Shown: one piece after another, positions 1-64,000 of the stretch
How the letters are laid out: the number at the start of each line of letters is the position of its first letter
How positions within the stretch are numbered: the stretch's first letter is position 1
NCBI GenBank assembly: GCA_905235155.1
Contig: CAJOKJ010000017.1
Coordinates: forward strand, 1-64,000
Source: Candidatus Gastranaerophilales bacterium
Lineage (GTDB): Bacteria; Cyanobacteriota; Vampirovibrionia; Gastranaerophilales; Gastranaerophilaceae
DNA length: 64,000 nucleotides
Direction: 5' to 3'
Translations under genes and position numbers: made by a program
The notes under the pieces: model-generated
Seen by the model: the letters and a program-made list of their open reading frames with translations, nothing else
Database searches by the model: none
Told to the model about the DNA's origin: nothing

Positions 1-44
1 ATCCAAACATCGCCTTGATGTTGCTAAGCATGGGCCGATAACAT

Positions 45-535
45 GTCATTGCGAGAAAATCTTTGATTTTCGTGGCAATCCAGAAACCTGTCCTTGCGAA
101 CGACAGTATGGCAATCCAGCCCATGTCATTGCGAACGAATGAAATGAACGTGGCAATCCAGAAACCTGTCATTGCGAGAAACGAAGTGACGAAGCAATCC
201 ATTGTTTGACTGGATTACTTCGTCGTTACACTCCTCGTAATGACATGTATTATTGTCATTGCGAGAAAATCTTTGATTTTCGTGGCAATCCAGAAACCTG
301 TCCTTGCGAACGACAGTATGGCAATCCAGCCCATGTCCTTGCGAACGACGTGGCAATCCAGCCACCTGTCATTGCGAACGAATGAAATGAGCGTGGCAAT
401 CCATTAATTTGACTGGATTACTTCGTCGTTACACTCCTCGTAATGACATGTATTATTGTCATTGCGAGAAAATCTTTGATTTTCGTGGCAATCCATTAAT
501 TCTACTGGATTACTTCGGGCTTTGCCCTCGTAATG
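45..535. repeat. Array of short palindromic GTCATTGCGAG...GGCAATCCAG repeats
   Basis: The sequence is a head-to-tail and head-to-head patchwork of one short unit whose arms read GTCATTGCGAG and GGCAATCCAG; ATTGC and GCAAT pair, and the AGAAAATC/GATTTTC centre adds more stem. Longer direct duplications overlie it: 45-138 matches 255-348 almost exactly (offset 210), and 205-292 is identical to 408-495 (offset 203). There is no credible ORF. A further decayed copy lies at 47.6 kb. Spacers are not unique and of equal length, so it is not a CRISPR. It looks like an extragenic palindromic repeat cluster. Confidence 0.85.
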
Positions 536-546
536 ACTTGGTACTA

Positions 547-595
547 CTCACCACTCAACATTCACTATCCACTATTCACTATTCACTACTCAACC
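547..595. repeat. Imperfect tandem CACTATTCACTA repeat
   Basis: Short tandem copies of a CACTATTCACT-like word end just inside the 3' end of uvrB. Similar words (GTGAATAGTGAGTAGTGAA-like) recur in the leader of the pilin gene near 6.03 kb and at 47.52 kb, so this is probably another dispersed low-complexity repeat family. Confidence 0.5.
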
Positions 596-2571
596 ATTTC
601 TCTAAGTTTTTTTAGTTGATCACGAATTTCTGCGGCACGTTCAAAATCAAGGACTTTTGCGGCTTTATGCATATCTTTTTCAAGTTTTGTTATTAGTTTT
701 GGCAAGTCTTTTTTCTCAATACCCAATTCTACCATTTCTTCCGCAACAATGTCTTCAAGATTTCTGTAACTTGCAACAAGTGATAGAAGATTATTTTCAA
801 TAGGTTTTTTTATAGTTTTAGGAATTATTCCGTATTTTTTGTTATGCTCAAGTTGTAGTTCTCTACGACGTTCGGTTTCTTTTATTGCTTTTGCCATTGA
901 GTCTGTCATATTATCAGCGTACATTATAACTTCACCGCAAGAATTTCTTGCTGCACGTCCTATTGTCTGGATTAAACTTGTTTCCGAACGCAAGAATCCT
1001 TCTTTATCTGCGTCCATAATTGCGACAAGTGAAACTTCAGGTATATCAAGACCTTCTCTTAATAAGTTTACGCCTATTAAAACGTCATATTCTCCAAGTC
1101 GTAAATCTCTCAATATCTCAATACGTTCTAATGACTGAATTTCACTGTGCAAATATCTGACTCTTATACCTTCCTGTAAAAAGTAATCGCATAAATCTTC
1201 CGCCATTCGTTTTGTAAGTGTTGTTATAAGTACCCTTTCATCCTTTTTTGCACGCTTTTCTATTTCTGCTTTTAAATCAGGAATTTGTGATTCTATCGGA
1301 CGAACGTGTATTTTAGGGTCAACAAGTCCTGTTGGACGAATAATTTGTTCTACATACTGTTCGGATGTTTTTAATTCAAAATCGGCAGGTGTTGCGGATA
1401 TATATATTTTTTGACCAACTTTGTTAAAAAATTCTTCGTTTTTAAGAGGTCTGTTGTCTTTTGCACAAGGTAATCTGAAGCCATATTCAATTAAAGTATC
1501 TTTTCTTGCTGCATCACCATGCGACATTCCTTTTATCTGCGGCAATGTTACGTGTGATTCATCTATTACGGTTAAAAAATCACCTCTAAAGTAGTCTAAA
1601 AGTGTTGCAGGTGCCGAACCTTTAGGACGGCGTTCTATTATCCTCGAATAGTTTTCAATGCCAGAACAATATCCCATTTCTTTAATCATTTCAATATCGT
1701 ATTTTACACGTTGTTCCAGTCTTTGTGCTTCTATTAGTTTGTTTTGGCTGCTTAATTCTGCCAATCTTGATTGTAGTTCTTGTCTGATTAATCCAATTGT
1801 TTCTTCTACGTTTTCATCATAGGCAAGGTAATGTACCGCAGGGTAAATTACTGTTTTTTCAGTGGCTTCAAGAACTTCTCCTGTTGTTGCTTCAATTCTT
1901 ACAATTTTTTCAATTTCATCACCAAAGAAATAAATTCTTGTGATAATTTTTTCGTAAGACGGTATAATTTCTACAATATCACCTCTCGCTCTGAAATTTG
2001 CACGTTCTAAAACAAGGTCATTTCTTGTATATTGAACGCTTACTAGGTGTCTTAATAAATCGTCTCTTGAAATTTCCATACCGACCGATAATTCTATTGC
2101 ACCCTTAAAGTAATTTTCAGGTAAGCCTAAGCCGTAAATGCAACTTACGGATGCAACTACTATAACATCATTTCGCTCATACAGACTTCTTGTTGTGTTG
2201 TGTCTTAAACGGTCAATTTCTTCATTAATACTTGCTGATTTTTCAATATAAGTATCTGTTCTTGGTATATAAGCCTCAGGCTGATAGTAGTCGTAGTATG
2301 AAATAAAATATTCAACCGCATTTTCAGGGAAAAGTTCTCTAAATTCATTATAGAGTTGTGCTGCAAGAGTTTTGTTATGTGCAATTATCAGTGTTGGCTT
2401 TTGCACTTTTTCAATAACATTTGCAATAGTAAATGTTTTTCCTGAACCGGTTATGCCAAGCAAAGTTTGAGTATCAAATCCCATATTGATACCATTAACC
2501 AATTGTTCAATTGCTTTTGGCTGGTCGCCTGATGGTGAATATTTTGATACAAGTTTGAATTTGCGTTCCAT
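586..2571 (-). CDS. uvrB: Excinuclease ABC subunit B (UvrB)
   Basis: Damage-verification subunit of UvrABC nucleotide excision repair. The 661-residue protein is full length. It shows the Walker A motif GITGSGKT at residues 39-46, the beta-hairpin region beginning [12 protein letters not shown] near residue 92, the DESH box near residue 337, helicase motifs [17 protein letters not shown] and QTIGRAARN, and a C-terminal UVR domain (about 625-655, [18 protein letters not shown]) that binds UvrA and UvrC. It lies 19 nt behind the SEC-C gene on the same strand and has no clear Shine-Dalgarno, so translation may depend on the upstream gene. The identification is secure. Confidence 0.98.
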
Positions 2572-2590
2572 AATTATATTTTAACGCAAA

Positions 2591-3856
2591 TTATTTCAAG
2601 CAGCAGTTTTTGTATTTTTTACCGCTTCCGCATGGACAAGGGTCGTTGCGTTTTACGTTTGAATAGTCAATATCTGAGTGTTCTTCTTTTTCCGTAACTA
2701 TTCCAAGTGTGTTTGTAAATACTTTTGAATTATACAATATTGTTGTTTGAGAATATATTTTATGCGTTAAATATTCTCTTTTGTATTTTACTAACATTTC
2801 TTCAAGAGTTAGGTTTTCGTCTTTTACTTTATTTGCAAGTTCAATAAAGTTAGGATATTTTTCACAAATTCTTTTTAGAATATTTGTTGAAATTGTAGGT
2901 GATGTCAAAAAGTATTCTACGCATTCTTTTGCACCGTTTATTTTATCAAGAGAGTTTTCTTTTAATATTTCTGTTAGTGTTTTATAGAATGGTATTACAT
3001 ATAAGCCATACTCTTTATCATATATAATACCTGTGTCATAAACTTTTTTGTGTGAAGCAAATCCATCCAATGATTTCTCTACAAAATTATCATAATCATT
3101 TTGTAAATCACTTATTTCAAAATATTCTAAATTTTCGGGTATTTCAAGTTTATCTTTGACATTAACAGGTGTTTTATTTTCAACATAATCGTTGAATTGT
3201 CCGATAATTTCGTCAGTGTGTTTGCTTGTTGTAATAAGTTCATCAGTACCAAATGCTTCTTCAAATTGCTCATACATAAATTTTATGTTGTCTTCAATTT
3301 GTTTTGCTTTTTCTTGATTATCTTCGTACACAAGATAAGGCTCCTGAATAATTTTTGCCATAGCATATCGGGTTGCTTCATCTGCTCTGTTTGATGCAAG
3401 GTAACCCGATATTTCAATTATGTAGTTTTCATTTTTAATTTTGAAAATTCTTGCAATTATGTAATGACCGCTTCCAAGTTTTCTGTAATCAGTCATTTTT
3501 GATATTACGTTGAGAGTGTATTTTTTTTCGTTAATAAGATTGTAAACGTCAAATCCGTTTTTAAGCACTTTTTTTATCTGAAAAATAGATGTAAAAGATT
3601 TTTCCATTGCCTTTGATAAGTCTGTTGAATTTGTTTCGTTAAAAAGCATTATCGGATTTTGTTCCAAATCAGGAATTGCTCTTTCAAAAATATATGGAGT
3701 GTAATATTCTTTCATTTTATTATCTGCTAAGCCGTAAACCCCCATAGTTTTTGTGTATTCTGTAAAATCTTCCTTTACTTTTTCGTTCGTTTTTATAAAT
3801 TCATATATGTTTTCTAAAGTTTGATTAATTTCGTTTGCAATAGTTTGTGTTTCCAT
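2591..3856 (-). CDS. SEC-C motif protein of unknown function
   Basis: The 421-residue soluble protein ends in a SEC-C zinc-binding motif, NDPCPCGSGKKYKNCC (CxCx8CC), like the C-terminus of SecA. The rest is acidic/lysine-rich and helical, and I recognise no other domain. The SEC-C motif usually binds zinc and contacts ribosomes or SecB. Here it is not attached to SecA. The start ATG is preceded by AGAGAGG at good spacing. The gene is divergent from ffh, with a 117-bp gap holding both promoters, and it is probably cotranscribed with uvrB. No function is claimed beyond the motif. Confidence 0.8.
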   Translation of the reverse strand: METQTIANEINQTLENIYEFIKTNEKVKEDFTEYTKTMGVYGLADNKMKEYYTPYIFERAIPDLEQNPIMLFNETNSTDLSKAMEKSFTSIFQIKKVLKNGFDVYNLINEKKYTLNVISKMTDYRKLGSGHYIIARIFKIKNENYIIEISGYLASNRADEATRYAMAKIIQEPYLVYEDNQEKAKQIEDNIKFMYEQFEEAFGTDELITTSKHTDEIIGQFNDYVENKTPVNVKDKLEIPENLEYFEISDLQNDYDNFVEKSLDGFASHKKVYDTGIIYDKEYGLYVIPFYKTLTEILKENSLDKINGAKECVEYFLTSPTISTNILKRICEKYPNFIELANKVKDENLTLEEMLVKYKREYLTHKIYSQTTILYNSKVFTNTLGIVTEKEEHSDIDYSNVKRNDPCPCGSGKKYKNCCLK

Positions 3857-3973
3857 AAATACCTCTCTTGTATAAGATAATTAAACTTTAAGCAAGATAA
3901 AAAAACAATACCGACAGTTGAGGGATTTTTTCATGATATATTTATATATATACATGTGAATTAAGGGGTAAAA

Positions 3974-5338
3974 ATGTTTGATAATTTAAGTGAAAAATTA
4001 CAGGGTATCATAAGACAAACAACAGGTAAAGAACTTACACAAGACAATATGCAAGAAGCGTTGCGTGAGATTAGACGTGCATTGTTGGAAGCAGATGTGA
4101 ACTTGCGAGTTGTAAAGGCTTTTATATCAAATATTAAAGACAGAGCAGAAGGTGAACAAGTTTTAAAAGGTGTTGACCCCGCTCAACAACTTGTCAAAAT
4201 AGTTCATGATGAGTTGGTAGAATTATTGGGTAAAGAAACTCAACCTCTTAATTTGACAGGACACCCAAGTATAATTATGATGCTTGGTTTGCAAGGTTCA
4301 GGTAAAACAACATCAAGTGCAAAATTAGCGGTAAAACTAAAAAAAGAAGGTAAAAATCCGCTGCTTGTTGCCTGCGACGTGTATCGTCCCGCAGCGGTTA
4401 AACAATTACAAACACTTGGAGAACAAATCGGTGCAACTGTATATGCTGAAGAAGGTGTTACAGACGTTCAGTCTATCGTAAGCCATGCTCTTAACCATGC
4501 CAAAGAAAACGGTTTTAATGTTGTGATTCTTGATACGGCAGGTCGTTTGCAGATTGATACCGATATGATGGCGGAATTGTTGCTTATTGACAGAATTTTT
4601 AATCCGCACGAAAAATTATTGGTAATAGATTCAATGACAGGTCAAGAATCGGTAAATGTTGCGGAAAACTTTGATGCACAACTGAATTTAACAGGTTTGG
4701 TTTTAACTAAATTAGACGGTGATTCAAGAGGCGGTTCGGCGTTAAGTGTTGTTTATTGTACTAAAAAGCCAATTAAATTGACGGGTACAGGCGAAAAAAT
4801 AGATGCTTTAGAAGATTTTTACCCTGATCGTATGGCAACTCGTATTTTAGGTATGGGTGATATTGTTTCTTTGGTTGAAAGGGCAAAAGAAGTTTTTGAC
4901 GAAGAAGAAGCAAAGAAAATGGAAGAAAAAATGAAAAAAGCCGAATTTACTTTCGACGATTTTCTTTCAATGCAGCGTCAAATGAAAATGTTTGGCTCTA
5001 TTGACCAAATTTTAGGTATGTTACCAGGCATGAATATAAAAAAAGAAGACAGAGATTTGATTTCTCACGAAGGCGAAAAACAATTAAAACGTATTGAAGT
5101 ATTTATCCAAAGTATGACACCTGAAGAACGTTCTAATCCGCAATTGTTAAATTCAAGCAGAAAAAAACGTATAGCGGCAGGCTCAGGTATTCCATTACAT
5201 GATATAAATATATATATAAAACAATTTGACCAAATGCGTTCAATGATGAAGGGTATGAACCAAATGAAAGGAATGTTTGGCAAAATGGGCGGTTTCGGCA
5301 TGCAAAAAATGATGCAAAATATGATGAAATTTAAATAA
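3974..5338 (+). CDS. ffh: Signal recognition particle protein Ffh (SRP54)
   Basis: GTPase of the signal recognition particle, which binds 4.5S RNA and targets nascent membrane proteins to FtsY and the translocon. The 454 residues comprise an N domain (1-90), a G domain with the P-loop GLQGSGKTT (about 105), DVYRPAAV, DTAGRLQ and TKLDGDSRGG, and a methionine-rich M domain from about 330 to the end (MRSMMKGMNQMKGMFGKMGG). SD AAGGGG lies 5 nt before the ATG. A TTGAGG...TATATT pair upstream may be its promoter. No SRP RNA gene was found in the window. Confidence 0.98.
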   Translation: MFDNLSEKLQGIIRQTTGKELTQDNMQEALREIRRALLEADVNLRVVKAFISNIKDRAEGEQVLKGVDPAQQLVKIVHDELVELLGKETQPLNLTGHPSIIMMLGLQGSGKTTSSAKLAVKLKKEGKNPLLVACDVYRPAAVKQLQTLGEQIGATVYAEEGVTDVQSIVSHALNHAKENGFNVVILDTAGRLQIDTDMMAELLLIDRIFNPHEKLLVIDSMTGQESVNVAENFDAQLNLTGLVLTKLDGDSRGGSALSVVYCTKKPIKLTGTGEKIDALEDFYPDRMATRILGMGDIVSLVERAKEVFDEEEAKKMEEKMKKAEFTFDDFLSMQRQMKMFGSIDQILGMLPGMNIKKEDRDLISHEGEKQLKRIEVFIQSMTPEERSNPQLLNSSRKKRIAAGSGIPLHDINIYIKQFDQMRSMMKGMNQMKGMFGKMGGFGMQKMMQNMMKFK

Positions 5339-5340
5339 TC

Positions 5341-6189
5341 TTAATTGCAACTGGTAGCGGTTTCACTTAATGTTACGTTGCTATTTTTGCATTTGCCATT
5401 TTCATCTGCTTTTAGATAATCCATATTATCATTCATTATTACCCATTCAGAACATAAACCAAATTTAAAACATTGACCTGGACCCCCCACAGATGGACGA
5501 ATACCATTTATGTCATAATCAAATACAAATATATCTTTACCATAAGTATGAGCTCCTTTGTTAAGACCGTCAATATCAATCTCGATAATATTTCCTGCAT
5601 AAACTAAATCAACAACAGTGCCATCTGCTAATATTGCACAATAACCATTCCAACAAGGTCCAGGATAAGTATCGTCGGCGTTTAAAAAGAGTGTTTCTGC
5701 TCCAGCAGGACAACTATCACCTGAATTTCCACAGACTTTTGATAATTTCATAAACTCTGTTATACGCTCAAATCTTCGTTTTTTACAATTGTCAGACGTT
5801 AGTCCGGTACACCACTCATCCATAGGTCCATAAACAGCAACAGCTCTACCAAAAGCATCATTTAAATTTTGATATATTTTTTTTACTTTAGCTACTTTTT
5901 CTTTATTATTGGTTGACTGATTTAAGTTCGGTAAGGTTAGTGCTGCAACAACACCTATTACACCCATTACAATTAGTGTTTCTGCAAGGGTAAATGCAAA
6001 AAGTTTTTTAGTGAATTTTGAATAGTGAGTAGTGAACAGATTTTTCAGTTTAATAGTTGAAAGGTTAAAGAATTTAACCGATATTGAACTATTTAACTGT
6101 TCAACTGCTCTACCGTTTAACCAAGAAAATATAGATTTAATAGACAACTTATTTTTTAAATATTCCGTACAATTCACTGTTTTCAACAT
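5341..6189 (-). CDS. Type IV pilin-like/pseudopilin protein with an unusually long leader
   Basis: A class III-type prepilin signal, FTLAETLIVMGVIGVVAALT, with the conserved Glu at +5 starts about 65 residues from the chosen start, so the pre-cleavage leader is far longer than the usual 5-25 residues. The ATG at 6189 is preferred because GAAAGG lies 7 nt upstream; an ATG 27 nt earlier sits inside a hairpin repeat. The mature domain is Cys-rich, and the C-terminus shares the motif NMDYLKADENGKCKNSNVTL with the broken pilin at 12.4 kb. The leader is encoded by AT-rich repeat-like DNA. It is probably assembled by the pilus or type II-like machinery after cleavage by the peptidase at 7.7-8.7 kb. 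Confidence 0.75.
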   Translation of the reverse strand: MLKTVNCTEYLKNKLSIKSIFSWLNGRAVEQLNSSISVKFFNLSTIKLKNLFTTHYSKFTKKLFAFTLAETLIVMGVIGVVAALTLPNLNQSTNNKEKVAKVKKIYQNLNDAFGRAVAVYGPMDEWCTGLTSDNCKKRRFERITEFMKLSKVCGNSGDSCPAGAETLFLNADDTYPGPCWNGYCAILADGTVVDLVYAGNIIEIDIDGLNKGAHTYGKDIFVFDYDINGIRPSVGGPGQCFKFGLCSEWVIMNDNMDYLKADENGKCKNSNVTLSETATSCN

Positions 6190-6207
6190 ATTAAGTCCTT
6201 TCGTTTC

Positions 6208-6495
6208 ATGTAACATTTTCCATAAAATGTTACATTGAAAAATTTAGAAAATTAGCGAATGGAAATAGGTCGTGGTTTTTGTGAAAGAGGATTTTCGGTA
6301 GGCATGGTGTCGGTCGGACGTTACTCCACCGACACCCCGAATAATCCGACAACTTTTGCCACCAAAAGTTTCCTCCGTCCGAGCAGGACATTATTATTTT
6401 TTTATAAATTTAAAATATTGATTTTAGCAGAAATGTTTGATATTATTGCAATATGGGAATATACTCAATGTAACATTTTATGGAAAATGTTACAT
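6208..6495. mobile_element. MITE-like element with hairpin-forming inverted ends
   Basis: Two near-identical 28-bp palindromes bound a 232-bp core. The left one (6208-6235) is ATGTAACATTTT-ccat-AAAATGTTACAT and the right one (6468-6495) has the loop atgg, so they are inverted copies. The core is more GC-rich than its surroundings and holds two hairpins: GGTGTCGGT/ACCGACACC (306-314 with 328-336 of 6.3 kb) and AACTTTTG/CAAAAGTT (6351-6370). There is no convincing ORF. It may be a non-autonomous miniature element or a structured RNA gene. Confidence 0.5.
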
Positions 6496-6586
6496 TGATA
6501 TTCAAATTGTTCTTTTTAAAATATTACCTTACTTGATTAATATAAAGAGTGTGTAAATCATTCAAAAAATTTCTTAATCTGTATTT

Positions 6587-7189
6587 ATGAGATTAGGAAA
6601 GGTTCAATACAAAAAAATACCGCTTGATGAAGTTGTTGAACTTGCAATTGCTCAAGACTGCAAAGCTTTGGAAGAATTAATCAGACGTCAGCAAAAAAAT
6701 GTATTTGCAACATTTACCTATTTAAGCAAAAAAAATGATAATGTTTATGACCTTACGCAAGAGGCTTTAATGCGTATGGCAAAAGGTATTCATAATTTAA
6801 AAAATCCAAAAACATTTAAAAGTTGGCTTAATCATATTGTGATGAATTTGTTTTATGACAGTTTACGAAAATTTAACCGTATTCCGCCAATGATTTCTAT
6901 CGACAACGAAAATGAAAATGAAAAGTTTGTAACTAATCCGCAAAATTATATTCCCGACAAAAAATGTAAACCTTTGGAAAAATGTATTTCTAACGAATTA
7001 GACAAGATGATTAAACACGAAATGCAGCAACTTCCTGAACATTTTAGAGTTCCTATTGTTCTTAGAGAATTACAAGGTCTGAGTTATGAGGAAATAGCAG
7101 AAGTTACAAAAACGAATGTAGGAACAGTTAAATCAAGAATTTCAAGAGCAAGAAGCCGTCTGCAAGACGGTCTGAAAGATTATATATAA
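6587..7189 (+). CDS. ECF-type RNA polymerase sigma factor
   Basis: The 200 residues have the two-domain layout of extracytoplasmic-function sigma factors. Region 2 (about 25-95) contains DLTQEALMRMAKGIHNLKNP and FKSWLNHIVMNLFYDSLRK. Region 4 (about 145-197) contains LPEHFRVPIVLRELQGLSYEEIAE and the helix-turn-helix VGTVKSRISRARSRL. The anti-sigma gene follows after 11 nt. No SD is visible; a TAATCT hexamer (6575-6580) ends exactly 6 nt before the ATG, which fits leaderless transcription and perhaps autoregulation. The regulon is unknown; the prepilin peptidase next door is a candidate target. Confidence 0.9.
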   Translation: MRLGKVQYKKIPLDEVVELAIAQDCKALEELIRRQQKNVFATFTYLSKKNDNVYDLTQEALMRMAKGIHNLKNPKTFKSWLNHIVMNLFYDSLRKFNRIPPMISIDNENENEKFVTNPQNYIPDKKCKPLEKCISNELDKMIKHEMQQLPEHFRVPIVLRELQGLSYEEIAEVTKTNVGTVKSRISRARSRLQDGLKDYI

Positions 7190-7200
7190 AAGGAGTATTT

Positions 7201-7746
7201 ATGAAAAACAATTTAGCATGTAGTCAGGTAATGGCGTTGCTTTCATTCTATATCGACGGAAAAACAAATTATCAAGTTACAAATTTTGTGCAATCTCATC
7301 TTTGCAAATGTGAATCTTGTTATGCAAAATACGAAGCTTTAGCAAAAGTTTTTAGTAATTTTAACGAGGCAAAATCTAAAATAGATGAAATAAAACCGCA
7401 AAATATTATGCCTATTTCTTCATACAGTGAAGGCTTTAAAGAAAAAATGTCTGCCTATCTGGATAGCGAATTATCAGATGATGAAACTATACGTTTTAAA
7501 AAATATGCAATAGCAAATCAACCTGTAAGGAATGAATTAGAAGGTATGTATAAGGTTAAAAATGCTCTGAATAATTCTTTTGAAAAAACAAAAAATGATT
7601 TTAAAGACGATTTTTCAAAAGATATTATTATTAAATTAGATATGCAAGATGCAATACAAATGCAAGAACCAATTTTAAAAATAGCTTCAATATTTATATT
7701 TTTAATGGTATTTTGTTCGGTAGGCTTAATCGTTTTATTAATGTAA
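7201..7746 (+). CDS. Probable membrane-anchored anti-sigma factor with zinc-binding ZAS motif
   Basis: The 181-residue protein begins with a zf-HC2-like domain containing the HxxxCxxC signature (HLCKCESC) that anti-sigma factors use to clamp their sigma. It contains a second anti-sigma-like segment (EKMSAYLDSELSDDET, about 80-100) and ends in one transmembrane helix (about 158-180, ASIFIFLMVFCSVGLIVLLM). Its SD is AAAGGAG. It follows the ECF sigma gene directly, as cognate pairs do. Release would require proteolysis or signal-induced change at the membrane. It overlaps the convergent peptidase gene by 9 nt. Confidence 0.8.
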   Translation: MKNNLACSQVMALLSFYIDGKTNYQVTNFVQSHLCKCESCYAKYEALAKVFSNFNEAKSKIDEIKPQNIMPISSYSEGFKEKMSAYLDSELSDDETIRFKKYAIANQPVRNELEGMYKVKNALNNSFEKTKNDFKDDFSKDIIIKLDMQDAIQMQEPILKIASIFIFLMVFCSVGLIVLLM

Positions 7747-8727
7747 AAATATAAATAATAATGACGCACAACACAATGCAGGTCCAAAAGGAAGGTGGAA
7801 TAATTCGTTTTGTTCCAAGTCTTGTTCTTCTGCTTCACCATTTAATAATGCAGCATTAAGTTCAACAAGATTTTCCGGTAAGGTGTCAATAATTCTTTTG
7901 CAAAGCAATAATCCGCTTACTGTTAGTGCTAATATTAATGGAATATTGTGTATAAAATAATTTATAATTGCAAATATTGTAAAAATAATAAATTCTATAA
8001 TGGTTATAAAATCTTTTTTCTTAATTAATTTACGGAAAAAGATTGGTAAAAAAGCCAAAACTTGTATAGTAACTGCTCCTGCTAAAATAAATAAAATATA
8101 CTTCCACCCAAAACAAGCACCCAATGCACCTGCGATAAATATATCACCCGGACCTATAATCATTGTCTTTAATAATAAATATCCTATTCCCATATAAATT
8201 CCGATTAAGCCTGCACCAATGATTAAACCCAATATAGATGCAATGAAAGAAGTGCTGAATATCCAAGTTTGTCCTTGATATAAAGAGCCAAAATTGAAGA
8301 AATTATAAACTATTCCAAGTATTGCCAAAATATAACTGTGTATATTAAAAGCAACATGTTCTTTTAAGTCTGTTGTAGATATAACAATAAATAATGATAA
8401 AAACGCAACTGTAAACAGAGTATTGAATGTGTATCCGAATTTTAAAAATGCAATTAAATATAAATATCCCGTCAAAAGTTCTACAATCGGGTATTGTATG
8501 GAAATTTTTTCGTTACAAAAGGCACATTTACCTTTCAAAAAAATAAACGATAATATCGGTATATTATGCCACCATTTTAAAGGAGTTTGGCATTTTGGAC
8601 ATTTTGAAGGCGGAAATATAATAGATTCATCGTTTAAAGCTCTTAAAATAACTACATTTAAAAAGCTGCCAATACAAACACCTGTTACAAAAATAAATAT
8701 ACCGACAACAATATCCAAAATCGTCAT
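7738..8727 (-). CDS. pilD: Prepilin peptidase / N-methyltransferase (PilD/GspO family)
   Basis: Polytopic inner-membrane aspartyl protease (family A24A) that cleaves prepilin leaders and methylates the new N-terminus. The 329 residues show the N-terminal zinc-type domain with Cys43, Cys46, Cys68 and Cys71 (CPKC...CAFC) and the two catalytic aspartates, Asp120 in TTDLKEH and Asp195 in the GPGD motif. About eight hydrophobic segments follow. The C-terminal 60 residues extend beyond the usual end. It starts 2 nt after the stop of the sigma-factor gene, so the two form an operon. Its substrates include the FTLAE pilins at 5.3 and 53.2 kb. Confidence 0.93.
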   Translation of the reverse strand: MTILDIVVGIFIFVTGVCIGSFLNVVILRALNDESIIFPPSKCPKCQTPLKWWHNIPILSFIFLKGKCAFCNEKISIQYPIVELLTGYLYLIAFLKFGYTFNTLFTVAFLSLFIVISTTDLKEHVAFNIHSYILAILGIVYNFFNFGSLYQGQTWIFSTSFIASILGLIIGAGLIGIYMGIGYLLLKTMIIGPGDIFIAGALGACFGWKYILFILAGAVTIQVLAFLPIFFRKLIKKKDFITIIEFIIFTIFAIINYFIHNIPLILALTVSGLLLCKRIIDTLPENLVELNAALLNGEAEEQDLEQNELFHLPFGPALCCASLLFIFLH

Positions 8728-8729
8728 AA

Positions 8730-9524
8730 CTAATCTCTTTCATATTGATTTTTTTCGGTAATAATATTATATATTTCCGATAATGCTCTTTTTATACGCC
8801 TTGAAACCTGCATTTGAGAAATGTTTAATCGGGTTGCAATTTCACGTTGATTTAAGTCCTCATAGTAACTTAGTTCAATAACGTCTTTTAAATTTTGCGG
8901 TAATTCTTTGATTGCTTTTGCAAGCATAATTTTTTCTTCATAAGCGTTTAAAAATTCTTGATAATCTCCCGCAGGAATTTTATCTGCAAGAGAAAAACAG
9001 TCTTCTTCATTGCTTGAAAATGTTTGATCTAAAGAAATAGTGCTTTTTCTTCTATCAACTTCAATTACATCGTTAATTTTTTTTACCGGTAAAGATAATG
9101 CTTCAGCAATTTGTTCATTGGTCGGATTATCATTTCCGTTCTCAGACAGTTGTTTTATGACAATATTAATTCTAAATGCAAGTTCTTGTATTTCACGTGG
9201 TGCTTTAATCATGGAAGCTTTGTCACGTAAATAGTGTCTTATTTCGCCTGTAATAAGATAACTTGCATAAGTTTTAAATTTAGTGCTGATAGTGGGATCG
9301 AAAAATTCAATAGCTTTTATTAAACCAACGGAACCTACTTGAACTAAATCATCAACAGGGTCGGTTGCACGTCTTGCAAGAGAACATGCTATTTTTCTCA
9401 CGAGTGGCATCGCTTTTAGCACAATTAAGCTTTGTAATTGTTTTTTGTGTTTTTCATCGGTTGTTTTTTTATACTCTATAAGCCACTCATTTATTTGAAC
9501 TGAGGCTTCTTGCGAAATAGTCAT
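8730..9524 (-). CDS. Group 3 sigma-70 family factor (SigF/SigB/FliA-like)
   Basis: The 264 residues carry regions 2-4 without the group 1 N-terminus. Region 2 holds DPVDDLVQVGSVGLIKAIEFFDP and YASYLITGEIRHYLRDKA. Region 3 is near IKAPREIQELAFRI. Region 4 holds LPQNLKDVIELSYYEDLNQREIA followed by SQMQVSRRIKRAL. In Cyanobacteria the group 3 factor SigF controls pili and motility, and cotranscription with the prepilin peptidase suggests the same role here. Because flagellar genes are also present, a FliA-like role is the main alternative. Confidence 0.9.
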   Translation of the reverse strand: MTISQEASVQINEWLIEYKKTTDEKHKKQLQSLIVLKAMPLVRKIACSLARRATDPVDDLVQVGSVGLIKAIEFFDPTISTKFKTYASYLITGEIRHYLRDKASMIKAPREIQELAFRINIVIKQLSENGNDNPTNEQIAEALSLPVKKINDVIEVDRRKSTISLDQTFSSNEEDCFSLADKIPAGDYQEFLNAYEEKIMLAKAIKELPQNLKDVIELSYYEDLNQREIATRLNISQMQVSRRIKRALSEIYNIITEKNQYERD

Positions 9525-9714
9525 GCCAAACTCTGTTTATCTCGGATATCCAACAATAATATTATACCACAAAAATCATGTAACAATTTATTACAAATGT
9601 GTCATGAAAAGGATTATAGGTAGCAATTTTTTTTTTTAGCAAACTTATACTTTTTGTGTAGTGTTTATTAATAGGAAAATTTGTTCACTTTATAAAACTT
9701 AGAAAGGTATTCTA

Positions 9715-12276
9715 ATGAAATTAGAAAAAATCCAAAATTTGCAAGTCGTATCAAAACCACAAATGCAACAAACAGTAAATGTTAGACCAAACTTAAGATA
9801 CGAGGCAGATTCAGTATCGTTTTCACGTAAAGCAGAAGACAAACCGATTGCAGTAAAACGTGAAGGAAATGCTTTACATGTTGCATTTACAGGTAAATTG
9901 CAAAACCCAATGGAAACAAAAGCAACTGAAGATGCACCTGCAATTCAATTTAGAGTTCGTGGTGTAGCAAAACACCAAGCAGGAACAGAAGGTGCAAGTG
10001 CAACAGCAGAGGATGATTCAGTAGTTAAGTTAGCTCACAGTGATTGGAAAGAAGGGGACAGATTAAACTGCAAAGAAGTGAAAACAAGAAGTGGTAAAAC
10101 ATTGGCATTAGTTCACCCAAAATTTGGTGAAGTAGGACAAGTTCCACAAGAAATGGCAGATGTTTTAATGCCTATAATGAAAGGTAAAATACAAAATTAC
10201 AGATTTGAATTGTCAAACGTAATTGCAGGTACTTCAAAAGGTGCTCCTACAATTGGTTTAAGAGCAGCATTAAAATATGTTGGTAATGATAAAAAAGAAG
10301 CTCAAAAAGCAACAGATGCTTTCAATGGTTTATTAAATTCTGATGATCCAAAAATTTCAAAAGCAGTTATGGTATACCAACCTGCTAAATCACCTCAACA
10401 AGTTTTAGAAAGAATATTTGACGTTGAAGGTAAAGAAAACGGTTTAGGCAGAGTTAAAGAAATTAAAGAAGCTATTACAAACATTTCTGATGAAATTAAT
10501 AATCCTGAAAATAAGAAAATTTTAATTTTAGGTCACTGCAAACCTGATGGTGATACTTTGGGTTCTGTAATTGCAATGAAAACTGCAATTCAAGCAGCAT
10601 ATCCTGACAAAGAAATTGATTGTGCAGTAGATGATAAAATTCCGGGTTTATTCCGTGACAAAATGCCTGGTATTGAAGCTGTAAAACGTCCTTATAATCC
10701 TGAAAAAATTGCTACATTAGAAAAGAACTTAGAAGTTTTAAAATCAATTAATACAGATACTTCAAGAGAACAACAAAAAGTTCTTGAAAGAGATTTAGCA
10801 GAATTAAAAAATCCTGAAAATTTATTTGATGCAAATCCTTTACAAGGAAAGGAAAAGAAAAAATATGACCTTGTAATGACAATGGACGTTCCAACTCCAA
10901 CAAGATTTTCAGGTGCATTTAAAGATTATATCGAAGGAAGTAAAAAACAAATTTATATCGACCACCACCCTCACAGAATTACTGAATGGCAAAATGCTAA
11001 AGAAGAAACAGGGTTGGATATGAAAAAAATCCATGAAAACGGTTTAGCACTTGTTTGTGATGCTGTTCCTGCTGCAACTCAGTTAGTAACAATTGTTGCA
11101 GAAAAGGCAGGTTTATTAGGTAAAATGTTCGAAAAAGGCGGTGAAGCAGCTAAGAACTTTGTTGCAAGTGTAATTACAGGTACTTCAACAGATACAGGTT
11201 CTTTCACAAGAACAGCTAACTTGTTGCCACACCACTCAGCATTACCTGTACAACAAAGACCAAACTTCTTCCCTGAAGGTATGTCTACTTGGTTAACAAA
11301 TAAATTGGCAGAAACTGACAGTTCAGTTGATAAAAAATGGTTACGTGAAAATATCGCTTATGATGTACCTGATAAAGCATTAAGCTCAAATAGCGTTGAC
11401 GGTAAATTATCGCCTCGTGACAAAATGTTGACTTATGCTCTTGAAGGAAGAAAAATGTCACCTGAATTAGGCTTAGGTATTATTGAAGTAGATTACGATC
11501 AAATGTATGATGTATTCAATTCTTCATTACAACAAGACCCTGATATTACATTGTTAGATGTTCAAAACGGTTTCAAATACTCAGAAGCATTAGGTGCATT
11601 AAAATCAGACCCATCAGAAGTATCTCAAAAATTGGCTCCGGGTCAAAAAGCAAGCACTTTAACTGAAAGAGCAACTGAAACATATACAGGACCTTATGAT
11701 GCAGACAGAATTGCAATCTTAGTTATCCAAGATAAGAAAGAAAACTTCATTACAGAAAACTCTGATGTTGCAAAACAAAACGGTTTGAGATTATCATTCA
11801 GATCATCTGCAATGAGCAACCACGCAGAATTGTTGGCAAACTTATTCGGTGGTGGCGGACACGGCGGTGCATCAGGCGGTAGAGTTGATTTACCGGGCGT
11901 AAATGTTGATACTCCGTTAGTTATCAAAGTAAACGGTAAAACAGTTGATGATACTGCATCTGTATATGCTGATTTAACTAAAAACTACGAAATAATGAAA
12001 GATAACAATATTCCTGCTGAAAAACGTGCAGGCATGTGCAAAAAAATTGAAATTGCATTAGCAGGCGAAGGTGAACAAGGCAGAACAACATCTGAAATTA
12101 TCAAAGATGTAGTTAAAGAAATAAGAAAAAATCAACCTGCAACTAATACAACAAAAGAAACAGGTAGAGGTAACAAAACTCAAGGTCATCACGACAACCA
12201 CCAACAAACAGGTAAAGCAGGTGGTAAACATAAACCTCAAAAAGGCGGAAAAAGACACTTTGAAGTTGCAGCATAA
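9715..12276 (+). CDS. DHH/DHHA1 phosphoesterase with a large N-terminal extension (NrnA-like core)
   Basis: The core resembles NrnA-type oligoribonuclease/pAp phosphatases. Motif I is [11 protein letters not shown] near residue 273, the DHHPH motif is near 416, GTSTDTGSF is near 490, and the DHHA1 signature [11 protein letters not shown] is near 711. At 853 residues it is more than twice the usual 310-340. It has an unrecognised 240-residue N-terminal domain containing [11 protein letters not shown], a lysine/glutamate-rich insert between the first two motifs, and a basic Gly/His/Lys-rich tail. There is no signal peptide. SD AGAAAGG is present. A frameshifted paralog lies at 17.3 kb. The metal-binding residues look intact; the substrate is unknown. 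Confidence 0.85.
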
Positions 12277-12316
12277 TTTCAGAGAAGATAATAAGGAAAA
12301 TAAAGTGAACTAATAT

Positions 12317-12347
12317 AGGCGGTAACATTTGTTACCGCTTATTTTTT
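12317..12347 (+). terminator. Rho-independent terminator after the DHH gene
   Basis: GCGGTAAC / GTTACCGC stem with an ATTT loop, followed by ATTTTTT. Confidence 0.85.
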
Positions 12348-12427
12348 AACTTATATTTATTTGTTTTTAGTGTGTTATTTGCATTTTATTAAAAATTTGC
12401 TAAGACAATAGAAAGGAGTAATTTATT

Positions 12428-12856
12428 ATGAATAGACTGTTTACAATATTTTAGAATAAATATTTAGTTGCTTTTACTTTGGCTGAAACCTTAGTTGTGG
12501 TTGGAATTATAGGTGTTATTGCTGCTTCTGATGCTTTACAATATTCCCCTATAAATGATGTTACTTGTGGGACTATCCCTGTCGATATTGATGGACCTAA
12601 CAAAGTATCAAATACCAAAGGTGTTGACCGGTTTGAATTTTCAGTAACAAAAAATCATGGGATTTTGCCAAGAGGCGGACAAGGTGATTATTGGACTCAA
12701 GGTAACGGTATAAAAAAATGTTTTAATGACCGTTGGGCAGGCTGTACATGCTGGGTAATTGAAAATGGTAATATGGACTATCTAAAGGCTGATAGCAATG
12801 GTAAATGTAAAAATAGTAATGTTACATTAAGTTGGACAAATACAAGTTGCAAGTAG
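12428..12856 (+). pseudogene. Broken type IV pilin-like gene (in-frame amber and internal deletion)
   Basis: From the ATG at 12428, behind AAAGGAG, the frame reads MNRLFTIF, then TAG, then NKYLVAFTLAETLVVVGIIG, a prepilin signal interrupted by one stop before the cleavage site. After GVIAAS the sequence jumps to the C-terminal third (VDIDGPNK ... NMDYLKADSNGKCKNSNVTL). Compared with the pilin at 5.3 kb, about 100 central residues are missing. A single base change would restore the frame, but the deleted stalk argues that it is a relic. Confidence 0.8.
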
Positions 12857-12873
12857 AGTATACATTTTTGTAA

Positions 12874-12879
12874 TATAAT
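12874..12879 (+). promoter_or_regulatory. -10 box of the flavoprotein gene (leaderless)
   Basis: TATAAT ends exactly 6 nt before the ATG at 12886, so the start site should coincide with the start codon. No SD is visible and no good -35 is seen. Confidence 0.55.
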
Positions 12880-12885
12880 TATTTT

Positions 12886-14355
12886 ATGCAAACAAGAGAT
12901 AAAACAGCTGTAATAATTGGGGCGGGGCCTGCCGGACTTGCTGCTGCGTATGCTTTTTTAACTGAAACAGATGATATCAAACCTATTTTAGTTGAAAAAT
13001 CAGATTCTGTCGGCGGAATTTCAAGAACTGTATTTTTTGATGGTAACGGTATTGATATCGGCGGACACAGAATGTTCTCAAAAAATCAACAAATAGTTGA
13101 TTTATGGGAATATTTTTTGCCTGATGAAATAAAAAACAATATTAATCCTGATGAGCAGGATATTGTAATGCTTAGACGCAAAAGATTTTCTGAAATTTTT
13201 TATTTAAGAAAATTGTTTGCATATCCTATAAGCATGTCGCCAAAAACTTTCAAAAATATGGGTTTAAAAAGAACATTGCTTGCAGGATTTAGCTATTTAA
13301 AATCTGCAATATTTAAAAGAAAAGAAAATAGCCTTGAAGATTTTATGATTAACCGTTTTGGTAAAGTTCTTTATAGTATGTTTTTTGAAAGTTACACCGA
13401 AAAAGTTTGGGGACGTCATCCTCGTAATATTTCAAAAGAATGGGGAGAACAAAGAATTAAGGGATTATCTCTTGTAAAAGCCGTTTTAAATGCTTTGCAT
13501 TTAACAAAAAAGAAAGAAACAACGTTAATTGAAGAATTTTCTTATCCAAAATACGGTTGTGGTCAATTGTGGAATTTGATGGCAGGTAAGATAACCGAGC
13601 TTGGTGGCGAAATTCATTATAATTCTGAAGTTGTCGGAATTTGCAATGATGATAGTAAGATATATTCTGTAAAAATAAGGGAAAATGGTGAAGAAAAATA
13701 TATTGATGCTGATTATTTCTTGTCATCAATGCCGGTAAAAGATTTAGTTTGTGGTATGACAAACAAAGATGAAGATGTGGCACAAATAGCTTCCGCTTTG
13801 CCATATCGTGATTATATGCTTGTTGGTCTATACTTGAACGATTTAAATTTGAAAGAAGATGGCAAGCTAACTCATGATTGCTGGATTTATATTCAGGAAC
13901 CTGATGTAAAATTGGGCAGAATGCAAATTATGAATAATTGGTCGCCATATTTGGTTAAGGATAAAGATAAAATATTTATAAGTTTGGAATACTTCTGTAA
14001 TGAGGGTGACGAATATTGGAATATGTCTGACGAAGATTTTATAAGTATGGCAATTGATGAAACTGCAAAACTTGGAATAATAAAAAAAGAAGATGTTATA
14101 AGTTCAACACGTTTAAGAGTTCAAAAAGCTTATCCTGCTTATTTTGACAGTTACAAAGATTTTGATAAAATTCGTGAATATCTTGATAAATTTGAAAATT
14201 TATATTGCATTGGCCGAAACGGACAACATCGCTATAACAATATGGATCATTCAATGCTTACAGGTATTGAGGCTGTGAATGTTATTTTAGGCAAGTCAGA
14301 AAAAGATGTTTTGTGGAATATTAATGCCGAACAGGAATACCATGAAAGTAAATAA
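12886..14355 (+). CDS. FAD-dependent NAD(P)-binding amine-oxidase/UDP-galactopyranose-mutase-like protein
   Basis: The 489-residue flavoprotein has an N-terminal Rossmann dinucleotide site, IIGAGPAGLAAAY (about residues 10-22), an acidic ribose-binding Glu (LVEKSDSVGGISRT) and the GIDIGGHRMF segment typical of the protoporphyrinogen oxidase/UGM-like superfamily. The C-terminus has YCIGRNGQHRYNNMDHS, a FAD-contact region. Homologs with this layout sit in polysaccharide loci. Here the gene overlaps the first GT-C-like gene by 14 nt (ATG inside its last codons), which suggests a shared role in sugar or lipid-linked glycan metabolism. The exact reaction cannot be assigned. Confidence 0.8.
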   Translation: MQTRDKTAVIIGAGPAGLAAAYAFLTETDDIKPILVEKSDSVGGISRTVFFDGNGIDIGGHRMFSKNQQIVDLWEYFLPDEIKNNINPDEQDIVMLRRKRFSEIFYLRKLFAYPISMSPKTFKNMGLKRTLLAGFSYLKSAIFKRKENSLEDFMINRFGKVLYSMFFESYTEKVWGRHPRNISKEWGEQRIKGLSLVKAVLNALHLTKKKETTLIEEFSYPKYGCGQLWNLMAGKITELGGEIHYNSEVVGICNDDSKIYSVKIRENGEEKYIDADYFLSSMPVKDLVCGMTNKDEDVAQIASALPYRDYMLVGLYLNDLNLKEDGKLTHDCWIYIQEPDVKLGRMQIMNNWSPYLVKDKDKIFISLEYFCNEGDEYWNMSDEDFISMAIDETAKLGIIKKEDVISSTRLRVQKAYPAYFDSYKDFDKIREYLDKFENLYCIGRNGQHRYNNMDHSMLTGIEAVNVILGKSEKDVLWNINAEQEYHESK

Positions 14356-15761
14356 ATTTGCAATATTATGCTTGGTTATATATGCTGCTATTACAATTTA
14401 TTTTAACTATACTCATGCAATGTGGTTTGATGAAGCTCATTCTTGGTTAATTGCAAAACAGTTAGGCTTTGTTGCTATGCTTAAATATATCAAGAATGAG
14501 GGGCATTTTTTTGTTTGGCAGGTCTTGTTATATCCTTTTGCTCACGTAAAATTTAATTTGTATCCTTATGCAATGAAATTTTTAAATTGGTCTTTTTGTA
14601 TGTGTGCAGTAATTATACTATGGCGAAAAGCTCCGTTTAATAGTTGGATAAAAGCACTAATAACATTTTCGTTTCCGTTTTTAGTTTGTTATTCTGTTCT
14701 TGCAAGATGTTATTCAATTGGTATTTTGCTCCTGTTTGTACTTGCCGCTTTGTATGAAAATAAACTAAAATATCCAAAAACTTATGCATTATTGTTGGTT
14801 TTATGTGCAAATACAAGTATAATGGCATTAATTGGTGCAGCAGCTTTTGGTGTTTTGTTTGTTGTTGATATTTTTAAAAATAAATTATCAATAAAGCAAT
14901 ATATAATTACTTTATTGATTTTGCTTGTTGGTGCAGCAGCAGTTTTATTGCAGGTAATAAAGATTAATTATTTTTCAACAATTGTTGAAAACGGTCATTT
15001 TTATACATCTTTGATGATGTTTGAAAATACCTACATAAACAATAATTTATTAGTAAATTCTATTTTAAGTTTGATTTTTTCTATCCCTATATTGATATAT
15101 TTATTTAAGGATAAAGCATCTTTATTTTTCTTTTCTTTTACGTATATTTTAATGTTGATTTTAGCATTTAATTTCTATGGTATGAATTTCTGGCATGCAT
15201 ATTTCTTTTTTGTCTATCTTATAATTTCACTTTGGATAAATCGTGCAGGGAACTTGTTGTCCGGAAAATTTGCACATATTACATTAGCACTGATTTCTTT
15301 TCTGTTAATTTTTAATTTGCCTGCAAAAGAAAACTATAACGAAACTTTTAAATCAAATTGCAAGATAATAAAGAGTTTTATAGAAAATGATGAAAATCTG
15401 AAAAATGCTTTAATTTTGCATAATTCAGGTATTATGTATGAAATTTTACCATACAGAAAAAAAGCTTAAAAATTATTGTACTGAAAAGGATAATAAAGAT
15501 TATGATTTAAAAAATTTAATTGGTAATGATTGCGTTAGAGGAAATATTTTTGGACAAGCACAAAAATATCCGGATTTAATAAAATCTTTTGTAAGTGATA
15601 AAACTTATGCTTATACGGAAAAAGATAAAAATATTCAAGTTGTCAATTATGGTATTATTATGGCAGAAGATTATAAATTACTTATTAAAAAGTACAAGTG
15701 TATAGAAAATCATTGTTTCTGGAAAATTGAGGCTATAAATGAAAATGCTAAATCTGATTAG
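14342..15761 (+). pseudogene. GT-C-like membrane glycosyltransferase paralog 1, frameshifted at a poly-A run
   Basis: Member of a four-gene paralog family. It has a first transmembrane helix, then a loop with WFDEAHSWLIAKQL (the acidic Asp-Glu pair expected in GT-C enzymes), about ten hydrophobic segments, and a soluble C-terminus. The frame starting at 14342 stops at 15469. The remaining C-terminus (KNYCTEKDNKDYDLKNLI ... ENHCFWKIEA) continues one frame over to 15761 and aligns with paralog 2. The shift falls in or next to an A7 run near 15460. It may be inactive, phase-variable, or a sequencing artefact. Confidence 0.75.
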
Positions 15762-17157
15762 AAATAATTTAATAGCGATAATTTGTCTGGTTTTATATTC
15801 AATAATAACAATAGGCCGTATATTAAACCATGTTACTTGGTTTGATGAGGCACATGCTTGGACAATAGCAGAGCAATTAAACTTTCCAGATATGTTTAAT
15901 TATATAAAAAATGAAGGGCATTTTTTTATATGGCAAGCCTTGTTATATCCTTTTGCACACAGTCATATAATACCGTATCCATATCCAATGCAGGCATTAA
16001 ACTGGATATTTTGTACACTGGCATTGATTTTGATGTGGTGGAAAGCACCTTTTAACAATTGTATAAAAGCACTCATAACATTTTCTTTTCCATTTATAGG
16101 CTGTTATGCAGTACTTGCAAGATGTTATTCATTAGGAATATTGTTACTATTTACTCTTACGGTGCTGTTTTATGAAAAATTAAAATATCCCAAAATATAT
16201 GCATTGTTGTTGGTTTTGTGTGCAAATACAAGTGTAATGGCATTAATCGGTGCGACTGCATTTGGAATTTTATTTTTATATGAATATATAAAATCTTCTG
16301 ATAAAAAGAATTCTTTATGGGTATATTTAATATTAGCAATAGGAGCACTTTTGATTTTATATCAGTTGGTTAACATGAATTATTTCGTTCCTATTGCTAC
16401 TAATAGAAAACCTCACATAAGTGTTAGAATATTTAGAAATTCATTTATTAATGGAAGTTTAATTTTAAATTGTTTGTTGGTAAGTTTATTTTCAATACCT
16501 TTTTTAAAATATTTTTATGATAAAAAGAATATTTTATTTTTTATAAGTTTTAACTATTTTTGGTTATTAACTTTTCTAATGGCTGTATATGGTGGTGGTT
16601 TTTGGCATTCGTATTTCTTTTATATCTTTTTAATAGTTGCATTGTGGTTATGTGGCAATAATGAGCAAAATAAATATGTGATTATTACATTTACGATAAT
16701 ATCACTAATTTTGTTATTTCACAGACCTGTTGATAAAGATTATTATCAGGTTTTTGGCAGAAAATCTTTGGATTTATTAAATATTATTGAGCGAGATGAC
16801 AACTTAAATAATTCTACAATTATTCAGAATTCAGGGATTTTGTACGAAGCAATTCCATATGCATACGGCAGAAGTTATGTTTTAAAAAATCATTGTCATA
16901 ATGAGGATAATACGGACTATGATTTAATGAATAATAATGATAAAATTTGTGCCATAAAAAATACTATTGAACAGGCAAAGCGATATCCTGACAATTTAAA
17001 GCTTATAATTGATGATAATACGTACACTTTTATTGACAAAAGAGAGTATAAAATAGATAAAGACTTTGAAGAAATAAAAGCTAATGGTTATTCAATCTTC
17101 TTTAAAAAATATAAGGATTTTGAAAATTATTCTTTTTGGAAGATTTATGTAAAATAA
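15739..17157 (+). CDS. GT-C-like polytopic membrane glycosyltransferase, paralog 2 (intact)
   Basis: The 472 residues are intact. The N-terminal helix is followed by TWFDEAHAWTIAEQLNFPDM, whose Asp-Glu pair sits in the first external loop where GT-C/GT39 enzymes keep the catalytic acid. Shared landmarks are KNEGHFF(I/V)WQ, FNNCIKALITFSFP, ARCYSLGILLLF and CANTSVMALIG, and there are about ten membrane helices. The soluble tail ends FENYSFWKIYVK. It overlaps the preceding paralog by 23 nt. Such enzymes transfer sugars from lipid-phosphate donors on the outer face of the membrane; donor and acceptor are unknown. Confidence 0.75.
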   Translation: MKMLNLIRNNLIAIICLVLYSIITIGRILNHVTWFDEAHAWTIAEQLNFPDMFNYIKNEGHFFIWQALLYPFAHSHIIPYPYPMQALNWIFCTLALILMWWKAPFNNCIKALITFSFPFIGCYAVLARCYSLGILLLFTLTVLFYEKLKYPKIYALLLVLCANTSVMALIGATAFGILFLYEYIKSSDKKNSLWVYLILAIGALLILYQLVNMNYFVPIATNRKPHISVRIFRNSFINGSLILNCLLVSLFSIPFLKYFYDKKNILFFISFNYFWLLTFLMAVYGGGFWHSYFFYIFLIVALWLCGNNEQNKYVIITFTIISLILLFHRPVDKDYYQVFGRKSLDLLNIIERDDNLNNSTIIQNSGILYEAIPYAYGRSYVLKNHCHNEDNTDYDLMNNNDKICAIKNTIEQAKRYPDNLKLIIDDNTYTFIDKREYKIDKDFEEIKANGYSIFFKKYKDFENYSFWKIYVK

Positions 17158-17255
17158 TTGTAACAATTGCAATAAAAATACCGAAAAATAGCAAAAAACA
17201 TGTGTTTTTAGACTTTAAATAAATATAAAAGTGTGTAAAAAATAAGGGTAAAATT

Positions 17256-19608
17256 GTGAGAATCAATCCGATTTCAAGTAATGTTGTTAGTTTTCAAGCA
17301 GCAAAGAACGTAAAAAATAATCCTGCTTTGAAATATTCTTCAGATGTTATCAACATTAATAAAAATACTATTGGTGTAGAACGTCAAGGTAAAAACCTTC
17401 ACGTATCATTTACAGGTAACTTCCAAAACCCTGTTGAAGCCGGTGTTCAATTTAAAATTGCAGGTGTAACAAAACATCAAAAAGGTATGGCAGGTGCTCA
17501 TGCTATGGCGACTGATGATAACTTGGTAAGATTGGCAAAATCAGACTGGAAAGACGGTCAAAAATTAGATTATGCTTATGACGAAGTTACAAAAAATATT
17601 ACACTAAAAGACCCTAATTTCGGTGAAATCGGTACAGTTCCCGCTCCTGTTGCAGAAAGCTTTATGAATGTTATCAACACTGATAAAGATAACTTTCAAT
17701 TTGAGCTTACAAATGTTACAGGCGGTGTAACTTCTGATTTTCCAATTATTGCGGCAAAAGCAAATTTAAAATATACAGGTAAAGATGCAAAAGTTAGAGA
17801 AAATGCTCAAAATGCGTTTAATGCATTAATTGATTCAAAAGATGCAAAAGTTTCTTCATCTGTTTCAATTTATCAACCCGATTTTTCACCAAAACAAGTT
17901 TTAGAAAAAATATTTGACGTTGAAGGTAAAAGAAACGGTTTAGGCGAAGTTAGAAAAATAAAAGATACTGTTGATACAATAGTAAAAGAAATTAAAGACC
18001 CTAAAAATAAAAATATTTTAGTTTTGGGTCACTGTTCACCTGACGGTGACACAGTCGGTTGTGTAATAGGTATGACTGCTGCATTAAAGGGTGCTTTCCC
18101 TGACAGAAGTATAGATGCTTCAATTGATGATGATATTCCAAATTCTTTCAGTAAAGTTCCAGGTGTTGAAGATATTAAACGTCCATATAACGCAAAAGCC
18201 GTTAATTCTGTAAAGAAAAATATTGAAATGCTTGAAAAAAGCACAAATCCTGCTGCTAAAAAGCAAATTGAAACATTAAATAAAGAATTAGAAAGATTAA
18301 CAGATAAATCAAGATTATTCGACCCTAACACTGCTGACGGCAAAGATGCTAAAAAATATGATTTAGTAATTATGTTGGATACCCCAACTGAAGGTCGTTC
18401 AAGCAGAGCATTTAAACCATATTTTGAAAATGCGGGTAAAACAATTTTTATTGACCACCATCCGTTAAAACAAGCAGAATGGGCAAATGCAAAAGAAAAA
18501 TTAGGTTTTGATATGGGTAAAACTATTCAAGATAAATTAGCTTTGGTCGTTGACTCTGTTCCTGCTGCAACTCAAATTGTTACAGCTGTTTGTGACAAAG
18601 CAGGAATATTAGGAGAAATGTTTACAAATTCTGTTGATAATGCGAAAAAATTTGTTGCAGGTATTGTAACAGGTACTCAAACAGATACTTGCGGATACAA
18701 AAATCAAGCAAATTATCATCCGTCAGATGCTAAATTACCTCAATCTCAAAAAGCAAATTACTACCCTGAAGGTATGTCAAATTATTTAATGAACAAATTA
18801 GACGGTGAAATTAATAAAAAATGGATGAGGGAAAACTTATTCTATGAATTACCAAATCAACCGCTAACAAATAATTTAGGACCAAAAGATGCAGTATTAA
18901 TGATGGCTCTTAGAGGTCGTGAAATGTATCCTGAAATTGGCTTAGGCATGATGAGTGTAAATTATGCTGTTATGGAAAACATTTTAAACGAAGCAAAAAA
19001 ACAAGATGAAAATGTACAAATGACAGATGTTTATAACTCATTTAAAAATTGTGAAGTAATGTCTGCCTACATTCTCAAGACCAAATCCAAACCCTGTAAC
19101 TTATGCGGAAAAAGCAGCAGAAACTTACCGTTCTGCTTATGATAGCGACAGAGTTGCAGTATTTATGGCACAAAACCAAGTTGAAGGTTCAATAAATAAA
19201 TTTTCACAAATTGCTGATAAAAACATGATTAGTTTTTCATTCCGTTCTGGTGGTGAAACAAATGCTGCACAAGTTTTAGCCGCAGTATTTGGTGGTGGCG
19301 GACACGCAGCAGCAGCAGGTGCTAACTTATCAATGAAAGGTTTAGATTTTAAATCAAAATTAACTGTAAAAGTTGACGGTAAAGTTGCTAATTCAAAAGA
19401 AATTTATGAAGCAGCAAATAATAATGTAAATGTTTCAAACAATAACAAAATTAACTTCAGAGATAAAGCAAAAATGATGAAGAAAATTGAAATTGAAATG
19501 TCAAAAGACGGTACAGGCAGAACTTGCAGTGAATTAATCAGAGATGTCCTTACTGAAATGAGAGCTTCTCAACCTGTAAAAACATCGACTTACGGCAAAA
19601 GAGCATAA
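17256..19608 (+). pseudogene. DHH/DHHA1 phosphoesterase paralog, frameshifted
   Basis: Paralog of the gene at 9.7 kb: same FTGNFQNP N-terminal region, motif I HCSPDGDTVGC, DHHPL, GTQTDTCG and DHHA1 GGGGHAAAAG. The GTG start at 17256 follows AAGGGT. The frame runs to 19142 but loses homology near 19070 (EVMSA then YILKTKSKPCN). The correct continuation, VTYAEKAAETYRSAYDSDR, is in the next frame and ends at 19608. The change is a net one-base shift between about 19060 and 19090. All motifs survive, so the lesion is recent or an artefact. It interrupts the run of GT-C paralogs. Confidence 0.8.
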
Positions 19609-19628
19609 GATAATTTCTGAATAGTATA

Positions 19629-19664
19629 AAATATCTAAAACCATAAGGTTTTAGATATTTTTTT
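19629..19664 (+). terminator. Rho-independent terminator
   Basis: A 14-bp stem AAATATCTAAAACC / GGTTTTAGATATTT with loop ATAA and a T-rich tail, between the DHH relic and GT-C paralog 3. Confidence 0.85.
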
Positions 19665-19667
19665 GAG

Positions 19668-19673
19668 TATAAT
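19668..19673 (+). promoter_or_regulatory. -10 box of GT-C paralog 3 (leaderless)
   Basis: TATAAT ends 6 nt before the ATG at 19680. No SD. Confidence 0.5.
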
Positions 19674-19679
19674 TTATAT

Positions 19680-21045
19680 ATGGAATTATTTAAAAAACAA
19701 AATTGGGTAATGATAATATCGTTGTTACTGTGGGTTACAGTTACATTAATAAGAGTGTTTAACCATTCACCTTGGTATGATGAAGCACACGCTTGGACAA
19801 TAGCACAAGAGTTAAATCTTATTGAAATTATAAGGTTAATGAGAATAGAAGGGCATACATTTATTTGGTATTTATTGTTGATGCCGTTTGCAAAAACAAA
19901 TTTTATGTATCCTTATTCAATGTTGTTATTAAATTGGTTATTTTGTTTTATAGCAATATTAATATTGTGGCTGAAATCACCGTTTAATAATTGGATAAAG
20001 TTTTTAATAAGTTTCAGTTTTCCGTTTTTAGCCTTATATCCTGTTGTTGCAAGGTGTTATGCAATAGGTATTTATGCTGGCTGCAATGGATAATAAAAAA
20101 TTAGAGCATCCGAATTGGTATGCATTGCTGCTTGTTATTTGTGCAAATACAAGTGTAATGGCAGCGGTTGGTGCTGCTGCATTTGGAATTATATTTTTAT
20201 ATGAAATGATAAAAAATAAGAAAAATATGGTTATTGCGGCTGTAATTTGTATTTTAGGTGTGATTTTATTTCTTATACAGTTATTAGGTTCTTCAAAAGA
20301 TATAGTTTGGTCATATATACCAATGGGTGTTGGTTATTTTGATTATGTTTTTGTAAATAATGTATATGCAAATTTAATATTTTTAGCGATTTTATTTTGT
20401 TTTTACCTGTTTGTTTTTATAAGCAATAGGATATTGCCATTATTTTTAATAATATCTTTTGTAATTATGTTTTCTGTTTCATCTATTTATACAGGTAATA
20501 TTTGGCACGGCTTTTTTTATTATATATATTTTATTGTCGCAAATTGGTTATTATATGAAAAATTTGATTTTAAATATAAAAAAGCTTGTATTATAGTGTT
20601 ATGTGTTATTTCTTTTATTTATATTTTATACAGACCTTACGAAAATGTTTATAATTATGTTTGGAAGGATAAATCTAAATTGTGTAAGAATGTTATAGAA
20701 AATAACAGCAATGTTATTATTACCTCTTTTTATACAAGTTCAGTTTTGCCTTATTTGAAAGACCGTCATATAAATATTAAAAATTATTGTTCAGGATATA
20801 AAGCAAATTATGATACAACCTCATTTTACAGGTCTGAATATTGTAGAGATTTTAAAACAATAATCAAATATGACAGAATAGACAAGCAATACGAAAAAAA
20901 CAAGAAAAATTATGTTATTGGTGTATCTTTTAATGGTGATAGGATTATAATAGGTAAATCAAGTAATAAATATTTTGTTTTGGATAAGATTTTTGAATTT
21001 GATAAAAATTGGTGCTTATATCGGTTAGAAAAGTATGAAAAATGA
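19680..21045 (+). pseudogene. GT-C-like paralog 3, broken by an 11-bp deletion
   Basis: The first frame (19680-20093) follows paralog 4 closely through PVVARCYAIGI, then runs off as YAGCNG-stop. The second frame (from about 20074 to 21045) resumes with MLAAMDNKKLEHPN. Compared with paralog 4 at 21.42 kb, 11 bases (TAATGTTATTG) are missing after GCAATAGGTA, which explains the shift. The N-terminal Asp-Glu loop (PWYDEAHAWTIAQEL) is intact. The deletion is not at a homopolymer, so a sequencing artefact is less likely. Confidence 0.85.
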
Positions 21046-22435
21046 AAATAAAAAATATAATTGGGCTTTTATAGTTGTGATGTTATTGTGGTGTTTTGTT
21101 ACATTGACAAGATGCTTTTTGCATTCCCCATGGTATGATGAGGCTCATGCTTGGACAATAGCAGAACAATTAAATTTATTTGAAATAATAAGATTAATGC
21201 GTTTGGAAGGTCATACATTTATTTGGTATTTGTTGTTGATGCCGTTTGCAAAAACAAATTTTATGTATCCTTATTCAATGTTGTTATTAAATTGGATATT
21301 TTGTTTTATTGCAATACTAATATTATGGCTGAAATCACCGTTTAATAATTGGATAAAGTTTTTAATAAGTTTTAGTTTTCCGTTTTTGGCGATGTATCCT
21401 GTTGTTGCAAGATGTTACGCAATAGGTATAATGTTATTGTTTATGCTGGCAGCAATGGATAATAAAAAATTGGAGCATCCAAATTTGTATTCTTTGCTGC
21501 TTGTTGTTTGTGCGAATACAAGTATTATGGCAGGTGTTGGGGCATTTGCGTTAGGGATAAAATTTTTATATGAGATGATAAAAGAAAAAAAATTTTTCTT
21601 AGGTTCAATTTTAATTTCTTTGTTCGGTGCAGTTCTTGTCTTAGTGCAGTTATTAAATAGCCAAAATAGTGTGATTTCCCATAAAACAATTGGTTTACAG
21701 ATGCTTAATGCTTTGTTTGTAAATGGTTTGGGATTATTTAATTTAATTTGTTTTTGTATATTTGTAATATTATTATTAATTTTTTATTTGAGAAATAAAA
21801 TTTTTCCGTGTTTATTATTTATTACTTTTATTGGGCTATGCTTAATTTTTAATCATTATATAGGCGGATATTGGCATCATTTCTTCTTTTATGTGTACTT
21901 TATAATTTCTTGTTGGCTTATATTAGATAAAACCGGTGAAAATCCGATAAGGTTAAAACAAATTCCTATTTTCATTTTAATCGCTGTTTCACTGCTATAT
22001 CTGTTTTTTAAACCTGACAAAGAAATGTTTGATGTTGTATGGAAGAACGATTACACTAATATTTCAAAAAATATATTGAGTGATGAAAATTTAAAAAACG
22101 CAAGAATTATCATATACAGAACGTATGATAATGCAATGTTGCCATATTTGTATAATAAAAGTATTTCTATAATTAATTATTGTACAGGTAATTTGGCAGA
22201 TTATAACAACAGGGCGTATTTTTTGTCTGATTATTGTGCGATAGATACTGACGGTAATCAGTTAATAGTATTTAAAGAAAGTATTATAGATAAGTGGTTT
22301 AATGATAGCTTATATTTGTTTACGACTAAGAAGATACAGGCTGAATTTATGTCATTTAACTCTAAAAATTATAAGTATTCCATATATAAAGATTTTGGAA
22401 GTATTTACCTTTGGAAAGTCGATAAAATAAAATAA
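21035..22435 (+). CDS. GT-C-like polytopic membrane glycosyltransferase, paralog 4 (intact)
   Basis: The 466-residue protein has the same fold pattern as paralogs 1-3: PWYDEAHAWTIAEQLN in the first loop, LEGHTFIWYLLLMPFAKTN, SPFNNWIKFLISFSFPF, CYAIGIMLLFMLAAM, about ten membrane segments, and a soluble C-terminus ending SIYLWKVDK. Its first 400 nt are almost identical to paralog 3 while the C-terminal half differs, which points to recent duplication or gene conversion of the catalytic half. It overlaps the paralog 3 reading frame by 11 nt. Confidence 0.75.
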   Translation: MKNENKKYNWAFIVVMLLWCFVTLTRCFLHSPWYDEAHAWTIAEQLNLFEIIRLMRLEGHTFIWYLLLMPFAKTNFMYPYSMLLLNWIFCFIAILILWLKSPFNNWIKFLISFSFPFLAMYPVVARCYAIGIMLLFMLAAMDNKKLEHPNLYSLLLVVCANTSIMAGVGAFALGIKFLYEMIKEKKFFLGSILISLFGAVLVLVQLLNSQNSVISHKTIGLQMLNALFVNGLGLFNLICFCIFVILLLIFYLRNKIFPCLLFITFIGLCLIFNHYIGGYWHHFFFYVYFIISCWLILDKTGENPIRLKQIPIFILIAVSLLYLFFKPDKEMFDVVWKNDYTNISKNILSDENLKNARIIIYRTYDNAMLPYLYNKSISIINYCTGNLADYNNRAYFLSDYCAIDTDGNQLIVFKESIIDKWFNDSLYLFTTKKIQAEFMSFNSKNYKYSIYKDFGSIYLWKVDKIK

Positions 22436-22464
22436 CTCTTAAAACTTTAATATACATGATAAAA

Positions 22465-22580
22465 AATAGACCATTTGATTGATTTTTTTTGCAAAATATC
22501 AACCGTTTAATGTATGGTCAATAAACAATAAATAATGTAATCTGATAACGTGATAGATGTGTAATTCTATCGGGGCAAAG
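22465..22580 (+). promoter_or_regulatory. Inverted repeats upstream of the flagellar fliJ operon
   Basis: The 150-bp gap holds a long inverted pair GACCAT ... ATGGTC with inner TTGAT/ATCAA, and then a stem-loop GATAGA-tgtgtaat-TCTATC just before the SD AAAGAGG. They could form an operator or a structured leader for fliJ. I recognise no known riboswitch core here. Confidence 0.4.
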
Positions 22581-22588
22581 AGGTAAAT

Positions 22589-23041
22589 TTGAAAAAATAT
22601 TCATTCAGATTACAACCGGTGTTGAATTTAAAAGAAAAGGCACTTGAAGACAAAAGGTTAGAAATGGCTAAAGTCATCAAATTGTTGAATGATTTACAAA
22701 TAGAACTTGATACCCTAAAGAAAACATATTCATCATACAGATTGCAGATAGAAGAAATATCACTGTCAAGTGAGGCTTTAAATGTTTCTGAATTAGCAAC
22801 TTGTAACTCATATATGAGTACTCTCGAGCAACAAATGCAAGAAAAACAAAAAATGATTGAACATACTCAAAGAGTTCTGCAAGTTAAGCAAAATGAAGTA
22901 AATGAGGCATTAAAAGAAGTCAAGGTACTTGATAAATTAAAAGAAACTCAGTCAAAAAAATTCTACGATGCAGTTTACAAAAAAGAAGCAGAAGAAATAG
23001 ATGATATTGTAACTGCAAGATATAAAGTTCAACAAGTATAG
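22589..23041 (+). CDS. fliJ: Flagellar export protein FliJ
   Basis: FliJ is the soluble coiled-coil stalk of the flagellar export ATPase and a chaperone-escort factor. The 150 residues are almost wholly helical with the family's N-terminal signature (KKYSFRLQPVLNLKEKALED) and heptad-rich arms. The start codon is TTG, placed by SD AAAGAGG and by the family N-terminus. It heads the operon fliJ-fliK-flgD-flgE and lies 7 nt from fliK. The partner fliI/fliH genes are not in the window. Confidence 0.85.
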   Translation: MKKYSFRLQPVLNLKEKALEDKRLEMAKVIKLLNDLQIELDTLKKTYSSYRLQIEEISLSSEALNVSELATCNSYMSTLEQQMQEKQKMIEHTQRVLQVKQNEVNEALKEVKVLDKLKETQSKKFYDAVYKKEAEEIDDIVTARYKVQQV

Positions 23042-23048
23042 AGGAAAA

Positions 23049-25445
23049 ATGACACAACAATTCGATTTAGCATTTAAAACTTCAAATAACATGGATAAAA
23101 TGATGTCAAATACAACATCATCATTCTTATCAAAAGATAACAATAATGAAATTGGTACTCAATTTGGCAGTTTTCTTGAAAATGCAAATAAAAATTATTC
23201 AACTTCTTCAAAAAATAATGAATCTAAAACCGAAAATAAATATCAACCAAAAAAAGAAGACAAGACAAATTTTGCAAGCAGTAAATCAGATGACAACAAT
23301 GCTAAGAATTTTGTGAGCCAAAATAATGATAATGTAAAAAACGATATTCAAAATAATGAACAATCTTTAAAAGATAGCGGTTATACTAAATTTGAAGAAA
23401 AAGATGTTAAAGCGGAACAAGCTAATTTACAAAGTAATGAAATAGTTTCAGCTGAAGCTTTTGATGCAGAAGTTAATGAACTTATTGAGGAACCATTAAA
23501 TGAAGTTTTAATGTCATTAAGTACTTTACCGAACATTGATATTGATTTAAATTTTGAACCGAAATCTGAATTAAATACAGAAAAATTGGTACTTTTAGAA
23601 AATGATATACCGGCAGATGCGTTAAAAAGCAGTATTAGTTTTGATACAGTTTTTGCTAACGCAGAAAATGTTACAAAAGAAGAACTTAATGTTGTTGAAG
23701 ATTTAACTAAAGATGTTGTAGCTTCAAAAGAAGATTATATTTCAGCAATGTATAAGTCTAAAGAAGTTGGCGATAATACTAATTCTGTTCAGCAAAAAAC
23801 AGAATTGGCTAAAGATGTGAATATAATAAAAACTGCTGATGTAAAAGCAGATGTTGTAAAAGCAGATGCTGTTGAAGAACCTATGCCACAAGTTGCACCA
23901 AATGTTGAAAACGTTATGAAAGTTGCAGAAAAAGCACAAGATAGCACAAATACGAATAATCAAAATGTGGAAGTGAAAATACCATTAAAGAACGAAGAAG
24001 TATTGGTTGCAGAAAAAGAACCTAAAATGAATGCAACAGAGGTTAATAAAGATTCTTTAAATGATATAAAATTGGAATTTAATGATACCGATATAAAAAG
24101 TGATACCAAAATTCAATTGAATAAAGACGAAAAGCAAAATCTGCACGAAACAGAAAACAACAAAACTGAAGAACAAGTTGAAGTGCCTAAAAATAATGTT
24201 CAAGTTGAAGAACACAAAATGGTTGAAACAGTTGTTGTAACAGATGCTTTAAAACAAAATGTAAAACTTGATAATGCGGTAGAACAACCTCAAGCAAAGG
24301 ACAATGTTTTAAAACAAGAACTTACATCGGCAAAATTAGAAAACTCTGCAAATCTTGCCCAAGATAATGATAATTCAAAAGAACAAGCTCCTGATGAATT
24401 TGCAAAGACAAATGTTGATGCAAAAGAAAGAATGAACATAAAAGATGATGTTAAAGGCATTGAATTTGTAAATAATAAGTTTGAAGAAAAACAAGAGGTA
24501 AAATCTGAAGATAACAAACTTGTGCAAGATGTAAAAGATGAACAAGTAAAACAAAAAGTTGAACAAGTAAAAATACAGGTTGAAGATAATGTAAAAGTTC
24601 AACCGCAAGTTAAGAGTTTCACTTCAGATGAAAATAAAATGTTAAGAGCAAATGAAACCTTAGAAAAAGCAGGTTTGTCAACAGAAAATTTACAAAAAAT
24701 GGATGCAAAAATTAAAGAAGTTGATAAATCCTCAAAAACATATCAAACAGACTTAGGACAATCATCAAGAGAAGTTTTAATGCGTGATGTTATGCAGAAT
24801 AACGCAGCAGTACAAAATAGTGAATCTGTTGAGTTAAAAGTTGATTTTAATCAAGACTTGAACGCTAAACTTACTCAGTCAAATAATCTTCAAATGCCGC
24901 AACAATCAACAGCAGATGTGCCTGAAATAAATATTCTTGAACAAATCAGAGCTAAGATGGCATTAAATGCACAAAACGGAATGCAAAAAATTACAATTGG
25001 TTTGACACCGGAAAGTTTAGGAAAATTAAATATTGAGATATCAAAAGGTCAAAATGGAATTTCTGCACAAATTATAGCAGATAATCCGCAAGCAAAAGAG
25101 ATTTTGGACAAAAATCTTGACGGTTTGAAATCAGTTCTTCAATCTCAAGGTGTAAATGTTAATAACGTAAATGTAAAAATTGCAGAAGCAGGACGTTCTT
25201 CAGATAGCAATAACAATATGTTTAATAAGGAAGACGGTCAATTTGATTCAAACAATAGTGGCAATCATTCAAGAAATGATGAGAATGCAGAAAAGGAAAA
25301 ACGTTCAACTTATGAATTTTTACAAAAAGAAGCAATAAAAAATGAAATATTGGAAGAACCTGAACAAATGATAGAACGCACGATGCAAGCAGAAAGAACA
25401 ATTAGCGTTAAATCAGGTTTTGGAAATGTAAGTTATAAATTGTAG
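23049..25445 (+). CDS. fliK: Flagellar hook-length control protein FliK
   Basis: FliK is the secreted molecular ruler that stops hook growth and switches export specificity. The 798 residues have a low-complexity N-terminal and central part rich in Lys, Glu, Asn and Val (about 1-620) and a conserved Flg_hook domain at about 640-720, with MQKITIGLTPESLGKLNIEI, GISAQIIADNPQAKEIL and LQSQGVNVNNVNVKI. It is longer than typical (about 400), all in the disordered ruler, which predicts a long hook if length scales as in Salmonella. SD GAGG lies 6 nt before the ATG. Confidence 0.9.
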   Translation: MTQQFDLAFKTSNNMDKMMSNTTSSFLSKDNNNEIGTQFGSFLENANKNYSTSSKNNESKTENKYQPKKEDKTNFASSKSDDNNAKNFVSQNNDNVKNDIQNNEQSLKDSGYTKFEEKDVKAEQANLQSNEIVSAEAFDAEVNELIEEPLNEVLMSLSTLPNIDIDLNFEPKSELNTEKLVLLENDIPADALKSSISFDTVFANAENVTKEELNVVEDLTKDVVASKEDYISAMYKSKEVGDNTNSVQQKTELAKDVNIIKTADVKADVVKADAVEEPMPQVAPNVENVMKVAEKAQDSTNTNNQNVEVKIPLKNEEVLVAEKEPKMNATEVNKDSLNDIKLEFNDTDIKSDTKIQLNKDEKQNLHETENNKTEEQVEVPKNNVQVEEHKMVETVVVTDALKQNVKLDNAVEQPQAKDNVLKQELTSAKLENSANLAQDNDNSKEQAPDEFAKTNVDAKERMNIKDDVKGIEFVNNKFEEKQEVKSEDNKLVQDVKDEQVKQKVEQVKIQVEDNVKVQPQVKSFTSDENKMLRANETLEKAGLSTENLQKMDAKIKEVDKSSKTYQTDLGQSSREVLMRDVMQNNAAVQNSESVELKVDFNQDLNAKLTQSNNLQMPQQSTADVPEINILEQIRAKMALNAQNGMQKITIGLTPESLGKLNIEISKGQNGISAQIIADNPQAKEILDKNLDGLKSVLQSQGVNVNNVNVKIAEAGRSSDSNNNMFNKEDGQFDSNNSGNHSRNDENAEKEKRSTYEFLQKEAIKNEILEEPEQMIERTMQAERTISVKSGFGNVSYKL

Positions 25446-25473
25446 TGATAAATGGAGAGGTAGGTAAAAGTAA

Positions 25474-25956
25474 ATGAGTGTAACATCAGCGATAACACAG
25501 TTGCAAACGACAACTGCAATCAATGAATCAAAACAACCAAAAACATCAACAAATGATGTAACAGATTCAAATATGTTTTTGAAATTAATGTTAAAACAAA
25601 TGGAACAGCAAGACCCGACAGAACCGACAGATAATTCTCAATGGCTTGCTCAAATGGCACAATATTCATCATTGGAAGCAATGAATAATTTAAATGCTTC
25701 ATTTAGTGAAGTTTCAAATAAAATTAATGAATTAAGCGAAACCGTAAATTCAAGTAATATAATTTCACAAACACTTTCACTTGTTGGTAAAGACGTTACC
25801 GTAACAATACCTGTGCTTGATGAAAACGGAAAAGTAGTATCAACTCAAGATATTTCTGGTAAAGTTGATGAAGTATCGTTTGAAAACGGCGAAGGTATGA
25901 TAAACGTAAATGGAACTACATACTCGATTTCAGAAATTAAATCTATTAGACCATAA
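25474..25956 (+). CDS. flgD: Flagellar hook assembly scaffold FlgD
   Basis: FlgD caps the growing hook and is discarded when the hook is complete. The 160 residues include the diagnostic FLKLMLKQMEQQDPTEPTDN followed by MAQYSSLEAMNNL, and then a small beta domain with VGKDVTVTIPVLDENGKV. It is shorter than enterobacterial FlgD (about 230) and lacks most of the C-terminal Tudor/Fn3 part, which is common in other phyla. It has SD GGAGAGG. Confidence 0.93.
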   Translation: MSVTSAITQLQTTTAINESKQPKTSTNDVTDSNMFLKLMLKQMEQQDPTEPTDNSQWLAQMAQYSSLEAMNNLNASFSEVSNKINELSETVNSSNIISQTLSLVGKDVTVTIPVLDENGKVVSTQDISGKVDEVSFENGEGMINVNGTTYSISEIKSIRP

Positions 25957-26015
25957 TAGCAAAGACAAATTAAACGGAATTAATTAAATATTTATAAAGA
26001 CATAGAGGAGGAAGA

Positions 26016-27428
26016 ATGTCACAAGCTTTATTTACATCAATGACAGGATTGAACGTAGCACAGCAGGCTATCAACGTAGTATCAAACAATGTTGCTAACA
26101 TTAATACAACAGCCTATAAATCAGCTGATGCCCGTTTTGCAACACTGTTTTCAAACACTCTGACGGCAGGTAATGCTCCAACAGCGACTGCCGGTGGTAC
26201 AAACCCTAAACAAATCGGTTTAGGTGTAAAATTGGAAGCAATTACAAGAAACTTTAATACAGGTTCATTCTTGTCAACAGATTTGCCGGGAGATTCAATG
26301 ATTTCAGGCAGAGGGTATTATACTGTTATGGATGCTTCAAGTAATGTGTTTTTAACTCGTGACGGTGCATTTACATTGGATGCAAACGGGGATATGATTA
26401 CTGCAACAGGTAACAAAGTTTTAGGTGCGGCAGGTATTGCAAATGAAGAAGCATCTCAAATACCTGTACATATCCCTCAATCAATTACACCATCTGTTTC
26501 AGGTGCTGATCTTACATCAAGTGCTGATCCTGTTAAAAATTTAGGAGATTTAAATAATGCAAAATTTACAGCGGGTACAATTACATTTAATATAAGTAAT
26601 GGTAGTACCGGTAGCACAGACGTACTTGAAGCTACGATTACGGATGGTGATGTTGCAAATGCTCAAACAGTGGACGGATTTGCAACAGCTGTTGAAAGTG
26701 CATTGACAACGGCAATAACTAATTATAACAGTAGTCATACGCCGCAAATTAATGTTGTGCCTACGGTGACAGCAAATAATGATGGTACAATTTCAATAAA
26801 AACAGGTACTGCCGGTCATGAAATTCAATTTACAAATCAATCAACATCAAATTTTACAACCGTTTGTGGCTTTGATAAAATAGATTCAAATGGTGAAAAC
26901 TCAAAAGTTTTATCTTATGTTGTTTCTGTTGATCCGGAAGCATCTCCAACAAACAGAACATCATTATCATCATATTCAATAGGTGGAGACGGTTCAATTG
27001 AAGCATCTTATGATAACGGTGATAAGATGACGGTAGTTTATAATGATGTAAACGGTAAATTTGAATTTCAATATGTAACAGCATCAGGTGTTAATATTGT
27101 TGCAGAAGATGTTACCGTAAACCAAAATGTATTATCAAGTGCATCTCAATTAGTAATGCAATTAGCAACAGTTACAAACGAAGCAGGTTTAGTATCAAGA
27201 GCAGATAACTTATGGACAATAGGTCCTGATACAGGTGACGTAACATATACAGTTGCTGGTCAAATGGGTACAGGTACTTTACAAACAGGTGGTTTGGAAG
27301 GTTCAAATGTTGACCTTGCACGTGAGTTATCAAATATGATTATTGCACAACGTGCGATTAACGCAAATTCACGTGTGTTCGGAACAGCAAGTAGTGTAAT
27401 GGAAACATTATCTCAACTTGGAAGATAG
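26016..27428 (+). CDS. flgE: Flagellar hook protein FlgE
   Basis: Major subunit of the flagellar hook. The N-terminus (SQALFTSMTGLNVAQQAINV then SNNVANINTTAYKSADARF) and C-terminus (NVDLARELSNMIIAQRAINA then SRVFGTASSVMETLSQLGR) are the two halves of the D0 rod/hook coiled coil. The central 300 residues are variable surface domains. At 470 residues it is of normal to long size. SD GAGGAGG is strong, as expected for a high-copy structural protein. It is the last gene of the fliJ operon. Confidence 0.95.
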   Translation: MSQALFTSMTGLNVAQQAINVVSNNVANINTTAYKSADARFATLFSNTLTAGNAPTATAGGTNPKQIGLGVKLEAITRNFNTGSFLSTDLPGDSMISGRGYYTVMDASSNVFLTRDGAFTLDANGDMITATGNKVLGAAGIANEEASQIPVHIPQSITPSVSGADLTSSADPVKNLGDLNNAKFTAGTITFNISNGSTGSTDVLEATITDGDVANAQTVDGFATAVESALTTAITNYNSSHTPQINVVPTVTANNDGTISIKTGTAGHEIQFTNQSTSNFTTVCGFDKIDSNGENSKVLSYVVSVDPEASPTNRTSLSSYSIGGDGSIEASYDNGDKMTVVYNDVNGKFEFQYVTASGVNIVAEDVTVNQNVLSSASQLVMQLATVTNEAGLVSRADNLWTIGPDTGDVTYTVAGQMGTGTLQTGGLEGSNVDLARELSNMIIAQRAINANSRVFGTASSVMETLSQLGR

Positions 27429-27437
27429 TAATTAGTA

Positions 27438-27614
27438 TAGTATTGGCGTGCTTAAACTACGCCAATACTATATATGAAACACTTTGTTAAGTTATATTAA
27501 GTGTTTCAAAACATGTGAAAACCATGTTATTTCATGGTTTTCGGCAGATACGGAAAGATAGGAAATAAAAAAGTTGTCCTCATCATGAACAGGGTTTATA
27601 ATAAAACCATGTTC
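27438..27614 (+). promoter_or_regulatory. Series of four hairpins between flgE and yggS
   Basis: Four separate hairpins follow flgE. They are TAGTATTGGCGT/ACGCCAATACTA (27438-27470), GAAACACTT/AAGTGTTTC (27476-27507), GAAAACCATG/CATGGTTTTC (27517-27542) and GAACA-GGTTT/AAACC-TGTTC (27587-27614). None has a clean U-tract. They may protect the flgE mRNA 3' end or form a leader for yggS-sepF. Confidence 0.55.
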
Positions 27615-27652
27615 TGCACAAACGGACATCTCTTGTTCGGGTAAATAGTCTT

Positions 27653-28321
27653 ATGAAAGAAACAATTAAGAAAAATTTATTACAGATACAAGAGCAAATC
27701 GCACCTTATACACCAAAAATAATCGCAGTAACCAAGTACTTTGGAATTGACGCAATGATATCTGCTTACGAAGCAGGATTGCGAGATTTCGGAGAATCAA
27801 GGGCGGTAGAAGCAATAGAAAAGATAAATTCTTTGCCGAATGAAATAAAAGAAAATTCTAAATTTCATTTCATTGGACATCTTCAAACAAATAAAGTGAA
27901 CAAAGTAGTTTGTAATTTCGATGTTATTCATTCGGTGGATTCTTTAAAACTTGCTAATGTAATATCAGAAGAAGCATTAAAATATGATAAAGCTCAAGAT
28001 GTTTTTATTCAACTGAATAATGCGGGCGAAGAACAAAAATACGGCTTTTCAAAAGATGAATTGGTAAAAGATTTTGAAGAAATACTTAAATTGAAAGGGT
28101 TGAATGTCTTAGGTCTAATGAATATTGCACCCTTGCAAGTTGGTGAAGATGAATTAAGCAAATTATTTGAAGATATAAAACAAACTCAAATTGAATTAGT
28201 GAACAAATATAACTGTGAATTGAAAGAAATTTCAATGGGTATGAGCAATGACTATCAAATCGCTGCCGCACATGGTGCAACTATGCTACGCATAGGCAGA
28301 AAATTATTTAGTACAAATTAA
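27653..28321 (+). CDS. PLP-binding homeostasis protein, YggS/PLPBP family
   Basis: Cytosolic single-domain alanine-racemase-like TIM barrel that binds pyridoxal phosphate and controls PLP and amino-acid homeostasis. The 222 residues show the PLP-lysine segment KIIAVTKYF (Lys near 26), FGESRAVEA, FHFIGHLQTNK, and SMGMSNDYQIA. The gene is placed directly before sepF, as in Cyanobacteria and Firmicutes, where it belongs to the division cluster. It lies 3 nt from the first possible sepF codon, so the two are cotranscribed. Confidence 0.93.
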   Translation: MKETIKKNLLQIQEQIAPYTPKIIAVTKYFGIDAMISAYEAGLRDFGESRAVEAIEKINSLPNEIKENSKFHFIGHLQTNKVNKVVCNFDVIHSVDSLKLANVISEEALKYDKAQDVFIQLNNAGEEQKYGFSKDELVKDFEEILKLKGLNVLGLMNIAPLQVGEDELSKLFEDIKQTQIELVNKYNCELKEISMGMSNDYQIAAAHGATMLRIGRKLFSTN

Positions 28322-28339
28322 AAATTGGAGGACGAATTA

Positions 28340-28849
28340 GTGGCTATTACAGAAAAAATTAAAGGAATTGTAGACTTTTTAACTCAAGGTTTAGAACAAT
28401 CTGATGACAGAGTCTTTGAAGATATGATGGATGAAGCAGGTGAAGAATATGAAACTGAAGACAATTTAGCGTTGGCTCCTGCGTATCAGCAATCACCGTT
28501 TCATCAAAAAAATGATAGAGCAAATTTAAATGTTATTTCTCATCCGACAGTAAAAGGCGGTTCAGAAGTAATGATTATGGAACCTCGTTCATTTGGTGAG
28601 GCAGCTCAAATTGTTCAATGCTTAAAGGATAGAAAAACAATTGTATTGAACTTACATTTGTTGGATAAAGAGCAATCTCAAAGAACAATTGATTTTGTTT
28701 GCGGTGCAGCGTGTGCATTAGGTGGTCAACCTCAAAAAGTTGGTGATATGGTATTTGTATTCACACCAAACAATGTTACTTTGACTGTTGAAGCAACAAA
28801 AACTCAATCAACATTGAGCGAAAGCCTTTGGGCAGGCAGAACTCTATAA
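28340..28849 (+). CDS. sepF: Cell division protein SepF
   Basis: SepF bundles FtsZ filaments and tethers them to the membrane. A GTG start at 28340 is chosen because GGAGG lies 8 nt upstream; a TTG at 28325 would place the SD inside the gene. The N-terminal amphipathic helix is AITEKIKGIVDFLTQGL. It is followed by an acidic linker and the SepF core (about 60-165) with VMIMEPRSFGEAAQIVQCL, VLNLHLLDKEQSQRTIDFV and GDMVFVFTPNNV. The length of 169 residues is normal for the family. Confidence 0.93.
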   Translation: MAITEKIKGIVDFLTQGLEQSDDRVFEDMMDEAGEEYETEDNLALAPAYQQSPFHQKNDRANLNVISHPTVKGGSEVMIMEPRSFGEAAQIVQCLKDRKTIVLNLHLLDKEQSQRTIDFVCGAACALGGQPQKVGDMVFVFTPNNVTLTVEATKTQSTLSESLWAGRTL

Positions 28850-28886
28850 AAGTATTAAATATATGATTTGTGATAGTTGGATTTTT

Positions 28887-28912
28887 AGGACACTTTTTGT
28901 GTCCTTTTTTTT
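28887..28912 (+). terminator. Rho-independent terminator of yggS-sepF
   Basis: AGGACAC / GTGTCCT stem with a TTTTT loop and a T8 tail. Confidence 0.9.
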
Positions 28913-28984
28913 GTGTACTAGTCAAGCAATTAGTTATATGTTTTGTTTTTAAATAACAAACTAGGAGAACTAAACAGTAAAGAT

Positions 28985-29371
28985 TCACACCAACTTGCCA
29001 TGAAGGAATGTAAAAGCCACTTGCAAGCTATTGCTTATGGAATTCGCCTTAACCATACACTCCATAAAACCAAGTGCCAATACGCAGATAACGGCAAAAA
29101 AGTTTGATAGAATTTTTCCCAATAAACCTTTAAAAGCGGTAGTAATATAGTAAACAGGTTCTCTTTTTATATTGCCATCTGAATCAGTATTGAGGGTTTT
29201 TAGTGCAAGAGATGCTTCAGCGTACATTGTTGCCATACCTAAAAACGCAATAACTCACATCTAAAAGAGAACACCGAGTCCCCCAATTAATATGTCTCAG
29301 GATGCCCCAATAATATTATCCGTTCCTACCTGTCCCGCAATTGCTGCTGAGAGTGCCTGAAAAGAACTCAT
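28985..29371 (-). pseudogene. Remnant of an AGCS sodium:alanine/glycine symporter
   Basis: From the ATG at 29371 the frame reads SSFQALSAAIAGQVGTDN, then GGLGVLF-stop-M-stop-V, then FLGMATMYAEASLALK and later KANSISNSL. It aligns to the central part of AGCS transporters (FQAL..AIAGTVGTGNIAGV, FWMW, GMATKYAEA, QANSI). Three in-frame stops are present; two replace the tryptophans of the conserved FWMW (TAG and TGA). Roughly the first 70 and last 250 residues of the family are missing. It is a decayed fragment between sepF and the flagellar rod genes. Confidence 0.85.
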
Positions 29372-29382
29372 GTTTTTTATCT

Positions 29383-29435
29383 CTAAATCTCATATTTGGT
29401 TTTCACCTCTCGAAAAACAATACTTAATTGTTTTC
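29383..29435 (-). repeat. Dispersed hairpin-leader repeat, copy A
   Basis: On the minus strand a GAAAACAAT/ATTGTTTTTC hairpin is followed by CGAGAGGTGA, AACCAAA and then ATGAGATTTAGAGA. It sits just upstream of the AGCS remnant. Copies at 47712-47746 and 52171-52216 share the sequence, and in copies A and C the downstream part can be read as a start codon followed by Arg-Phe-Arg-Asp. Confidence 0.7.
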
Positions 29436-29464
29436 TATGCAGAGTGAAATGCGGCACATTTTAA

Positions 29465-29488
29465 AGCACCCCTTATGGGGTGCTTCTT
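29465..29488 (-). terminator. Probable terminator of the flgBC operon
   Basis: AAGCACCCC / GGGGTGCTT hairpin with loop TTAT, 23 nt after the flgC stop. The U-tract on the minus strand is short. Confidence 0.6.
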
Positions 29489-29510
29489 TGCTATTTATAT
29501 TCTATTCTTA

Positions 29511-29954
29511 TTACTTACCAATTTCTGCAGCTTTCATTGCCATTGCTTTTGTAATATTCATTACAGCCAAGTTGGCTTCATAAGCACGTTGTGCCATCAT
29601 AGCATCAGCAATATCAACCATAGCATTTACATTTGAACTTCTTATATAACCGTTAGCATCAGCGTCAGGATGACCGGGTTTATAAATTCTTTCACCAGGA
29701 GTAGGATCTTCAACAATGCCACCATAAGATACACCACCTTGCAGTGCTCCTGATGAGCCTAAACCAAATGTACCGTCTTGCATATTATTTAAAATAGCAC
29801 CAAAAGAGTCACCTTTTATAGTGTTTAAAACAGGTATTTTTCTAACGTAATTAGGAGTATCAATATTTGCAATATTCTTTGCATGAACATCCAATCTGTT
29901 ACCGTGTGCTTTTAAGGCATTTGAACCTATGTACATTGAATCTAATATTCCCAT
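29511..29954 (-). CDS. flgC: Flagellar basal-body rod protein FlgC
   Basis: Proximal-rod subunit. The 147 residues have the rod-protein N-terminus (SNALKAHGNRLDVHAKNIAN then IDTPNYVRK) and the FlgC-specific C-terminal region (YIRSSNVNAMVDIADAMMAQ then RAYEANLAVMNITKAM). SD GCGAGG lies 6 nt before the ATG. It is the last intact gene of the rod operon on this strand. fliE, its usual neighbour, is absent. Confidence 0.95.
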   Translation of the reverse strand: MGILDSMYIGSNALKAHGNRLDVHAKNIANIDTPNYVRKIPVLNTIKGDSFGAILNNMQDGTFGLGSSGALQGGVSYGGIVEDPTPGERIYKPGHPDADANGYIRSSNVNAMVDIADAMMAQRAYEANLAVMNITKAMAMKAAEIGK

Positions 29955-30053
29955 AATTACCTCGCTTTTCTTCTCTGTTTTATTTATCGTTCTTTTTTGT
30001 TTCTAAGTGCAATTTCTCCTTATTATTTACATCAAATGTATTAGATTAAGTTA

Positions 30054-30407
30054 TTATTTACCAACATTTAATGCTGTTTTCATCATATTAATTACGTTTG
30101 ACATACGACGTGTAGCCATTGTATAAATTAATGAATTTTGTTGCATTCCTATCAATTCATCAGCAACATTTACACCTTCGCCTGCATTTTGGTCAACAAT
30201 GCTTGTTACACCCATTTCTTTTGAAAGTTTAGTTTCCATTGGACCATTTGCATTACCCAAGCAAGCGGCAAAGTTTATATCTTGTCTTACATAATTTGGT
30301 GTATCTACGTTTGCGACATTTTCTGTTAATAACTTTTGTCTTTTTGCGACTAATCCCAATATTTGAGAAGATCTTGCAAAACTATCTACCGGATTGAATG
30401 ATACCAT
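30054..30407 (-). CDS. flgB: Flagellar basal-body rod protein FlgB
   Basis: Proximal-rod subunit, 117 residues. Landmarks are the N-terminal ILGLVAKRQKLLTENVANVD then TPNYVRQDINF, and the C-terminus ADELIGMQQNSLIYTMATRR. The SD GCGAGGTAAT resembles those of the other three rod genes in the operon. It lies about 100 nt upstream of flgC, a loose spacing for an operon. Confidence 0.92.
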   Translation of the reverse strand: MVSFNPVDSFARSSQILGLVAKRQKLLTENVANVDTPNYVRQDINFAACLGNANGPMETKLSKEMGVTSIVDQNAGEGVNVADELIGMQQNSLIYTMATRRMSNVINMMKTALNVGK

Positions 30408-30453
30408 TTTTATTACCTCGCTTTGTTGAATTACTTACTAACTTTTATTTAAA

Positions 30454-31176
30454 TTAAGATTCTCTAATGTTAATTGATTTGTTATACATATCATCTGTTA
30501 CTTTCAAAACACTCATACTTGCCAGCATAGAAGCATTTAATCTTAACATATCGTTTACTGATGTATAAATATTTGTGTTTGAATTTTCTAAATAATGTTG
30601 TTTTATGTAGTTATGATTTTTAACTAACTTTGGTTCACCGGATTCATCAGTTTGCCAAACTCTATTACCTTGAGTATCTTGCTGCAATCCTTCACAACAG
30701 TCAAATTGCACTAAAGGAATTGTACCTAAGCATTTACCTTTATTATCCGTTACTGAATCATAAGCAAAAACTTTACCGTCTTCTTTAATTTGGAATTTGT
30801 ATAAATTTGCAGGAAGCTTAATACCTGCACCAACAATCCAGTTATCATTAGTTACAAGATATCCGCCTTTACCTCTTTTGAAAGAACCATCACGGGTATA
30901 TGCAACTTCACCGTTAGGAGAAACAATAGGAATAAAACCTTCACCGTCAATAGCAACATCATAAGGATTGCTTGTAACTTTCATAGAACCTTTTTGATAA
31001 TCAGTTCTTACAGAACCTGAAACATAACCATCGTCAGATAAAACTTGTTCAAAACGAACTGCTTTATATCCGTTTGTACTGTAATTTGCAAAATTATTAC
31101 CTACATAGCCTAATCTTTCAAACATACTGCTTGCGTTATTAATATTTTTTCTGATTATACCTTGAATGTTATACAT
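30454..31176 (-). CDS. FlgF/FlgG-family flagellar rod protein (second copy)
   Basis: The 240-residue rod-type protein has the N-terminal helix with RLGYVGNNFANYSTNGYKAV, the conserved hook/rod beta segment NPYDVAIDGEGF then YTRDGSFKRGKGGYLVT, and a C-terminal helix (YTSVNDMLRLNASMLASMSV). It is shorter than FlgG (about 262) and its C-terminal motif is atypical (no QRAYE). It could be FlgF or a lineage-specific distal-rod paralog. It lies 30 nt after the partner gene in the same operon. Confidence 0.85.
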   Translation of the reverse strand: MYNIQGIIRKNINNASSMFERLGYVGNNFANYSTNGYKAVRFEQVLSDDGYVSGSVRTDYQKGSMKVTSNPYDVAIDGEGFIPIVSPNGEVAYTRDGSFKRGKGGYLVTNDNWIVGAGIKLPANLYKFQIKEDGKVFAYDSVTDNKGKCLGTIPLVQFDCCEGLQQDTQGNRVWQTDESGEPKLVKNHNYIKQHYLENSNTNIYTSVNDMLRLNASMLASMSVLKVTDDMYNKSINIRES

Positions 31177-31206
31177 AATTGTTACCCTCGCTGATTAAAT
31201 TTTAAA

Positions 31207-31905
31207 CTAGCCTGCTTGACCTAATTGGCTTATAGCTTTTTGAAGATTTGAGTTTTCTATTAAAAACATTTGCCTGTTTGCTTCAAAAGTTCTTTTTATT
31301 GGCATTAAACTCATAAATTCGTTTTGGAGTGCTACGTTTGAATATTCACTGTATCCTTGTTGAACTTGCGGATTAACAATTCCAACACCGTTTGAATCAA
31401 CAATTCCAAGATTTGCAATATGTTTCAATTTCTTTTCTTTTCTATCTAAAATGCTAATAGCACCTCTTGTATTAACAACAACATCTTTTGGACTTTCAGG
31501 TAAAATGTTAAACTTGATAGGAACACCTGTATTAGATAAAACTTTGTTACCCTGTAAATCTAAACAATTTCCGTCAACATCAATTTTGAAACGTCCGTCA
31601 CGTGTCATTCTAATGCCTTCAGGTGTTTGAATTTGAAAATAACCTTTAGAAGCCATAGCCAAATCCATTGGGTTATCTGTACGGCTAATTCTACCAACAG
31701 TATCATCAATAACAGTAGATAAACCGTCAACACCAAGAAATTCGGTAAAAGAAGAAACAACAGATTCTCTGCGTTGATAACCGACTTTGTCAAAACCGTT
31801 AACGTTATCGCTGACATTTGCCATTAAAGCAGTTTGAACTTGCATAGCACGAATTGCTGTTTTCAAACCATTTTCATTTAATTGTACTCCGCCATTAATT
31901 CTCAT
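31207..31905 (-). CDS. FlgF/FlgG-family flagellar rod protein (first copy)
   Basis: The 232 residues include the N-terminal rod helix (RAMQVQTALMANVSDNVNGF then KVGYQRRE), NPMDLAMASKGYFQIQTPEG, TRDGRFKIDVDGNCLDLQGN and the C-terminal helix (NEFMSLMPIKRTFEANRQMF). The last is closer to FlgG (MV.MI..QRAYE.N...I) than in the neighbouring copy. It is the first gene of the minus-strand rod operon; SD GCGAGGCGG is present. Which of the two is FlgF and which FlgG cannot be settled here. Confidence 0.87.
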   Translation of the reverse strand: MRINGGVQLNENGLKTAIRAMQVQTALMANVSDNVNGFDKVGYQRRESVVSSFTEFLGVDGLSTVIDDTVGRISRTDNPMDLAMASKGYFQIQTPEGIRMTRDGRFKIDVDGNCLDLQGNKVLSNTGVPIKFNILPESPKDVVVNTRGAISILDRKEKKLKHIANLGIVDSNGVGIVNPQVQQGYSEYSNVALQNEFMSLMPIKRTFEANRQMFLIENSNLQKAISQLGQAG

Positions 31906-31930
31906 AATTACCGCCTCGCTTCTCTTATTC

Positions 31931-32037
31931 TCATGTATTTAATCGGAAAATTCAAGTCAAAATAGAGTAAATCGTAAAAATCTCATCTGAATAGTGGACT
32001 TTTGTCATGTATTTAATGATGAAAAATAAAAAGTCAA
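31931..32037 (-). promoter_or_regulatory. Duplicated promoter-like box upstream of the flagellar rod operon
   Basis: On the minus strand TTGACTT is followed after a short gap by TAAATACATGA twice: plus-strand positions 31931-31960 and 32005-32037. The gaps are 12 and 15 nt. The repeat suggests tandem promoters or a twin binding site for a flagellar regulator. Confidence 0.5.
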
Positions 32038-32046
32038 AATTTTTGC

Positions 32047-32075
32047 TTGACATATTTTTATTTCCTTATTAGAAT
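32047..32075 (+). promoter_or_regulatory. Promoter of the tRNA cluster
   Basis: TTGACA at 32047-32052, 17-nt spacer, TAGAAT at 32070-32075, 20 nt before the first tRNA. Confidence 0.8.
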
Positions 32076-32094
32076 AGATATTGTCAACTGACTT

Positions 32095-32166
32095 GCCGGC
32101 ATAGCTCAACGGTAGAGCAACGGTTTTGTAAACCGTAGGTTGTAGGTTCGATTCCTATTGCCGGCT
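32095..32166 (+). tRNA. tRNA-Thr (TGT)
   Basis: Acceptor GCCGGCA/TGCCGGC, D-stem GCTC/GAGC, anticodon loop TTTTGTAA with anticodon TGT, T-arm GTAGGTTCGATTCCTAT. No encoded CCA. Confidence 0.96.
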
Positions 32167-32213
32167 TGTTTGTTGAATAAGCCTTTAAGGTTGGAACAAA
32201 ACTCTGTAAACAA

Positions 32214-32285
32214 GCCTTTGTGGCGCAGGGGTAGCGCACTCCCTTGGTAAGGGAGAGGCCACGAGTTCAAATCTCGTCAAAGGCA
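32214..32285 (+). tRNA. tRNA-Thr (GGT)
   Basis: Acceptor GCCTTTG/CAAAGGC, D-stem GCGC/GCGC, anticodon stem CTCCC/GGGAG with loop TTGGTAA (anticodon GGT), T-arm ACGAGTTCAAATCTCGT. No encoded CCA. Confidence 0.96.
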
Positions 32286-32304
32286 ATTTTAACGGCAAAG
32301 ACAT

Positions 32305-32387
32305 GGGTCGGTGGCCGAGTGGCTAAAGGCAACAGACTGTAAATCTGTCGACGCGAGTCTACGGTGGTTCGAATCCACCCCTGCCCA
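32305..32387 (+). tRNA. tRNA-Tyr (GTA)
   Basis: Class II tRNA with a long variable arm. Acceptor GGGTCGG/CCTGCCC (one mismatch), anticodon stem ACAGA/TCTGT with loop CTGTAAA (anticodon GTA), variable arm CGACGCGAGTCTACG, T-arm GTGGTTCGAATCCAC. Confidence 0.95.
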
Positions 32388-32392
32388 TTTTT

Positions 32393-32426
32393 AAAAAAGG
32401 TAGTTACATTTGTAATTACCTTTTTT
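32393..32426 (+). terminator. Terminator of the tRNA cluster
   Basis: AAAAAAGGTAGTTAC / GTAATTACCTTTTTT hairpin directly after tRNA-Tyr. Confidence 0.9.
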
Positions 32427-32452
32427 GTGTTATACAGAATGATTTGTATAGG

Positions 32453-32465
32453 TTTTCAGGACAGT
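32453..32465. repeat. 13-bp direct repeat, left edge of the accessory island
   Basis: TTTTCAGGACAGT, about 65 bp after tRNA-Tyr. The identical 13-mer is at 43092-43104. The segment between is rich in orphan, broken and defence genes, so the pair may be attachment-site remnants. Confidence 0.4.
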
Positions 32466-32593
32466 TGTGATGGGAGTTTTTAGGCGAAGTTGCCTAAATT
32501 TAGGGCGAATGAGGCAGATTTGTAGTGTAGAGATTTGCCGGACTATTCTTGCACTTTTGTCCCAAATTTTGCACTATTTTGCACTAATAACTT

Positions 32594-32619
32594 GTCACCC
32601 TGAACTTGTTTCAGGGTCT
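32594..32619. repeat. Dispersed palindrome (CACCCTGAAC...TTTCAGGGT)
   Basis: ACCCTGAAA-type hairpin CACCCTGAAC-TTG-TTTCAGGGT, a short extragenic palindrome in the otherwise empty 32427-32697 gap. Confidence 0.5.
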
Positions 32620-32697
32620 ATTAAGCATGGAATTTGAACATTTACCTCGTGCAATTTTGTGCATTAAAGTGCAAAAATAATTTATCTTCCATTCTGA

Positions 32698-33273
32698 TAT
32701 AGCGGTATTAGAAGATTAGTAAATAAATTTGATAATCGCAATTTATATGAAACTTATTATGATGATTATATAAAAGATAATAAAAAACAGAAATTAAAGT
32801 TATACATAGATGATGACTATGGTTATGTGGAAGAAATACCAAAAAATCTTGCTTGTGAGGTTAGGAATAGTGCTGTTTATTTCTTAAATAAACCTCAAAA
32901 TTCACAAATCGAATTTTTTGAATTTGTAAGGGGCGGTTATTCTTATCCTACACAGATTTATAAATATAATCATTATAAAGCTAAGTACCAGCTTTATTAT
33001 TCAGAACTTGAAGCATATGGGTTTCCTGAAGTATTACCGAGTAATAAAAAATTATTAGATGATTATAAATCTTTTGAAACAAGAATACTATCAATAATTA
33101 AAAATTGGAGGTATGTAGATTACAGGGTAAATATGAATGTAATGGATGGTGAATGGTGGAAATTTAAAATAAAATTTACAACAGGGAAAATATATACAAT
33201 GAGGGGGTATAACAATTTCCCTGAAAATTATCAAAAATTAATAAAGTATTTAGATAAAAAAATAAAAAGTTAA
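32698..33273 (+). pseudogene. 5'-truncated gene of unknown function
   Basis: The frame is open from a TGA at 32695 to 33273 but has no usable start codon near its upstream end (SGIRRLVNKFDNRNLYETYY ...); an internal GTG at 32827 gives 148 residues and has no SD. The protein is Tyr/Lys/Asn-rich and soluble. It ends with GEWWKFKIKFTTGKIYTMRG then YNNFPENYQKLIKYL, a pattern seen in small immunity-type proteins, but I do not assign a family. It probably lost its 5' end during island rearrangement. Confidence 0.5.
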
Positions 33274-33300
33274 TATTACAAATTATATGTATCAAATAAA

Positions 33301-33525
33301 ATGGAGCAAATGGTTTTGCTAAGTGATTTTTATAAGAAGAATAAAGATGATGTTATTTGGTGGACTGATAATTTAGATTCGGTCGGTGAGTTTTTATTTA
33401 GTTTTGAAAAGAAAAAAATATTTAATTTATTTAGAGATTATCCTAACAATTTAACAAAAGAACAGATCAAAATTTTTGAAAAAGAAAATCCCTATTGGAA
33501 AGATTTTTTTGCATACAGAAAATAA
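33301..33525 (+). CDS. Small soluble protein, possible immunity-type orphan
   Basis: The 74 residues are acidic/aromatic: DFYKKNKDDVIWWTDNLDSV, FSFEKKKIFNLFRDYPNNLT, FEKENPYWKDFFAYRK. This compact Trp-rich pattern recurs in small proteins found beside polymorphic-toxin immunity genes; that is a weak family impression, not a match. No SD is visible. It follows the truncated gene by 28 nt, and no toxin gene is nearby. Confidence 0.5.
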   Translation: MEQMVLLSDFYKKNKDDVIWWTDNLDSVGEFLFSFEKKKIFNLFRDYPNNLTKEQIKIFEKENPYWKDFFAYRK

Positions 33526-33556
33526 TCTTATAATAGTACAGTTACAAAATTATGGA

Positions 33557-33658
33557 GGCAAGGTTAGTTAATGGATTGTCGCCATTCAATCATTGAGGGA
33601 TTCTTAAGAATTGCCCACCGCCCAGCTAGCATTTCTAGGCTACATTAATTAACCTGCC
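33557..33658. other. Compact 102-bp structured element bounded by complementary ends
   Basis: GGCAAGGTTAGTTAATG at the left pairs with CATTAATTAACCTGCC at the right (one mismatch and one bulge). The interior adds GATTG/CAATC, ATTCTTAAGAAT and CTAG...CTAG foldbacks and is more GC-rich than its flanks. There is no ORF. It could be a small structured RNA or the end of a lost element. Confidence 0.5.
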
Positions 33659-33666
33659 ATTTTAGA

Positions 33667-34224
33667 CTATTTTTCGAAATACTTAAGTTCCTGTTTGATT
33701 TTAACTTTTTTATCCGTTGTTTGTCCTTTGTTACCTTGCCAATGACCTATAAGTTTACCGTCGTTGTCATATATAAAGCTTTCATATCCGGTGTTAAACT
33801 CTACGCTCATTAAATGACCGTAATTATCGTATTTTATAAATCTTTGAGGATATGGTTTGTTTCGTTCGCTTAAATCTATTATAGCAAACAGCTTGTATTT
33901 CCCATTTCTCTTTTCATATAAGTATTCGATATCGGGTTCATCTTCATAACATACGTGATATGCACTATAAGGAATTAAACCAAATATCAGGGCATTACTT
34001 TTCCCTGCAAATTTAACATTATTAGTAACACCTAAATTAAACCAATAACGGTTATCTCTTGGCAAGTATATAAAATTTGGATTTATTTTTTTAACACCTT
34101 CAAACGATTCAACCCTTGCAGTTTCTTCCGTATATGTTATACCGCATTCAAGGGTTGTACCAAAGGCTGTTATTTGTATAAAACAAATAAATAAAAAAAC
34201 AAAAAAAGTTTTTACAATATTCAT
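33667..34224 (-). CDS. Secreted protein of unknown function with YD-repeat-like tail
   Basis: The start at 34224 gives an N-terminal signal peptide (NIVKTFFVFLFICFIQITAF, then G-TTLECG); an upstream ATG at 34272 would bury it. The 185 residues have two cysteines in the mature part and a C-terminal run KYDNYGHLMSVEF ... FIYDNDGKLIGHWQG, which looks like degenerate YD/RHS-type beta repeats. It is probably periplasmic or lipoprotein-like (no clear lipobox). The gene stands alone on the minus strand at the left part of the island. Confidence 0.6.
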   Translation of the reverse strand: MNIVKTFFVFLFICFIQITAFGTTLECGITYTEETARVESFEGVKKINPNFIYLPRDNRYWFNLGVTNNVKFAGKSNALIFGLIPYSAYHVCYEDEPDIEYLYEKRNGKYKLFAIIDLSERNKPYPQRFIKYDNYGHLMSVEFNTGYESFIYDNDGKLIGHWQGNKGQTTDKKVKIKQELKYFEK

Positions 34225-34458
34225 TTTCTTTATAAGTACAATATAAAACATTGATGCGTCAGAAAAGGACATAATCTTAAAATATATTTAGAACACTTTA
34301 AACAAACTTCCGAAATCAAAATCCCGATAAAGATTTTAAACCTGTTTTATACTCGTTCAAATGCTGTTAAAGATAATTTTTATTATGTCCATTTTTGACG
34401 CATATTCAATTTAAACTACTAGTATGAATAATATAATCTTAAAAGTCTTAATTGTCGT

Positions 34459-35355
34459 ATGCGTTATGTTTATAGCATAACAGAGGAATTAAAACAAGCA
34501 AAATTATTTTTAACAAGTATCAGCCAGATTGATAACGTTGCGAATCTAAAAAATGCAGTAGAAAACGTAATTTCAATAAATTCACAAAGTAAAAATATTT
34601 TAAATAATATAAAAACAGAAGTATTAAATTCTGCTAAATTGTTGCAGAAAACATTAAATGAAGTTTTAACAGAAGAAGATTCTGATACATTGAGTATTAA
34701 ATTACCGCCAAACTATTCTTCGATAAAAGATTTCAAAAATTTCTTTGACGAATTGGAAATTATTTGTATGCCTTTTAAGTATATAAATGAGGAAGTACAA
34801 ATAACTTGTTTTGATGTCGGTTCGGAATGGATTGGTTTGAAATTAATTAGCAATAGTATAGGATTATTTCTTTCTCTTGCTGATAAGTCTGCAAACCTAT
34901 TTAATCATGTTTTAGAATGCCAAAAAACAATAGAAGAATTAGAAAAAGTAAAACTTGATAAATCCGAATCAAAAATAAAGATAATAAATCAAACAATAGA
35001 TCTTTTAAAAAAAGATAAAGAAAAAGAAAGAGAAGAATACATAGACAAATTAATAGAAGAGGCTATTGCTGAAAGTAAAATAGTATTGAAAAAAGATATT
35101 AATAATAATGAGTTCAAAAATCACTTAAGAAAATCTATGGAAAAGCTTGGAAGTTTGATAATAAGAGGCTTGGATATAGTTCCAGCACTTAAAGCAAAAC
35201 CAGAAATTAAACAATTATCATTGAAAGCAACTGCAAATATTGAAGAAAAACGAAAGTTAATTATAGGCATAGATAATTTAAAATATTTAACAATTTTAGA
35301 TACAGACGTAAAAAGTAAAGATATTCCTGCTGATACAGTAGAATTACCTGAATGA
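34459..35355 (+). CDS. Hypothetical soluble helical protein
   Basis: The 298 residues are Lys/Glu/Ile-rich with no signal peptide. A coiled-coil stretch runs at about 150-205 (QKTIEELEKVKLDKSESKIK then IDLLKKDKEKEREEYIDKLI). An N-terminal segment (about 95-130) contains CFDVGSEWIGLKLISNSIG. I recognise no domain. There is no SD at the ATG. Coiled-coil proteins of this kind occur in phage and mobile islands, but no function is claimed. Confidence 0.55.
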   Translation: MRYVYSITEELKQAKLFLTSISQIDNVANLKNAVENVISINSQSKNILNNIKTEVLNSAKLLQKTLNEVLTEEDSDTLSIKLPPNYSSIKDFKNFFDELEIICMPFKYINEEVQITCFDVGSEWIGLKLISNSIGLFLSLADKSANLFNHVLECQKTIEELEKVKLDKSESKIKIINQTIDLLKKDKEKEREEYIDKLIEEAIAESKIVLKKDINNNEFKNHLRKSMEKLGSLIIRGLDIVPALKAKPEIKQLSLKATANIEEKRKLIIGIDNLKYLTILDTDVKSKDIPADTVELPE

Positions 35356-35358
35356 TAA

Positions 35359-35586
35359 TCATATTGTATCAATATACCAGTTACTATTTCCAAAATGGTT
35401 AAAGTTCCATTGTAAGTCAAAGTAAAAATCTGATTCTGAAATTTTGTTGGCTTTAAAATATGGCTTTGCGCTTTCAGTTTTAATATAACTTTCAAGAGCT
35501 GTTTGGATATCTTGTGCAAATCTTGTTTTAAATTCAGTATACGATATGTTTATGCGTTCTCGGGTTCTTTTATTTTTCAAAATCAT
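35359..35586 (-). CDS. Small hypothetical protein, coupled to upstream gene
   Basis: The ATG at 35586 lies within the last codons of the upstream gene (17-nt overlap), giving 75 residues: ILKNKRTRERINISYTEFKT then RFAQDIQTALESYIK. Basic N-terminus, Trp/Asn-rich C-terminus. An earlier in-frame start would overlap the neighbour much further. Looks like a small plasmid or phage accessory protein. Confidence 0.5.
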   Translation of the reverse strand: MILKNKRTRERINISYTEFKTRFAQDIQTALESYIKTESAKPYFKANKISESDFYFDLQWNFNHFGNSNWYIDTI

Positions 35587-35770
35587 CTTCAAAACCTCTG
35601 ATGTTGTCAAGTTCAATATTGTATCGTTTGCCGGCTTTATCAACGCATGTTGCAAAATCGACGGTTTTATCAGCATACTTGTTTTCCCATAGACAAATTA
35701 GCAAGCCGATTTCTTGTGTTTTTAAATTTAAAATCTTTGTCCCATAAAGCTTATAATCTTTATTAACCAT
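35570..35770 (-). CDS. Small hypothetical protein
   Basis: 66 residues from the ATG at 35770, which has AAGGAG 7 nt upstream; an earlier in-frame start lacks one. Sequence begins VNKDYKLYGTKILNLKTQEI and ends IRGFEDDFEK. No recognised domain. It forms a two-gene unit with the next gene. Confidence 0.55.
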   Translation of the reverse strand: MVNKDYKLYGTKILNLKTQEIGLLICLWENKYADKTVDFATCVDKAGKRYNIELDNIRGFEDDFEK

Positions 35771-35910
35771 ATTATGCTCCTTTTGGTTACACACATTAAT
35801 CGATTACATTTTGGAAAAATTCAAGTGTAATACCTGTTTTTTGTATCATTTAGACATATTTATGTTGTAAATACCGATTTAACAGCTCTTAAACGACACT
35901 TAAACGCACC

Positions 35911-36131
35911 TTAAAAATCAACATCTTTTTCGTGGTCGATAAAAAATGCATTTAAGACATCCGCATCGTTGCGTAGGTGCTTTAAACCGGCGAAAGATTA
36001 TAGCACTCTTCAATCTCCGACTGATTTGCAACAAAATAATCAATAACAACAGCGGTGTTATAAATATTCTCCGACCACTTGCTCAATTGCTTAAACTCTT
36101 TTGGTGTGATGTTAAATCCAAATTTTTCCAT
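35911..36131 (-). pseudogene. Frameshifted small accessory gene
   Basis: From the ATG at 36131, with the strong SD AGGAGG, the frame gives EKFGFNITPKEFKQLSKWSE ... CYNLSPV and stops at 35982 (49 residues). The next frame continues LKHLRNDADVLNAFFIDHEK-DVDF to a stop at 35911. Joined, they make a plausible protein of about 72 residues, so one small indel near 35985 has broken it. Confidence 0.6.
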
Positions 36132-36208
36132 ACTTTATACCTCCTCTGACATACAACATTAGCGTGAAAGAAAAATAAAAGCAGGAAAACTTTACAAAAC
36201 AACAAAAA

Positions 36209-37486
36209 TTATTTTAAATTATTCATATATCCATATAGTTTATTATTTAACGTTGCTAAAAAACTACAAAAATCATCTGATGTTAAATTTCTATTTGTAT
36301 AATACAATTCGTTATAAAAAATTTTTTCGGAATATGCTTCTATAGCATCACTAAAAGCATATTTTAATTCGTTATCAATATTTTTTATAAAATTAAAAAG
36401 ACCTATCTTTCTAAATAATAGATACTCGGGCTTTAATTCACAAAGGTCTTCGTTATTAGATAGCTTTTCAAGCTCCATTTCATTGTATTTTGATATTGCA
36501 GCTATAGTTTGTTTAATAGCACTACTCTCGTCAGCTTCATCAAATATGTGAACAGCATGCTTTATAAATTCAAAATAAAAACATAGTTCACTATAAGAAC
36601 CATTTACTGTTGCTTCTAGTTCTTCATTAGATAAATTTTCTATTGATAATTCATTCTTATCCCATGAATTAATGCTATCAGTCCAACCTTCAAGCGTATT
36701 TCGCCATTCAGTCCAATGCTTTGCTTCTTTGGCTAGAGGTATTACTTCTTTTTCTAAATCTTCCAATATTTTATCCTCTGACCAACCGTAATCCGTAAGG
36801 GCTTTTACATAGTTGTTCAAAATTATAGAACCCTTAGCGTTATCCCAATATCCAAATCTATTTCTGCAAATTCCTTTTATATATGCCAGTTTTTGCTTTA
36901 TAGGCGGTAAATTTTTATTTACTAAAACTCCACCAATTTTACTTAGGAACTCTTCTACACTATCTTGTTCTAATTTATCTTCATAATCATATTTTAAATA
37001 TTTTTCTGCCGCTATATTGATTGCATCTAATATTTCATCTTGCTTATATTTTTCAAAAAGCTTTAATATCTCTGTTTTAAAATGTTTTTTTAGCGTGTAT
37101 GGTTGAATTTTATCCTCAATATATTGTATAAATAAGTCGGATTCGTACTCATCAAGTTCATCTAAAGATTTTTTCCACTCAAACAACATTTCAAGTTGTT
37201 CTCTTTTTTCTTGTAAAAGTTCTAATTGCATGCGTTGTTTTTCAAGAGTTTCATTTACTGATAGCGGTATATCTCTTTTCCCCCTATTACAATCAATACA
37301 GCTTGTAACCAGATTTGTAATACTATTATCCCCACCTTTAGCAACAGGTTCAATATGGTCGACCTCTAATATTACATCTGGAGCTTTACGACCACAATAT
37401 ACACAAGTAAATTTATCCCTTTTAAAAACTTCAAACCGGACTTTTTTACTTAGAGATTCTCTTTTAGTTTTTTTAGTCTTAACCAT
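36209..37486 (-). CDS. HNH endonuclease-domain protein linked to the R-M operon
   Basis: The N-terminal 70 residues are a classic HNH nuclease: RFEVFKRDKFTCVYCGRKAP, then LEVDHIEPVAKGGDNSITNL, then CIDCNRGK, with paired CxxC zinc ligands and the DH catalytic core. The remaining 350 residues are helical and unrecognised (425 in total). It lies 43 nt downstream of the DpnII-type endonuclease on the same strand. It could be a second nuclease of the restriction locus or an independent defence nuclease. Confidence 0.8.
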   Translation of the reverse strand: MVKTKKTKRESLSKKVRFEVFKRDKFTCVYCGRKAPDVILEVDHIEPVAKGGDNSITNLVTSCIDCNRGKRDIPLSVNETLEKQRMQLELLQEKREQLEMLFEWKKSLDELDEYESDLFIQYIEDKIQPYTLKKHFKTEILKLFEKYKQDEILDAINIAAEKYLKYDYEDKLEQDSVEEFLSKIGGVLVNKNLPPIKQKLAYIKGICRNRFGYWDNAKGSIILNNYVKALTDYGWSEDKILEDLEKEVIPLAKEAKHWTEWRNTLEGWTDSINSWDKNELSIENLSNEELEATVNGSYSELCFYFEFIKHAVHIFDEADESSAIKQTIAAISKYNEMELEKLSNNEDLCELKPEYLLFRKIGLFNFIKNIDNELKYAFSDAIEAYSEKIFYNELYYTNRNLTSDDFCSFLATLNNKLYGYMNNLK

Positions 37487-37529
37487 AGGTAAATATTAGC
37501 ATAAAAAGTTATAGTAGACTATTTTGATA

Positions 37530-38387
37530 TTATTTTAGCTTTTTAAGAACATCATCTTCCAAGTCTTGAATATTATAAACAGTATCTAATACATCAAATG
37601 TTTCTTCAAGATTATGTCTTGCACTATTCCAACCACAACCGTCTGTAAACCAAATAAATGTTACACCATCTATTGTTGCTATTTCCTGTGCAAGAGTTTT
37701 ATAACTTCTTGCGGTTTCATTGAGTTTAGATCCGCCACTTGAATAAAAATTAGTTTCAATTACATAAATTTGCTTATCCGTTTTAATTACAAAATCAAAG
37801 CGTTTCTCCATTTTGCCTTGATTAGAAATTGCCGAAAGGTTTACACCCCATTTTTGTCCAATTTCATGGATATACATTTCTTTGAAATAGTTTTTATTCT
37901 TGATAAATCCTGCTTTTTGAATATAACTTTCGACGAGATTCTCCATTAAATGTCCGCCACGATTCTTTCTGCCATTAGAATCAAGACCGGTTTCAACACC
38001 AGTTGCATAATCAACCAAGTTGCTGACAATATGATTTTTTAGAAGGTCAAATAGCTTTGTTTTACGCATAAACATCTTATATTCTTCAATGCTATAATTG
38101 CATTTCTTGAAAGAAAAATTATACTCACCTTCCGCATCTGTAACAGAGATTTCTTTTGCTCTTACCGCCAATAATAAAGGAATGCATTTTAATGTTTCAG
38201 GATATTTTGTAATAACATTTTCAAAATCTTTTTCAATATTTTTAGAGCCAACTAAGGTGTTCAAAATATTTAACTCCACCTTAATACTATCAACATTACT
38301 GTTTACTTTATCAAAATCAACGTAGTAGCAGTAGTCAGAAATGCAAGGTCTAAATGTTGATAGCCATTCTTTAAAATTCCTTTTCAT
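37530..38387 (-). CDS. DpnII/MboI-type type II restriction endonuclease (GATC)
   Basis: The 285 residues match the DpnII endonuclease family: FKEWLSTFRPCISDYCYYVD, LLLAVRAKEI, DYATGVETGLDSNGRKNRGG with HLMENLVE, and the catalytic region KRFDFVIKTDKQIYVIETNF (D-x-ExN, PD-(D/E)xK-like). The family cuts GATC when unmethylated. The adjacent Dam-type methylase supports GATC specificity. It starts 8 nt after the 185-aa gene, and all genes of the locus are on the minus strand. Confidence 0.9.
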   Translation of the reverse strand: MKRNFKEWLSTFRPCISDYCYYVDFDKVNSNVDSIKVELNILNTLVGSKNIEKDFENVITKYPETLKCIPLLLAVRAKEISVTDAEGEYNFSFKKCNYSIEEYKMFMRKTKLFDLLKNHIVSNLVDYATGVETGLDSNGRKNRGGHLMENLVESYIQKAGFIKNKNYFKEMYIHEIGQKWGVNLSAISNQGKMEKRFDFVIKTDKQIYVIETNFYSSGGSKLNETARSYKTLAQEIATIDGVTFIWFTDGCGWNSARHNLEETFDVLDTVYNIQDLEDDVLKKLK

Positions 38388-38395
38388 AAATTATC

Positions 38396-38953
38396 CTATC
38401 TGCCACGAAAAGTAGCTGTTGAAACCATTTTCCATATGCTGCCATCACAACTTTTTAATGTTTCCAAAAGACGCTTGAACATATAGGCATCCTCTCTATT
38501 TGTTTTTTCTTGTAGCATTAACAATTTTGCGAGAATAATTAAAAACTTTATACTGTATTCACCATCATTATTAAGTGTTAAATATTCAGCACAATTTTCT
38601 TCAAAATCTTTTAGTAAAAAATCAATATTTAACTTTTGGTTTCTGTCACCAATAGATTTAATGGGTTTGGTGTTATCCCACATATCTATTAGCATATTAA
38701 GAAATGATTGCGTTTTTTCTTTATCTTGGTACATTTTTATCAGTATATCTACAGCCCAATGAATATGCTTAGGCGTCCGTATTGATGACCATTTATCGTC
38801 TTCCAATTGACGATATTTTATTAAAATATCATATGGACTTAAACTTCCTTGATAAACAGCTACAATATATTTTCCATTTATCCTTTCTGCCCACAATGGT
38901 ACAAGAGTACCTCTTGTCATAGTTTTAATTAAATCATTTAAATCGATAGTCAT
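38396..38953 (-). CDS. Unknown protein within the DpnII-type R-M operon
   Basis: The 185-residue soluble protein (IDLNDLIKTMTRGTLVPLWA ... GSLSPYDILIKYRQLEDDKW ... AVDILIKMYQDKEKT) lies between methylase and endonuclease with gaps of 5 and 8 nt, so it is a built-in part of the operon. No HTH of a C-protein is evident, and it is too long for a typical controller. It may be an accessory or specificity-modulating subunit. The function is unknown. Confidence 0.65.
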   Translation of the reverse strand: MTIDLNDLIKTMTRGTLVPLWAERINGKYIVAVYQGSLSPYDILIKYRQLEDDKWSSIRTPKHIHWAVDILIKMYQDKEKTQSFLNMLIDMWDNTKPIKSIGDRNQKLNIDFLLKDFEENCAEYLTLNNDGEYSIKFLIILAKLLMLQEKTNREDAYMFKRLLETLKSCDGSIWKMVSTATFRGR

Positions 38954-38958
38954 ATTAT

Positions 38959-40584
<1,626 letters not shown>

Positions 40585-40590
40585 GAGTTG

Positions 40591-40596
40591 ATTATA
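40591..40596 (-). promoter_or_regulatory. -10 box of the R-M operon (leaderless)
   Basis: TATAAT on the minus strand ends 6 nt before the ATG at 40584. No SD. Confidence 0.5.
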
Positions 40597-40735
40597 ATAT
40601 AAAAAAGCAAACAAATCTTTGAATGTGAAGGTTTGTGTTTTAGAAAAGTAAATCTTAATTTTTTATTAAAATTTTAATAATTTTAAAAATTTAATGATAG
40701 CATAAGAATTATTTATAATCAGAGTAGGTGGGGAT

Positions 40736-42658
40736 ATGTTATTAAGAAATGTCAAAATTCAAAATTACAAATCAATAGAGGAAATAGAATTTCCCATAGA
40801 AAAACGTAATAAAAGTTACACAACTATTTTATTAGGGAAAAATGAATCTGGTAAAAGTAACATTTTAGAAGCTCTCTCCGCACTTGAAAAATATAATGAA
40901 GAAGAAAAAACAAATTTTTTAAGTGTACGCAATCAACAAAACGAACCAGAAATAGTGTCCATTTTTTATTCTATGGAAGAAGAAAATCCTGAAGAATACA
41001 GAAAAGCAATAGCAAAGGAAGTAAAGATTGATGAAGAAATTTTATCTAAAATAACTGTCGATAAAGCAGTGAAAGAAATTTATATACAAGATGGCGAAAA
41101 TATCTTTGGTTATGAATGGCAAATTACATATAAAAGTTTTCCAACAAATAATAAATTCTACTTAGAAACAAAAAAAGATATACCTGGTAAAGTAGTAAAT
41201 GGGGTTCAACAACCATCTACACAAAAAGTGCAATACGAGATAGTTTATTGGAATAGTATAAAGGAACTTGATGAAGAAAATAGAGCTACATACTTACCAT
41301 TAACCAAAGAAAAAATGGAAGAAATAATTACACCAATTATAGAAAGATATTTTAATTTAAATGAAATTCCTGTATCTGTTTGGAAGTCAGATCCAAATTA
41401 TCTTATTCAGGATAGCATATCATTAAAAGATTTTGCAGAACACACATACAAATATCCACCTTTAAGAAACATTTTTTCACTAGCTGGTTTAGAATCAAAT
41501 GATGCTATAAATAAGAAAATTACTGAAATTGCACAGAGTTCAAACTATCGCAAAAAATTACAAAAACAGTTATCTGATAAAACAACAGAATACATGAACA
41601 AGAAATGGCCAGAACATAAAATTTCTATTGATGTAGAAATATCTGATGAATTAAATATACACGTCAAAGTTCAGGATAAAGATAATACGGATGCTTATCA
41701 TAATATGGAGGAACGTAGCCAAGGTTTTAAGCAGTTCGTTTCTTTATTATTAAGCCTTTCTGTTGATAATAATACTGGAGATTTAAAAAATAATTTAATA
41801 TTAATTGACGAGCCAGAAGTCCATATGCATCCATCAGGAATCCGTTATATGATGCAAGAACTGTTAGAAATTGGTAAAAATAATTATGTTTTTATAGCAA
41901 CGCATTCTAATTTTATGCTTGATCGTAATACGCAGGAACGTCATTTTTTAACAACAAAAAAGAATGGAAAAACAAAAATCAAGCAAATCTTATCAACGGA
42001 AGACTTAAATGATGATGAAGTTTTACAAAGTGCGTTTGGTATGAATGTCGTAAGAGACTTCGTTTCAAATGATAAACTATTAGTAGAAGGTGCTTCAGAT
42101 AAAATATTATTACAAAAAGCTTTAAATAAAATTAAACCAAATAACTGTATAAAAATTACAAATGGCAAAGGTGATAACCTTTGTGCAGTAGCATCATTAT
42201 CAGGTTATTATGAAATATATCCAATTGTAGTAGTAGATGATGATGAACAAGGAAAAAAGATAAAGAAAGAAATAGTAAAAATTGGCTCAAATTACTCGAA
42301 TGACACAGTTTTTACATTGCGCGAACTTTGTGGAGAACTGAAAGATTGTGGAACAATAGAGGATGCCCTACCACTAGAATATGTGCAAAACAAAGTTAAC
42401 GAAGCTTTATCTAAAAATGGCATTACAGCTTTAGAAATAAAAAATGAAGAGCCTTTTTGCAATCAGATAAAATTACATTTACAAAAAAATATATCTGACG
42501 AAAGCTTGTCAAAAAAAGATAAAAAAGATAGAGTAGAAAACTTAATTTTAGAAATAAAAACAAGAATTTCAGATGATTTTGATGCTAAAAAGTTAGATGA
42601 TAAAGCACCTATACTGCATAAAATTGCTACAAAAATTATAGAAAAGTTTAGTATATGA
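40736..42658 (+). CDS. OLD-family ATP-dependent nuclease (ABC-type ATPase plus TOPRIM)
   Basis: The 640 residues begin with an SMC/ABC-like ATPase head: LRNVKIQNYKSIEEIEFP, Walker A GKNESGKSN (34-42), signature-like NMEERSQGFKQFVSLLLSLS, Walker B LILIDEPEVHMHP (about 357-369) and H-loop FIATHSNFM. A C-terminal TOPRIM domain follows, with LLVEGASDKILL (Glu near 449) and VVVDDDEQGK (near 500). OLD proteins include GajA of Gabija and P2 Old, which abort phage infection. No UvrD-type GajB is adjacent; an unknown 128-aa gene is coupled instead. SD GTAGGTGGGG is present. Confidence 0.88.
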   Translation: MLLRNVKIQNYKSIEEIEFPIEKRNKSYTTILLGKNESGKSNILEALSALEKYNEEEKTNFLSVRNQQNEPEIVSIFYSMEEENPEEYRKAIAKEVKIDEEILSKITVDKAVKEIYIQDGENIFGYEWQITYKSFPTNNKFYLETKKDIPGKVVNGVQQPSTQKVQYEIVYWNSIKELDEENRATYLPLTKEKMEEIITPIIERYFNLNEIPVSVWKSDPNYLIQDSISLKDFAEHTYKYPPLRNIFSLAGLESNDAINKKITEIAQSSNYRKKLQKQLSDKTTEYMNKKWPEHKISIDVEISDELNIHVKVQDKDNTDAYHNMEERSQGFKQFVSLLLSLSVDNNTGDLKNNLILIDEPEVHMHPSGIRYMMQELLEIGKNNYVFIATHSNFMLDRNTQERHFLTTKKNGKTKIKQILSTEDLNDDEVLQSAFGMNVVRDFVSNDKLLVEGASDKILLQKALNKIKPNNCIKITNGKGDNLCAVASLSGYYEIYPIVVVDDDEQGKKIKKEIVKIGSNYSNDTVFTLRELCGELKDCGTIEDALPLEYVQNKVNEALSKNGITALEIKNEEPFCNQIKLHLQKNISDESLSKKDKKDRVENLILEIKTRISDDFDAKKLDDKAPILHKIATKIIEKFSI

Positions 42659-43041
42659 ATAAGAAAAAACACATAAAATTATGGGTTATTGAAAAATATA
42701 ATCAATATTCAAAAGAAAGAAAATTGTTGGCAATATTAAATTCTCGTCTAAATTATGATAAAGTAATATTTGCTATGAAAATATTAATGATGGGTGATAG
42801 CACTAGTTATAGTGAGATTTTAAATGTACATTTATACAAGAAAAATGAACTTGAGTATCCTCACCAATATTTAAAGTATCCTATAATTATAGCAGGAAAT
42901 AGTCAATATTATAAAGCTCCTTATAGAGCTTGGATTGCTGACTTTAATAGAGAATCAGGTAAATATACGGATATCGAAATATCTTTAAAAAAATACCAAG
43001 AGCAACATATTTCAATAAATCAATCTCCATCTCATAGTTAA
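42655..43041 (+). CDS. Unknown 128-aa protein translationally coupled to the OLD nuclease
   Basis: The ATG overlaps the OLD stop (ATGA), so the two are coupled. The protein is basic and soluble: NKKKHIKLWVIEKYNQYSKE ... MKILMMGDSTSYSEILNVHL ... YYKAPYRAWIADFNRESGKY. I recognise no domain, helicase motif or reverse transcriptase. Its strict coupling suggests a partner or regulator of the nuclease. It is the last gene of the accessory island. Confidence 0.65.
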   Translation: MNKKKHIKLWVIEKYNQYSKERKLLAILNSRLNYDKVIFAMKILMMGDSTSYSEILNVHLYKKNELEYPHQYLKYPIIIAGNSQYYKAPYRAWIADFNRESGKYTDIEISLKKYQEQHISINQSPSHS

Positions 43042-43091
43042 TTTAATCTTGTTCTATGTGTTAAATTACAATTTGATTAGTACTCTGTATT

Positions 43092-43104
43092 TTTTCAGGA
43101 CAGT
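43092..43104. repeat. 13-bp direct repeat, right edge of the accessory island
   Basis: TTTTCAGGACAGT, identical to 32453-32465. Confidence 0.4.
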
Positions 43105-43111
43105 GTATTTT

Positions 43112-43198
43112 TCACTTGAAATGATTTTTTTGTATCTTTCCCTTGTGTGTCGGGGTTTTCGGAGTTGGAAGTTTCATACAAATAATCATCTCAAGTGA
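43112..43198. repeat. Imperfect 23-bp inverted repeat
   Basis: TCACTTGAAATGATTTTTTT (43112 onward, ending GTAT) pairs with ATACAAATAATCATCTCAAG (43176 onward, ending TGA), with about 40 nt between. It abuts the island's right direct repeat and may be an element end or a hairpin at the mRNA 3' end. Confidence 0.5.
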
Positions 43199-43238
43199 CA
43201 GTTTACATACTCATTAAAACATTCAAAATAAAATTAAA

Positions 43239-43679
43239 CTACCAATTTTTATTGGATTTCTTTTTCGCCCATGCATCATTTTGAGGGTTTACTAATTTTT
43301 TACCCGCAAAATAAAAATTAGGACAAGCATTGCCCTTCCACTGACCATTTATAACAATATCATTTTCATCTACTTCAATTATTTTTTTACAATATTCAAC
43401 TTGAATTTCTCCACCTGTCGAAAATACAGTTTCGTTACCTTTTTTATCAGTTGAAATAATGGAAAATCCTGCATCACGATTTATGGAAGTTTCAGAAGAT
43501 TCCCAGATATATAACTTTTTTCCTGCTATATTTTTTTCATCATCCGGATAACCCCAACTTTTCATCAAGGAGTCCAAAGGATAACCAATCCAAGATGCGA
43601 TGCATTTATCCATAAAAAATTCCCAGCCATAAGCACTGACCGGAATTAACAACATAAAAATTAATATATATTTTTTCAC
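43239..43679 (-). CDS. Small secreted protein of unknown function
   Basis: The 146 residues start with a signal peptide (KKYILIFMLLIPVSAYG). The mature part holds IASWIGYPLDSLMKSWGYPD and KLYIWESSETS, the W-x-G...WG-x-P plus aromatic-strand pattern of small periplasmic/lipoprotein domains common in Gram-negative bacteria. Three to four cysteines are present. It lies 15 nt after the acyltransferase gene and is probably cotranscribed with it. Confidence 0.7.
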   Translation of the reverse strand: MKKYILIFMLLIPVSAYGWEFFMDKCIASWIGYPLDSLMKSWGYPDDEKNIAGKKLYIWESSETSINRDAGFSIISTDKKGNETVFSTGGEIQVEYCKKIIEVDENDIVINGQWKGNACPNFYFAGKKLVNPQNDAWAKKKSNKNW

Positions 43680-43694
43680 TATAAACTTCCTTTT

Positions 43695-44762
43695 TTAACA
43701 GCTTTTAATTTTAAACCAATTTTTCTTGACATATTTTGCAACGGGTCTTTCAAAAATATAATACATGATAACCCCAAAAATTAATGCAATTGCAACTTCC
43801 GACATAAAAAATCTAAATGGATGTAATAGAATAATTTGGTAATAATTTACATAAACGTAACGAATAAATACCGCTAAAACAGCAATATGAAAACAATACA
43901 TTGAATATACATATTGCCCTAAAATATTTGAAATATTATTTTCTAAAAATTTTGATACTATCCCCTTTTTAATTAAAAATAGATAAAATAATATTGAAAA
44001 CAAAACAATAAATATCATAGCAGATTTACCCGCAATTTTATCGGCAAAAATCAAATAATAGGTTAAAAAAGATAGTATATAAATTTCAGCAACGGATATA
44101 ACAACTTTTCCTGCTATACCAACGTTTTGCAAAAATCCATATTTATAAGCCATACATATAAAATATCCTAAACCCATTGATGCTAGAGCTTTGCATATAC
44201 CGCCATTAAATATTAAATAATAATTTTCTATATGACCACCGGCTAAAAACGACGTATGCTGCATATATAACGCATAACACAGCATTACAATAATGCCTAT
44301 AATTATATTTAAAAATTTTTTATCAAAAATTTTTGAAATATAAAAATAAAACAATGAAACCCAAAATAACGCTGAAATATACCAAGTAATATTCATATAA
44401 GTTCCACCAGATATTGGTTCAAATCCAACACAATGCAGCAAAAATATTCTGAGAAGATTATCGTTAAAATGACTGTTAATAGCAGGAATAAAGAATGTTA
44501 AAACAATCATTATAAGCACCAAAAGCCATAAATTTGGTGCAAGCCTTAAAAATCTCTTTTTTGCATAATCAAAGGTACTAAGCTCGTTATTAAAAGTATA
44601 AAAAAGCAAAAAACCTGATATTACAAAAAATAAATCAGGGCAGACCTTACAATTTTCAAAGTTTCCTAACCAACCAGGTAAAAGATAAATATCACGTGAA
44701 TGATGCATTATGATACTTAACATTATAGTAAATTTTAAAAATCCAATATTTTTAAATACCAT
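43695..44762 (-). CDS. Acyltransferase family 3 membrane protein
   Basis: Integral membrane O-acyltransferase, 355 residues and about ten helices. The conserved N-terminus is present: FTIMLSIIMHHSRDI (catalytic His-His region), then PDLFFVISGFLLFYTF, then KKRFLRLAPNLWLLVL (Arg motif). The family transfers acetyl or similar groups onto cell-surface polysaccharide or lipid. The acceptor is unknown. The gene is divergent from the PAP2 gene, and neighbouring genes also act on the envelope. Confidence 0.88.
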   Translation of the reverse strand: MVFKNIGFLKFTIMLSIIMHHSRDIYLLPGWLGNFENCKVCPDLFFVISGFLLFYTFNNELSTFDYAKKRFLRLAPNLWLLVLIMIVLTFFIPAINSHFNDNLLRIFLLHCVGFEPISGGTYMNITWYISALFWVSLFYFYISKIFDKKFLNIIIGIIVMLCYALYMQHTSFLAGGHIENYYLIFNGGICKALASMGLGYFICMAYKYGFLQNVGIAGKVVISVAEIYILSFLTYYLIFADKIAGKSAMIFIVLFSILFYLFLIKKGIVSKFLENNISNILGQYVYSMYCFHIAVLAVFIRYVYVNYYQIILLHPFRFFMSEVAIALIFGVIMYYIFERPVAKYVKKNWFKIKSC

Positions 44763-44897
44763 ATTTTAATATCTACCCCTATTTATAACATGTAGAATAA
44801 AATACAGTATTCATATTGTCAAGAAAATTATACATTACAGAATATTAACATTATTTATAAAAAAAATCACTCTGTATGTATTTTAGTATATTAATGG

Positions 44898-44903
44898 TAT
44901 TAT
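44898..44903 (+). promoter_or_regulatory. -10 box of the PAP2 gene (leaderless)
   Basis: TATTAT ends 6 nt before the ATG at 44910. No SD. Confidence 0.4.
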
Positions 44904-44909
44904 TGTTAT

Positions 44910-45533
44910 ATGAATAGACTGTGTAATATAAAAAAATGGTATATACCATTAGTATTTTTTAATTTATTTATTATAGTTTCACTGCTGGTAAACTATTTTG
45001 AAAAAGTAACATTTTTTGACATAAAAATTATTGTAACACTACAAAAATTATTATCATTTGTTGATGTAAATTTTTGGGTAAAATTATCTGCTCTTCATCA
45101 CAATTGGTGCGGAATTATAATAGTTTTATTCACATTATTTATGGTGTACAAAAAAGATTATAAACTGGCAATATTATATTTTGTTTGTGACTATAATGCA
45201 CACCGAATTATATATTTTGTAAAAGATATATTTCAACGACACCGTCCGCCGTTTGAACTTCAACCGATAGAACACCCGATGGATTACAGTTATCCTTCAG
45301 GACACAGTTTCAACATAATGATATTTTTAGGCTTTTTAATAATTGCAATACAAAAATATGTAGAAAACAAAATTATTAAATACATACTAACAACAATCTG
45401 TACTTGCTTGATAATATTAGTAGGACTTTCTCGAAACATGCTTGGTGTACACTATCCAAGTGATGTAATCGGAGGTTTTTCATTGGGTTTAATATTAATT
45501 TCTGCAGTATGGATAATTTCAAAAGACGAATAG
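44910..45533 (+). CDS. PAP2-type membrane phosphatase
   Basis: Lipid-phosphate phosphatase, 207 residues with about six membrane helices. All three motifs are present: KDIFQRHRP (Lys105, Arg112), YPSGHS (PSGH 129-132, catalytic His) and SRNMLGVHYPSD (about 173-184, nucleophilic His). Likely substrates are phosphatidylglycerol-phosphate or undecaprenyl pyrophosphate; the sequence does not decide. It precedes the acyl-CoA synthetase by 22 nt. Confidence 0.92.
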   Translation: MNRLCNIKKWYIPLVFFNLFIIVSLLVNYFEKVTFFDIKIIVTLQKLLSFVDVNFWVKLSALHHNWCGIIIVLFTLFMVYKKDYKLAILYFVCDYNAHRIIYFVKDIFQRHRPPFELQPIEHPMDYSYPSGHSFNIMIFLGFLIIAIQKYVENKIIKYILTTICTCLIILVGLSRNMLGVHYPSDVIGGFSLGLILISAVWIISKDE

Positions 45534-45555
45534 ATTTGTATTAGGAGTAAAATTT

Positions 45556-47514
45556 GTGAGCGAAAGAAGAGAACGACTAAGAAAAATTCTAAATAAAAAA
45601 ACTTTTCTGTCAGGTAAAAGAAAAGTTGACAGATTTTTAAAAGATAAAAACTCCTTTAATGATTTTATTAAAAATGAAATAGCAAAATATAAAACATTAC
45701 CTGCAATTACCGATGAATATTGTAATATACACTTAAACTATGACGATTTGGAAACGAATATTTCAACATTATCCGCAGCCATACAATCATTTGGTATTAA
45801 CAAGGGTGATTTTATAAGCATATTTACGGAAAACAATGGTCGCTGGGTTACTTTGGAACAAGCCGCAATGCGATGTGGTGCTATATGTACTTTAAGAGGT
45901 TCTAACGCTCCTGTTGAAGAACTTGATTATATAATTTCCCACAGCGAAAGCAAAGGTTTAATAGTTAAGGATATTAAACTTTTAAATGCACTTAAACCTT
46001 ATTTATGCAAGTATAATCTCAAATTTATACTTGTAATGTTCCAAAAAGAACAAGATGAAATTGCTGAATTTAATTGTCCTGTATATTCTTATGAAGAAGC
46101 ACTTGAAATAGGAAAGACAAGAGAATTTAACAAACCGGAACAAAACATTGACGAAAATTGTGTAATGCTTTACACCTCAGGTACAACAGGAATGCCAAAA
46201 GGTATTTTAATTACACATAAGAATATACTTGCACAAATTCCGTCTATTCAATACGGATTTATGTCAAAAGCAGGTGAAAATACCCTGCAAATATTACCAA
46301 TATGGCACGCATACGAACATATAACTCAATTATATTACTTAAGTTCCGGCTGTCATTTACATTTTACAACACTTACCGGTTTAAAAAACGACTTAGCAAA
46401 ATATAATATTGATACATTTATGTCAGTACCTAGAATTTGGGAAGCTCTAAGACTTGGTATTTATCAAAAACTAAAACAAAAATCCGTTTTGGTATATAAG
46501 CTATTTGATTTTGCAGTAAAATTAAGTATTACATACAAAATTCACAAAATGTATTCTGAAAGAAGAATTACAAACAAAAAAGGCGGGTACCATACCCTTT
46601 CAAATATGTATCACAAAATTGCAAGAAGCTTTTTGAAACCATTTCACATTTTATTCACAAAAACTTTATATAAAAAGATAAAAAATGCAGCGGGAATAAA
46701 TTTCAGAGAATCAATTTCAGGTGGCGGAGCATTGTCAATGAAAGACCAATTATTCTACGATGCAATAGGTGTAAATTTGAGAGAAGGTTACGGTCTAACA
46801 GAAACTTCACCTGTTTTGACTCTTAGAAATGCCACAGCCCCTAATTTTCTAGGTTGCTGTGGAACACCGTTGATGGCAACAGAGATAAAAATTCTTGATA
46901 TAGAAACCAAAGAAGAACTGGGTATTTTAAAAAAAGGTGTTGTATATGCAAGAGGATATCAGGTAACAAAAGGATACTACAAAAACGAAGACGCAACGAA
47001 AGAAGTATTCAGTGAAGACGGCTGGTTTAATACAGGCGACATAGGCTGGTTGACTGCTGATAATAATCTTGTACTTGTAGGAAGACTAAAAGAAACTATT
47101 GTTTTATCAAACGGAGAAAATGTAGAACCACTGCCAATAGAAGAAGCATGTCTTGAAAGTCCGTATATAGACCAAATTATGCTGGTTGGGCAAGACCAAA
47201 CATCAATTGGAGCATTAATTGTACCTTCAGAAGCAGCATTACAAAAATGCGGTTTGCTGGCAAAAGACATAAAATCAGGCTCAAATCTAACTATTTCAAA
47301 TCCTACACTAAGAGAACTATTGAAAAAAGAAATATCAACATACATAAAAAGAAAGAAAAATTTAAAATCTTTTGAACAGATTAAAAATTTTGAAGTGATA
47401 AAAGAAAATTTCACAACAGCAAACGGCTTAATGAGCCAAACCGCAAAGATGAAACGTAATTCCATATTTGAAAGATATAAAAATTTAATCTTAAATATGT
47501 TTGATAAAAAGTAG
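45556..47514 (+). CDS. Long-chain acyl-CoA synthetase (AMP-forming)
   Basis: ANL-superfamily adenylating enzyme, 652 residues, matching the FAA1/FadD15-like long form. Motifs: YTSGTTGMPKGILITHKN (P-loop, about 207-224), REGYGLTETSPVL (A5, about 412), GWFNTGDIGWL (A7) and a lysine-rich C-terminus. The start is GTG with SD AGGAG. It activates fatty acids to acyl-CoA, probably for lipid remodelling with the neighbouring phosphatase and acyltransferase. No acyl-carrier partner is adjacent. Confidence 0.92.
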   Translation: MSERRERLRKILNKKTFLSGKRKVDRFLKDKNSFNDFIKNEIAKYKTLPAITDEYCNIHLNYDDLETNISTLSAAIQSFGINKGDFISIFTENNGRWVTLEQAAMRCGAICTLRGSNAPVEELDYIISHSESKGLIVKDIKLLNALKPYLCKYNLKFILVMFQKEQDEIAEFNCPVYSYEEALEIGKTREFNKPEQNIDENCVMLYTSGTTGMPKGILITHKNILAQIPSIQYGFMSKAGENTLQILPIWHAYEHITQLYYLSSGCHLHFTTLTGLKNDLAKYNIDTFMSVPRIWEALRLGIYQKLKQKSVLVYKLFDFAVKLSITYKIHKMYSERRITNKKGGYHTLSNMYHKIARSFLKPFHILFTKTLYKKIKNAAGINFRESISGGGALSMKDQLFYDAIGVNLREGYGLTETSPVLTLRNATAPNFLGCCGTPLMATEIKILDIETKEELGILKKGVVYARGYQVTKGYYKNEDATKEVFSEDGWFNTGDIGWLTADNNLVLVGRLKETIVLSNGENVEPLPIEEACLESPYIDQIMLVGQDQTSIGALIVPSEAALQKCGLLAKDIKSGSNLTISNPTLRELLKKEISTYIKRKKNLKSFEQIKNFEVIKENFTTANGLMSQTAKMKRNSIFERYKNLILNMFDKK

Positions 47515-47746
47515 TGAATGGTGAACAGTTAACAGACGACAGTTCACACACCTCAGTTTACTACTTTGTCATTACTGGAAACGAAGAGACGAAGTAATCC
47601 GGTCGATAATGGGATTTACTGGATTGCCACGAAAACCTACGGTTTTCTCGCAATGACAGTTTACAGTTCATGTCATACCGTGCTTGACACGGTATTTATA
47701 TATATTGCCGAGAAAAACAATTAAGTATTGTTTTTCGAGAGGTGAG
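47515..47746. repeat. Cluster of dispersed repeats in the 47.5-47.84 kb gap
   Basis: No gene is seen in this 329-bp gap. In order it holds a GTGAATGGTGAACAG-like word, a CGAAGAGACGAAGTAATCC unit, an inverted ATTGCCACGAAAACC...TTTTCTCGCAATGAC palindrome of the 1-535 family, the palindrome ATACCGTGCTTGACACGGTAT (split here: ATACCGTG/CACGGTAT), and copy B of the hairpin-leader repeat at 47712-47746. The remaining bases to 47843 show nothing clear. Confidence 0.75.
47712..47746 (+). repeat. Dispersed hairpin-leader repeat, copy B
   Basis: Perfect GAAAAACAAT / ATTGTTTTTC 10-bp stem followed by CGAGAGGTGAG. Matches copies at 29.4 and 52.2 kb; here no gene follows. Confidence 0.7.
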
Positions 47747-47843
47747 TGTATATGAACACTTAGCTTAGAATATACGAACAGATAGTTTTAATCTATAACA
47801 TTAAGTGAAGTTAAACAAATCATAATATTAAAATAAAAAATTT

Positions 47844-49223
47844 TTAAGAATTTTTAAATTCAAAATAGTTAACTGTATTCTGTTTAAAAGCGAGAATAAA
47901 ATATATTGCCACTACCAAAGAAATACAATCTACAATGGGTTGTACCCACATACATCCATAGAGAGGAAATAAAGAATCTAAAAGTATTAATAATGGAATA
48001 TCCAACACTCCCTTACGAATAATACTGCATATTAAAGCTTCCTTTACCATTCGCATTGCCTGAAATTGTGTTATTGCAAGATAACTTATAGCCATAAAAG
48101 GCATCGCAACCACCATCATTCTTAGAAAAGATGATGCATAATTTATAGTTTCCGCATCATTTATAAACAGACCTGTAATTTCTTTTGCAAAAATTTCATA
48201 TAATACAAAACAAAAAATTGCAAAAGAAAGAGAAATAATACAACCTAACCTAAATACACTTTTTCGTCGTTCAATATTTCCTGCTGAATGGTTATATGCC
48301 AATAATGGTAAAATCCCCTGAGACAAACCTATTGTGAAATAAAGAGGTAAATAGTTTAATCTTTTAACTATTCCAAGAGCAGCTAAAGGTATATTTCCAT
48401 ATTTAGACACAAAACAGGTTTGAGCACCTACGGCCAGTACAGTTAAAAGATATTGAAGTGAAGATGAAATACCTACTCCTACAATATCCGGTATATATTT
48501 TAAAGCATTTACACTCCATTTTAAAGAAATATTTATTCCACCATTATTTTTTTTATTAAATATAAGTAAGATAAAAAATATCATAGATATAATATTAGAA
48601 AAAGCTGTTGCGATACCTGCACCAACAATACCCATATTCATAAATTGAGGTAATATCAACAACGGATCTAATATAATATTAAGTATCCCGCCAATAGTAA
48701 TCCCTAAAGAAGCATGTTTTGCCATTCCCTCTGCTCTGATTAAATTCGATAAAACTAAATTTAATATTACAGGAATACCACCTATTGTAATAACCCAATA
48801 TGCATAATCCATCGCAGGTGTCATTGATTCATTATCAGCACCACATAACATTAATAAAGGTTTTGCAAATAATGGAAATATAATACAAAAACTTAAAGAA
48901 AGCATAACACCCATCCAAAACGCTGCTGAACTTACATAAGACGCACTTTTATTATCTTTTTCTCCAAGATAATTTGCATATCGACTGCCACCACCTACAC
49001 CCGGTAGATTACCAATAGCTGAAAGCAAAAGATATACAGGTAAAACGGCTGTTGCTGCAGCAACTAAAACAGGATTAGATAAAGCCCCGATAAAATAAGT
49101 ATCAGTCAAATTATATAAAAGAGTTATCAACTGACTTATTATTGCAGGAATACTTTGTTTAAGTACTGCCTGCCGTACAGGCATTTTTTCAAAAAGTTCA
49201 ACATTATCAGGATTTATTTTCAT
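47844..49223 (-). CDS. MATE-family efflux transporter
   Basis: Polytopic exporter, 459 residues and twelve helices. Conserved N-terminal pattern: LKQSIPAIISQLITLLYNLT then DTYFIGALSNPVLVAAATAV and PGVGGGSRYANYLGEKD. MATE proteins export drugs or metabolites with Na+ or H+. Its ATG overlaps the stop of the FAD oxidoreductase by 4 nt, so export of a product of that enzyme is a fair guess. It is the last gene of a three-gene operon. Confidence 0.93.
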   Translation of the reverse strand: MKINPDNVELFEKMPVRQAVLKQSIPAIISQLITLLYNLTDTYFIGALSNPVLVAAATAVLPVYLLLSAIGNLPGVGGGSRYANYLGEKDNKSASYVSSAAFWMGVMLSLSFCIIFPLFAKPLLMLCGADNESMTPAMDYAYWVITIGGIPVILNLVLSNLIRAEGMAKHASLGITIGGILNIILDPLLILPQFMNMGIVGAGIATAFSNIISMIFFILLIFNKKNNGGINISLKWSVNALKYIPDIVGVGISSSLQYLLTVLAVGAQTCFVSKYGNIPLAALGIVKRLNYLPLYFTIGLSQGILPLLAYNHSAGNIERRKSVFRLGCIISLSFAIFCFVLYEIFAKEITGLFINDAETINYASSFLRMMVVAMPFMAISYLAITQFQAMRMVKEALICSIIRKGVLDIPLLILLDSLFPLYGCMWVQPIVDCISLVVAIYFILAFKQNTVNYFEFKNS

Positions 49224-50497
49224 AATATTTTTGTATTAAATACTCCCATAAGACCTAAATCTGAAACCTTTTTTTCGATAAGCTGCTTATCAATTGTATA
49301 AAGCCCTTGTTCTTTCATTCTGTTAAAATAGTTGCCGCCTGAGAATGTAAATCTTTCCATTGTATCATGTTGTTCTTTAATTTTACGATTTGCACATTGT
49401 ATTATATCTCCAACTGCTAATGTACTTGGTAAAGTTAAAAGTTCACTACCTGCACAAAGGCGAACTGCATTTGCTCCTGCGAGAGTTCCTGTTGTTATAG
49501 CTTCAGTATGCCCAATAAACAATCCGCTTTTTTCTCCGGCACACAAAAGATTTAGAGTTCCGTCGACAACCATTTGATTAGAGCGATACGCAACAGACAT
49601 ATATCGAATTGAATTCCCTTTAGAACCTGCATAAGGGTCAATATATCTGGCATTTTCTAACCCTTTTAGCTTGTGCAGTTTATCTAACGGATAATTGCTG
49701 CTCATCAATTTAGCATCCCCAGTATCTAATATAATCATATTTTCTGAAAAATCTTTTATAGCATACTGTTTACAAGCTTTCATTTTTAATTTTTCATAAT
49801 CTATATCTTCAGCTGGCATTGGAATAATTGCAACACCTTTTTCAGTTAACTCTGCTTGCAATTCTTTTGATAAACTTTCTTTTGATAGTTTACAAGAACC
49901 TGAAAAGACACCAAATACATTATGTTGTCTTTCACCACGATACTCAGGAAGATTCATTCTTCCACTTATGCTAATACGAGGACCATAAGATGGACAACGC
50001 AATACACACATACTACAACCTTTTCCGTATTTCAAACAATTTCCCATTGGCCCTGCACTTCCCGTTGCTTCAACAAAAGCATCCGCAGTAAATCTTTCGC
50101 CTGAATCCGCAATAACCGAAATAAGTTTATCCTTGTCATATTCAATATCACAAACATGAACAGTAGTTCGCACATTAATATCTAATGATTCTACAAGTCG
50201 TCTTACATGTGCTTCAATAGTATTTACGGGATAAAGCGTTGCATGTGAGTGTCCCGGAAATTCAATATTTTTATGCAAAGCAATTTCATCAATTAAAGAA
50301 AATAGTTCACCTCCGCCAAGAGCTATCATTTCTTCAGTAGCTGTATAGCGCCCGTTATTTCTCATTATGCCGCCTGCATTTCCGCAACCAAGAAGCATAT
50401 CCGTTTTTTCCAGTAATACAACCTCAGCACCTGCTTTTTTTGCAGAAATAGCTGCTGCTGTACCTGCCCATCCTCCACCTATTATTACAATTTTCAT
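49220..50497 (-). CDS. FAD-dependent oxidoreductase with a cysteine cluster
   Basis: The 425 residues have an N-terminal dinucleotide fold (KIVIIGGGWAGTAAAISAKK, 1-20), an acidic VVLLEKTDMLLGCGNAGGIM, and a C-terminal FAD motif with NLLCAGEKSGLFIGHTEAIT. The general layout recalls GidA/TrmFO-type flavoproteins. A central CSMCVLRCPSYGPRIS segment (about residue 167) could bind a metal or Fe-S cluster. It sits between an FNR-like electron-transfer protein and a MATE exporter with overlapping or abutting genes. Substrate unknown. Confidence 0.8.
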   Translation of the reverse strand: MKIVIIGGGWAGTAAAISAKKAGAEVVLLEKTDMLLGCGNAGGIMRNNGRYTATEEMIALGGGELFSLIDEIALHKNIEFPGHSHATLYPVNTIEAHVRRLVESLDINVRTTVHVCDIEYDKDKLISVIADSGERFTADAFVEATGSAGPMGNCLKYGKGCSMCVLRCPSYGPRISISGRMNLPEYRGERQHNVFGVFSGSCKLSKESLSKELQAELTEKGVAIIPMPAEDIDYEKLKMKACKQYAIKDFSENMIILDTGDAKLMSSNYPLDKLHKLKGLENARYIDPYAGSKGNSIRYMSVAYRSNQMVVDGTLNLLCAGEKSGLFIGHTEAITTGTLAGANAVRLCAGSELLTLPSTLAVGDIIQCANRKIKEQHDTMERFTFSGGNYFNRMKEQGLYTIDKQLIEKKVSDLGLMGVFNTKIL

Positions 50498-50501
50498 CTG
50501 T

Positions 50502-51470
50502 TTATTTCTCCCATATATTTATCTGCTCTTTGCAGGAATGAACTGTTTTATTATTTGTTGACTTTGATGTACAAGCTCCGCAAACACCTTCTCCACAGCA
50601 CATTTTTTCATTGTTACAACATGAAAGACGAATATGCTTAGCATGAATGGAGTTTAAATAGTCTATAATAAGATGAATTACATATTCAGATGTTCCAATA
50701 TGCATTAGTTCACCACCATTATCTACAAAATCTAAGATTGTATTTTTTGCAATTTCCGTAAGATTACCGTATTTATCTACTAATAATATTGGTTCATAAT
50801 CAAGTTCAAAAAGTTCTAAATGAAAATTTAAATATTCTTTTGAAAAACTGCTTTTATCTACAAAAATTTTAACATTATTTCCTTGATTTTTTAAATAATT
50901 AATAGCAGATATAGAAGGCATAAGTGCAACACCTTTTGCAAAGACAAGACATTTTCCGTTTTGTTGAGATTGCAATTCTCTTTTGCCTAATATTCCACTA
51001 AAAAATGGACCTCTTAAATAGACCGTATCCCCTTCTTTTAAATTAGCAAAATATGATGTTTTTATTCCGCATGTCAAAACATAAACACCAATACTACCTA
51101 CAAAACATTCGTCATATTGAATAGAAATCGGTGTATCAAACCAAATGTTTTCATTTGTTCTTATAAAAACAAATGAACCAATTGTTTTAACTGCATATTC
51201 AAAGTTAGACGGCACATTTAATCGCATAAAAACAAAACTTTCATGCTTTTTAAGTGTTAATACAGAGCAAGTATATGTGGAGCGAAAAGGTTTTGCTTTA
51301 CCGTTATTTCTTTCTAATTCTTCTAAAACACATACACCCCCGTCATAAATACGACAATCACAACTATCTGAGCCATTTACCCGATTGCACACGACACAAT
51401 GTCCCGTTTCTGCCATAATACAAGGACAATATTCCGAACCGTAATCTACACAAGCACTGTTAATCAACAT
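50502..51470 (-). CDS. Ferredoxin-reductase-like iron-sulfur flavoprotein (PyrK-like)
   Basis: The 322 residues combine a Cys-rich N-terminus (CPCIMAETGHCVVCNRV ... CDCRIYDGGVC, about 15-48), an FNR-type FAD domain and an NAD-binding half (LVFAKGVALMPSISAINYLK), and a C-terminal [2Fe-2S]-type motif, CCNNEKMCCGEGVCGACT, as in PyrK electron-transfer subunits. The extra N-terminal cysteines suggest a second metal site. No pyrD is adjacent; the likely redox partner is the FAD oxidoreductase 4 nt downstream. It is the first gene of the operon. Confidence 0.82.
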   Translation of the reverse strand: MLINSACVDYGSEYCPCIMAETGHCVVCNRVNGSDSCDCRIYDGGVCVLEELERNNGKAKPFRSTYTCSVLTLKKHESFVFMRLNVPSNFEYAVKTIGSFVFIRTNENIWFDTPISIQYDECFVGSIGVYVLTCGIKTSYFANLKEGDTVYLRGPFFSGILGKRELQSQQNGKCLVFAKGVALMPSISAINYLKNQGNNVKIFVDKSSFSKEYLNFHLELFELDYEPILLVDKYGNLTEIAKNTILDFVDNGGELMHIGTSEYVIHLIIDYLNSIHAKHIRLSCCNNEKMCCGEGVCGACTSKSTNNKTVHSCKEQINIWEK

Positions 51471-51529
51471 TTTTTATTTACCCTAAAATATTAAAATCTA
51501 ACATTTTTGATAATACTTTTTAGTATTGA

Positions 51530-51868
51530 GTTAAATTCATAATACTACAAAATATATGTATTTTAAAATTTGAATATTTTGAATTTGCAAGAGGTTTTGA
51601 AGTAAATAATAAATATTTGATTTCACAGTTTACACCTTACTTATCTGAACAATGGATTTCATATTTACTTTTAATGAAAGAACAAGAGCTTGATACGCAT
51701 GATCTACAAGCCAATGCAGATGATGTTGATTCTTCATTTTGTATGAAGTGGAAAAATAAACTTGAAACATTTATAACAACATATCCTGATTTTTATTTGA
51801 AAAATGATATAAATAAGGAAATAGAAGGCTATCACGAAAGTTTAAAATCAATCGGTTTAGGGGAATAA
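51530..51868 (+). pseudogene. 5'-truncated hypothetical gene
   Basis: The frame opens after a TGA at 51527 and ends at 51868, with no ATG or GTG at its beginning (ILKFEYFEFARGFEVNNKYL ...); only an internal TTG at 51617 could start it. The product is acidic with ISQFTPYLSEQWISYLLLMK and EGYHESLKSIGLGE. No family recognised. It is followed after 3 nt by another small gene. Confidence 0.4.
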
Positions 51869-51871
51869 GTT

Positions 51872-52096
51872 ATGTTTAAAACACAAAATGAACAATATCA
51901 TAGCTACTCTGACTTGAACAAAGAAGAAATGATTAAACAAATACGTAAAATTGGTTATGAGAAATTTTATAACAAAAAGCCCAAGCCTCAAAAGCCAATG
52001 TCAAAAATAGAGTCGAAATTTAGATGTTTCATACATAGGGTTAAAAGAAAAATAGAAAACTTTATTTCTAATTTTAACAGTTATGAAGGAGAATAA
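51872..52096 (+). CDS. Small basic hypothetical protein
   Basis: 74 residues, Lys-rich: NEQYHSYSDLNKEEMIKQIR then KIGYEKFYNKKPKPQKPMSK. No domain or membrane segment. GGGG lies 8 nt before the ATG, inside the end of the preceding fragment. Confidence 0.5.
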   Translation: MFKTQNEQYHSYSDLNKEEMIKQIRKIGYEKFYNKKPKPQKPMSKIESKFRCFIHRVKRKIENFISNFNSYEGE

Positions 52097-52170
52097 GGAC
52101 ATTGTAAAATACTTTTAATTAATAAAAACTATCTAAGAAGATAAAAAATTGGAACAGAACTTCCTTCATT

Positions 52171-52216
52171 AGTATTGTTTTTCGAGAGGTGAGAACCAAA
52201 GGTGAGATTTCGAGAC
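52171..52216 (+). repeat. Dispersed hairpin-leader repeat, copy C
   Basis: AGTATTGTTTTTCGAGAGGT followed by GAGAACCAAA and GTGAGATTTCGAGAC, homologous to copy A over about 40 nt. The left stem arm is lost. Read from the GTG it would encode Met-Arg-Phe-Arg-Asp-Glu-Lys-Lys-His-Pro-Leu and a stop. Confidence 0.65.
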
Positions 52217-52217
52217 G

Positions 52218-52246
52218 AAAAAAAACACCCCTTATGAAGTGTTTTT
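52218..52246 (-). terminator. Terminator of tRNA-Phe
   Basis: On the minus strand AAAAACAC pairs with GTGTTTTT, followed by a T8 tract, directly downstream of the tRNA. Confidence 0.7.
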
Positions 52247-52248
52247 AA

Positions 52249-52324
52249 TGGTGCCGCGTCTCGGAATCGAACCAAGGACACAGGGATTTTCAGTCCCTTG
52301 CTCTACCAACTGAGCTAACGCGGC
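52249..52324 (-). tRNA. tRNA-Phe (GAA), with encoded CCA
   Basis: Minus strand: acceptor GCCGCGT/ACGCGGC, D-arm GCTCAGTTGGTAGAGC, anticodon loop CTGAAAA (anticodon GAA), T-arm CTTGGTTCGATTCCGAG, 3' end ACCA encoded. The three tRNAs at 32 kb lack encoded CCA. Confidence 0.95.
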
Positions 52325-52401
52325 ATGTTTCTGTTTAATAATGCAACCAACTCAATTGTTTGTATATATATTCTATCGTATAAATTTTTCTCGTCAAGTT
52401 T

Positions 52402-52953
52402 TTATTTTACAGGTGGTCCAAATAGTAAAGTTACATTTCTACCTTCCATTTGAGGTTTCTTTTCCAGCGTCATAGGTTCGTTTTTTAAATCTTCTACAAA
52501 TCGTTCCGCTAAATCAAATGCAAGTTTTGAATGCTGCATTTCACGACCCCTTAACATTACAACAATTTTTACCTTGTTACCTTGTGAAATGAATTTTTTA
52601 ATATTATTTATTCTTACTTGATAGTCATGTACATCTATCTTATATCTTATTTTTATTTCCTTAATATCTACGGTATGCTGTTTCTTTTTCGCTTCTTTTG
52701 CTCTTTTTTCAACTTCGTATTTGTATTTTCCGTAGTTTAATATCTTTGCAACAGGCGGGTCTTGGTTTGGATTTATTAATACTAAATCTAAATCAGCATC
52801 TTCTGCCATTTGTAATGCTTCAGATGTTGGCACTACTCCGTGATTAGTTCCGTCATCTCCAATTAAACGAACTTCTTTTACTCTGATTTTTTCGTTCATT
52901 ATAACTTTATCTTTTGAGTCTTTTCTTTGACTGTTTCTATCTTCGCCTGCTAT
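52402..52953 (-). CDS. infC: Translation initiation factor IF-3 with probable AUA start
   Basis: IF-3 binds the 30S subunit and rejects non-canonical starts. Landmarks: NEKIRVKEVRLIGDDG, LDLVLINPNQDPPVAKILNY, DIKEIKIRY and KVKIVVMLRGREMQHSKLAF. The first ATG (52899) has no SD. The frame extends 18 codons upstream to an ATA at 52953-52951 preceded at 7 nt by AAGGAGAA, giving 183 residues with the usual basic N-terminal extension. Non-AUG infC starts are known and give IF-3 autoregulation, so AUA is the best start. tRNA-Phe lies downstream. Confidence 0.95.
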   Translation of the reverse strand: MAGEDRNSQRKDSKDKVIMNEKIRVKEVRLIGDDGTNHGVVPTSEALQMAEDADLDLVLINPNQDPPVAKILNYGKYKYEVEKRAKEAKKKQHTVDIKEIKIRYKIDVHDYQVRINNIKKFISQGNKVKIVVMLRGREMQHSKLAFDLAERFVEDLKNEPMTLEKKPQMEGRNVTLLFGPPVK

Positions 52954-53057
52954 GGTTAGGTTCTCCTTATATAATATCCTACTCGTTCATGATAACACAA
53001 TATAGTCTAAATTACAGACTTTTTGTTTTCTAATGCTTTACATAAGTTAAAATATTT

Positions 53058-53086
53058 TTGACAAGTCTGTTATTTCGTTGCATAAT
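53058..53086 (+). promoter_or_regulatory. Strong plus-strand promoter for a small RNA
   Basis: TTGACA (53058-53063), 17-nt spacer, CATAAT (53081-53086). No plus-strand gene follows; a terminator lies 40 nt downstream. Confidence 0.65.
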
Positions 53087-53092
53087 TGTCTT

Positions 53093-53152
53093 ATATAAAG
53101 CTCTCTCTTCTTATTTAAACGGACAGACCTTAGTTTTAAGGTCTATTTTTTT
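53093..53152 (+). ncRNA. Candidate 60-nt small RNA
   Basis: Defined by the promoter above and the intrinsic terminator AGACCTTA-gttt-TAAGGTCT plus T7. The unpaired 5' part is pyrimidine-rich (AGCTCTCTCTTCTT). Size and layout recall cyanobacterial Yfr1, but the Yfr1 core is not present. It overlaps, in antisense, the likely promoter/leader region of infC. Confidence 0.5.
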
Positions 53153-53156
53153 GCAT

Positions 53157-53187
53157 AAAAAAGGTTGAACTTAGTTCAACCTTTTTT
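53157..53187. terminator. Bidirectional terminator downstream of the pilin gene
   Basis: AAAAAAGGTTGAAC / GTTCAACCTTTTTT hairpin, 22 nt after the pilin stop. Confidence 0.85.
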
Positions 53188-53208
53188 ACTATATATTTCA
53201 CGCAGTTT

Positions 53209-53865
53209 CTATTTTTCGTATAATACATATCTTGCAGCGTATCCGTTAGGGATAAGTTGTTGACCTTTAAATCTTACTGAGTATTGGTCTGATACTAAAG
53301 TATTTTCTTCACCGCAGAAGGTATTGCTACCGCTAACTGAACTATCATTTGTAATTGTTGATAATGTACCTGATGCTGCACTGTATTGGCAGTTTGATAA
53401 TCTGTTAGGATTTTTTACACCGTTTACGTCAACGATAGCCGCACAACCTTTCATTTTAATATTGTCATAGTTTGTACAGTTCTGCATTGATTGCGGATAT
53501 GATAATACCATACCATCTGCAAAGAAGATTGTGTAGTTGCTGCCACCTGTTGTTCCAAACATTCTCTTGACATCATCTACATCTGATGATTCTGTTTTTG
53601 CAATTTGCATTTTCTTTCTTAATATTTCAAATACTGAATCTGCACCCGTACCTGAAGTTGCATCACCAAAGTCCATATAGTCAATTGCTACTGATAATGT
53701 TACAGCCTGATTTACGGCTGAAATCACTTTCTTGAATGCTGTTTTAAATTCTGCTTTACCCGTATTTGACATCAATGTAGGAATAGTCATTGCGGCTACA
53801 ACACCAATGATACCAAGAGTAATCAAAACTTCTGCTAATGTAAAACCTGCGTGTTTTTTCATCAT
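53209..53865 (-). CDS. Type IV pilin-like/pseudopilin protein
   Basis: 218 residues with a normal short prepilin leader: MMKKHAG then FTLAEVLITLGIIGVVAAMT, with Gly at -1 and Glu at +5. The mature domain has a long N-terminal helix (about 40-65) and a Cys-containing globular part (NCTNYDNIKMKGCAAIVDVN). SD GAAAGG is present. A TTGACT ... TAGGAT pair upstream may be its promoter. It is likely processed by the prepilin peptidase at 7.7 kb. It serves as the normal-leader comparison for the pilin at 5.3 kb. Confidence 0.88.
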   Translation of the reverse strand: MMKKHAGFTLAEVLITLGIIGVVAAMTIPTLMSNTGKAEFKTAFKKVISAVNQAVTLSVAIDYMDFGDATSGTGADSVFEILRKKMQIAKTESSDVDDVKRMFGTTGGSNYTIFFADGMVLSYPQSMQNCTNYDNIKMKGCAAIVDVNGVKNPNRLSNCQYSAASGTLSTITNDSSVSGSNTFCGEENTLVSDQYSVRFKGQQLIPNGYAARYVLYEK

Positions 53866-54060
53866 GTCTTGTACCTTTCTGTTATTTTCATCATGTATAC
53901 TAATTCTATTTAATTATCCTAGCAGATTATATTTTTTTAGTCAAGCACTAATATATATAAATAGTACTATCTAAAAATAAAATCATACAAGTAATGTAAT
54001 AATATAGTACCACAATTAAAATAAAATATAACTCTAAAGTATTAATTCTTAAGAATAATG

Positions 54061-55212
54061 TTACATAAATTTACATGTTTTGTTTATTGTTTGTGCTGCT
54101 ATATATCCTGAAGACCAACAATATTGCAGGTTATATCCTCCGCATAATCCGTCAACATTTGTAACTTCTCCGCAGAATAATAAATTATTGATTTTTTTTG
54201 ATGTCATTGATTTTGGATTTATTTCATCCAGTTTAACGCCACCGCAAGTAACAGTTTCACCGTCTTTTTTTGTTCCTGTTACGGTTAGCTTAAAATCTCT
54301 TAATATAGAATTAACTAGTACTTTAGTATTAGTTCTTATTGTGCAGCATTTTTGTTCCAAATCTATTTGTACAAGTTCATGTATCAAGGATTTTGGTAAG
54401 TATTTGTTTAGTAAGTTGCCTAAATTTTTGTGTGGGTTTAGATTAAATTCATTTTGCAAATCAAAATTGTCATCATTTATAAAGTCTATGATAATTTTAT
54501 ATGGTAATTCTTTTTGTGCATTAATTGAGGAAAGTTCGTATATAGCCGGGCCTGTAAGTCCGTCGTTTGTGAATAAAATATCTCCGTACACTTTATGCTT
54601 ATCCGCTGTTATTTTACAATTTTTTACGGATACACCTTGAAGTATTTTGTGGCATGGTTGAGTTTTTAGCGCTACAAGTGCAGGCTTTGGTGAAATTATT
54701 GTATGTCCCAGACTTTCTATAAAAGAGTAATTACTTTTACCGCCTGTTGCAATTATTATATAGTCAAACAAATATGTAGCTTTATTTGTTTTTAATTTAA
54801 AGCTGTTTGTACATTCATCTATGGAAATAACTTCTTCTTTTTGAAATTTGCAGTGGTGAAGTTGGTCTAAAATTTTTTTTCTAACGTCTTGAGAATTATT
54901 TGAAATTGGAAAGATTCTATTGTCATTTCTCGTGTATGTTTTTATGCCAATTTTTTCAAAAAAGTCTATGGTTTCGGCAGTACAAAATTGCGAAAAAACT
55001 GAGTATAAAAACTTTTCTCCTCGAGGATAGCTTTTAACTAATTCTTTAAAATCATATTCCGCATGTGCAAGGTTGCATTTTCCGCCACCGGTTGGCAGTA
55101 GTGTTTTTAGGGGTGAATTTTTGTCAAATAGAGTTATTTCAAATCGTTTATCAAGGTTGCATGCAGCCATGCATCCGGCAGGACCCGCACCTATAATTGC
55201 AATTTTACACAT
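54061..55212 (-). CDS. HI0933/YhiN/BaiN-family flavoprotein
   Basis: NAD(P)/FAD-dependent oxidoreductase of 383 residues. It shows KIAIIGAGPAGCMAA (FAD site), the family motif LPTGGGKCNLAHA (about 40), YPRGEKFLYS, and the C-terminal LLFCGEVTNVDGLCGGYNLQ then YCWSSGYIA. The physiological reaction of this family is poorly defined. Its start overlaps the folK stop by 8 nt, so the two are cotranscribed. Confidence 0.9.
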   Translation of the reverse strand: MCKIAIIGAGPAGCMAACNLDKRFEITLFDKNSPLKTLLPTGGGKCNLAHAEYDFKELVKSYPRGEKFLYSVFSQFCTAETIDFFEKIGIKTYTRNDNRIFPISNNSQDVRKKILDQLHHCKFQKEEVISIDECTNSFKLKTNKATYLFDYIIIATGGKSNYSFIESLGHTIISPKPALVALKTQPCHKILQGVSVKNCKITADKHKVYGDILFTNDGLTGPAIYELSSINAQKELPYKIIIDFINDDNFDLQNEFNLNPHKNLGNLLNKYLPKSLIHELVQIDLEQKCCTIRTNTKVLVNSILRDFKLTVTGTKKDGETVTCGGVKLDEINPKSMTSKKINNLLFCGEVTNVDGLCGGYNLQYCWSSGYIAAQTINKTCKFM

Positions 55213-55711
55213 TAACTCTTGTTCCGTAAAGAAATACCATTTCAGGATTTTCTAATTCTTCGTGAAGTTGCATAATCGTTTTTTTCAATGTCGGATGTAC
55301 AAAATTTGGTGCTAATTCAAGCATAGGCACTAATGTAAAAGCTCTTTGGTGAAAGAATTTGTGTGGAATAATTAGATTTTCATCATTAACAATTCCATTT
55401 CCGTAAAATATAATGTCTATATCAAGAGTTCTATCTCCGTAATGACCTTCCAATTCTCGATTTCTTCCGAGTTGTGCTTCAACTTTATTCACGGTTGTTA
55501 AAAGTTCTTGAGGGGATAATGTTGTATTAATTTCTATCATTGCATTAACAAACCAATTTTTTGTATCGCATCCCCAAGGCTCTGATTCATAGAATGCTGA
55601 AGTTCGTACAAGACTTATACCATCAATCCCGTCGAGGATTGATGTCGCTTGTTGAATATACCCTACTCTGTCGCCTTTGTTTGAACCAAGACTTAAATAT
55701 ACCAGTGTCAT
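55205..55711 (-). CDS. folK: HPPK, 2-amino-4-hydroxy-6-hydroxymethyldihydropteridine pyrophosphokinase
   Basis: Folate-synthesis enzyme transferring pyrophosphate from ATP to hydroxymethyl-dihydropterin. The 168 residues include YLSLGSNKGDRVGYIQQA, SAFYESEPWG, FVNAMIEINTTLSPQELL, GRNRELEGHYGDRTLDIDII (metal-binding DxD) and IPHKFFHQRAFTLVPMLELA. Length is normal. No other fol gene is present in the window. Confidence 0.96.
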   Translation of the reverse strand: MTLVYLSLGSNKGDRVGYIQQATSILDGIDGISLVRTSAFYESEPWGCDTKNWFVNAMIEINTTLSPQELLTTVNKVEAQLGRNRELEGHYGDRTLDIDIIFYGNGIVNDENLIIPHKFFHQRAFTLVPMLELAPNFVHPTLKKTIMQLHEELENPEMVFLYGTRVNV

Positions 55712-55768
55712 GCTTTACATTTTGAACCATGACTTTTATTTTGTCAATAAAATATTAATTTTTTGTGA

Positions 55769-55774
55769 TAAAAT
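55769..55774 (+). promoter_or_regulatory. -10 box of the GH38 gene (leaderless)
   Basis: TAAAAT ends 6 nt before the ATG at 55781. No SD. Confidence 0.5.
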
Positions 55775-55780
55775 TATTAT

Positions 55781-57853
55781 ATGAAAAAAACAGTTATTGC
55801 ATATTTACACACTCATTGGGACAGAGAATGGTATAGGGAGTTTGAAGTTTTTAGAATAAGGCTTTTGCGTGTTTTTGATAATATCTTGAACTTGCTTGAA
55901 AATAACAAAATTCCTTCATTTTATTTTGACGGACAGGTTGGAGCTTTGGAAGATTATCTTGAAATCAGACCTGAAAAGTTAGATTTGGTTAAAAGATTAG
56001 TTTCTGAAAAAAAACTTTTTATTGGGCCTTTTTATACGCTTGTTGATGAATTTTTGACGGACAGAAATGTTTTTGAACATAATCTGAAATATGGTATTGA
56101 ATATGCAAAAAGTTTGGGTTGCTCTGATTTTATAGGTTATTTGGCAGATACATTCGGACATTCAAAAAATGTATGTAAGATTTTTAAAGAATTTGGTATC
56201 GACAAATGTGTTGTATGGCGTGGTTGTGGAGATATTCCCGCAGAATTTAAGTTTAACGGAATTGATACGGTAAATCTTGTAAGAGGTTACTTTATGGATT
56301 TCTTTTCTGCACCGTTTGACATAGATAAAAAGGCTGATTGTATTAAAAATAATCTTGATAAAATTGCTGAAAAGTCTGGGGATGTTCTCTTGATGCCAAT
56401 TGGTGCCGATCATTTGGGAGTTGAAGCAGATATTGCAAGTCAAATAAGAGAAGTAAATGCTCGCTTAAGCGATTATCAGATTAGGTTAAGTTCTCCTTTT
56501 GAATATTTTGAATTAGTCAAAGACAGATTTGCACATTTTGAATGGAATGATGAATTAAGAGATAATTCAAAAACATTTATTTTACCGGGTTCTTTTTCAT
56601 CAAGACCTGATATAAAAAGATACAATGTTTTATCTTGTCATGAGTTGCCTCTTGCGGATAAATTACAAAAACATTTCAATTTGAACTATGACAAATTAAT
56701 TGAATATGCTTACAAATTATTATTAAAAAATCAGGCTCATGACGGAGTTTACGGTTGTTCTGTTGATGATGTTCATGCGGAAAATATTGTAAGATATAAA
56801 AAGATTTTGCAAATATGTCAGACAATAAAAGACGAAGTAAGATTTAAACTTGGTTCAGGTGTTTTAGGGATAAATATTGGTGAAAAGGCTTATTCAGGTA
56901 TTGTAGAATTTGAATCTTGTGATGAATTGATAGATTTACAAATGATTTCATCAAGAAAAGGTTTCAATAATGAAATTTTGCAAGATACTCAAAGGATACC
57001 CGTAACAGAAGATTATACTGATATTTATACTTATCTTGCAGAGGTTGAAAATCTTAGACCGACAGAACTTACTATTTTAAATCCGATTGATGATGCAACA
57101 GACTTGAATGTTGATGATAATTCCATTTCAAATTCAAAGATTTCTCTGAAGGTTATTGGTAATAATATATTAATAAACAACGATATACAACTTGAATTTG
57201 TAGATTATATTGATAATGGCGACAGTTATAATGAAGGGCCTGTAAAAGATGATTACGGTATTTCTGCGGATATAATTTCAACAAAAAAAGTTATGGAAGG
57301 CAATTTGCGTTGTGCATTAAAAATTGAAACATCATTTTTTGATGTAATAGTTTCATTGGATAAAAATTCGGAATTGCTAAAATTTAATATTGATTGGATA
57401 AATGAAGATAAAAACCATTTGATACAAGCAAAATTTGTGTTAAATGACAATATTTCCAAAACTTATTCAGAAGATTTTAATGAATTAATTGAAAGAACCT
57501 TTGATTATAACTACGATATAAGACAAAATTTACCAAAAGAAAAAGGTATCGAGGCAAAATCTAATACCGCACCAATGCAAAGATTTGTCTGGGCTAATGA
57601 TTTTGGTATTTTTACAAAAGGAATAAATCAATATGAAGTATTTAGAAACTTGCTTTCTATTCCATTGTTAAGAGCAACGGGCATGATTTCAAATCCACAT
57701 AACAGTTCTCGTTCTACTCCGGCAGGGCCGCCATTAGAAACTCCTAATTTACAAATGTTAAGAAAAAATACAGCTGAATTTTACGTCTATAACGGTGATT
57801 TAGAAGGCTATAACAGAAATTTAGATGGTGTATTTTCGAATATAGTTTTTTAA
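55781..57853 (+). CDS. Glycoside hydrolase family 38 alpha-mannosidase
   Basis: The 690-residue protein matches GH38. The N-terminal zinc site is AYLHTHWDREWYREFEVFRI, the nucleophile region is GYLADTFGHSKNVCKIF (Asp-x-Phe-Gly-His), and QAHDGVYGCSVDDVHAENIV matches the conserved AHDxxxGxxxDxVH metal/substrate site. The C-terminal beta domain (about 370-690) is shorter than in MngB (about 877 in total). There is no signal peptide, so it is cytosolic and probably processes imported mannosides or mannosylglycerate-like compounds. Confidence 0.9.
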   Translation: MKKTVIAYLHTHWDREWYREFEVFRIRLLRVFDNILNLLENNKIPSFYFDGQVGALEDYLEIRPEKLDLVKRLVSEKKLFIGPFYTLVDEFLTDRNVFEHNLKYGIEYAKSLGCSDFIGYLADTFGHSKNVCKIFKEFGIDKCVVWRGCGDIPAEFKFNGIDTVNLVRGYFMDFFSAPFDIDKKADCIKNNLDKIAEKSGDVLLMPIGADHLGVEADIASQIREVNARLSDYQIRLSSPFEYFELVKDRFAHFEWNDELRDNSKTFILPGSFSSRPDIKRYNVLSCHELPLADKLQKHFNLNYDKLIEYAYKLLLKNQAHDGVYGCSVDDVHAENIVRYKKILQICQTIKDEVRFKLGSGVLGINIGEKAYSGIVEFESCDELIDLQMISSRKGFNNEILQDTQRIPVTEDYTDIYTYLAEVENLRPTELTILNPIDDATDLNVDDNSISNSKISLKVIGNNILINNDIQLEFVDYIDNGDSYNEGPVKDDYGISADIISTKKVMEGNLRCALKIETSFFDVIVSLDKNSELLKFNIDWINEDKNHLIQAKFVLNDNISKTYSEDFNELIERTFDYNYDIRQNLPKEKGIEAKSNTAPMQRFVWANDFGIFTKGINQYEVFRNLLSIPLLRATGMISNPHNSSRSTPAGPPLETPNLQMLRKNTAEFYVYNGDLEGYNRNLDGVFSNIVF

Positions 57854-57895
57854 ATTTGTTAATATAGGCAATTTTTTTTTAGAAAAATACTTATA

Positions 57896-57901
57896 TATAA
57901 T
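57896..57901 (+). promoter_or_regulatory. -10 box for the structured RNA at 57.9 kb
   Basis: TATAAT with a poor T-rich -35 region; predicted start near 57908. Confidence 0.45.
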
Positions 57902-57907
57902 GTAAGG

Positions 57908-58127
57908 TTAGGAAATATAACTTTGATATGTGAAAGTTCTTTACGTTACCTGATGTAAAGATACCGATTGCCAAGAGGTTTTCGCTATAACAGATTGCTG
58001 AAACTGCATACCTGTCGGGTTAGGGTCAAAGTTAGTAGGGGATCAGGCTCTTACATACCTTGAATCTTAAAAATGTGTGTGAAGAAAAACATTTTAAAAA
58101 CCCTGTTCTGAAAGGAACAGGGTTTTT
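57908..58127 (+). ncRNA. Candidate structured non-coding RNA (about 220 nt)
   Basis: The 276-bp gap has no ORF on the plus strand but has its own -10 box and an intrinsic terminator. Pairings include ATGTAAG (57899) with CTTACAT (58051), AACTTTGA (57919-57926) with TCAAAGTT (58026-58033), and the hairpin CTTTAC-gttacctgat-GTAAAG (57950-57960 region). The result is a rod closed by long-range stems. A 6S-like RNA is possible by size and shape. I could not match RNase P, tmRNA, SRP RNA or a known riboswitch core. Confidence 0.5.
58096..58127. terminator. Bidirectional intrinsic terminator
   Basis: AAAAACCCTGTTC-tgaaag-GAACAGGGTTTTT. Serves the candidate RNA on the plus strand and the operon ending at 58130 on the minus strand. 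Confidence 0.9.
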
Positions 58128-58129
58128 GA

Positions 58130-58714
58130 TTATGAATACATTGGGTTTAGCGGACTATTTGGATTTAGCGGATTTAGCGGACTGCTATTCCAATCATCAT
58201 TTGAATTTGTTTTTGTTGATAAGGTTGTTGAACTATCTTCATCTGAGGTGTCAGGCCAGTATGGACCGGCTGTAATTTCGTATGATGAAACAAATTGACC
58301 GTTTTCTTTATATCGAATGCCTCTTGTATTTAAATCATTATTAATTTTGTATGTGTTATTTTCATCACAGGTAAGATGTGTATGCATTCCTTCTTTTTGT
58401 GCATCACTCCATTTTTCATAAGGTTTTTCAAACTTTTTTAAATTTGCTTTTATAAATCCTATTTCTTGCATCGGATTTTGAGTATTTTTTGCAAATTTGT
58501 ATGCTTCGCTCATGCTTTTTACATCAAGCATTGTGTTTGATAATTGTTTCACGGTTGTTGTATCAAGAGAGCCTTTTTTTATGTATGACTTTATTTCTTT
58601 TAATTCGTTTTTATTAAAGCGAGGATTACCCTCTTGTGTTTTTAATTCTTTTATATCGTCAATATTTGTTTTTTTGAATACATCAGGAAACCATCCAACA
58701 AAAGTTTTTTGCAT
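58130..58714 (-). CDS. Hypothetical protein with C-terminal Pro/Asn/Leu repeats
   Basis: The 194 residues are Lys/Asn-rich and soluble. The middle contains TQNPMQEIGFIKANLKKFEK and YKINNDLNTRGIRYKENGQF. The C-terminus is a short tandem repeat, SSPLNPLNPNSPLNPMYS, encoded by a 9-bp-like DNA repeat (GATTTAGCG on the plus strand) that could change length by slippage. No domain recognised. It is the last gene of the trmFO operon, 3 nt after the DegT-like gene. Confidence 0.65.
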   Translation of the reverse strand: MQKTFVGWFPDVFKKTNIDDIKELKTQEGNPRFNKNELKEIKSYIKKGSLDTTTVKQLSNTMLDVKSMSEAYKFAKNTQNPMQEIGFIKANLKKFEKPYEKWSDAQKEGMHTHLTCDENNTYKINNDLNTRGIRYKENGQFVSSYEITAGPYWPDTSDEDSSTTLSTKTNSNDDWNSSPLNPLNPNSPLNPMYS

Positions 58715-58717
58715 TAA

Positions 58718-59536
58718 TTAATATAATGGTATCGGAACAAGATATTTATAAAAATTATATTCATCAAAAGTTGAAGGTAGTCCGTCCCAATATCTGTAAA
58801 TAAGCATACCTTGCTTTTCAAGATTGCAGCCAAATTCTTTATCGTGTGTGTAATAAGGGTAGACAAACGGATATTCATTTTTGTCTGTTGAAATAGCAAG
58901 TTCATTTGTTGCTTTTAGTTTTTCTTCAAATTTTTTATAGTTATTCATCCTAATAAGTTTTTCTTGTTCAAAATTTATTCCGCTCATTATTTTTTCGGTT
59001 GTTTTTGACATGTACATAATTTGTTCATTGTCAAGCCTATGCTCGTTTTTAACAATTCTTTCGTATGTCATGTTTTCATCAATTTCGTAGTCATCTGCTG
59101 TTCTGAACGGTCTTTCCATAATTTTTTCCGTGTATAAATATGCACCGTCAAGAACTCCGTATTGCATTTGAAAAAATTTTCTTAAAGAATTAAATGAGGC
59201 AAGTCCTCTCGGCTCTGCATAAAAAGCGTGGGAGTTATCTACAATTAAATTTTTGTATTGTTTTTCGAGTGTTTGAACATTATTTGTGCAAATTCCGAAA
59301 TAATTAGGATATAAAATATAATCATTAGGCTTGAATTTGCATGTTGGCATAAATCTTTCGTCAATGTGATAATATTCAACATTAACTATTTCTTTTTTTA
59401 ATGTTGATTTTATGCTTGGGCAAATATAATGAGGAACATAAATTGTACTTATGTTATACGCTCTTATTATGTATCTTAAACAATTTCTTGCCGTATTCAA
59501 TTTAACAAGTTTTTTCAATTTATTCTCTGTCCTCAA
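58718..59536 (-). CDS. Divergent PLP-dependent aminotransferase-like protein (DegT/fold type I)
   Basis: The 272 residues recall DegT/DnrJ sugar aminotransferases: ISTIYVPHYICPSIKSTLKK, YHIDERFMP, YILYPNYFGI, LIVDNSHAFYAEP (the Asp-x-x-His/Ala-x PLP region) and SFNSLRKFFQMQYGVLDGAY (candidate Schiff-base Lys in SLRK). It is about 100 residues shorter than usual. The start is a TTG: 59536 overlaps pgeF by 17 nt, and a second TTG at 59518 with GAGG upstream is equally possible. Activity is uncertain. Confidence 0.6.
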   Translation of the reverse strand: MRTENKLKKLVKLNTARNCLRYIIRAYNISTIYVPHYICPSIKSTLKKEIVNVEYYHIDERFMPTCKFKPNDYILYPNYFGICTNNVQTLEKQYKNLIVDNSHAFYAEPRGLASFNSLRKFFQMQYGVLDGAYLYTEKIMERPFRTADDYEIDENMTYERIVKNEHRLDNEQIMYMSKTTEKIMSGINFEQEKLIRMNNYKKFEEKLKATNELAISTDKNEYPFVYPYYTHDKEFGCNLEKQGMLIYRYWDGLPSTFDEYNFYKYLVPIPLY

Positions 59537-60266
59537 GTTTAACTACAATGCTATGACGGTTCGTTGTTTGACCTTCTTTTCTGTAAGAGAAGAATAAATC
59601 ATTGTTACAAGATGTGCAATAAGGACATACATCAATTTGATTTACTCCAATTTCCATTAGTTGTCTTTTGTTTATTTCTTTCAAATTAACATATATTTTG
59701 CCGTTTCTTATTTCATAAAGTCCTTGATTATTTGCAACAGAAATCATGCTCATATTGAAAACATCTTCTTTAACTTCATAGCAGCATACAGAAATTGCAG
59801 GACCTATTGCAACTCTGACATCTTCAATGTTTGTTCCGAATTCATCGTGCATTCTTAAAATTGTTTTTGCACCAATTTTTCCGACAGTTCCTTTCCAACC
59901 GGCATGAATTACGGCAGCAATATTTTTTACGGGGTCAAAAGCAACAAGCGGAGTGCAATCCGCAAAATTTAAAAATACTGCCTGTTCGTAATTTGTCAAT
60001 ATTAAAGCATCTGCTTCAGGGTAAAAAGTTTTACCTATTTGTGCAATATCAACCGTATCAGTGTGTCTTTGTTCCGGATATATTAAATTTTCTTCTGATA
60101 CACCTAAAACTTCCATAAACATTTTTCTATTTTCCATAGTTATATCAATCATTTCGGGCTCTCTGGATTTTATAGGACACTCTCTTGTTGTAAAATAATG
60201 TGTTAAGCCATTTAATATATCAGTTTTCATTACGGTTTTACCGTTTAATTTTTCTAAATAGAACAT
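59520..60266 (-). CDS. pgeF: Multicopper laccase-like domain protein PgeF/YfiH (purine nucleoside phosphorylase)
   Basis: The 248 residues show all YfiH landmarks: PEQRHTDTVDIAQ, ADALILTNYEQAVFLNFADC (catalytic Cys), AAVIHAGWKGTVGKI (His), RVAIGPAISVCCYEVKEDVF and CPYCTSCNNDLFFSYRKEGQ. The family breaks down nucleosides and may edit peptidoglycan precursors. It overlaps trmFO by 13 nt and the DegT-like gene by 17 nt in a compact operon. Confidence 0.93.
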   Translation of the reverse strand: MFYLEKLNGKTVMKTDILNGLTHYFTTRECPIKSREPEMIDITMENRKMFMEVLGVSEENLIYPEQRHTDTVDIAQIGKTFYPEADALILTNYEQAVFLNFADCTPLVAFDPVKNIAAVIHAGWKGTVGKIGAKTILRMHDEFGTNIEDVRVAIGPAISVCCYEVKEDVFNMSMISVANNQGLYEIRNGKIYVNLKEINKRQLMEIGVNQIDVCPYCTSCNNDLFFSYRKEGQTTNRHSIVVKLEDRE

Positions 60267-61567
60267 AAAATTCCTTTCAAAGTTTCAATAGAACGTTTAG
60301 CTAGTAATTCATTTTTTAATTTTTTATTTTTTCTTTCTTTTTTGGGTAATTCAATTGGTGCAACAACAGCCCAGTTTGAATTCATTGGCTGAAAATGTTT
60401 TAGTTCACTTGATGATATGTATTTACACAATGAACCCAGCATGGTTTCTTGTGGTAATTCAATTAATTTATCACCTTTTAAGTATTTAGCCATGTTTAGG
60501 CCTGCAAGCAGCCCTGTTGCAATTGATTCGGTGTATCCTTCAACACCTGTTATTTGACCGGCAAAAAATAAATTTTCACGCAACCTTGTATTTAGTGTTG
60601 CGTTTAACACTTGCGGACTGTTTATAAATGTATTTCTGTGCATTACACCATATCTTACAATATTTGCATTTTCAAGTCCCGGAATAGAATGTATTAATTC
60701 TTTTTGTGCTCCCCATTTTAAATTAGTTTGAAAACCAACAAGGTTAAACAAACTTTTTGCTGCATCATCTTGTCTTAACTGAACTACTGCCCAATTTTCT
60801 TCATTTGTACGTTTATCAACTAATCCAACAGGTTTCATAGGTCCAAAACGTAAAGTATCAACGCCACGTGATGCCAAAACTTCAACAGGCAGACAACTTT
60901 CAAAAAAATTAGCATTCTTCTCAAATTCTTTTAACTCAATTCTTTCTGCTGTTGTAAGTATTTGATAAAATTTTTCATATTGCTCTTTGTTCATAGGACA
61001 GTTTATATAAGATGCTTCACCTTTATCATAACGGCTTGCCCAAAATGCAATATCAAAATTTATGCTGTCTTTTTCAACTATTGGTGCTATTGCGTCAAAA
61101 AAGTGTAAATGTTCAGTTTTTGTAAATTCTTTTATTGAATTTGCCAAATTATCACTTGTCAAAGGCCCTGAGGCGATTATTACAGGAATATCTTTTGGAA
61201 TTTCTGTTAATTCCTCTCTTACAAGTTCAATATTTTCACTATTTTCAATATGTTCCGTAACTTTTTTGCTAAATCCGACTCTGTCTATTGCAAGAGCATT
61301 ACCGGCAGGCACTCTGCATTCTTGAGCAATTTTTATGAGTTCTCCGCCAAGCAGTTCCATTTCATGTTTCAAAAGCCCGCTTGCATTTGTAATATCTGCC
61401 GAACCTAAAGAGTTAGAACAGACAAATTCTGCACAGTTTTCGCTAACGTGAGCACCTGTCGTTTTTTTAGGTCGCATTTCGTATAATTTGACTTTTATAT
61501 TTTGTTTTGCAAGTTGTAAGGCTGCTTCACTGCCTGCCAAACCTGCTCCGATAATTATTACTTCCAT
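60254..61567 (-). CDS. trmFO: Folate/FAD-dependent tRNA m5U54 methyltransferase TrmFO
   Basis: Makes 5-methyluridine at tRNA position 54 using methylene-THF. The FAD motif VIIIGAGLAGSEAALQLAKQ is at the N-terminus, followed by LYEMRPKKTTGAHVSENCAE and FVCSNSLGSADITNASGLLK, the family signature CRVPAGNALAIDRVGFSKKV, and LFFAGQITGVEGYTESIATG. The ATG at 61567 is chosen by family alignment (an in-frame GTG lies 9 nt upstream). The length of 437 is normal. It heads the operon trmFO-pgeF-DegT-like-hypothetical. Confidence 0.96.
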   Translation of the reverse strand: MEVIIIGAGLAGSEAALQLAKQNIKVKLYEMRPKKTTGAHVSENCAEFVCSNSLGSADITNASGLLKHEMELLGGELIKIAQECRVPAGNALAIDRVGFSKKVTEHIENSENIELVREELTEIPKDIPVIIASGPLTSDNLANSIKEFTKTEHLHFFDAIAPIVEKDSINFDIAFWASRYDKGEASYINCPMNKEQYEKFYQILTTAERIELKEFEKNANFFESCLPVEVLASRGVDTLRFGPMKPVGLVDKRTNEENWAVVQLRQDDAAKSLFNLVGFQTNLKWGAQKELIHSIPGLENANIVRYGVMHRNTFINSPQVLNATLNTRLRENLFFAGQITGVEGYTESIATGLLAGLNMAKYLKGDKLIELPQETMLGSLCKYISSSELKHFQPMNSNWAVVAPIELPKKERKNKKLKNELLAKRSIETLKGILCSI

Positions 61568-61576
61568 TTTATACAC

Positions 61577-61604
61577 TTGAAATTTTTGCTAAATATGTTA
61601 TAAT
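61577..61604 (+). promoter_or_regulatory. Plus-strand promoter at the left end of the toxin-like locus
   Basis: TTGAAA (61577-61582), 16-nt spacer, TATAAT (61599-61604). Predicted start near 61611, at the base of the long-range stem. Confidence 0.7.
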
Positions 61605-61610
61605 ATTGTT

Positions 61611-61727
61611 ATAAGACAAAGGGCATATAATAAGCCGTTAACTTATTATATTTTTAAACTCCCGTAGTTTTATTTGGTTAATAAAACTAGCACTAATATT
61701 GAAGTCATTAGTGTTAGTTTTTGTTTT
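61611..61727 (+). ncRNA. Candidate antisense (antitoxin) RNA
   Basis: Bounded by the promoter above and an intrinsic terminator, a 13-bp stem AACTAGCACTAAT / ATTAGTGTTAGTT followed by TTTGTTTT. It is complementary to the 3' half of the minus-strand transcript, including the last two thirds of the 29-codon frame and its stop. Confidence 0.5.
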
Positions 61728-61759
61728 AGTATAAAAAATAACAAAATGAAATCAATCAT
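61670..61759 (-). CDS. 29-residue hydrophobic peptide, candidate type I toxin
   Basis: A small frame missed by normal gene-length cutoffs: IDFILLFFILKQKLTLMTSI then LVLVLLTK after the Met. It has two hydrophobic stretches split by Lys-Gln-Lys and a Lys at the C-terminus, as in membrane-acting type I toxins. AAAGGAGG lies 8 nt before the ATG. The SD can pair with an upstream ACTTTCGCAGT segment, so translation may be gated by RNA structure. The transcript starts near 61838; its first bases CAAAGGGC and AACTCCCG pair with GCCCTTTG and CGGGAGTT after the frame. Confidence 0.55.
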   Translation of the reverse strand: MIDFILLFFILKQKLTLMTSILVLVLLTK

Positions 61760-61844
61760 AGGCAAGTCCTCCTTTCGTCAGTTTAATTGATTTGAAGTCA
61801 TGACTGCGAAAGTTGTTGACTCGGGAGTTGCCCTTTGCAAAATT

Positions 61845-61872
61845 ATTATAAAATAAAAATGTTTGTTGTAAA
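61845..61872 (-). promoter_or_regulatory. Minus-strand promoter of the toxin-like transcript
   Basis: On the minus strand TTTACA (61872-61867), 16-nt spacer, TATAAT (61850-61845). Predicted start near 61838, exactly where the 5'/3' closing stem begins. It overlaps the wecB -10 region. Confidence 0.65.
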
Positions 61873-61874
61873 AT
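61869..61874 (+). promoter_or_regulatory. -10 box of wecB (leaderless)
   Basis: TAAAAT ends 6 nt before the ATG at 61881; no SD. Confidence 0.45.
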
Positions 61875-61880
61875 AAACCT

Positions 61881-62999
61881 ATGAACAAGAAAAATATTTT
61901 GGTTGTATTTGGAACAAGACCTGAGGTTATTAAGTTAGCCCCTGTTATTATTGAGTTGAGAAAGCACGAGAACTATAATGTCATTGTATGTAATACTGAA
62001 CAACAAAAAGAGTTGTCTAATCAAACTCTTGAATATTTTGGTCTAAAAGCGGATATAAATTTAGATTGTATGCGTCCTAATCAATCTTTAGGAGAAGTTC
62101 AGTCAAGAATTTTACTGGGATTGGAAAAGGTTTTTGCAGATAATTCTATTGATGCAACTATTGTTCAAGGTGATACAATGACCGTTCTTACGGCATCTTT
62201 GGTAAGTTTTTATCATAAAGTTCCTGTTTTCCATGTAGAAGCAGGATTGCGTTCTTATGATATTTATGAACCTTTTCCTGAAGAAGTTATGCGTCAAATG
62301 ACAAGCAGAGTTGCTCAATTGCACTTTGCACCGACTGAAAAAAATAAACAAGCACTTTTAAGAGAAGGTATTGATGAAAATAAAATATTTGTTACAGGTA
62401 ACACTGTAATTGATGCTTTATTCTGCCTTTCAGATGAAGTGATAGAAAAATCCGCAAAATATTTTGAAGATAAGAATATAAATATTAACGATAAATTAGT
62501 TCTTGTAACTGCTCACAGACGAGAAAATCACGGAGAAAGAATAGACAGGATTATAAATGCTATTTATGACTTGGCTACAAAATACTCCGACCATGAATTT
62601 GTAATTCCTGTTCATCCAAATCCAAACGTAAAAAATAAAATACATACTGCTTTAGAAAAAGTTAAAAATATTCATTTACTTACACCTTTAGATTATCCGT
62701 ATTTGGTATATTTAATGAAGAATGCAAAATTGATTTTAACTGATAGTGGTGGTATTCAGGAAGAAGCACCAACTTTTGGCTGTCCTACTTTTGTAATGCG
62801 TTATGAAACAGAACGTCAGGAAGGTATTGATGCAGGTGTTTCAAAACTTGTTGGTGCAGATTACGAAAAAATTATGCAATTAAGCGGAGAAATTTTATCA
62901 AAAGATAAAAAACAAACAAGACTTACTGCAAAAAACCCTTATGGGACAGGTAATTCTGCACAAAAAATTGAAGAATTGATAAAGAAGTTTTTTGAATAA
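61881..62999 (+). CDS. wecB: UDP-N-acetylglucosamine 2-epimerase (non-hydrolysing)
   Basis: Makes UDP-ManNAc for surface polysaccharide or teichoic-type polymers. The 372 residues show ILVVFGTRPEVIKLAPVI, VQGDTMTVLTASLVSFYHKV, HVEAGLRSYDIYEPFPEEVM, VTGNTVIDAL, VTAHRRENHGERI, HPNPNV and LTDSGGIQEEAPTFGCPTFV, i.e. all catalytic His, Glu and Asp residues. Length is normal. It lies alone between the toxin-like locus and the debranching-type gene. Confidence 0.96.
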   Translation: MNKKNILVVFGTRPEVIKLAPVIIELRKHENYNVIVCNTEQQKELSNQTLEYFGLKADINLDCMRPNQSLGEVQSRILLGLEKVFADNSIDATIVQGDTMTVLTASLVSFYHKVPVFHVEAGLRSYDIYEPFPEEVMRQMTSRVAQLHFAPTEKNKQALLREGIDENKIFVTGNTVIDALFCLSDEVIEKSAKYFEDKNININDKLVLVTAHRRENHGERIDRIINAIYDLATKYSDHEFVIPVHPNPNVKNKIHTALEKVKNIHLLTPLDYPYLVYLMKNAKLILTDSGGIQEEAPTFGCPTFVMRYETERQEGIDAGVSKLVGADYEKIMQLSGEILSKDKKQTRLTAKNPYGTGNSAQKIEELIKKFFE

Positions 63000-63088
63000 A
63001 TAAATTGTCTGTTTTACAATTGTAAATAATGTAAATATTATTTGGTCATGACAGCAAAAAAAATCTTGATGTTCTTTAACTAAGTATT

Positions 63089-64000
63089 ATGAAAACATTA
63101 TTTAATACATTTAAGCCGGCTTATTTTTCTTTTACGGCTCATCAAACAAACCCTATCAAAAGAAAAAATTTAGAGAAGATGGAATGGTTGGAAACATCAG
63201 GAGATGGCTCGTATGCATCAGCAACAGTTGATGGCAATAACTCCCGTGTTTATCATGGACTTTTAGCATCTTCAAAAAACGCACCTGTTGAAAGAAATAT
63301 TATTCTACAAAGGGTAGAAGATGAAGTTTCAGTAGGCGGTAAAAATCTTAAAATTTCAAATGTGTCTTATGGCGGTATGAAAGAAGGTTTTAAGAAGGAA
63401 GAAATGGTTGAAATCAAAGATTTTACAACTTTACCTGTTCCTACTTGGGAATATGATTTAGGTGAAAATAAAACTTTGAAAAAACAACTTGTAATGCCCG
63501 AAAAAGTAGGTAATCCTGAAGTTGTAACAGGTTACAAATATGACGCTCCCGAAGGTTCAGACCCTATAACAATAAAAGTTAGACCTTTTGTTAATAACAG
63601 AAGCATTCATGGCGGCGGAAACGGTGTTAAAGAATGGTACTATTCAAGAGGTACAAAAGGTGCAGTTGTAAATGCTAAAAAATGGGATAATAATGTTGAA
63701 CCAACATATTTGGCATGGTCAAAACCTGTAAAAGTAAACGATAAAGGTAATTTCTATAACGATTATTATTATCAAAGAGAAGCAGACAGAGGACTTCAAC
63801 AAAAAGAAGATGGTGTATATCAACCACTTGAACTTGAAGTAACTTTAAAACCTGGTGAAACATTCTCTTTCATGGCTGCAACATCTCCTGTAAACAGAGA
63901 GGTAAGTATTGATAAAGAAGTTGCTAAAAAGCAAGAAAGACTTGAAGGTTTATATAAGCAATCAGGTTTACCAAGAAGCAAAACAATAGATAATCTTCAA
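63089..64000 (+). CDS. Glycogen debranching-type protein, N-terminal domain (partial, runs off the window)
   Basis: From the ATG at 63089 the frame stays open to the end of the window (304 codons). The sequence matches the N-terminal domain of amylo-alpha-1,6-glucosidase-type debranching enzymes: EWLETSGDGSYASATVDGNN with SRVYHGLLAS, then VPTWEYDL, and YKYDAPEGSDPITIKVRPFV with NNRSIHGG. The N-terminus FSFTAHQTNPI precedes the domain and resembles the FTG-type start of the DHH proteins. The catalytic GH-type domain should lie beyond base 64000. Confidence 0.8.
   Translation, partial: MKTLFNTFKPAYFSFTAHQTNPIKRKNLEKMEWLETSGDGSYASATVDGNNSRVYHGLLASSKNAPVERNIILQRVEDEVSVGGKNLKISNVSYGGMKEGFKKEEMVEIKDFTTLPVPTWEYDLGENKTLKKQLVMPEKVGNPEVVTGYKYDAPEGSDPITIKVRPFVNNRSIHGGGNGVKEWYYSRGTKGAVVNAKKWDNNVEPTYLAWSKPVKVNDKGNFYNDYYYQREADRGLQQKEDGVYQPLELEVTLKPGETFSFMAATSPVNREVSIDKEVAKKQERLEGLYKQSGLPRSKTIDNLQ

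Follow-up and report, generated by a model that had tools for sequence, protein, structure and literature searches.

The window, a stretch of 64,000 nucleotides from Candidatus Gastranaerophilales bacterium (contig CAJOKJ010000017.1), encodes an OLD-family protein that is directly followed by a gene for a protein of 128 residues. Both open reading frames named in the original prediction are present, and the stop codon of OLD and the start codon of the small gene share the sequence ATGA. This arrangement raises the question whether OLD and the small protein form a defence pair of a new class, as had been proposed, or whether the small gene is one that an OLD locus can have or lack. The answer depends on what kind of OLD protein is encoded, whether the small gene is real, and how often the two genes are found together.

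The island and its restriction-modification genes

The pair lies at the edge of an island of about 11 kb (Table 1). The island is absent from G402, which belongs to the same genus and is closely related (92–97% DNA identity on both island sides), and it begins just after a group of tRNA genes. A 13-bp direct repeat, with no further copy in the genome, is present near both ends. The island proteins that were scanned include no recognisable integrase (positions 32827–33273, 35359–35676 and 35570–35794 lay outside the scan), and Rfam matched only tRNAs at 32000–44000.

The original prediction placed OLD next to a restriction-modification (R-M) operon. A DpnII-type R-M cassette is indeed located divergently upstream of OLD, but its first methyltransferase reading frame is broken by a frameshift near the end of the gene (39792–40614). 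The gene may be a genuine pseudogene, or the break may stem from the assembly; the copy in G016, a genome with a very similar OLD locus, is intact. The corresponding G016 cassette does not have the 185-residue ORF. The HNH protein of the island shows weak similarity to PtuB-like HNH domains.

Table 1. Features of the island and its flank in the window.
Feature	Position	Strand	Remarks
tRNA-Thr, tRNA-Thr, tRNA-Tyr	32095-32388	+	Flank the island
Island with R-M cassette and OLD-small gene pair	32446-43714	.	Absent from G402
13-bp direct repeat, left copy	32453-32465	+	Near tRNA-proximal island end
HNH endonuclease, 425 aa	36209-37486	-	N-terminal HNH domain; long tail matching phrog_16986
DpnII-type restriction endonuclease	37530-38387	-	Family match
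185-aa ORF	38396-38953	-	No family match; in the R-M cassette, flanked by methyltransferase and endonuclease genes
Dam-like (MethyltransfD12) methyltransferase	38959-39798	-	Family match
N6_N4-type DNA methyltransferase of R-M cassette	39955-40614	-	Frameshifted; remainder in other frame, 39792-39977
OLD-family protein, 640 aa	40736-42658	+	N-terminal ABC/SMC-like ATPase, Toprim, predicted C-terminal helical region
Small gene, 128 aa	42655-43041	+	ATGA overlap with OLD; basic (pI 9.5) and rich in tyrosine; single known homologue
13-bp direct repeat, right copy	43092-43104	+	About 50 bp past the small-gene stop

The OLD protein

Judged from its sequence, the protein is an OLD protein by each feature tested. 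It matches Pfam AAA_15 (E 5e-21) and, slightly under the cut-off, OLD-like_TOPRIM (E 3e-4). Its top PADLOC model is Old (E 9e-31), and the AriA profile of PADLOC matches as well (E 9e-25). The top NCBIfam family is the Eco8 effector, with a score of 53.8 that is far under the cut-off of 250 bits.

The residues of P2 Old that are important by mutation, and the OLD residue set as a whole, were taken from a published account (PMC7049728). In an alignment of the window OLD with P2 Old and nine relatives, the P-loop K40, the Walker B D358, the D-loop H365 and the H-loop H390 align with K37, D299, H306 and H332 of P2 Old. The residues of the Toprim metal A and metal B sites (E451, D455, D501, and D503) are likewise aligned with those of P2 Old. 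The third acidic Toprim motif is T540-x-E542, which is invariant in 10 of the 10 OLD sequences aligned. Its published counterparts are T506/E508 in Bp OLD and S478/E480 in Ts OLD (PMC7049728). The equivalence with this T/S-x-E motif is one of type and was assigned by pattern, without residue-level alignment to a solved structure, because the P2 Old profile alignment stops at residue 479–480. The claim that the ATPase and TOPRIM residues are intact therefore stands, the last motif by pattern.

The AlphaFold model of OLD (10 sequences) has a mean pLDDT of 84.7. Its best Foldseek matches are the Thermus scotoductus OLD (E 3e-14) and the Gabija protein GajA (8sm3, E 2e-13), with low whole-chain TM-scores of about 0.3. 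VIA-align covers mainly the ATPase, for which the best matches are SMC-like heads (Z 18.9, rmsd 4.0, 291 residues). C-terminal to the Toprim domain, the model predicts helices at residues 547–637.

The small gene and its homologue

Profile and structure searches, which had been proposed for the 128-residue protein, gave no family match and no confident fold match. In the window the protein matches nothing in Pfam, PADLOC or PHROGs, and the same holds for its homologue in Pfam and PADLOC. Matches in NCBIfam (E 0.021) and the PDB (E 0.42) are noise. The predicted model is weak (mean pLDDT 64) and has no Foldseek match in the PDB or BFVD at E 0.001; the best VIA match has Z 4.2 and rmsd 4.6 over 86 residues. 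Neither a fold nor the absence of one is claimed on the basis of this model.

The homologue was found by whole-genome searches. A search across the class (382 genomes) recovered no copy besides that of the window. Among 383 genomes of the family, there is one further homologue at E < 0.001, in G384, which belongs to a different genus. The G384 protein is 69% identical over residues 1–119 and its gene has no internal stops. It is encoded directly downstream of an OLD that is 92% identical to the window OLD, with the overlap TGATG. The same coupled arrangement is hence present in a second genome; the refuting outcome named in the original prediction, that the small protein never accompanies OLD elsewhere, did not occur. 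Other candidates were discarded as chance matches: rows of the family search at E up to 0.1, many of which carry internal stops; a hit at L021, where the ORF resembles a periplasmic adaptor by eye; and two rows of the phylum search (E 6e-4 and 9e-4), which contain internal stops. With tblastn at E 0.1, phage and plasmid sequences yielded no homologue. Scans of the viral and species-genome collections with short exact peptide patterns, which are blind to distant relatives, did not retrieve the small protein either.

On their own, codon statistics are a weak argument for the small gene, as its modest codon score of 0.065 per codon is reached by 3 of 36 shadow ORFs. Comparison of the two copies is more informative. 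Between window and G384, dN/dS is about 0.16 for the small gene (codons 1–112) and 0.06 for OLD. Because purifying selection, as measured by these ratios, acts on both copies, the small gene is taken to be real and the pair to be conserved. The C-terminal 10–15 residues are not conserved between the two small proteins, and the DNA alignment contains a 4-base length difference. Synonymous divergence is 0.56 for the small gene (60 sites) and 0.45 for OLD (305 sites), values that are by our own estimate within error of each other. OLD and the small gene have therefore plausibly travelled together, and joint descent in window and G384 is plausible.

Distribution of OLD with and without the small gene

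On the assumption that the two 383-genome family samples are identical, 11 genomes encode OLD (E up to 1e-20), and only 2 of these 11 have the small gene (E < 0.001), both times beside OLD. The small gene was not found without OLD in this sample, nor in any of the collections scanned. One OLD without it is that of G016, which is 91% identical to the window OLD, has an intact active site and is preceded by the same DpnII-type R-M genes. In this genome, which lacks the small gene altogether, DNA similarity to the window stops at the OLD stop codon, beyond which a WYL-type regulator is encoded on the opposite strand. What might be a remnant of the small gene 3′ of the G016 OLD is unconvincing, as the score of the window copy was reached by 80 of 2000 shuffles and that of the G384 copy by 377 of 2000.

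The wider neighbourhood was counted in the GTDB collection, where 146 stretches encode OLD relatives and 80 loci were retained. Neighbour tables were based on 30 and 28 of these 80 loci; the partial matches L061–L109 were omitted, as were L038, L058 and L059, in which OLD is truncated or broken. Of the 28 loci at which the 3′ end of OLD is usable, one has the small gene, and this is the G384 record itself (L031). One locus is uninformative, as L032 stops about 30 nt past OLD, and a sensitive two-sequence HMM search of 109 loci, those omitted from the tables included, detected no small gene at the other 26. The neighbourhood counts envisaged in the original prediction consequently confirm the pair in G384 but not as a general arrangement.

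Relatives without the small gene retain an intact OLD, and what follows it varies. A same-strand ORF of at least 60 residues within 150 nt downstream is found at 13 of the 28 loci, and these ORFs are of differing kinds. Ten downstream proteins were scanned, including HsdS, a cytosine methyltransferase, an ABC transporter, a ParE toxin and a serine recombinase; none of the ten, which are not always the nearest gene, is a UvrD-like helicase or a reverse transcriptase. Since downstream genes are varied or missing, the OLD proteins concerned form a clade without a fixed partner. In turn, because the other relatives of OLD lack it, the small gene looks like a rare and optional add-on and not like a widespread new defence system.

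Several loci of the relatives' group have features of their own. R-M genes are located near OLD at L012, L017/L049, L037 and L040. At L017 (2067–11875), a 38%-identical OLD lies amid genes that resemble type I R-M genes by eye, with an hsdM-like gene upstream and a 150-residue ORF, an hsdS-like and an hsdR-like gene downstream. In Maribacter arenosus (L045), a 132-residue ORF (7920–8318) begins 8 nt past an OLD of 35% identity; this ORF has no Pfam match and no similarity to the small protein of the window. Mu-transposase-like genes occur near OLD at L012 (1580–3534), L013 (10352–12968) and L016 (830–3601), with TniB-like ATPases in two cases, which suggests that Mu/Tn7-like elements carry OLD in this group.

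The tree built on the shared part of OLD has window and G384 as sisters and G016 outside (UFBoot 98 for DNA, 94 for protein). When OLD is split in halves, the best tree is the same for each half; recombination between the halves is accordingly unsupported. The alternatives were not rejected (AU p 0.05–0.16), and as the grouping of window with G016 has AU p 0.13–0.16, the sister relation is not firm. The pattern of the small gene would be accounted for by one gain, or by one loss in G016.

Comparison with known OLD systems

Like Class 1 OLD proteins such as P2 Old and that of Thermus scotoductus, the window OLD combines an ABC ATPase and a Toprim domain in one chain, with the same metal-binding residues, and its relatives mostly lack a fixed partner. 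Class 1 OLD is however a single gene, whereas the OLD genes of window and G384 have a coupled small gene. The window OLD additionally differs in its 640 residues and in its location on an island with R-M genes, and may differ in the predicted helices after Toprim. The published account attributes C-terminal helices after Toprim to Class 2 and not to Ts OLD (PMC7049728).

With Class 2, i.e., Gabija GajA-GajB, the window OLD shares the fold match to GajA and perhaps, as far as the model indicates, the helical C-terminal region. In Class 2 a UvrD/PcrA/Rep-like helicase is encoded directly downstream, in contrast to the 128-residue ORF of the window. The likeness to Class 3, represented by the effector of retron Eco8, consists of the sub-cut-off NCBIfam match and a fold match to 9p4j. 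Class 3 has an adjacent reverse transcriptase and ncRNA, which have no counterpart among the ten window proteins scanned or the Rfam matches. The AriA-type ATPase profile that matches the window OLD belongs to PARIS (AriA/AriB, proposed Class 4), where ATPase and Toprim are on separate genes; here a single chain has both, and no Toprim match was obtained for the small protein. Septu pairs the ATPase PtuA with an adjacent HNH protein, PtuB, whereas the 128-residue protein has no HNH match and the HNH gene of the island lies on the opposite strand at a distance of 3 kb. The statement that the partner is not of the GajB, reverse transcriptase or PARIS type is borne out by the lack of a PADLOC match and by the absence of a UvrD-like or reverse transcriptase gene seen beside OLD. 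By its context, the window OLD fits no published class cleanly; to place it in Class 1, the additional gene would have to be disregarded. No description of an OLD with this small gene was found in the open-access literature, subscription papers and preprints being mostly outside the scope of that search.

Possible roles of the small protein

The preferred explanation, held tentatively at close to an even chance, is that the small protein is an optional, co-translated regulator or adaptor that was added in one lineage to an otherwise stand-alone OLD nuclease. The core would be an OLD-family ATPase-Toprim nuclease from a clade in which OLD ordinarily functions with no fixed partner. As in the OLD proteins characterised so far (PMC10568477; PMC13261556), it probably senses a phage-caused state via its ATPase and cuts nucleic acid via its Toprim domain. 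Caution comes from E. coli YbjD, whose Toprim domain is described as dispensable for the phenotype (PMC13261556). In the lineage of window and G384, the small basic protein would be translationally coupled to OLD and produced in step with it, which suits a subunit or regulator. It may bind OLD or the DNA or RNA substrate and so tune OLD, its likeliest role being a restraint or a trigger or specificity adaptor. A basic protein (pI 9.5 in the window, 9.1 in G384) would fit contact with the acidic OLD (pI 5.5) or with nucleic acid. The small protein would be an accessory and not a defining component. This reading is supported by the same coupled position in a second genus, purifying selection, the sister relation of the carrier OLDs, the intact OLD of relatives without the gene, the conserved active site and the R-M island. 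Counted against it are the weak model of the small protein, the modest codon score, the unconserved C-terminus and the unfirm sister relation; moreover, since only two copies are known, co-inheritance is documented in a single lineage.

The next candidate, unlikely but the most serious of the alternatives, is that the small gene is independent cargo of the mobile island, with a role of its own, read by termination-reinitiation in the OLD transcript and not acting on OLD. The varied downstream genes of OLD relatives, the G016 OLD without an adjoining small gene and the position at the extreme edge of the island all agree with it. It does not readily explain why the same partner, coupling type and similar synonymous divergence recur across two genera, or why the small gene always accompanies OLD in the family sample and the scanned collections.

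The reading closest to the original prediction, in which an OLD sub-clade depends on the small protein for defence and forms a new two-gene OLD class, is improbable. In its favour, the coupled overlap is kept in both genomes, the small gene is under purifying selection, the carrier OLDs cluster in the tree and none of the known OLD partner families matches the small protein. Against this stands G016, where an OLD with an intact active site occurs without the small gene. Nor is there a clear partner-contact signature in OLD, as the differences from G016 that the carriers share are not significantly clustered at the C-terminus (Fisher p 0.077). A more specific version, in which the small protein is a required subunit without a recognised fold that switches or targets OLD, the first of a new two-gene class so far limited to gut Gastranaerophilales, is likewise rather doubtful. 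Because the gene is rare and missing beside a close OLD and other readable relatives, an optional, lineage-specific accessory fits better than a defining partner.

In general, antidote genes precede toxin genes and an antidote cannot be lost while the toxin remains. A toxin-antitoxin-like pair, with a toxic OLD, the small protein as antidote and the island stabilised as a result, is very unlikely, since the small gene follows OLD and close relatives retain OLD without it, although cells that are recBC-negative are killed by P2 Old according to a review (PMC10568477), and the gene is co-translated on an island missing from G402. The explanations consequently rank as regulator or adaptor, unrelated cargo, obligate new OLD class, and antidote.

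Implications for OLD nucleases

The kind of OLD nuclease encoded in the window is known, and the coupled small gene is new as a variant of it. The finding carries modest weight, since the known copies of the small gene number only two. Among the questions posed in a review are whether isolated OLD proteins defend alone and how many OLD classes exist (PMC10568477). Here, nature provides near-identical OLD proteins (91–92%), some with a coupled small gene and some without. This natural comparison bears on whether an OLD nuclease can recruit a dispensable regulator.
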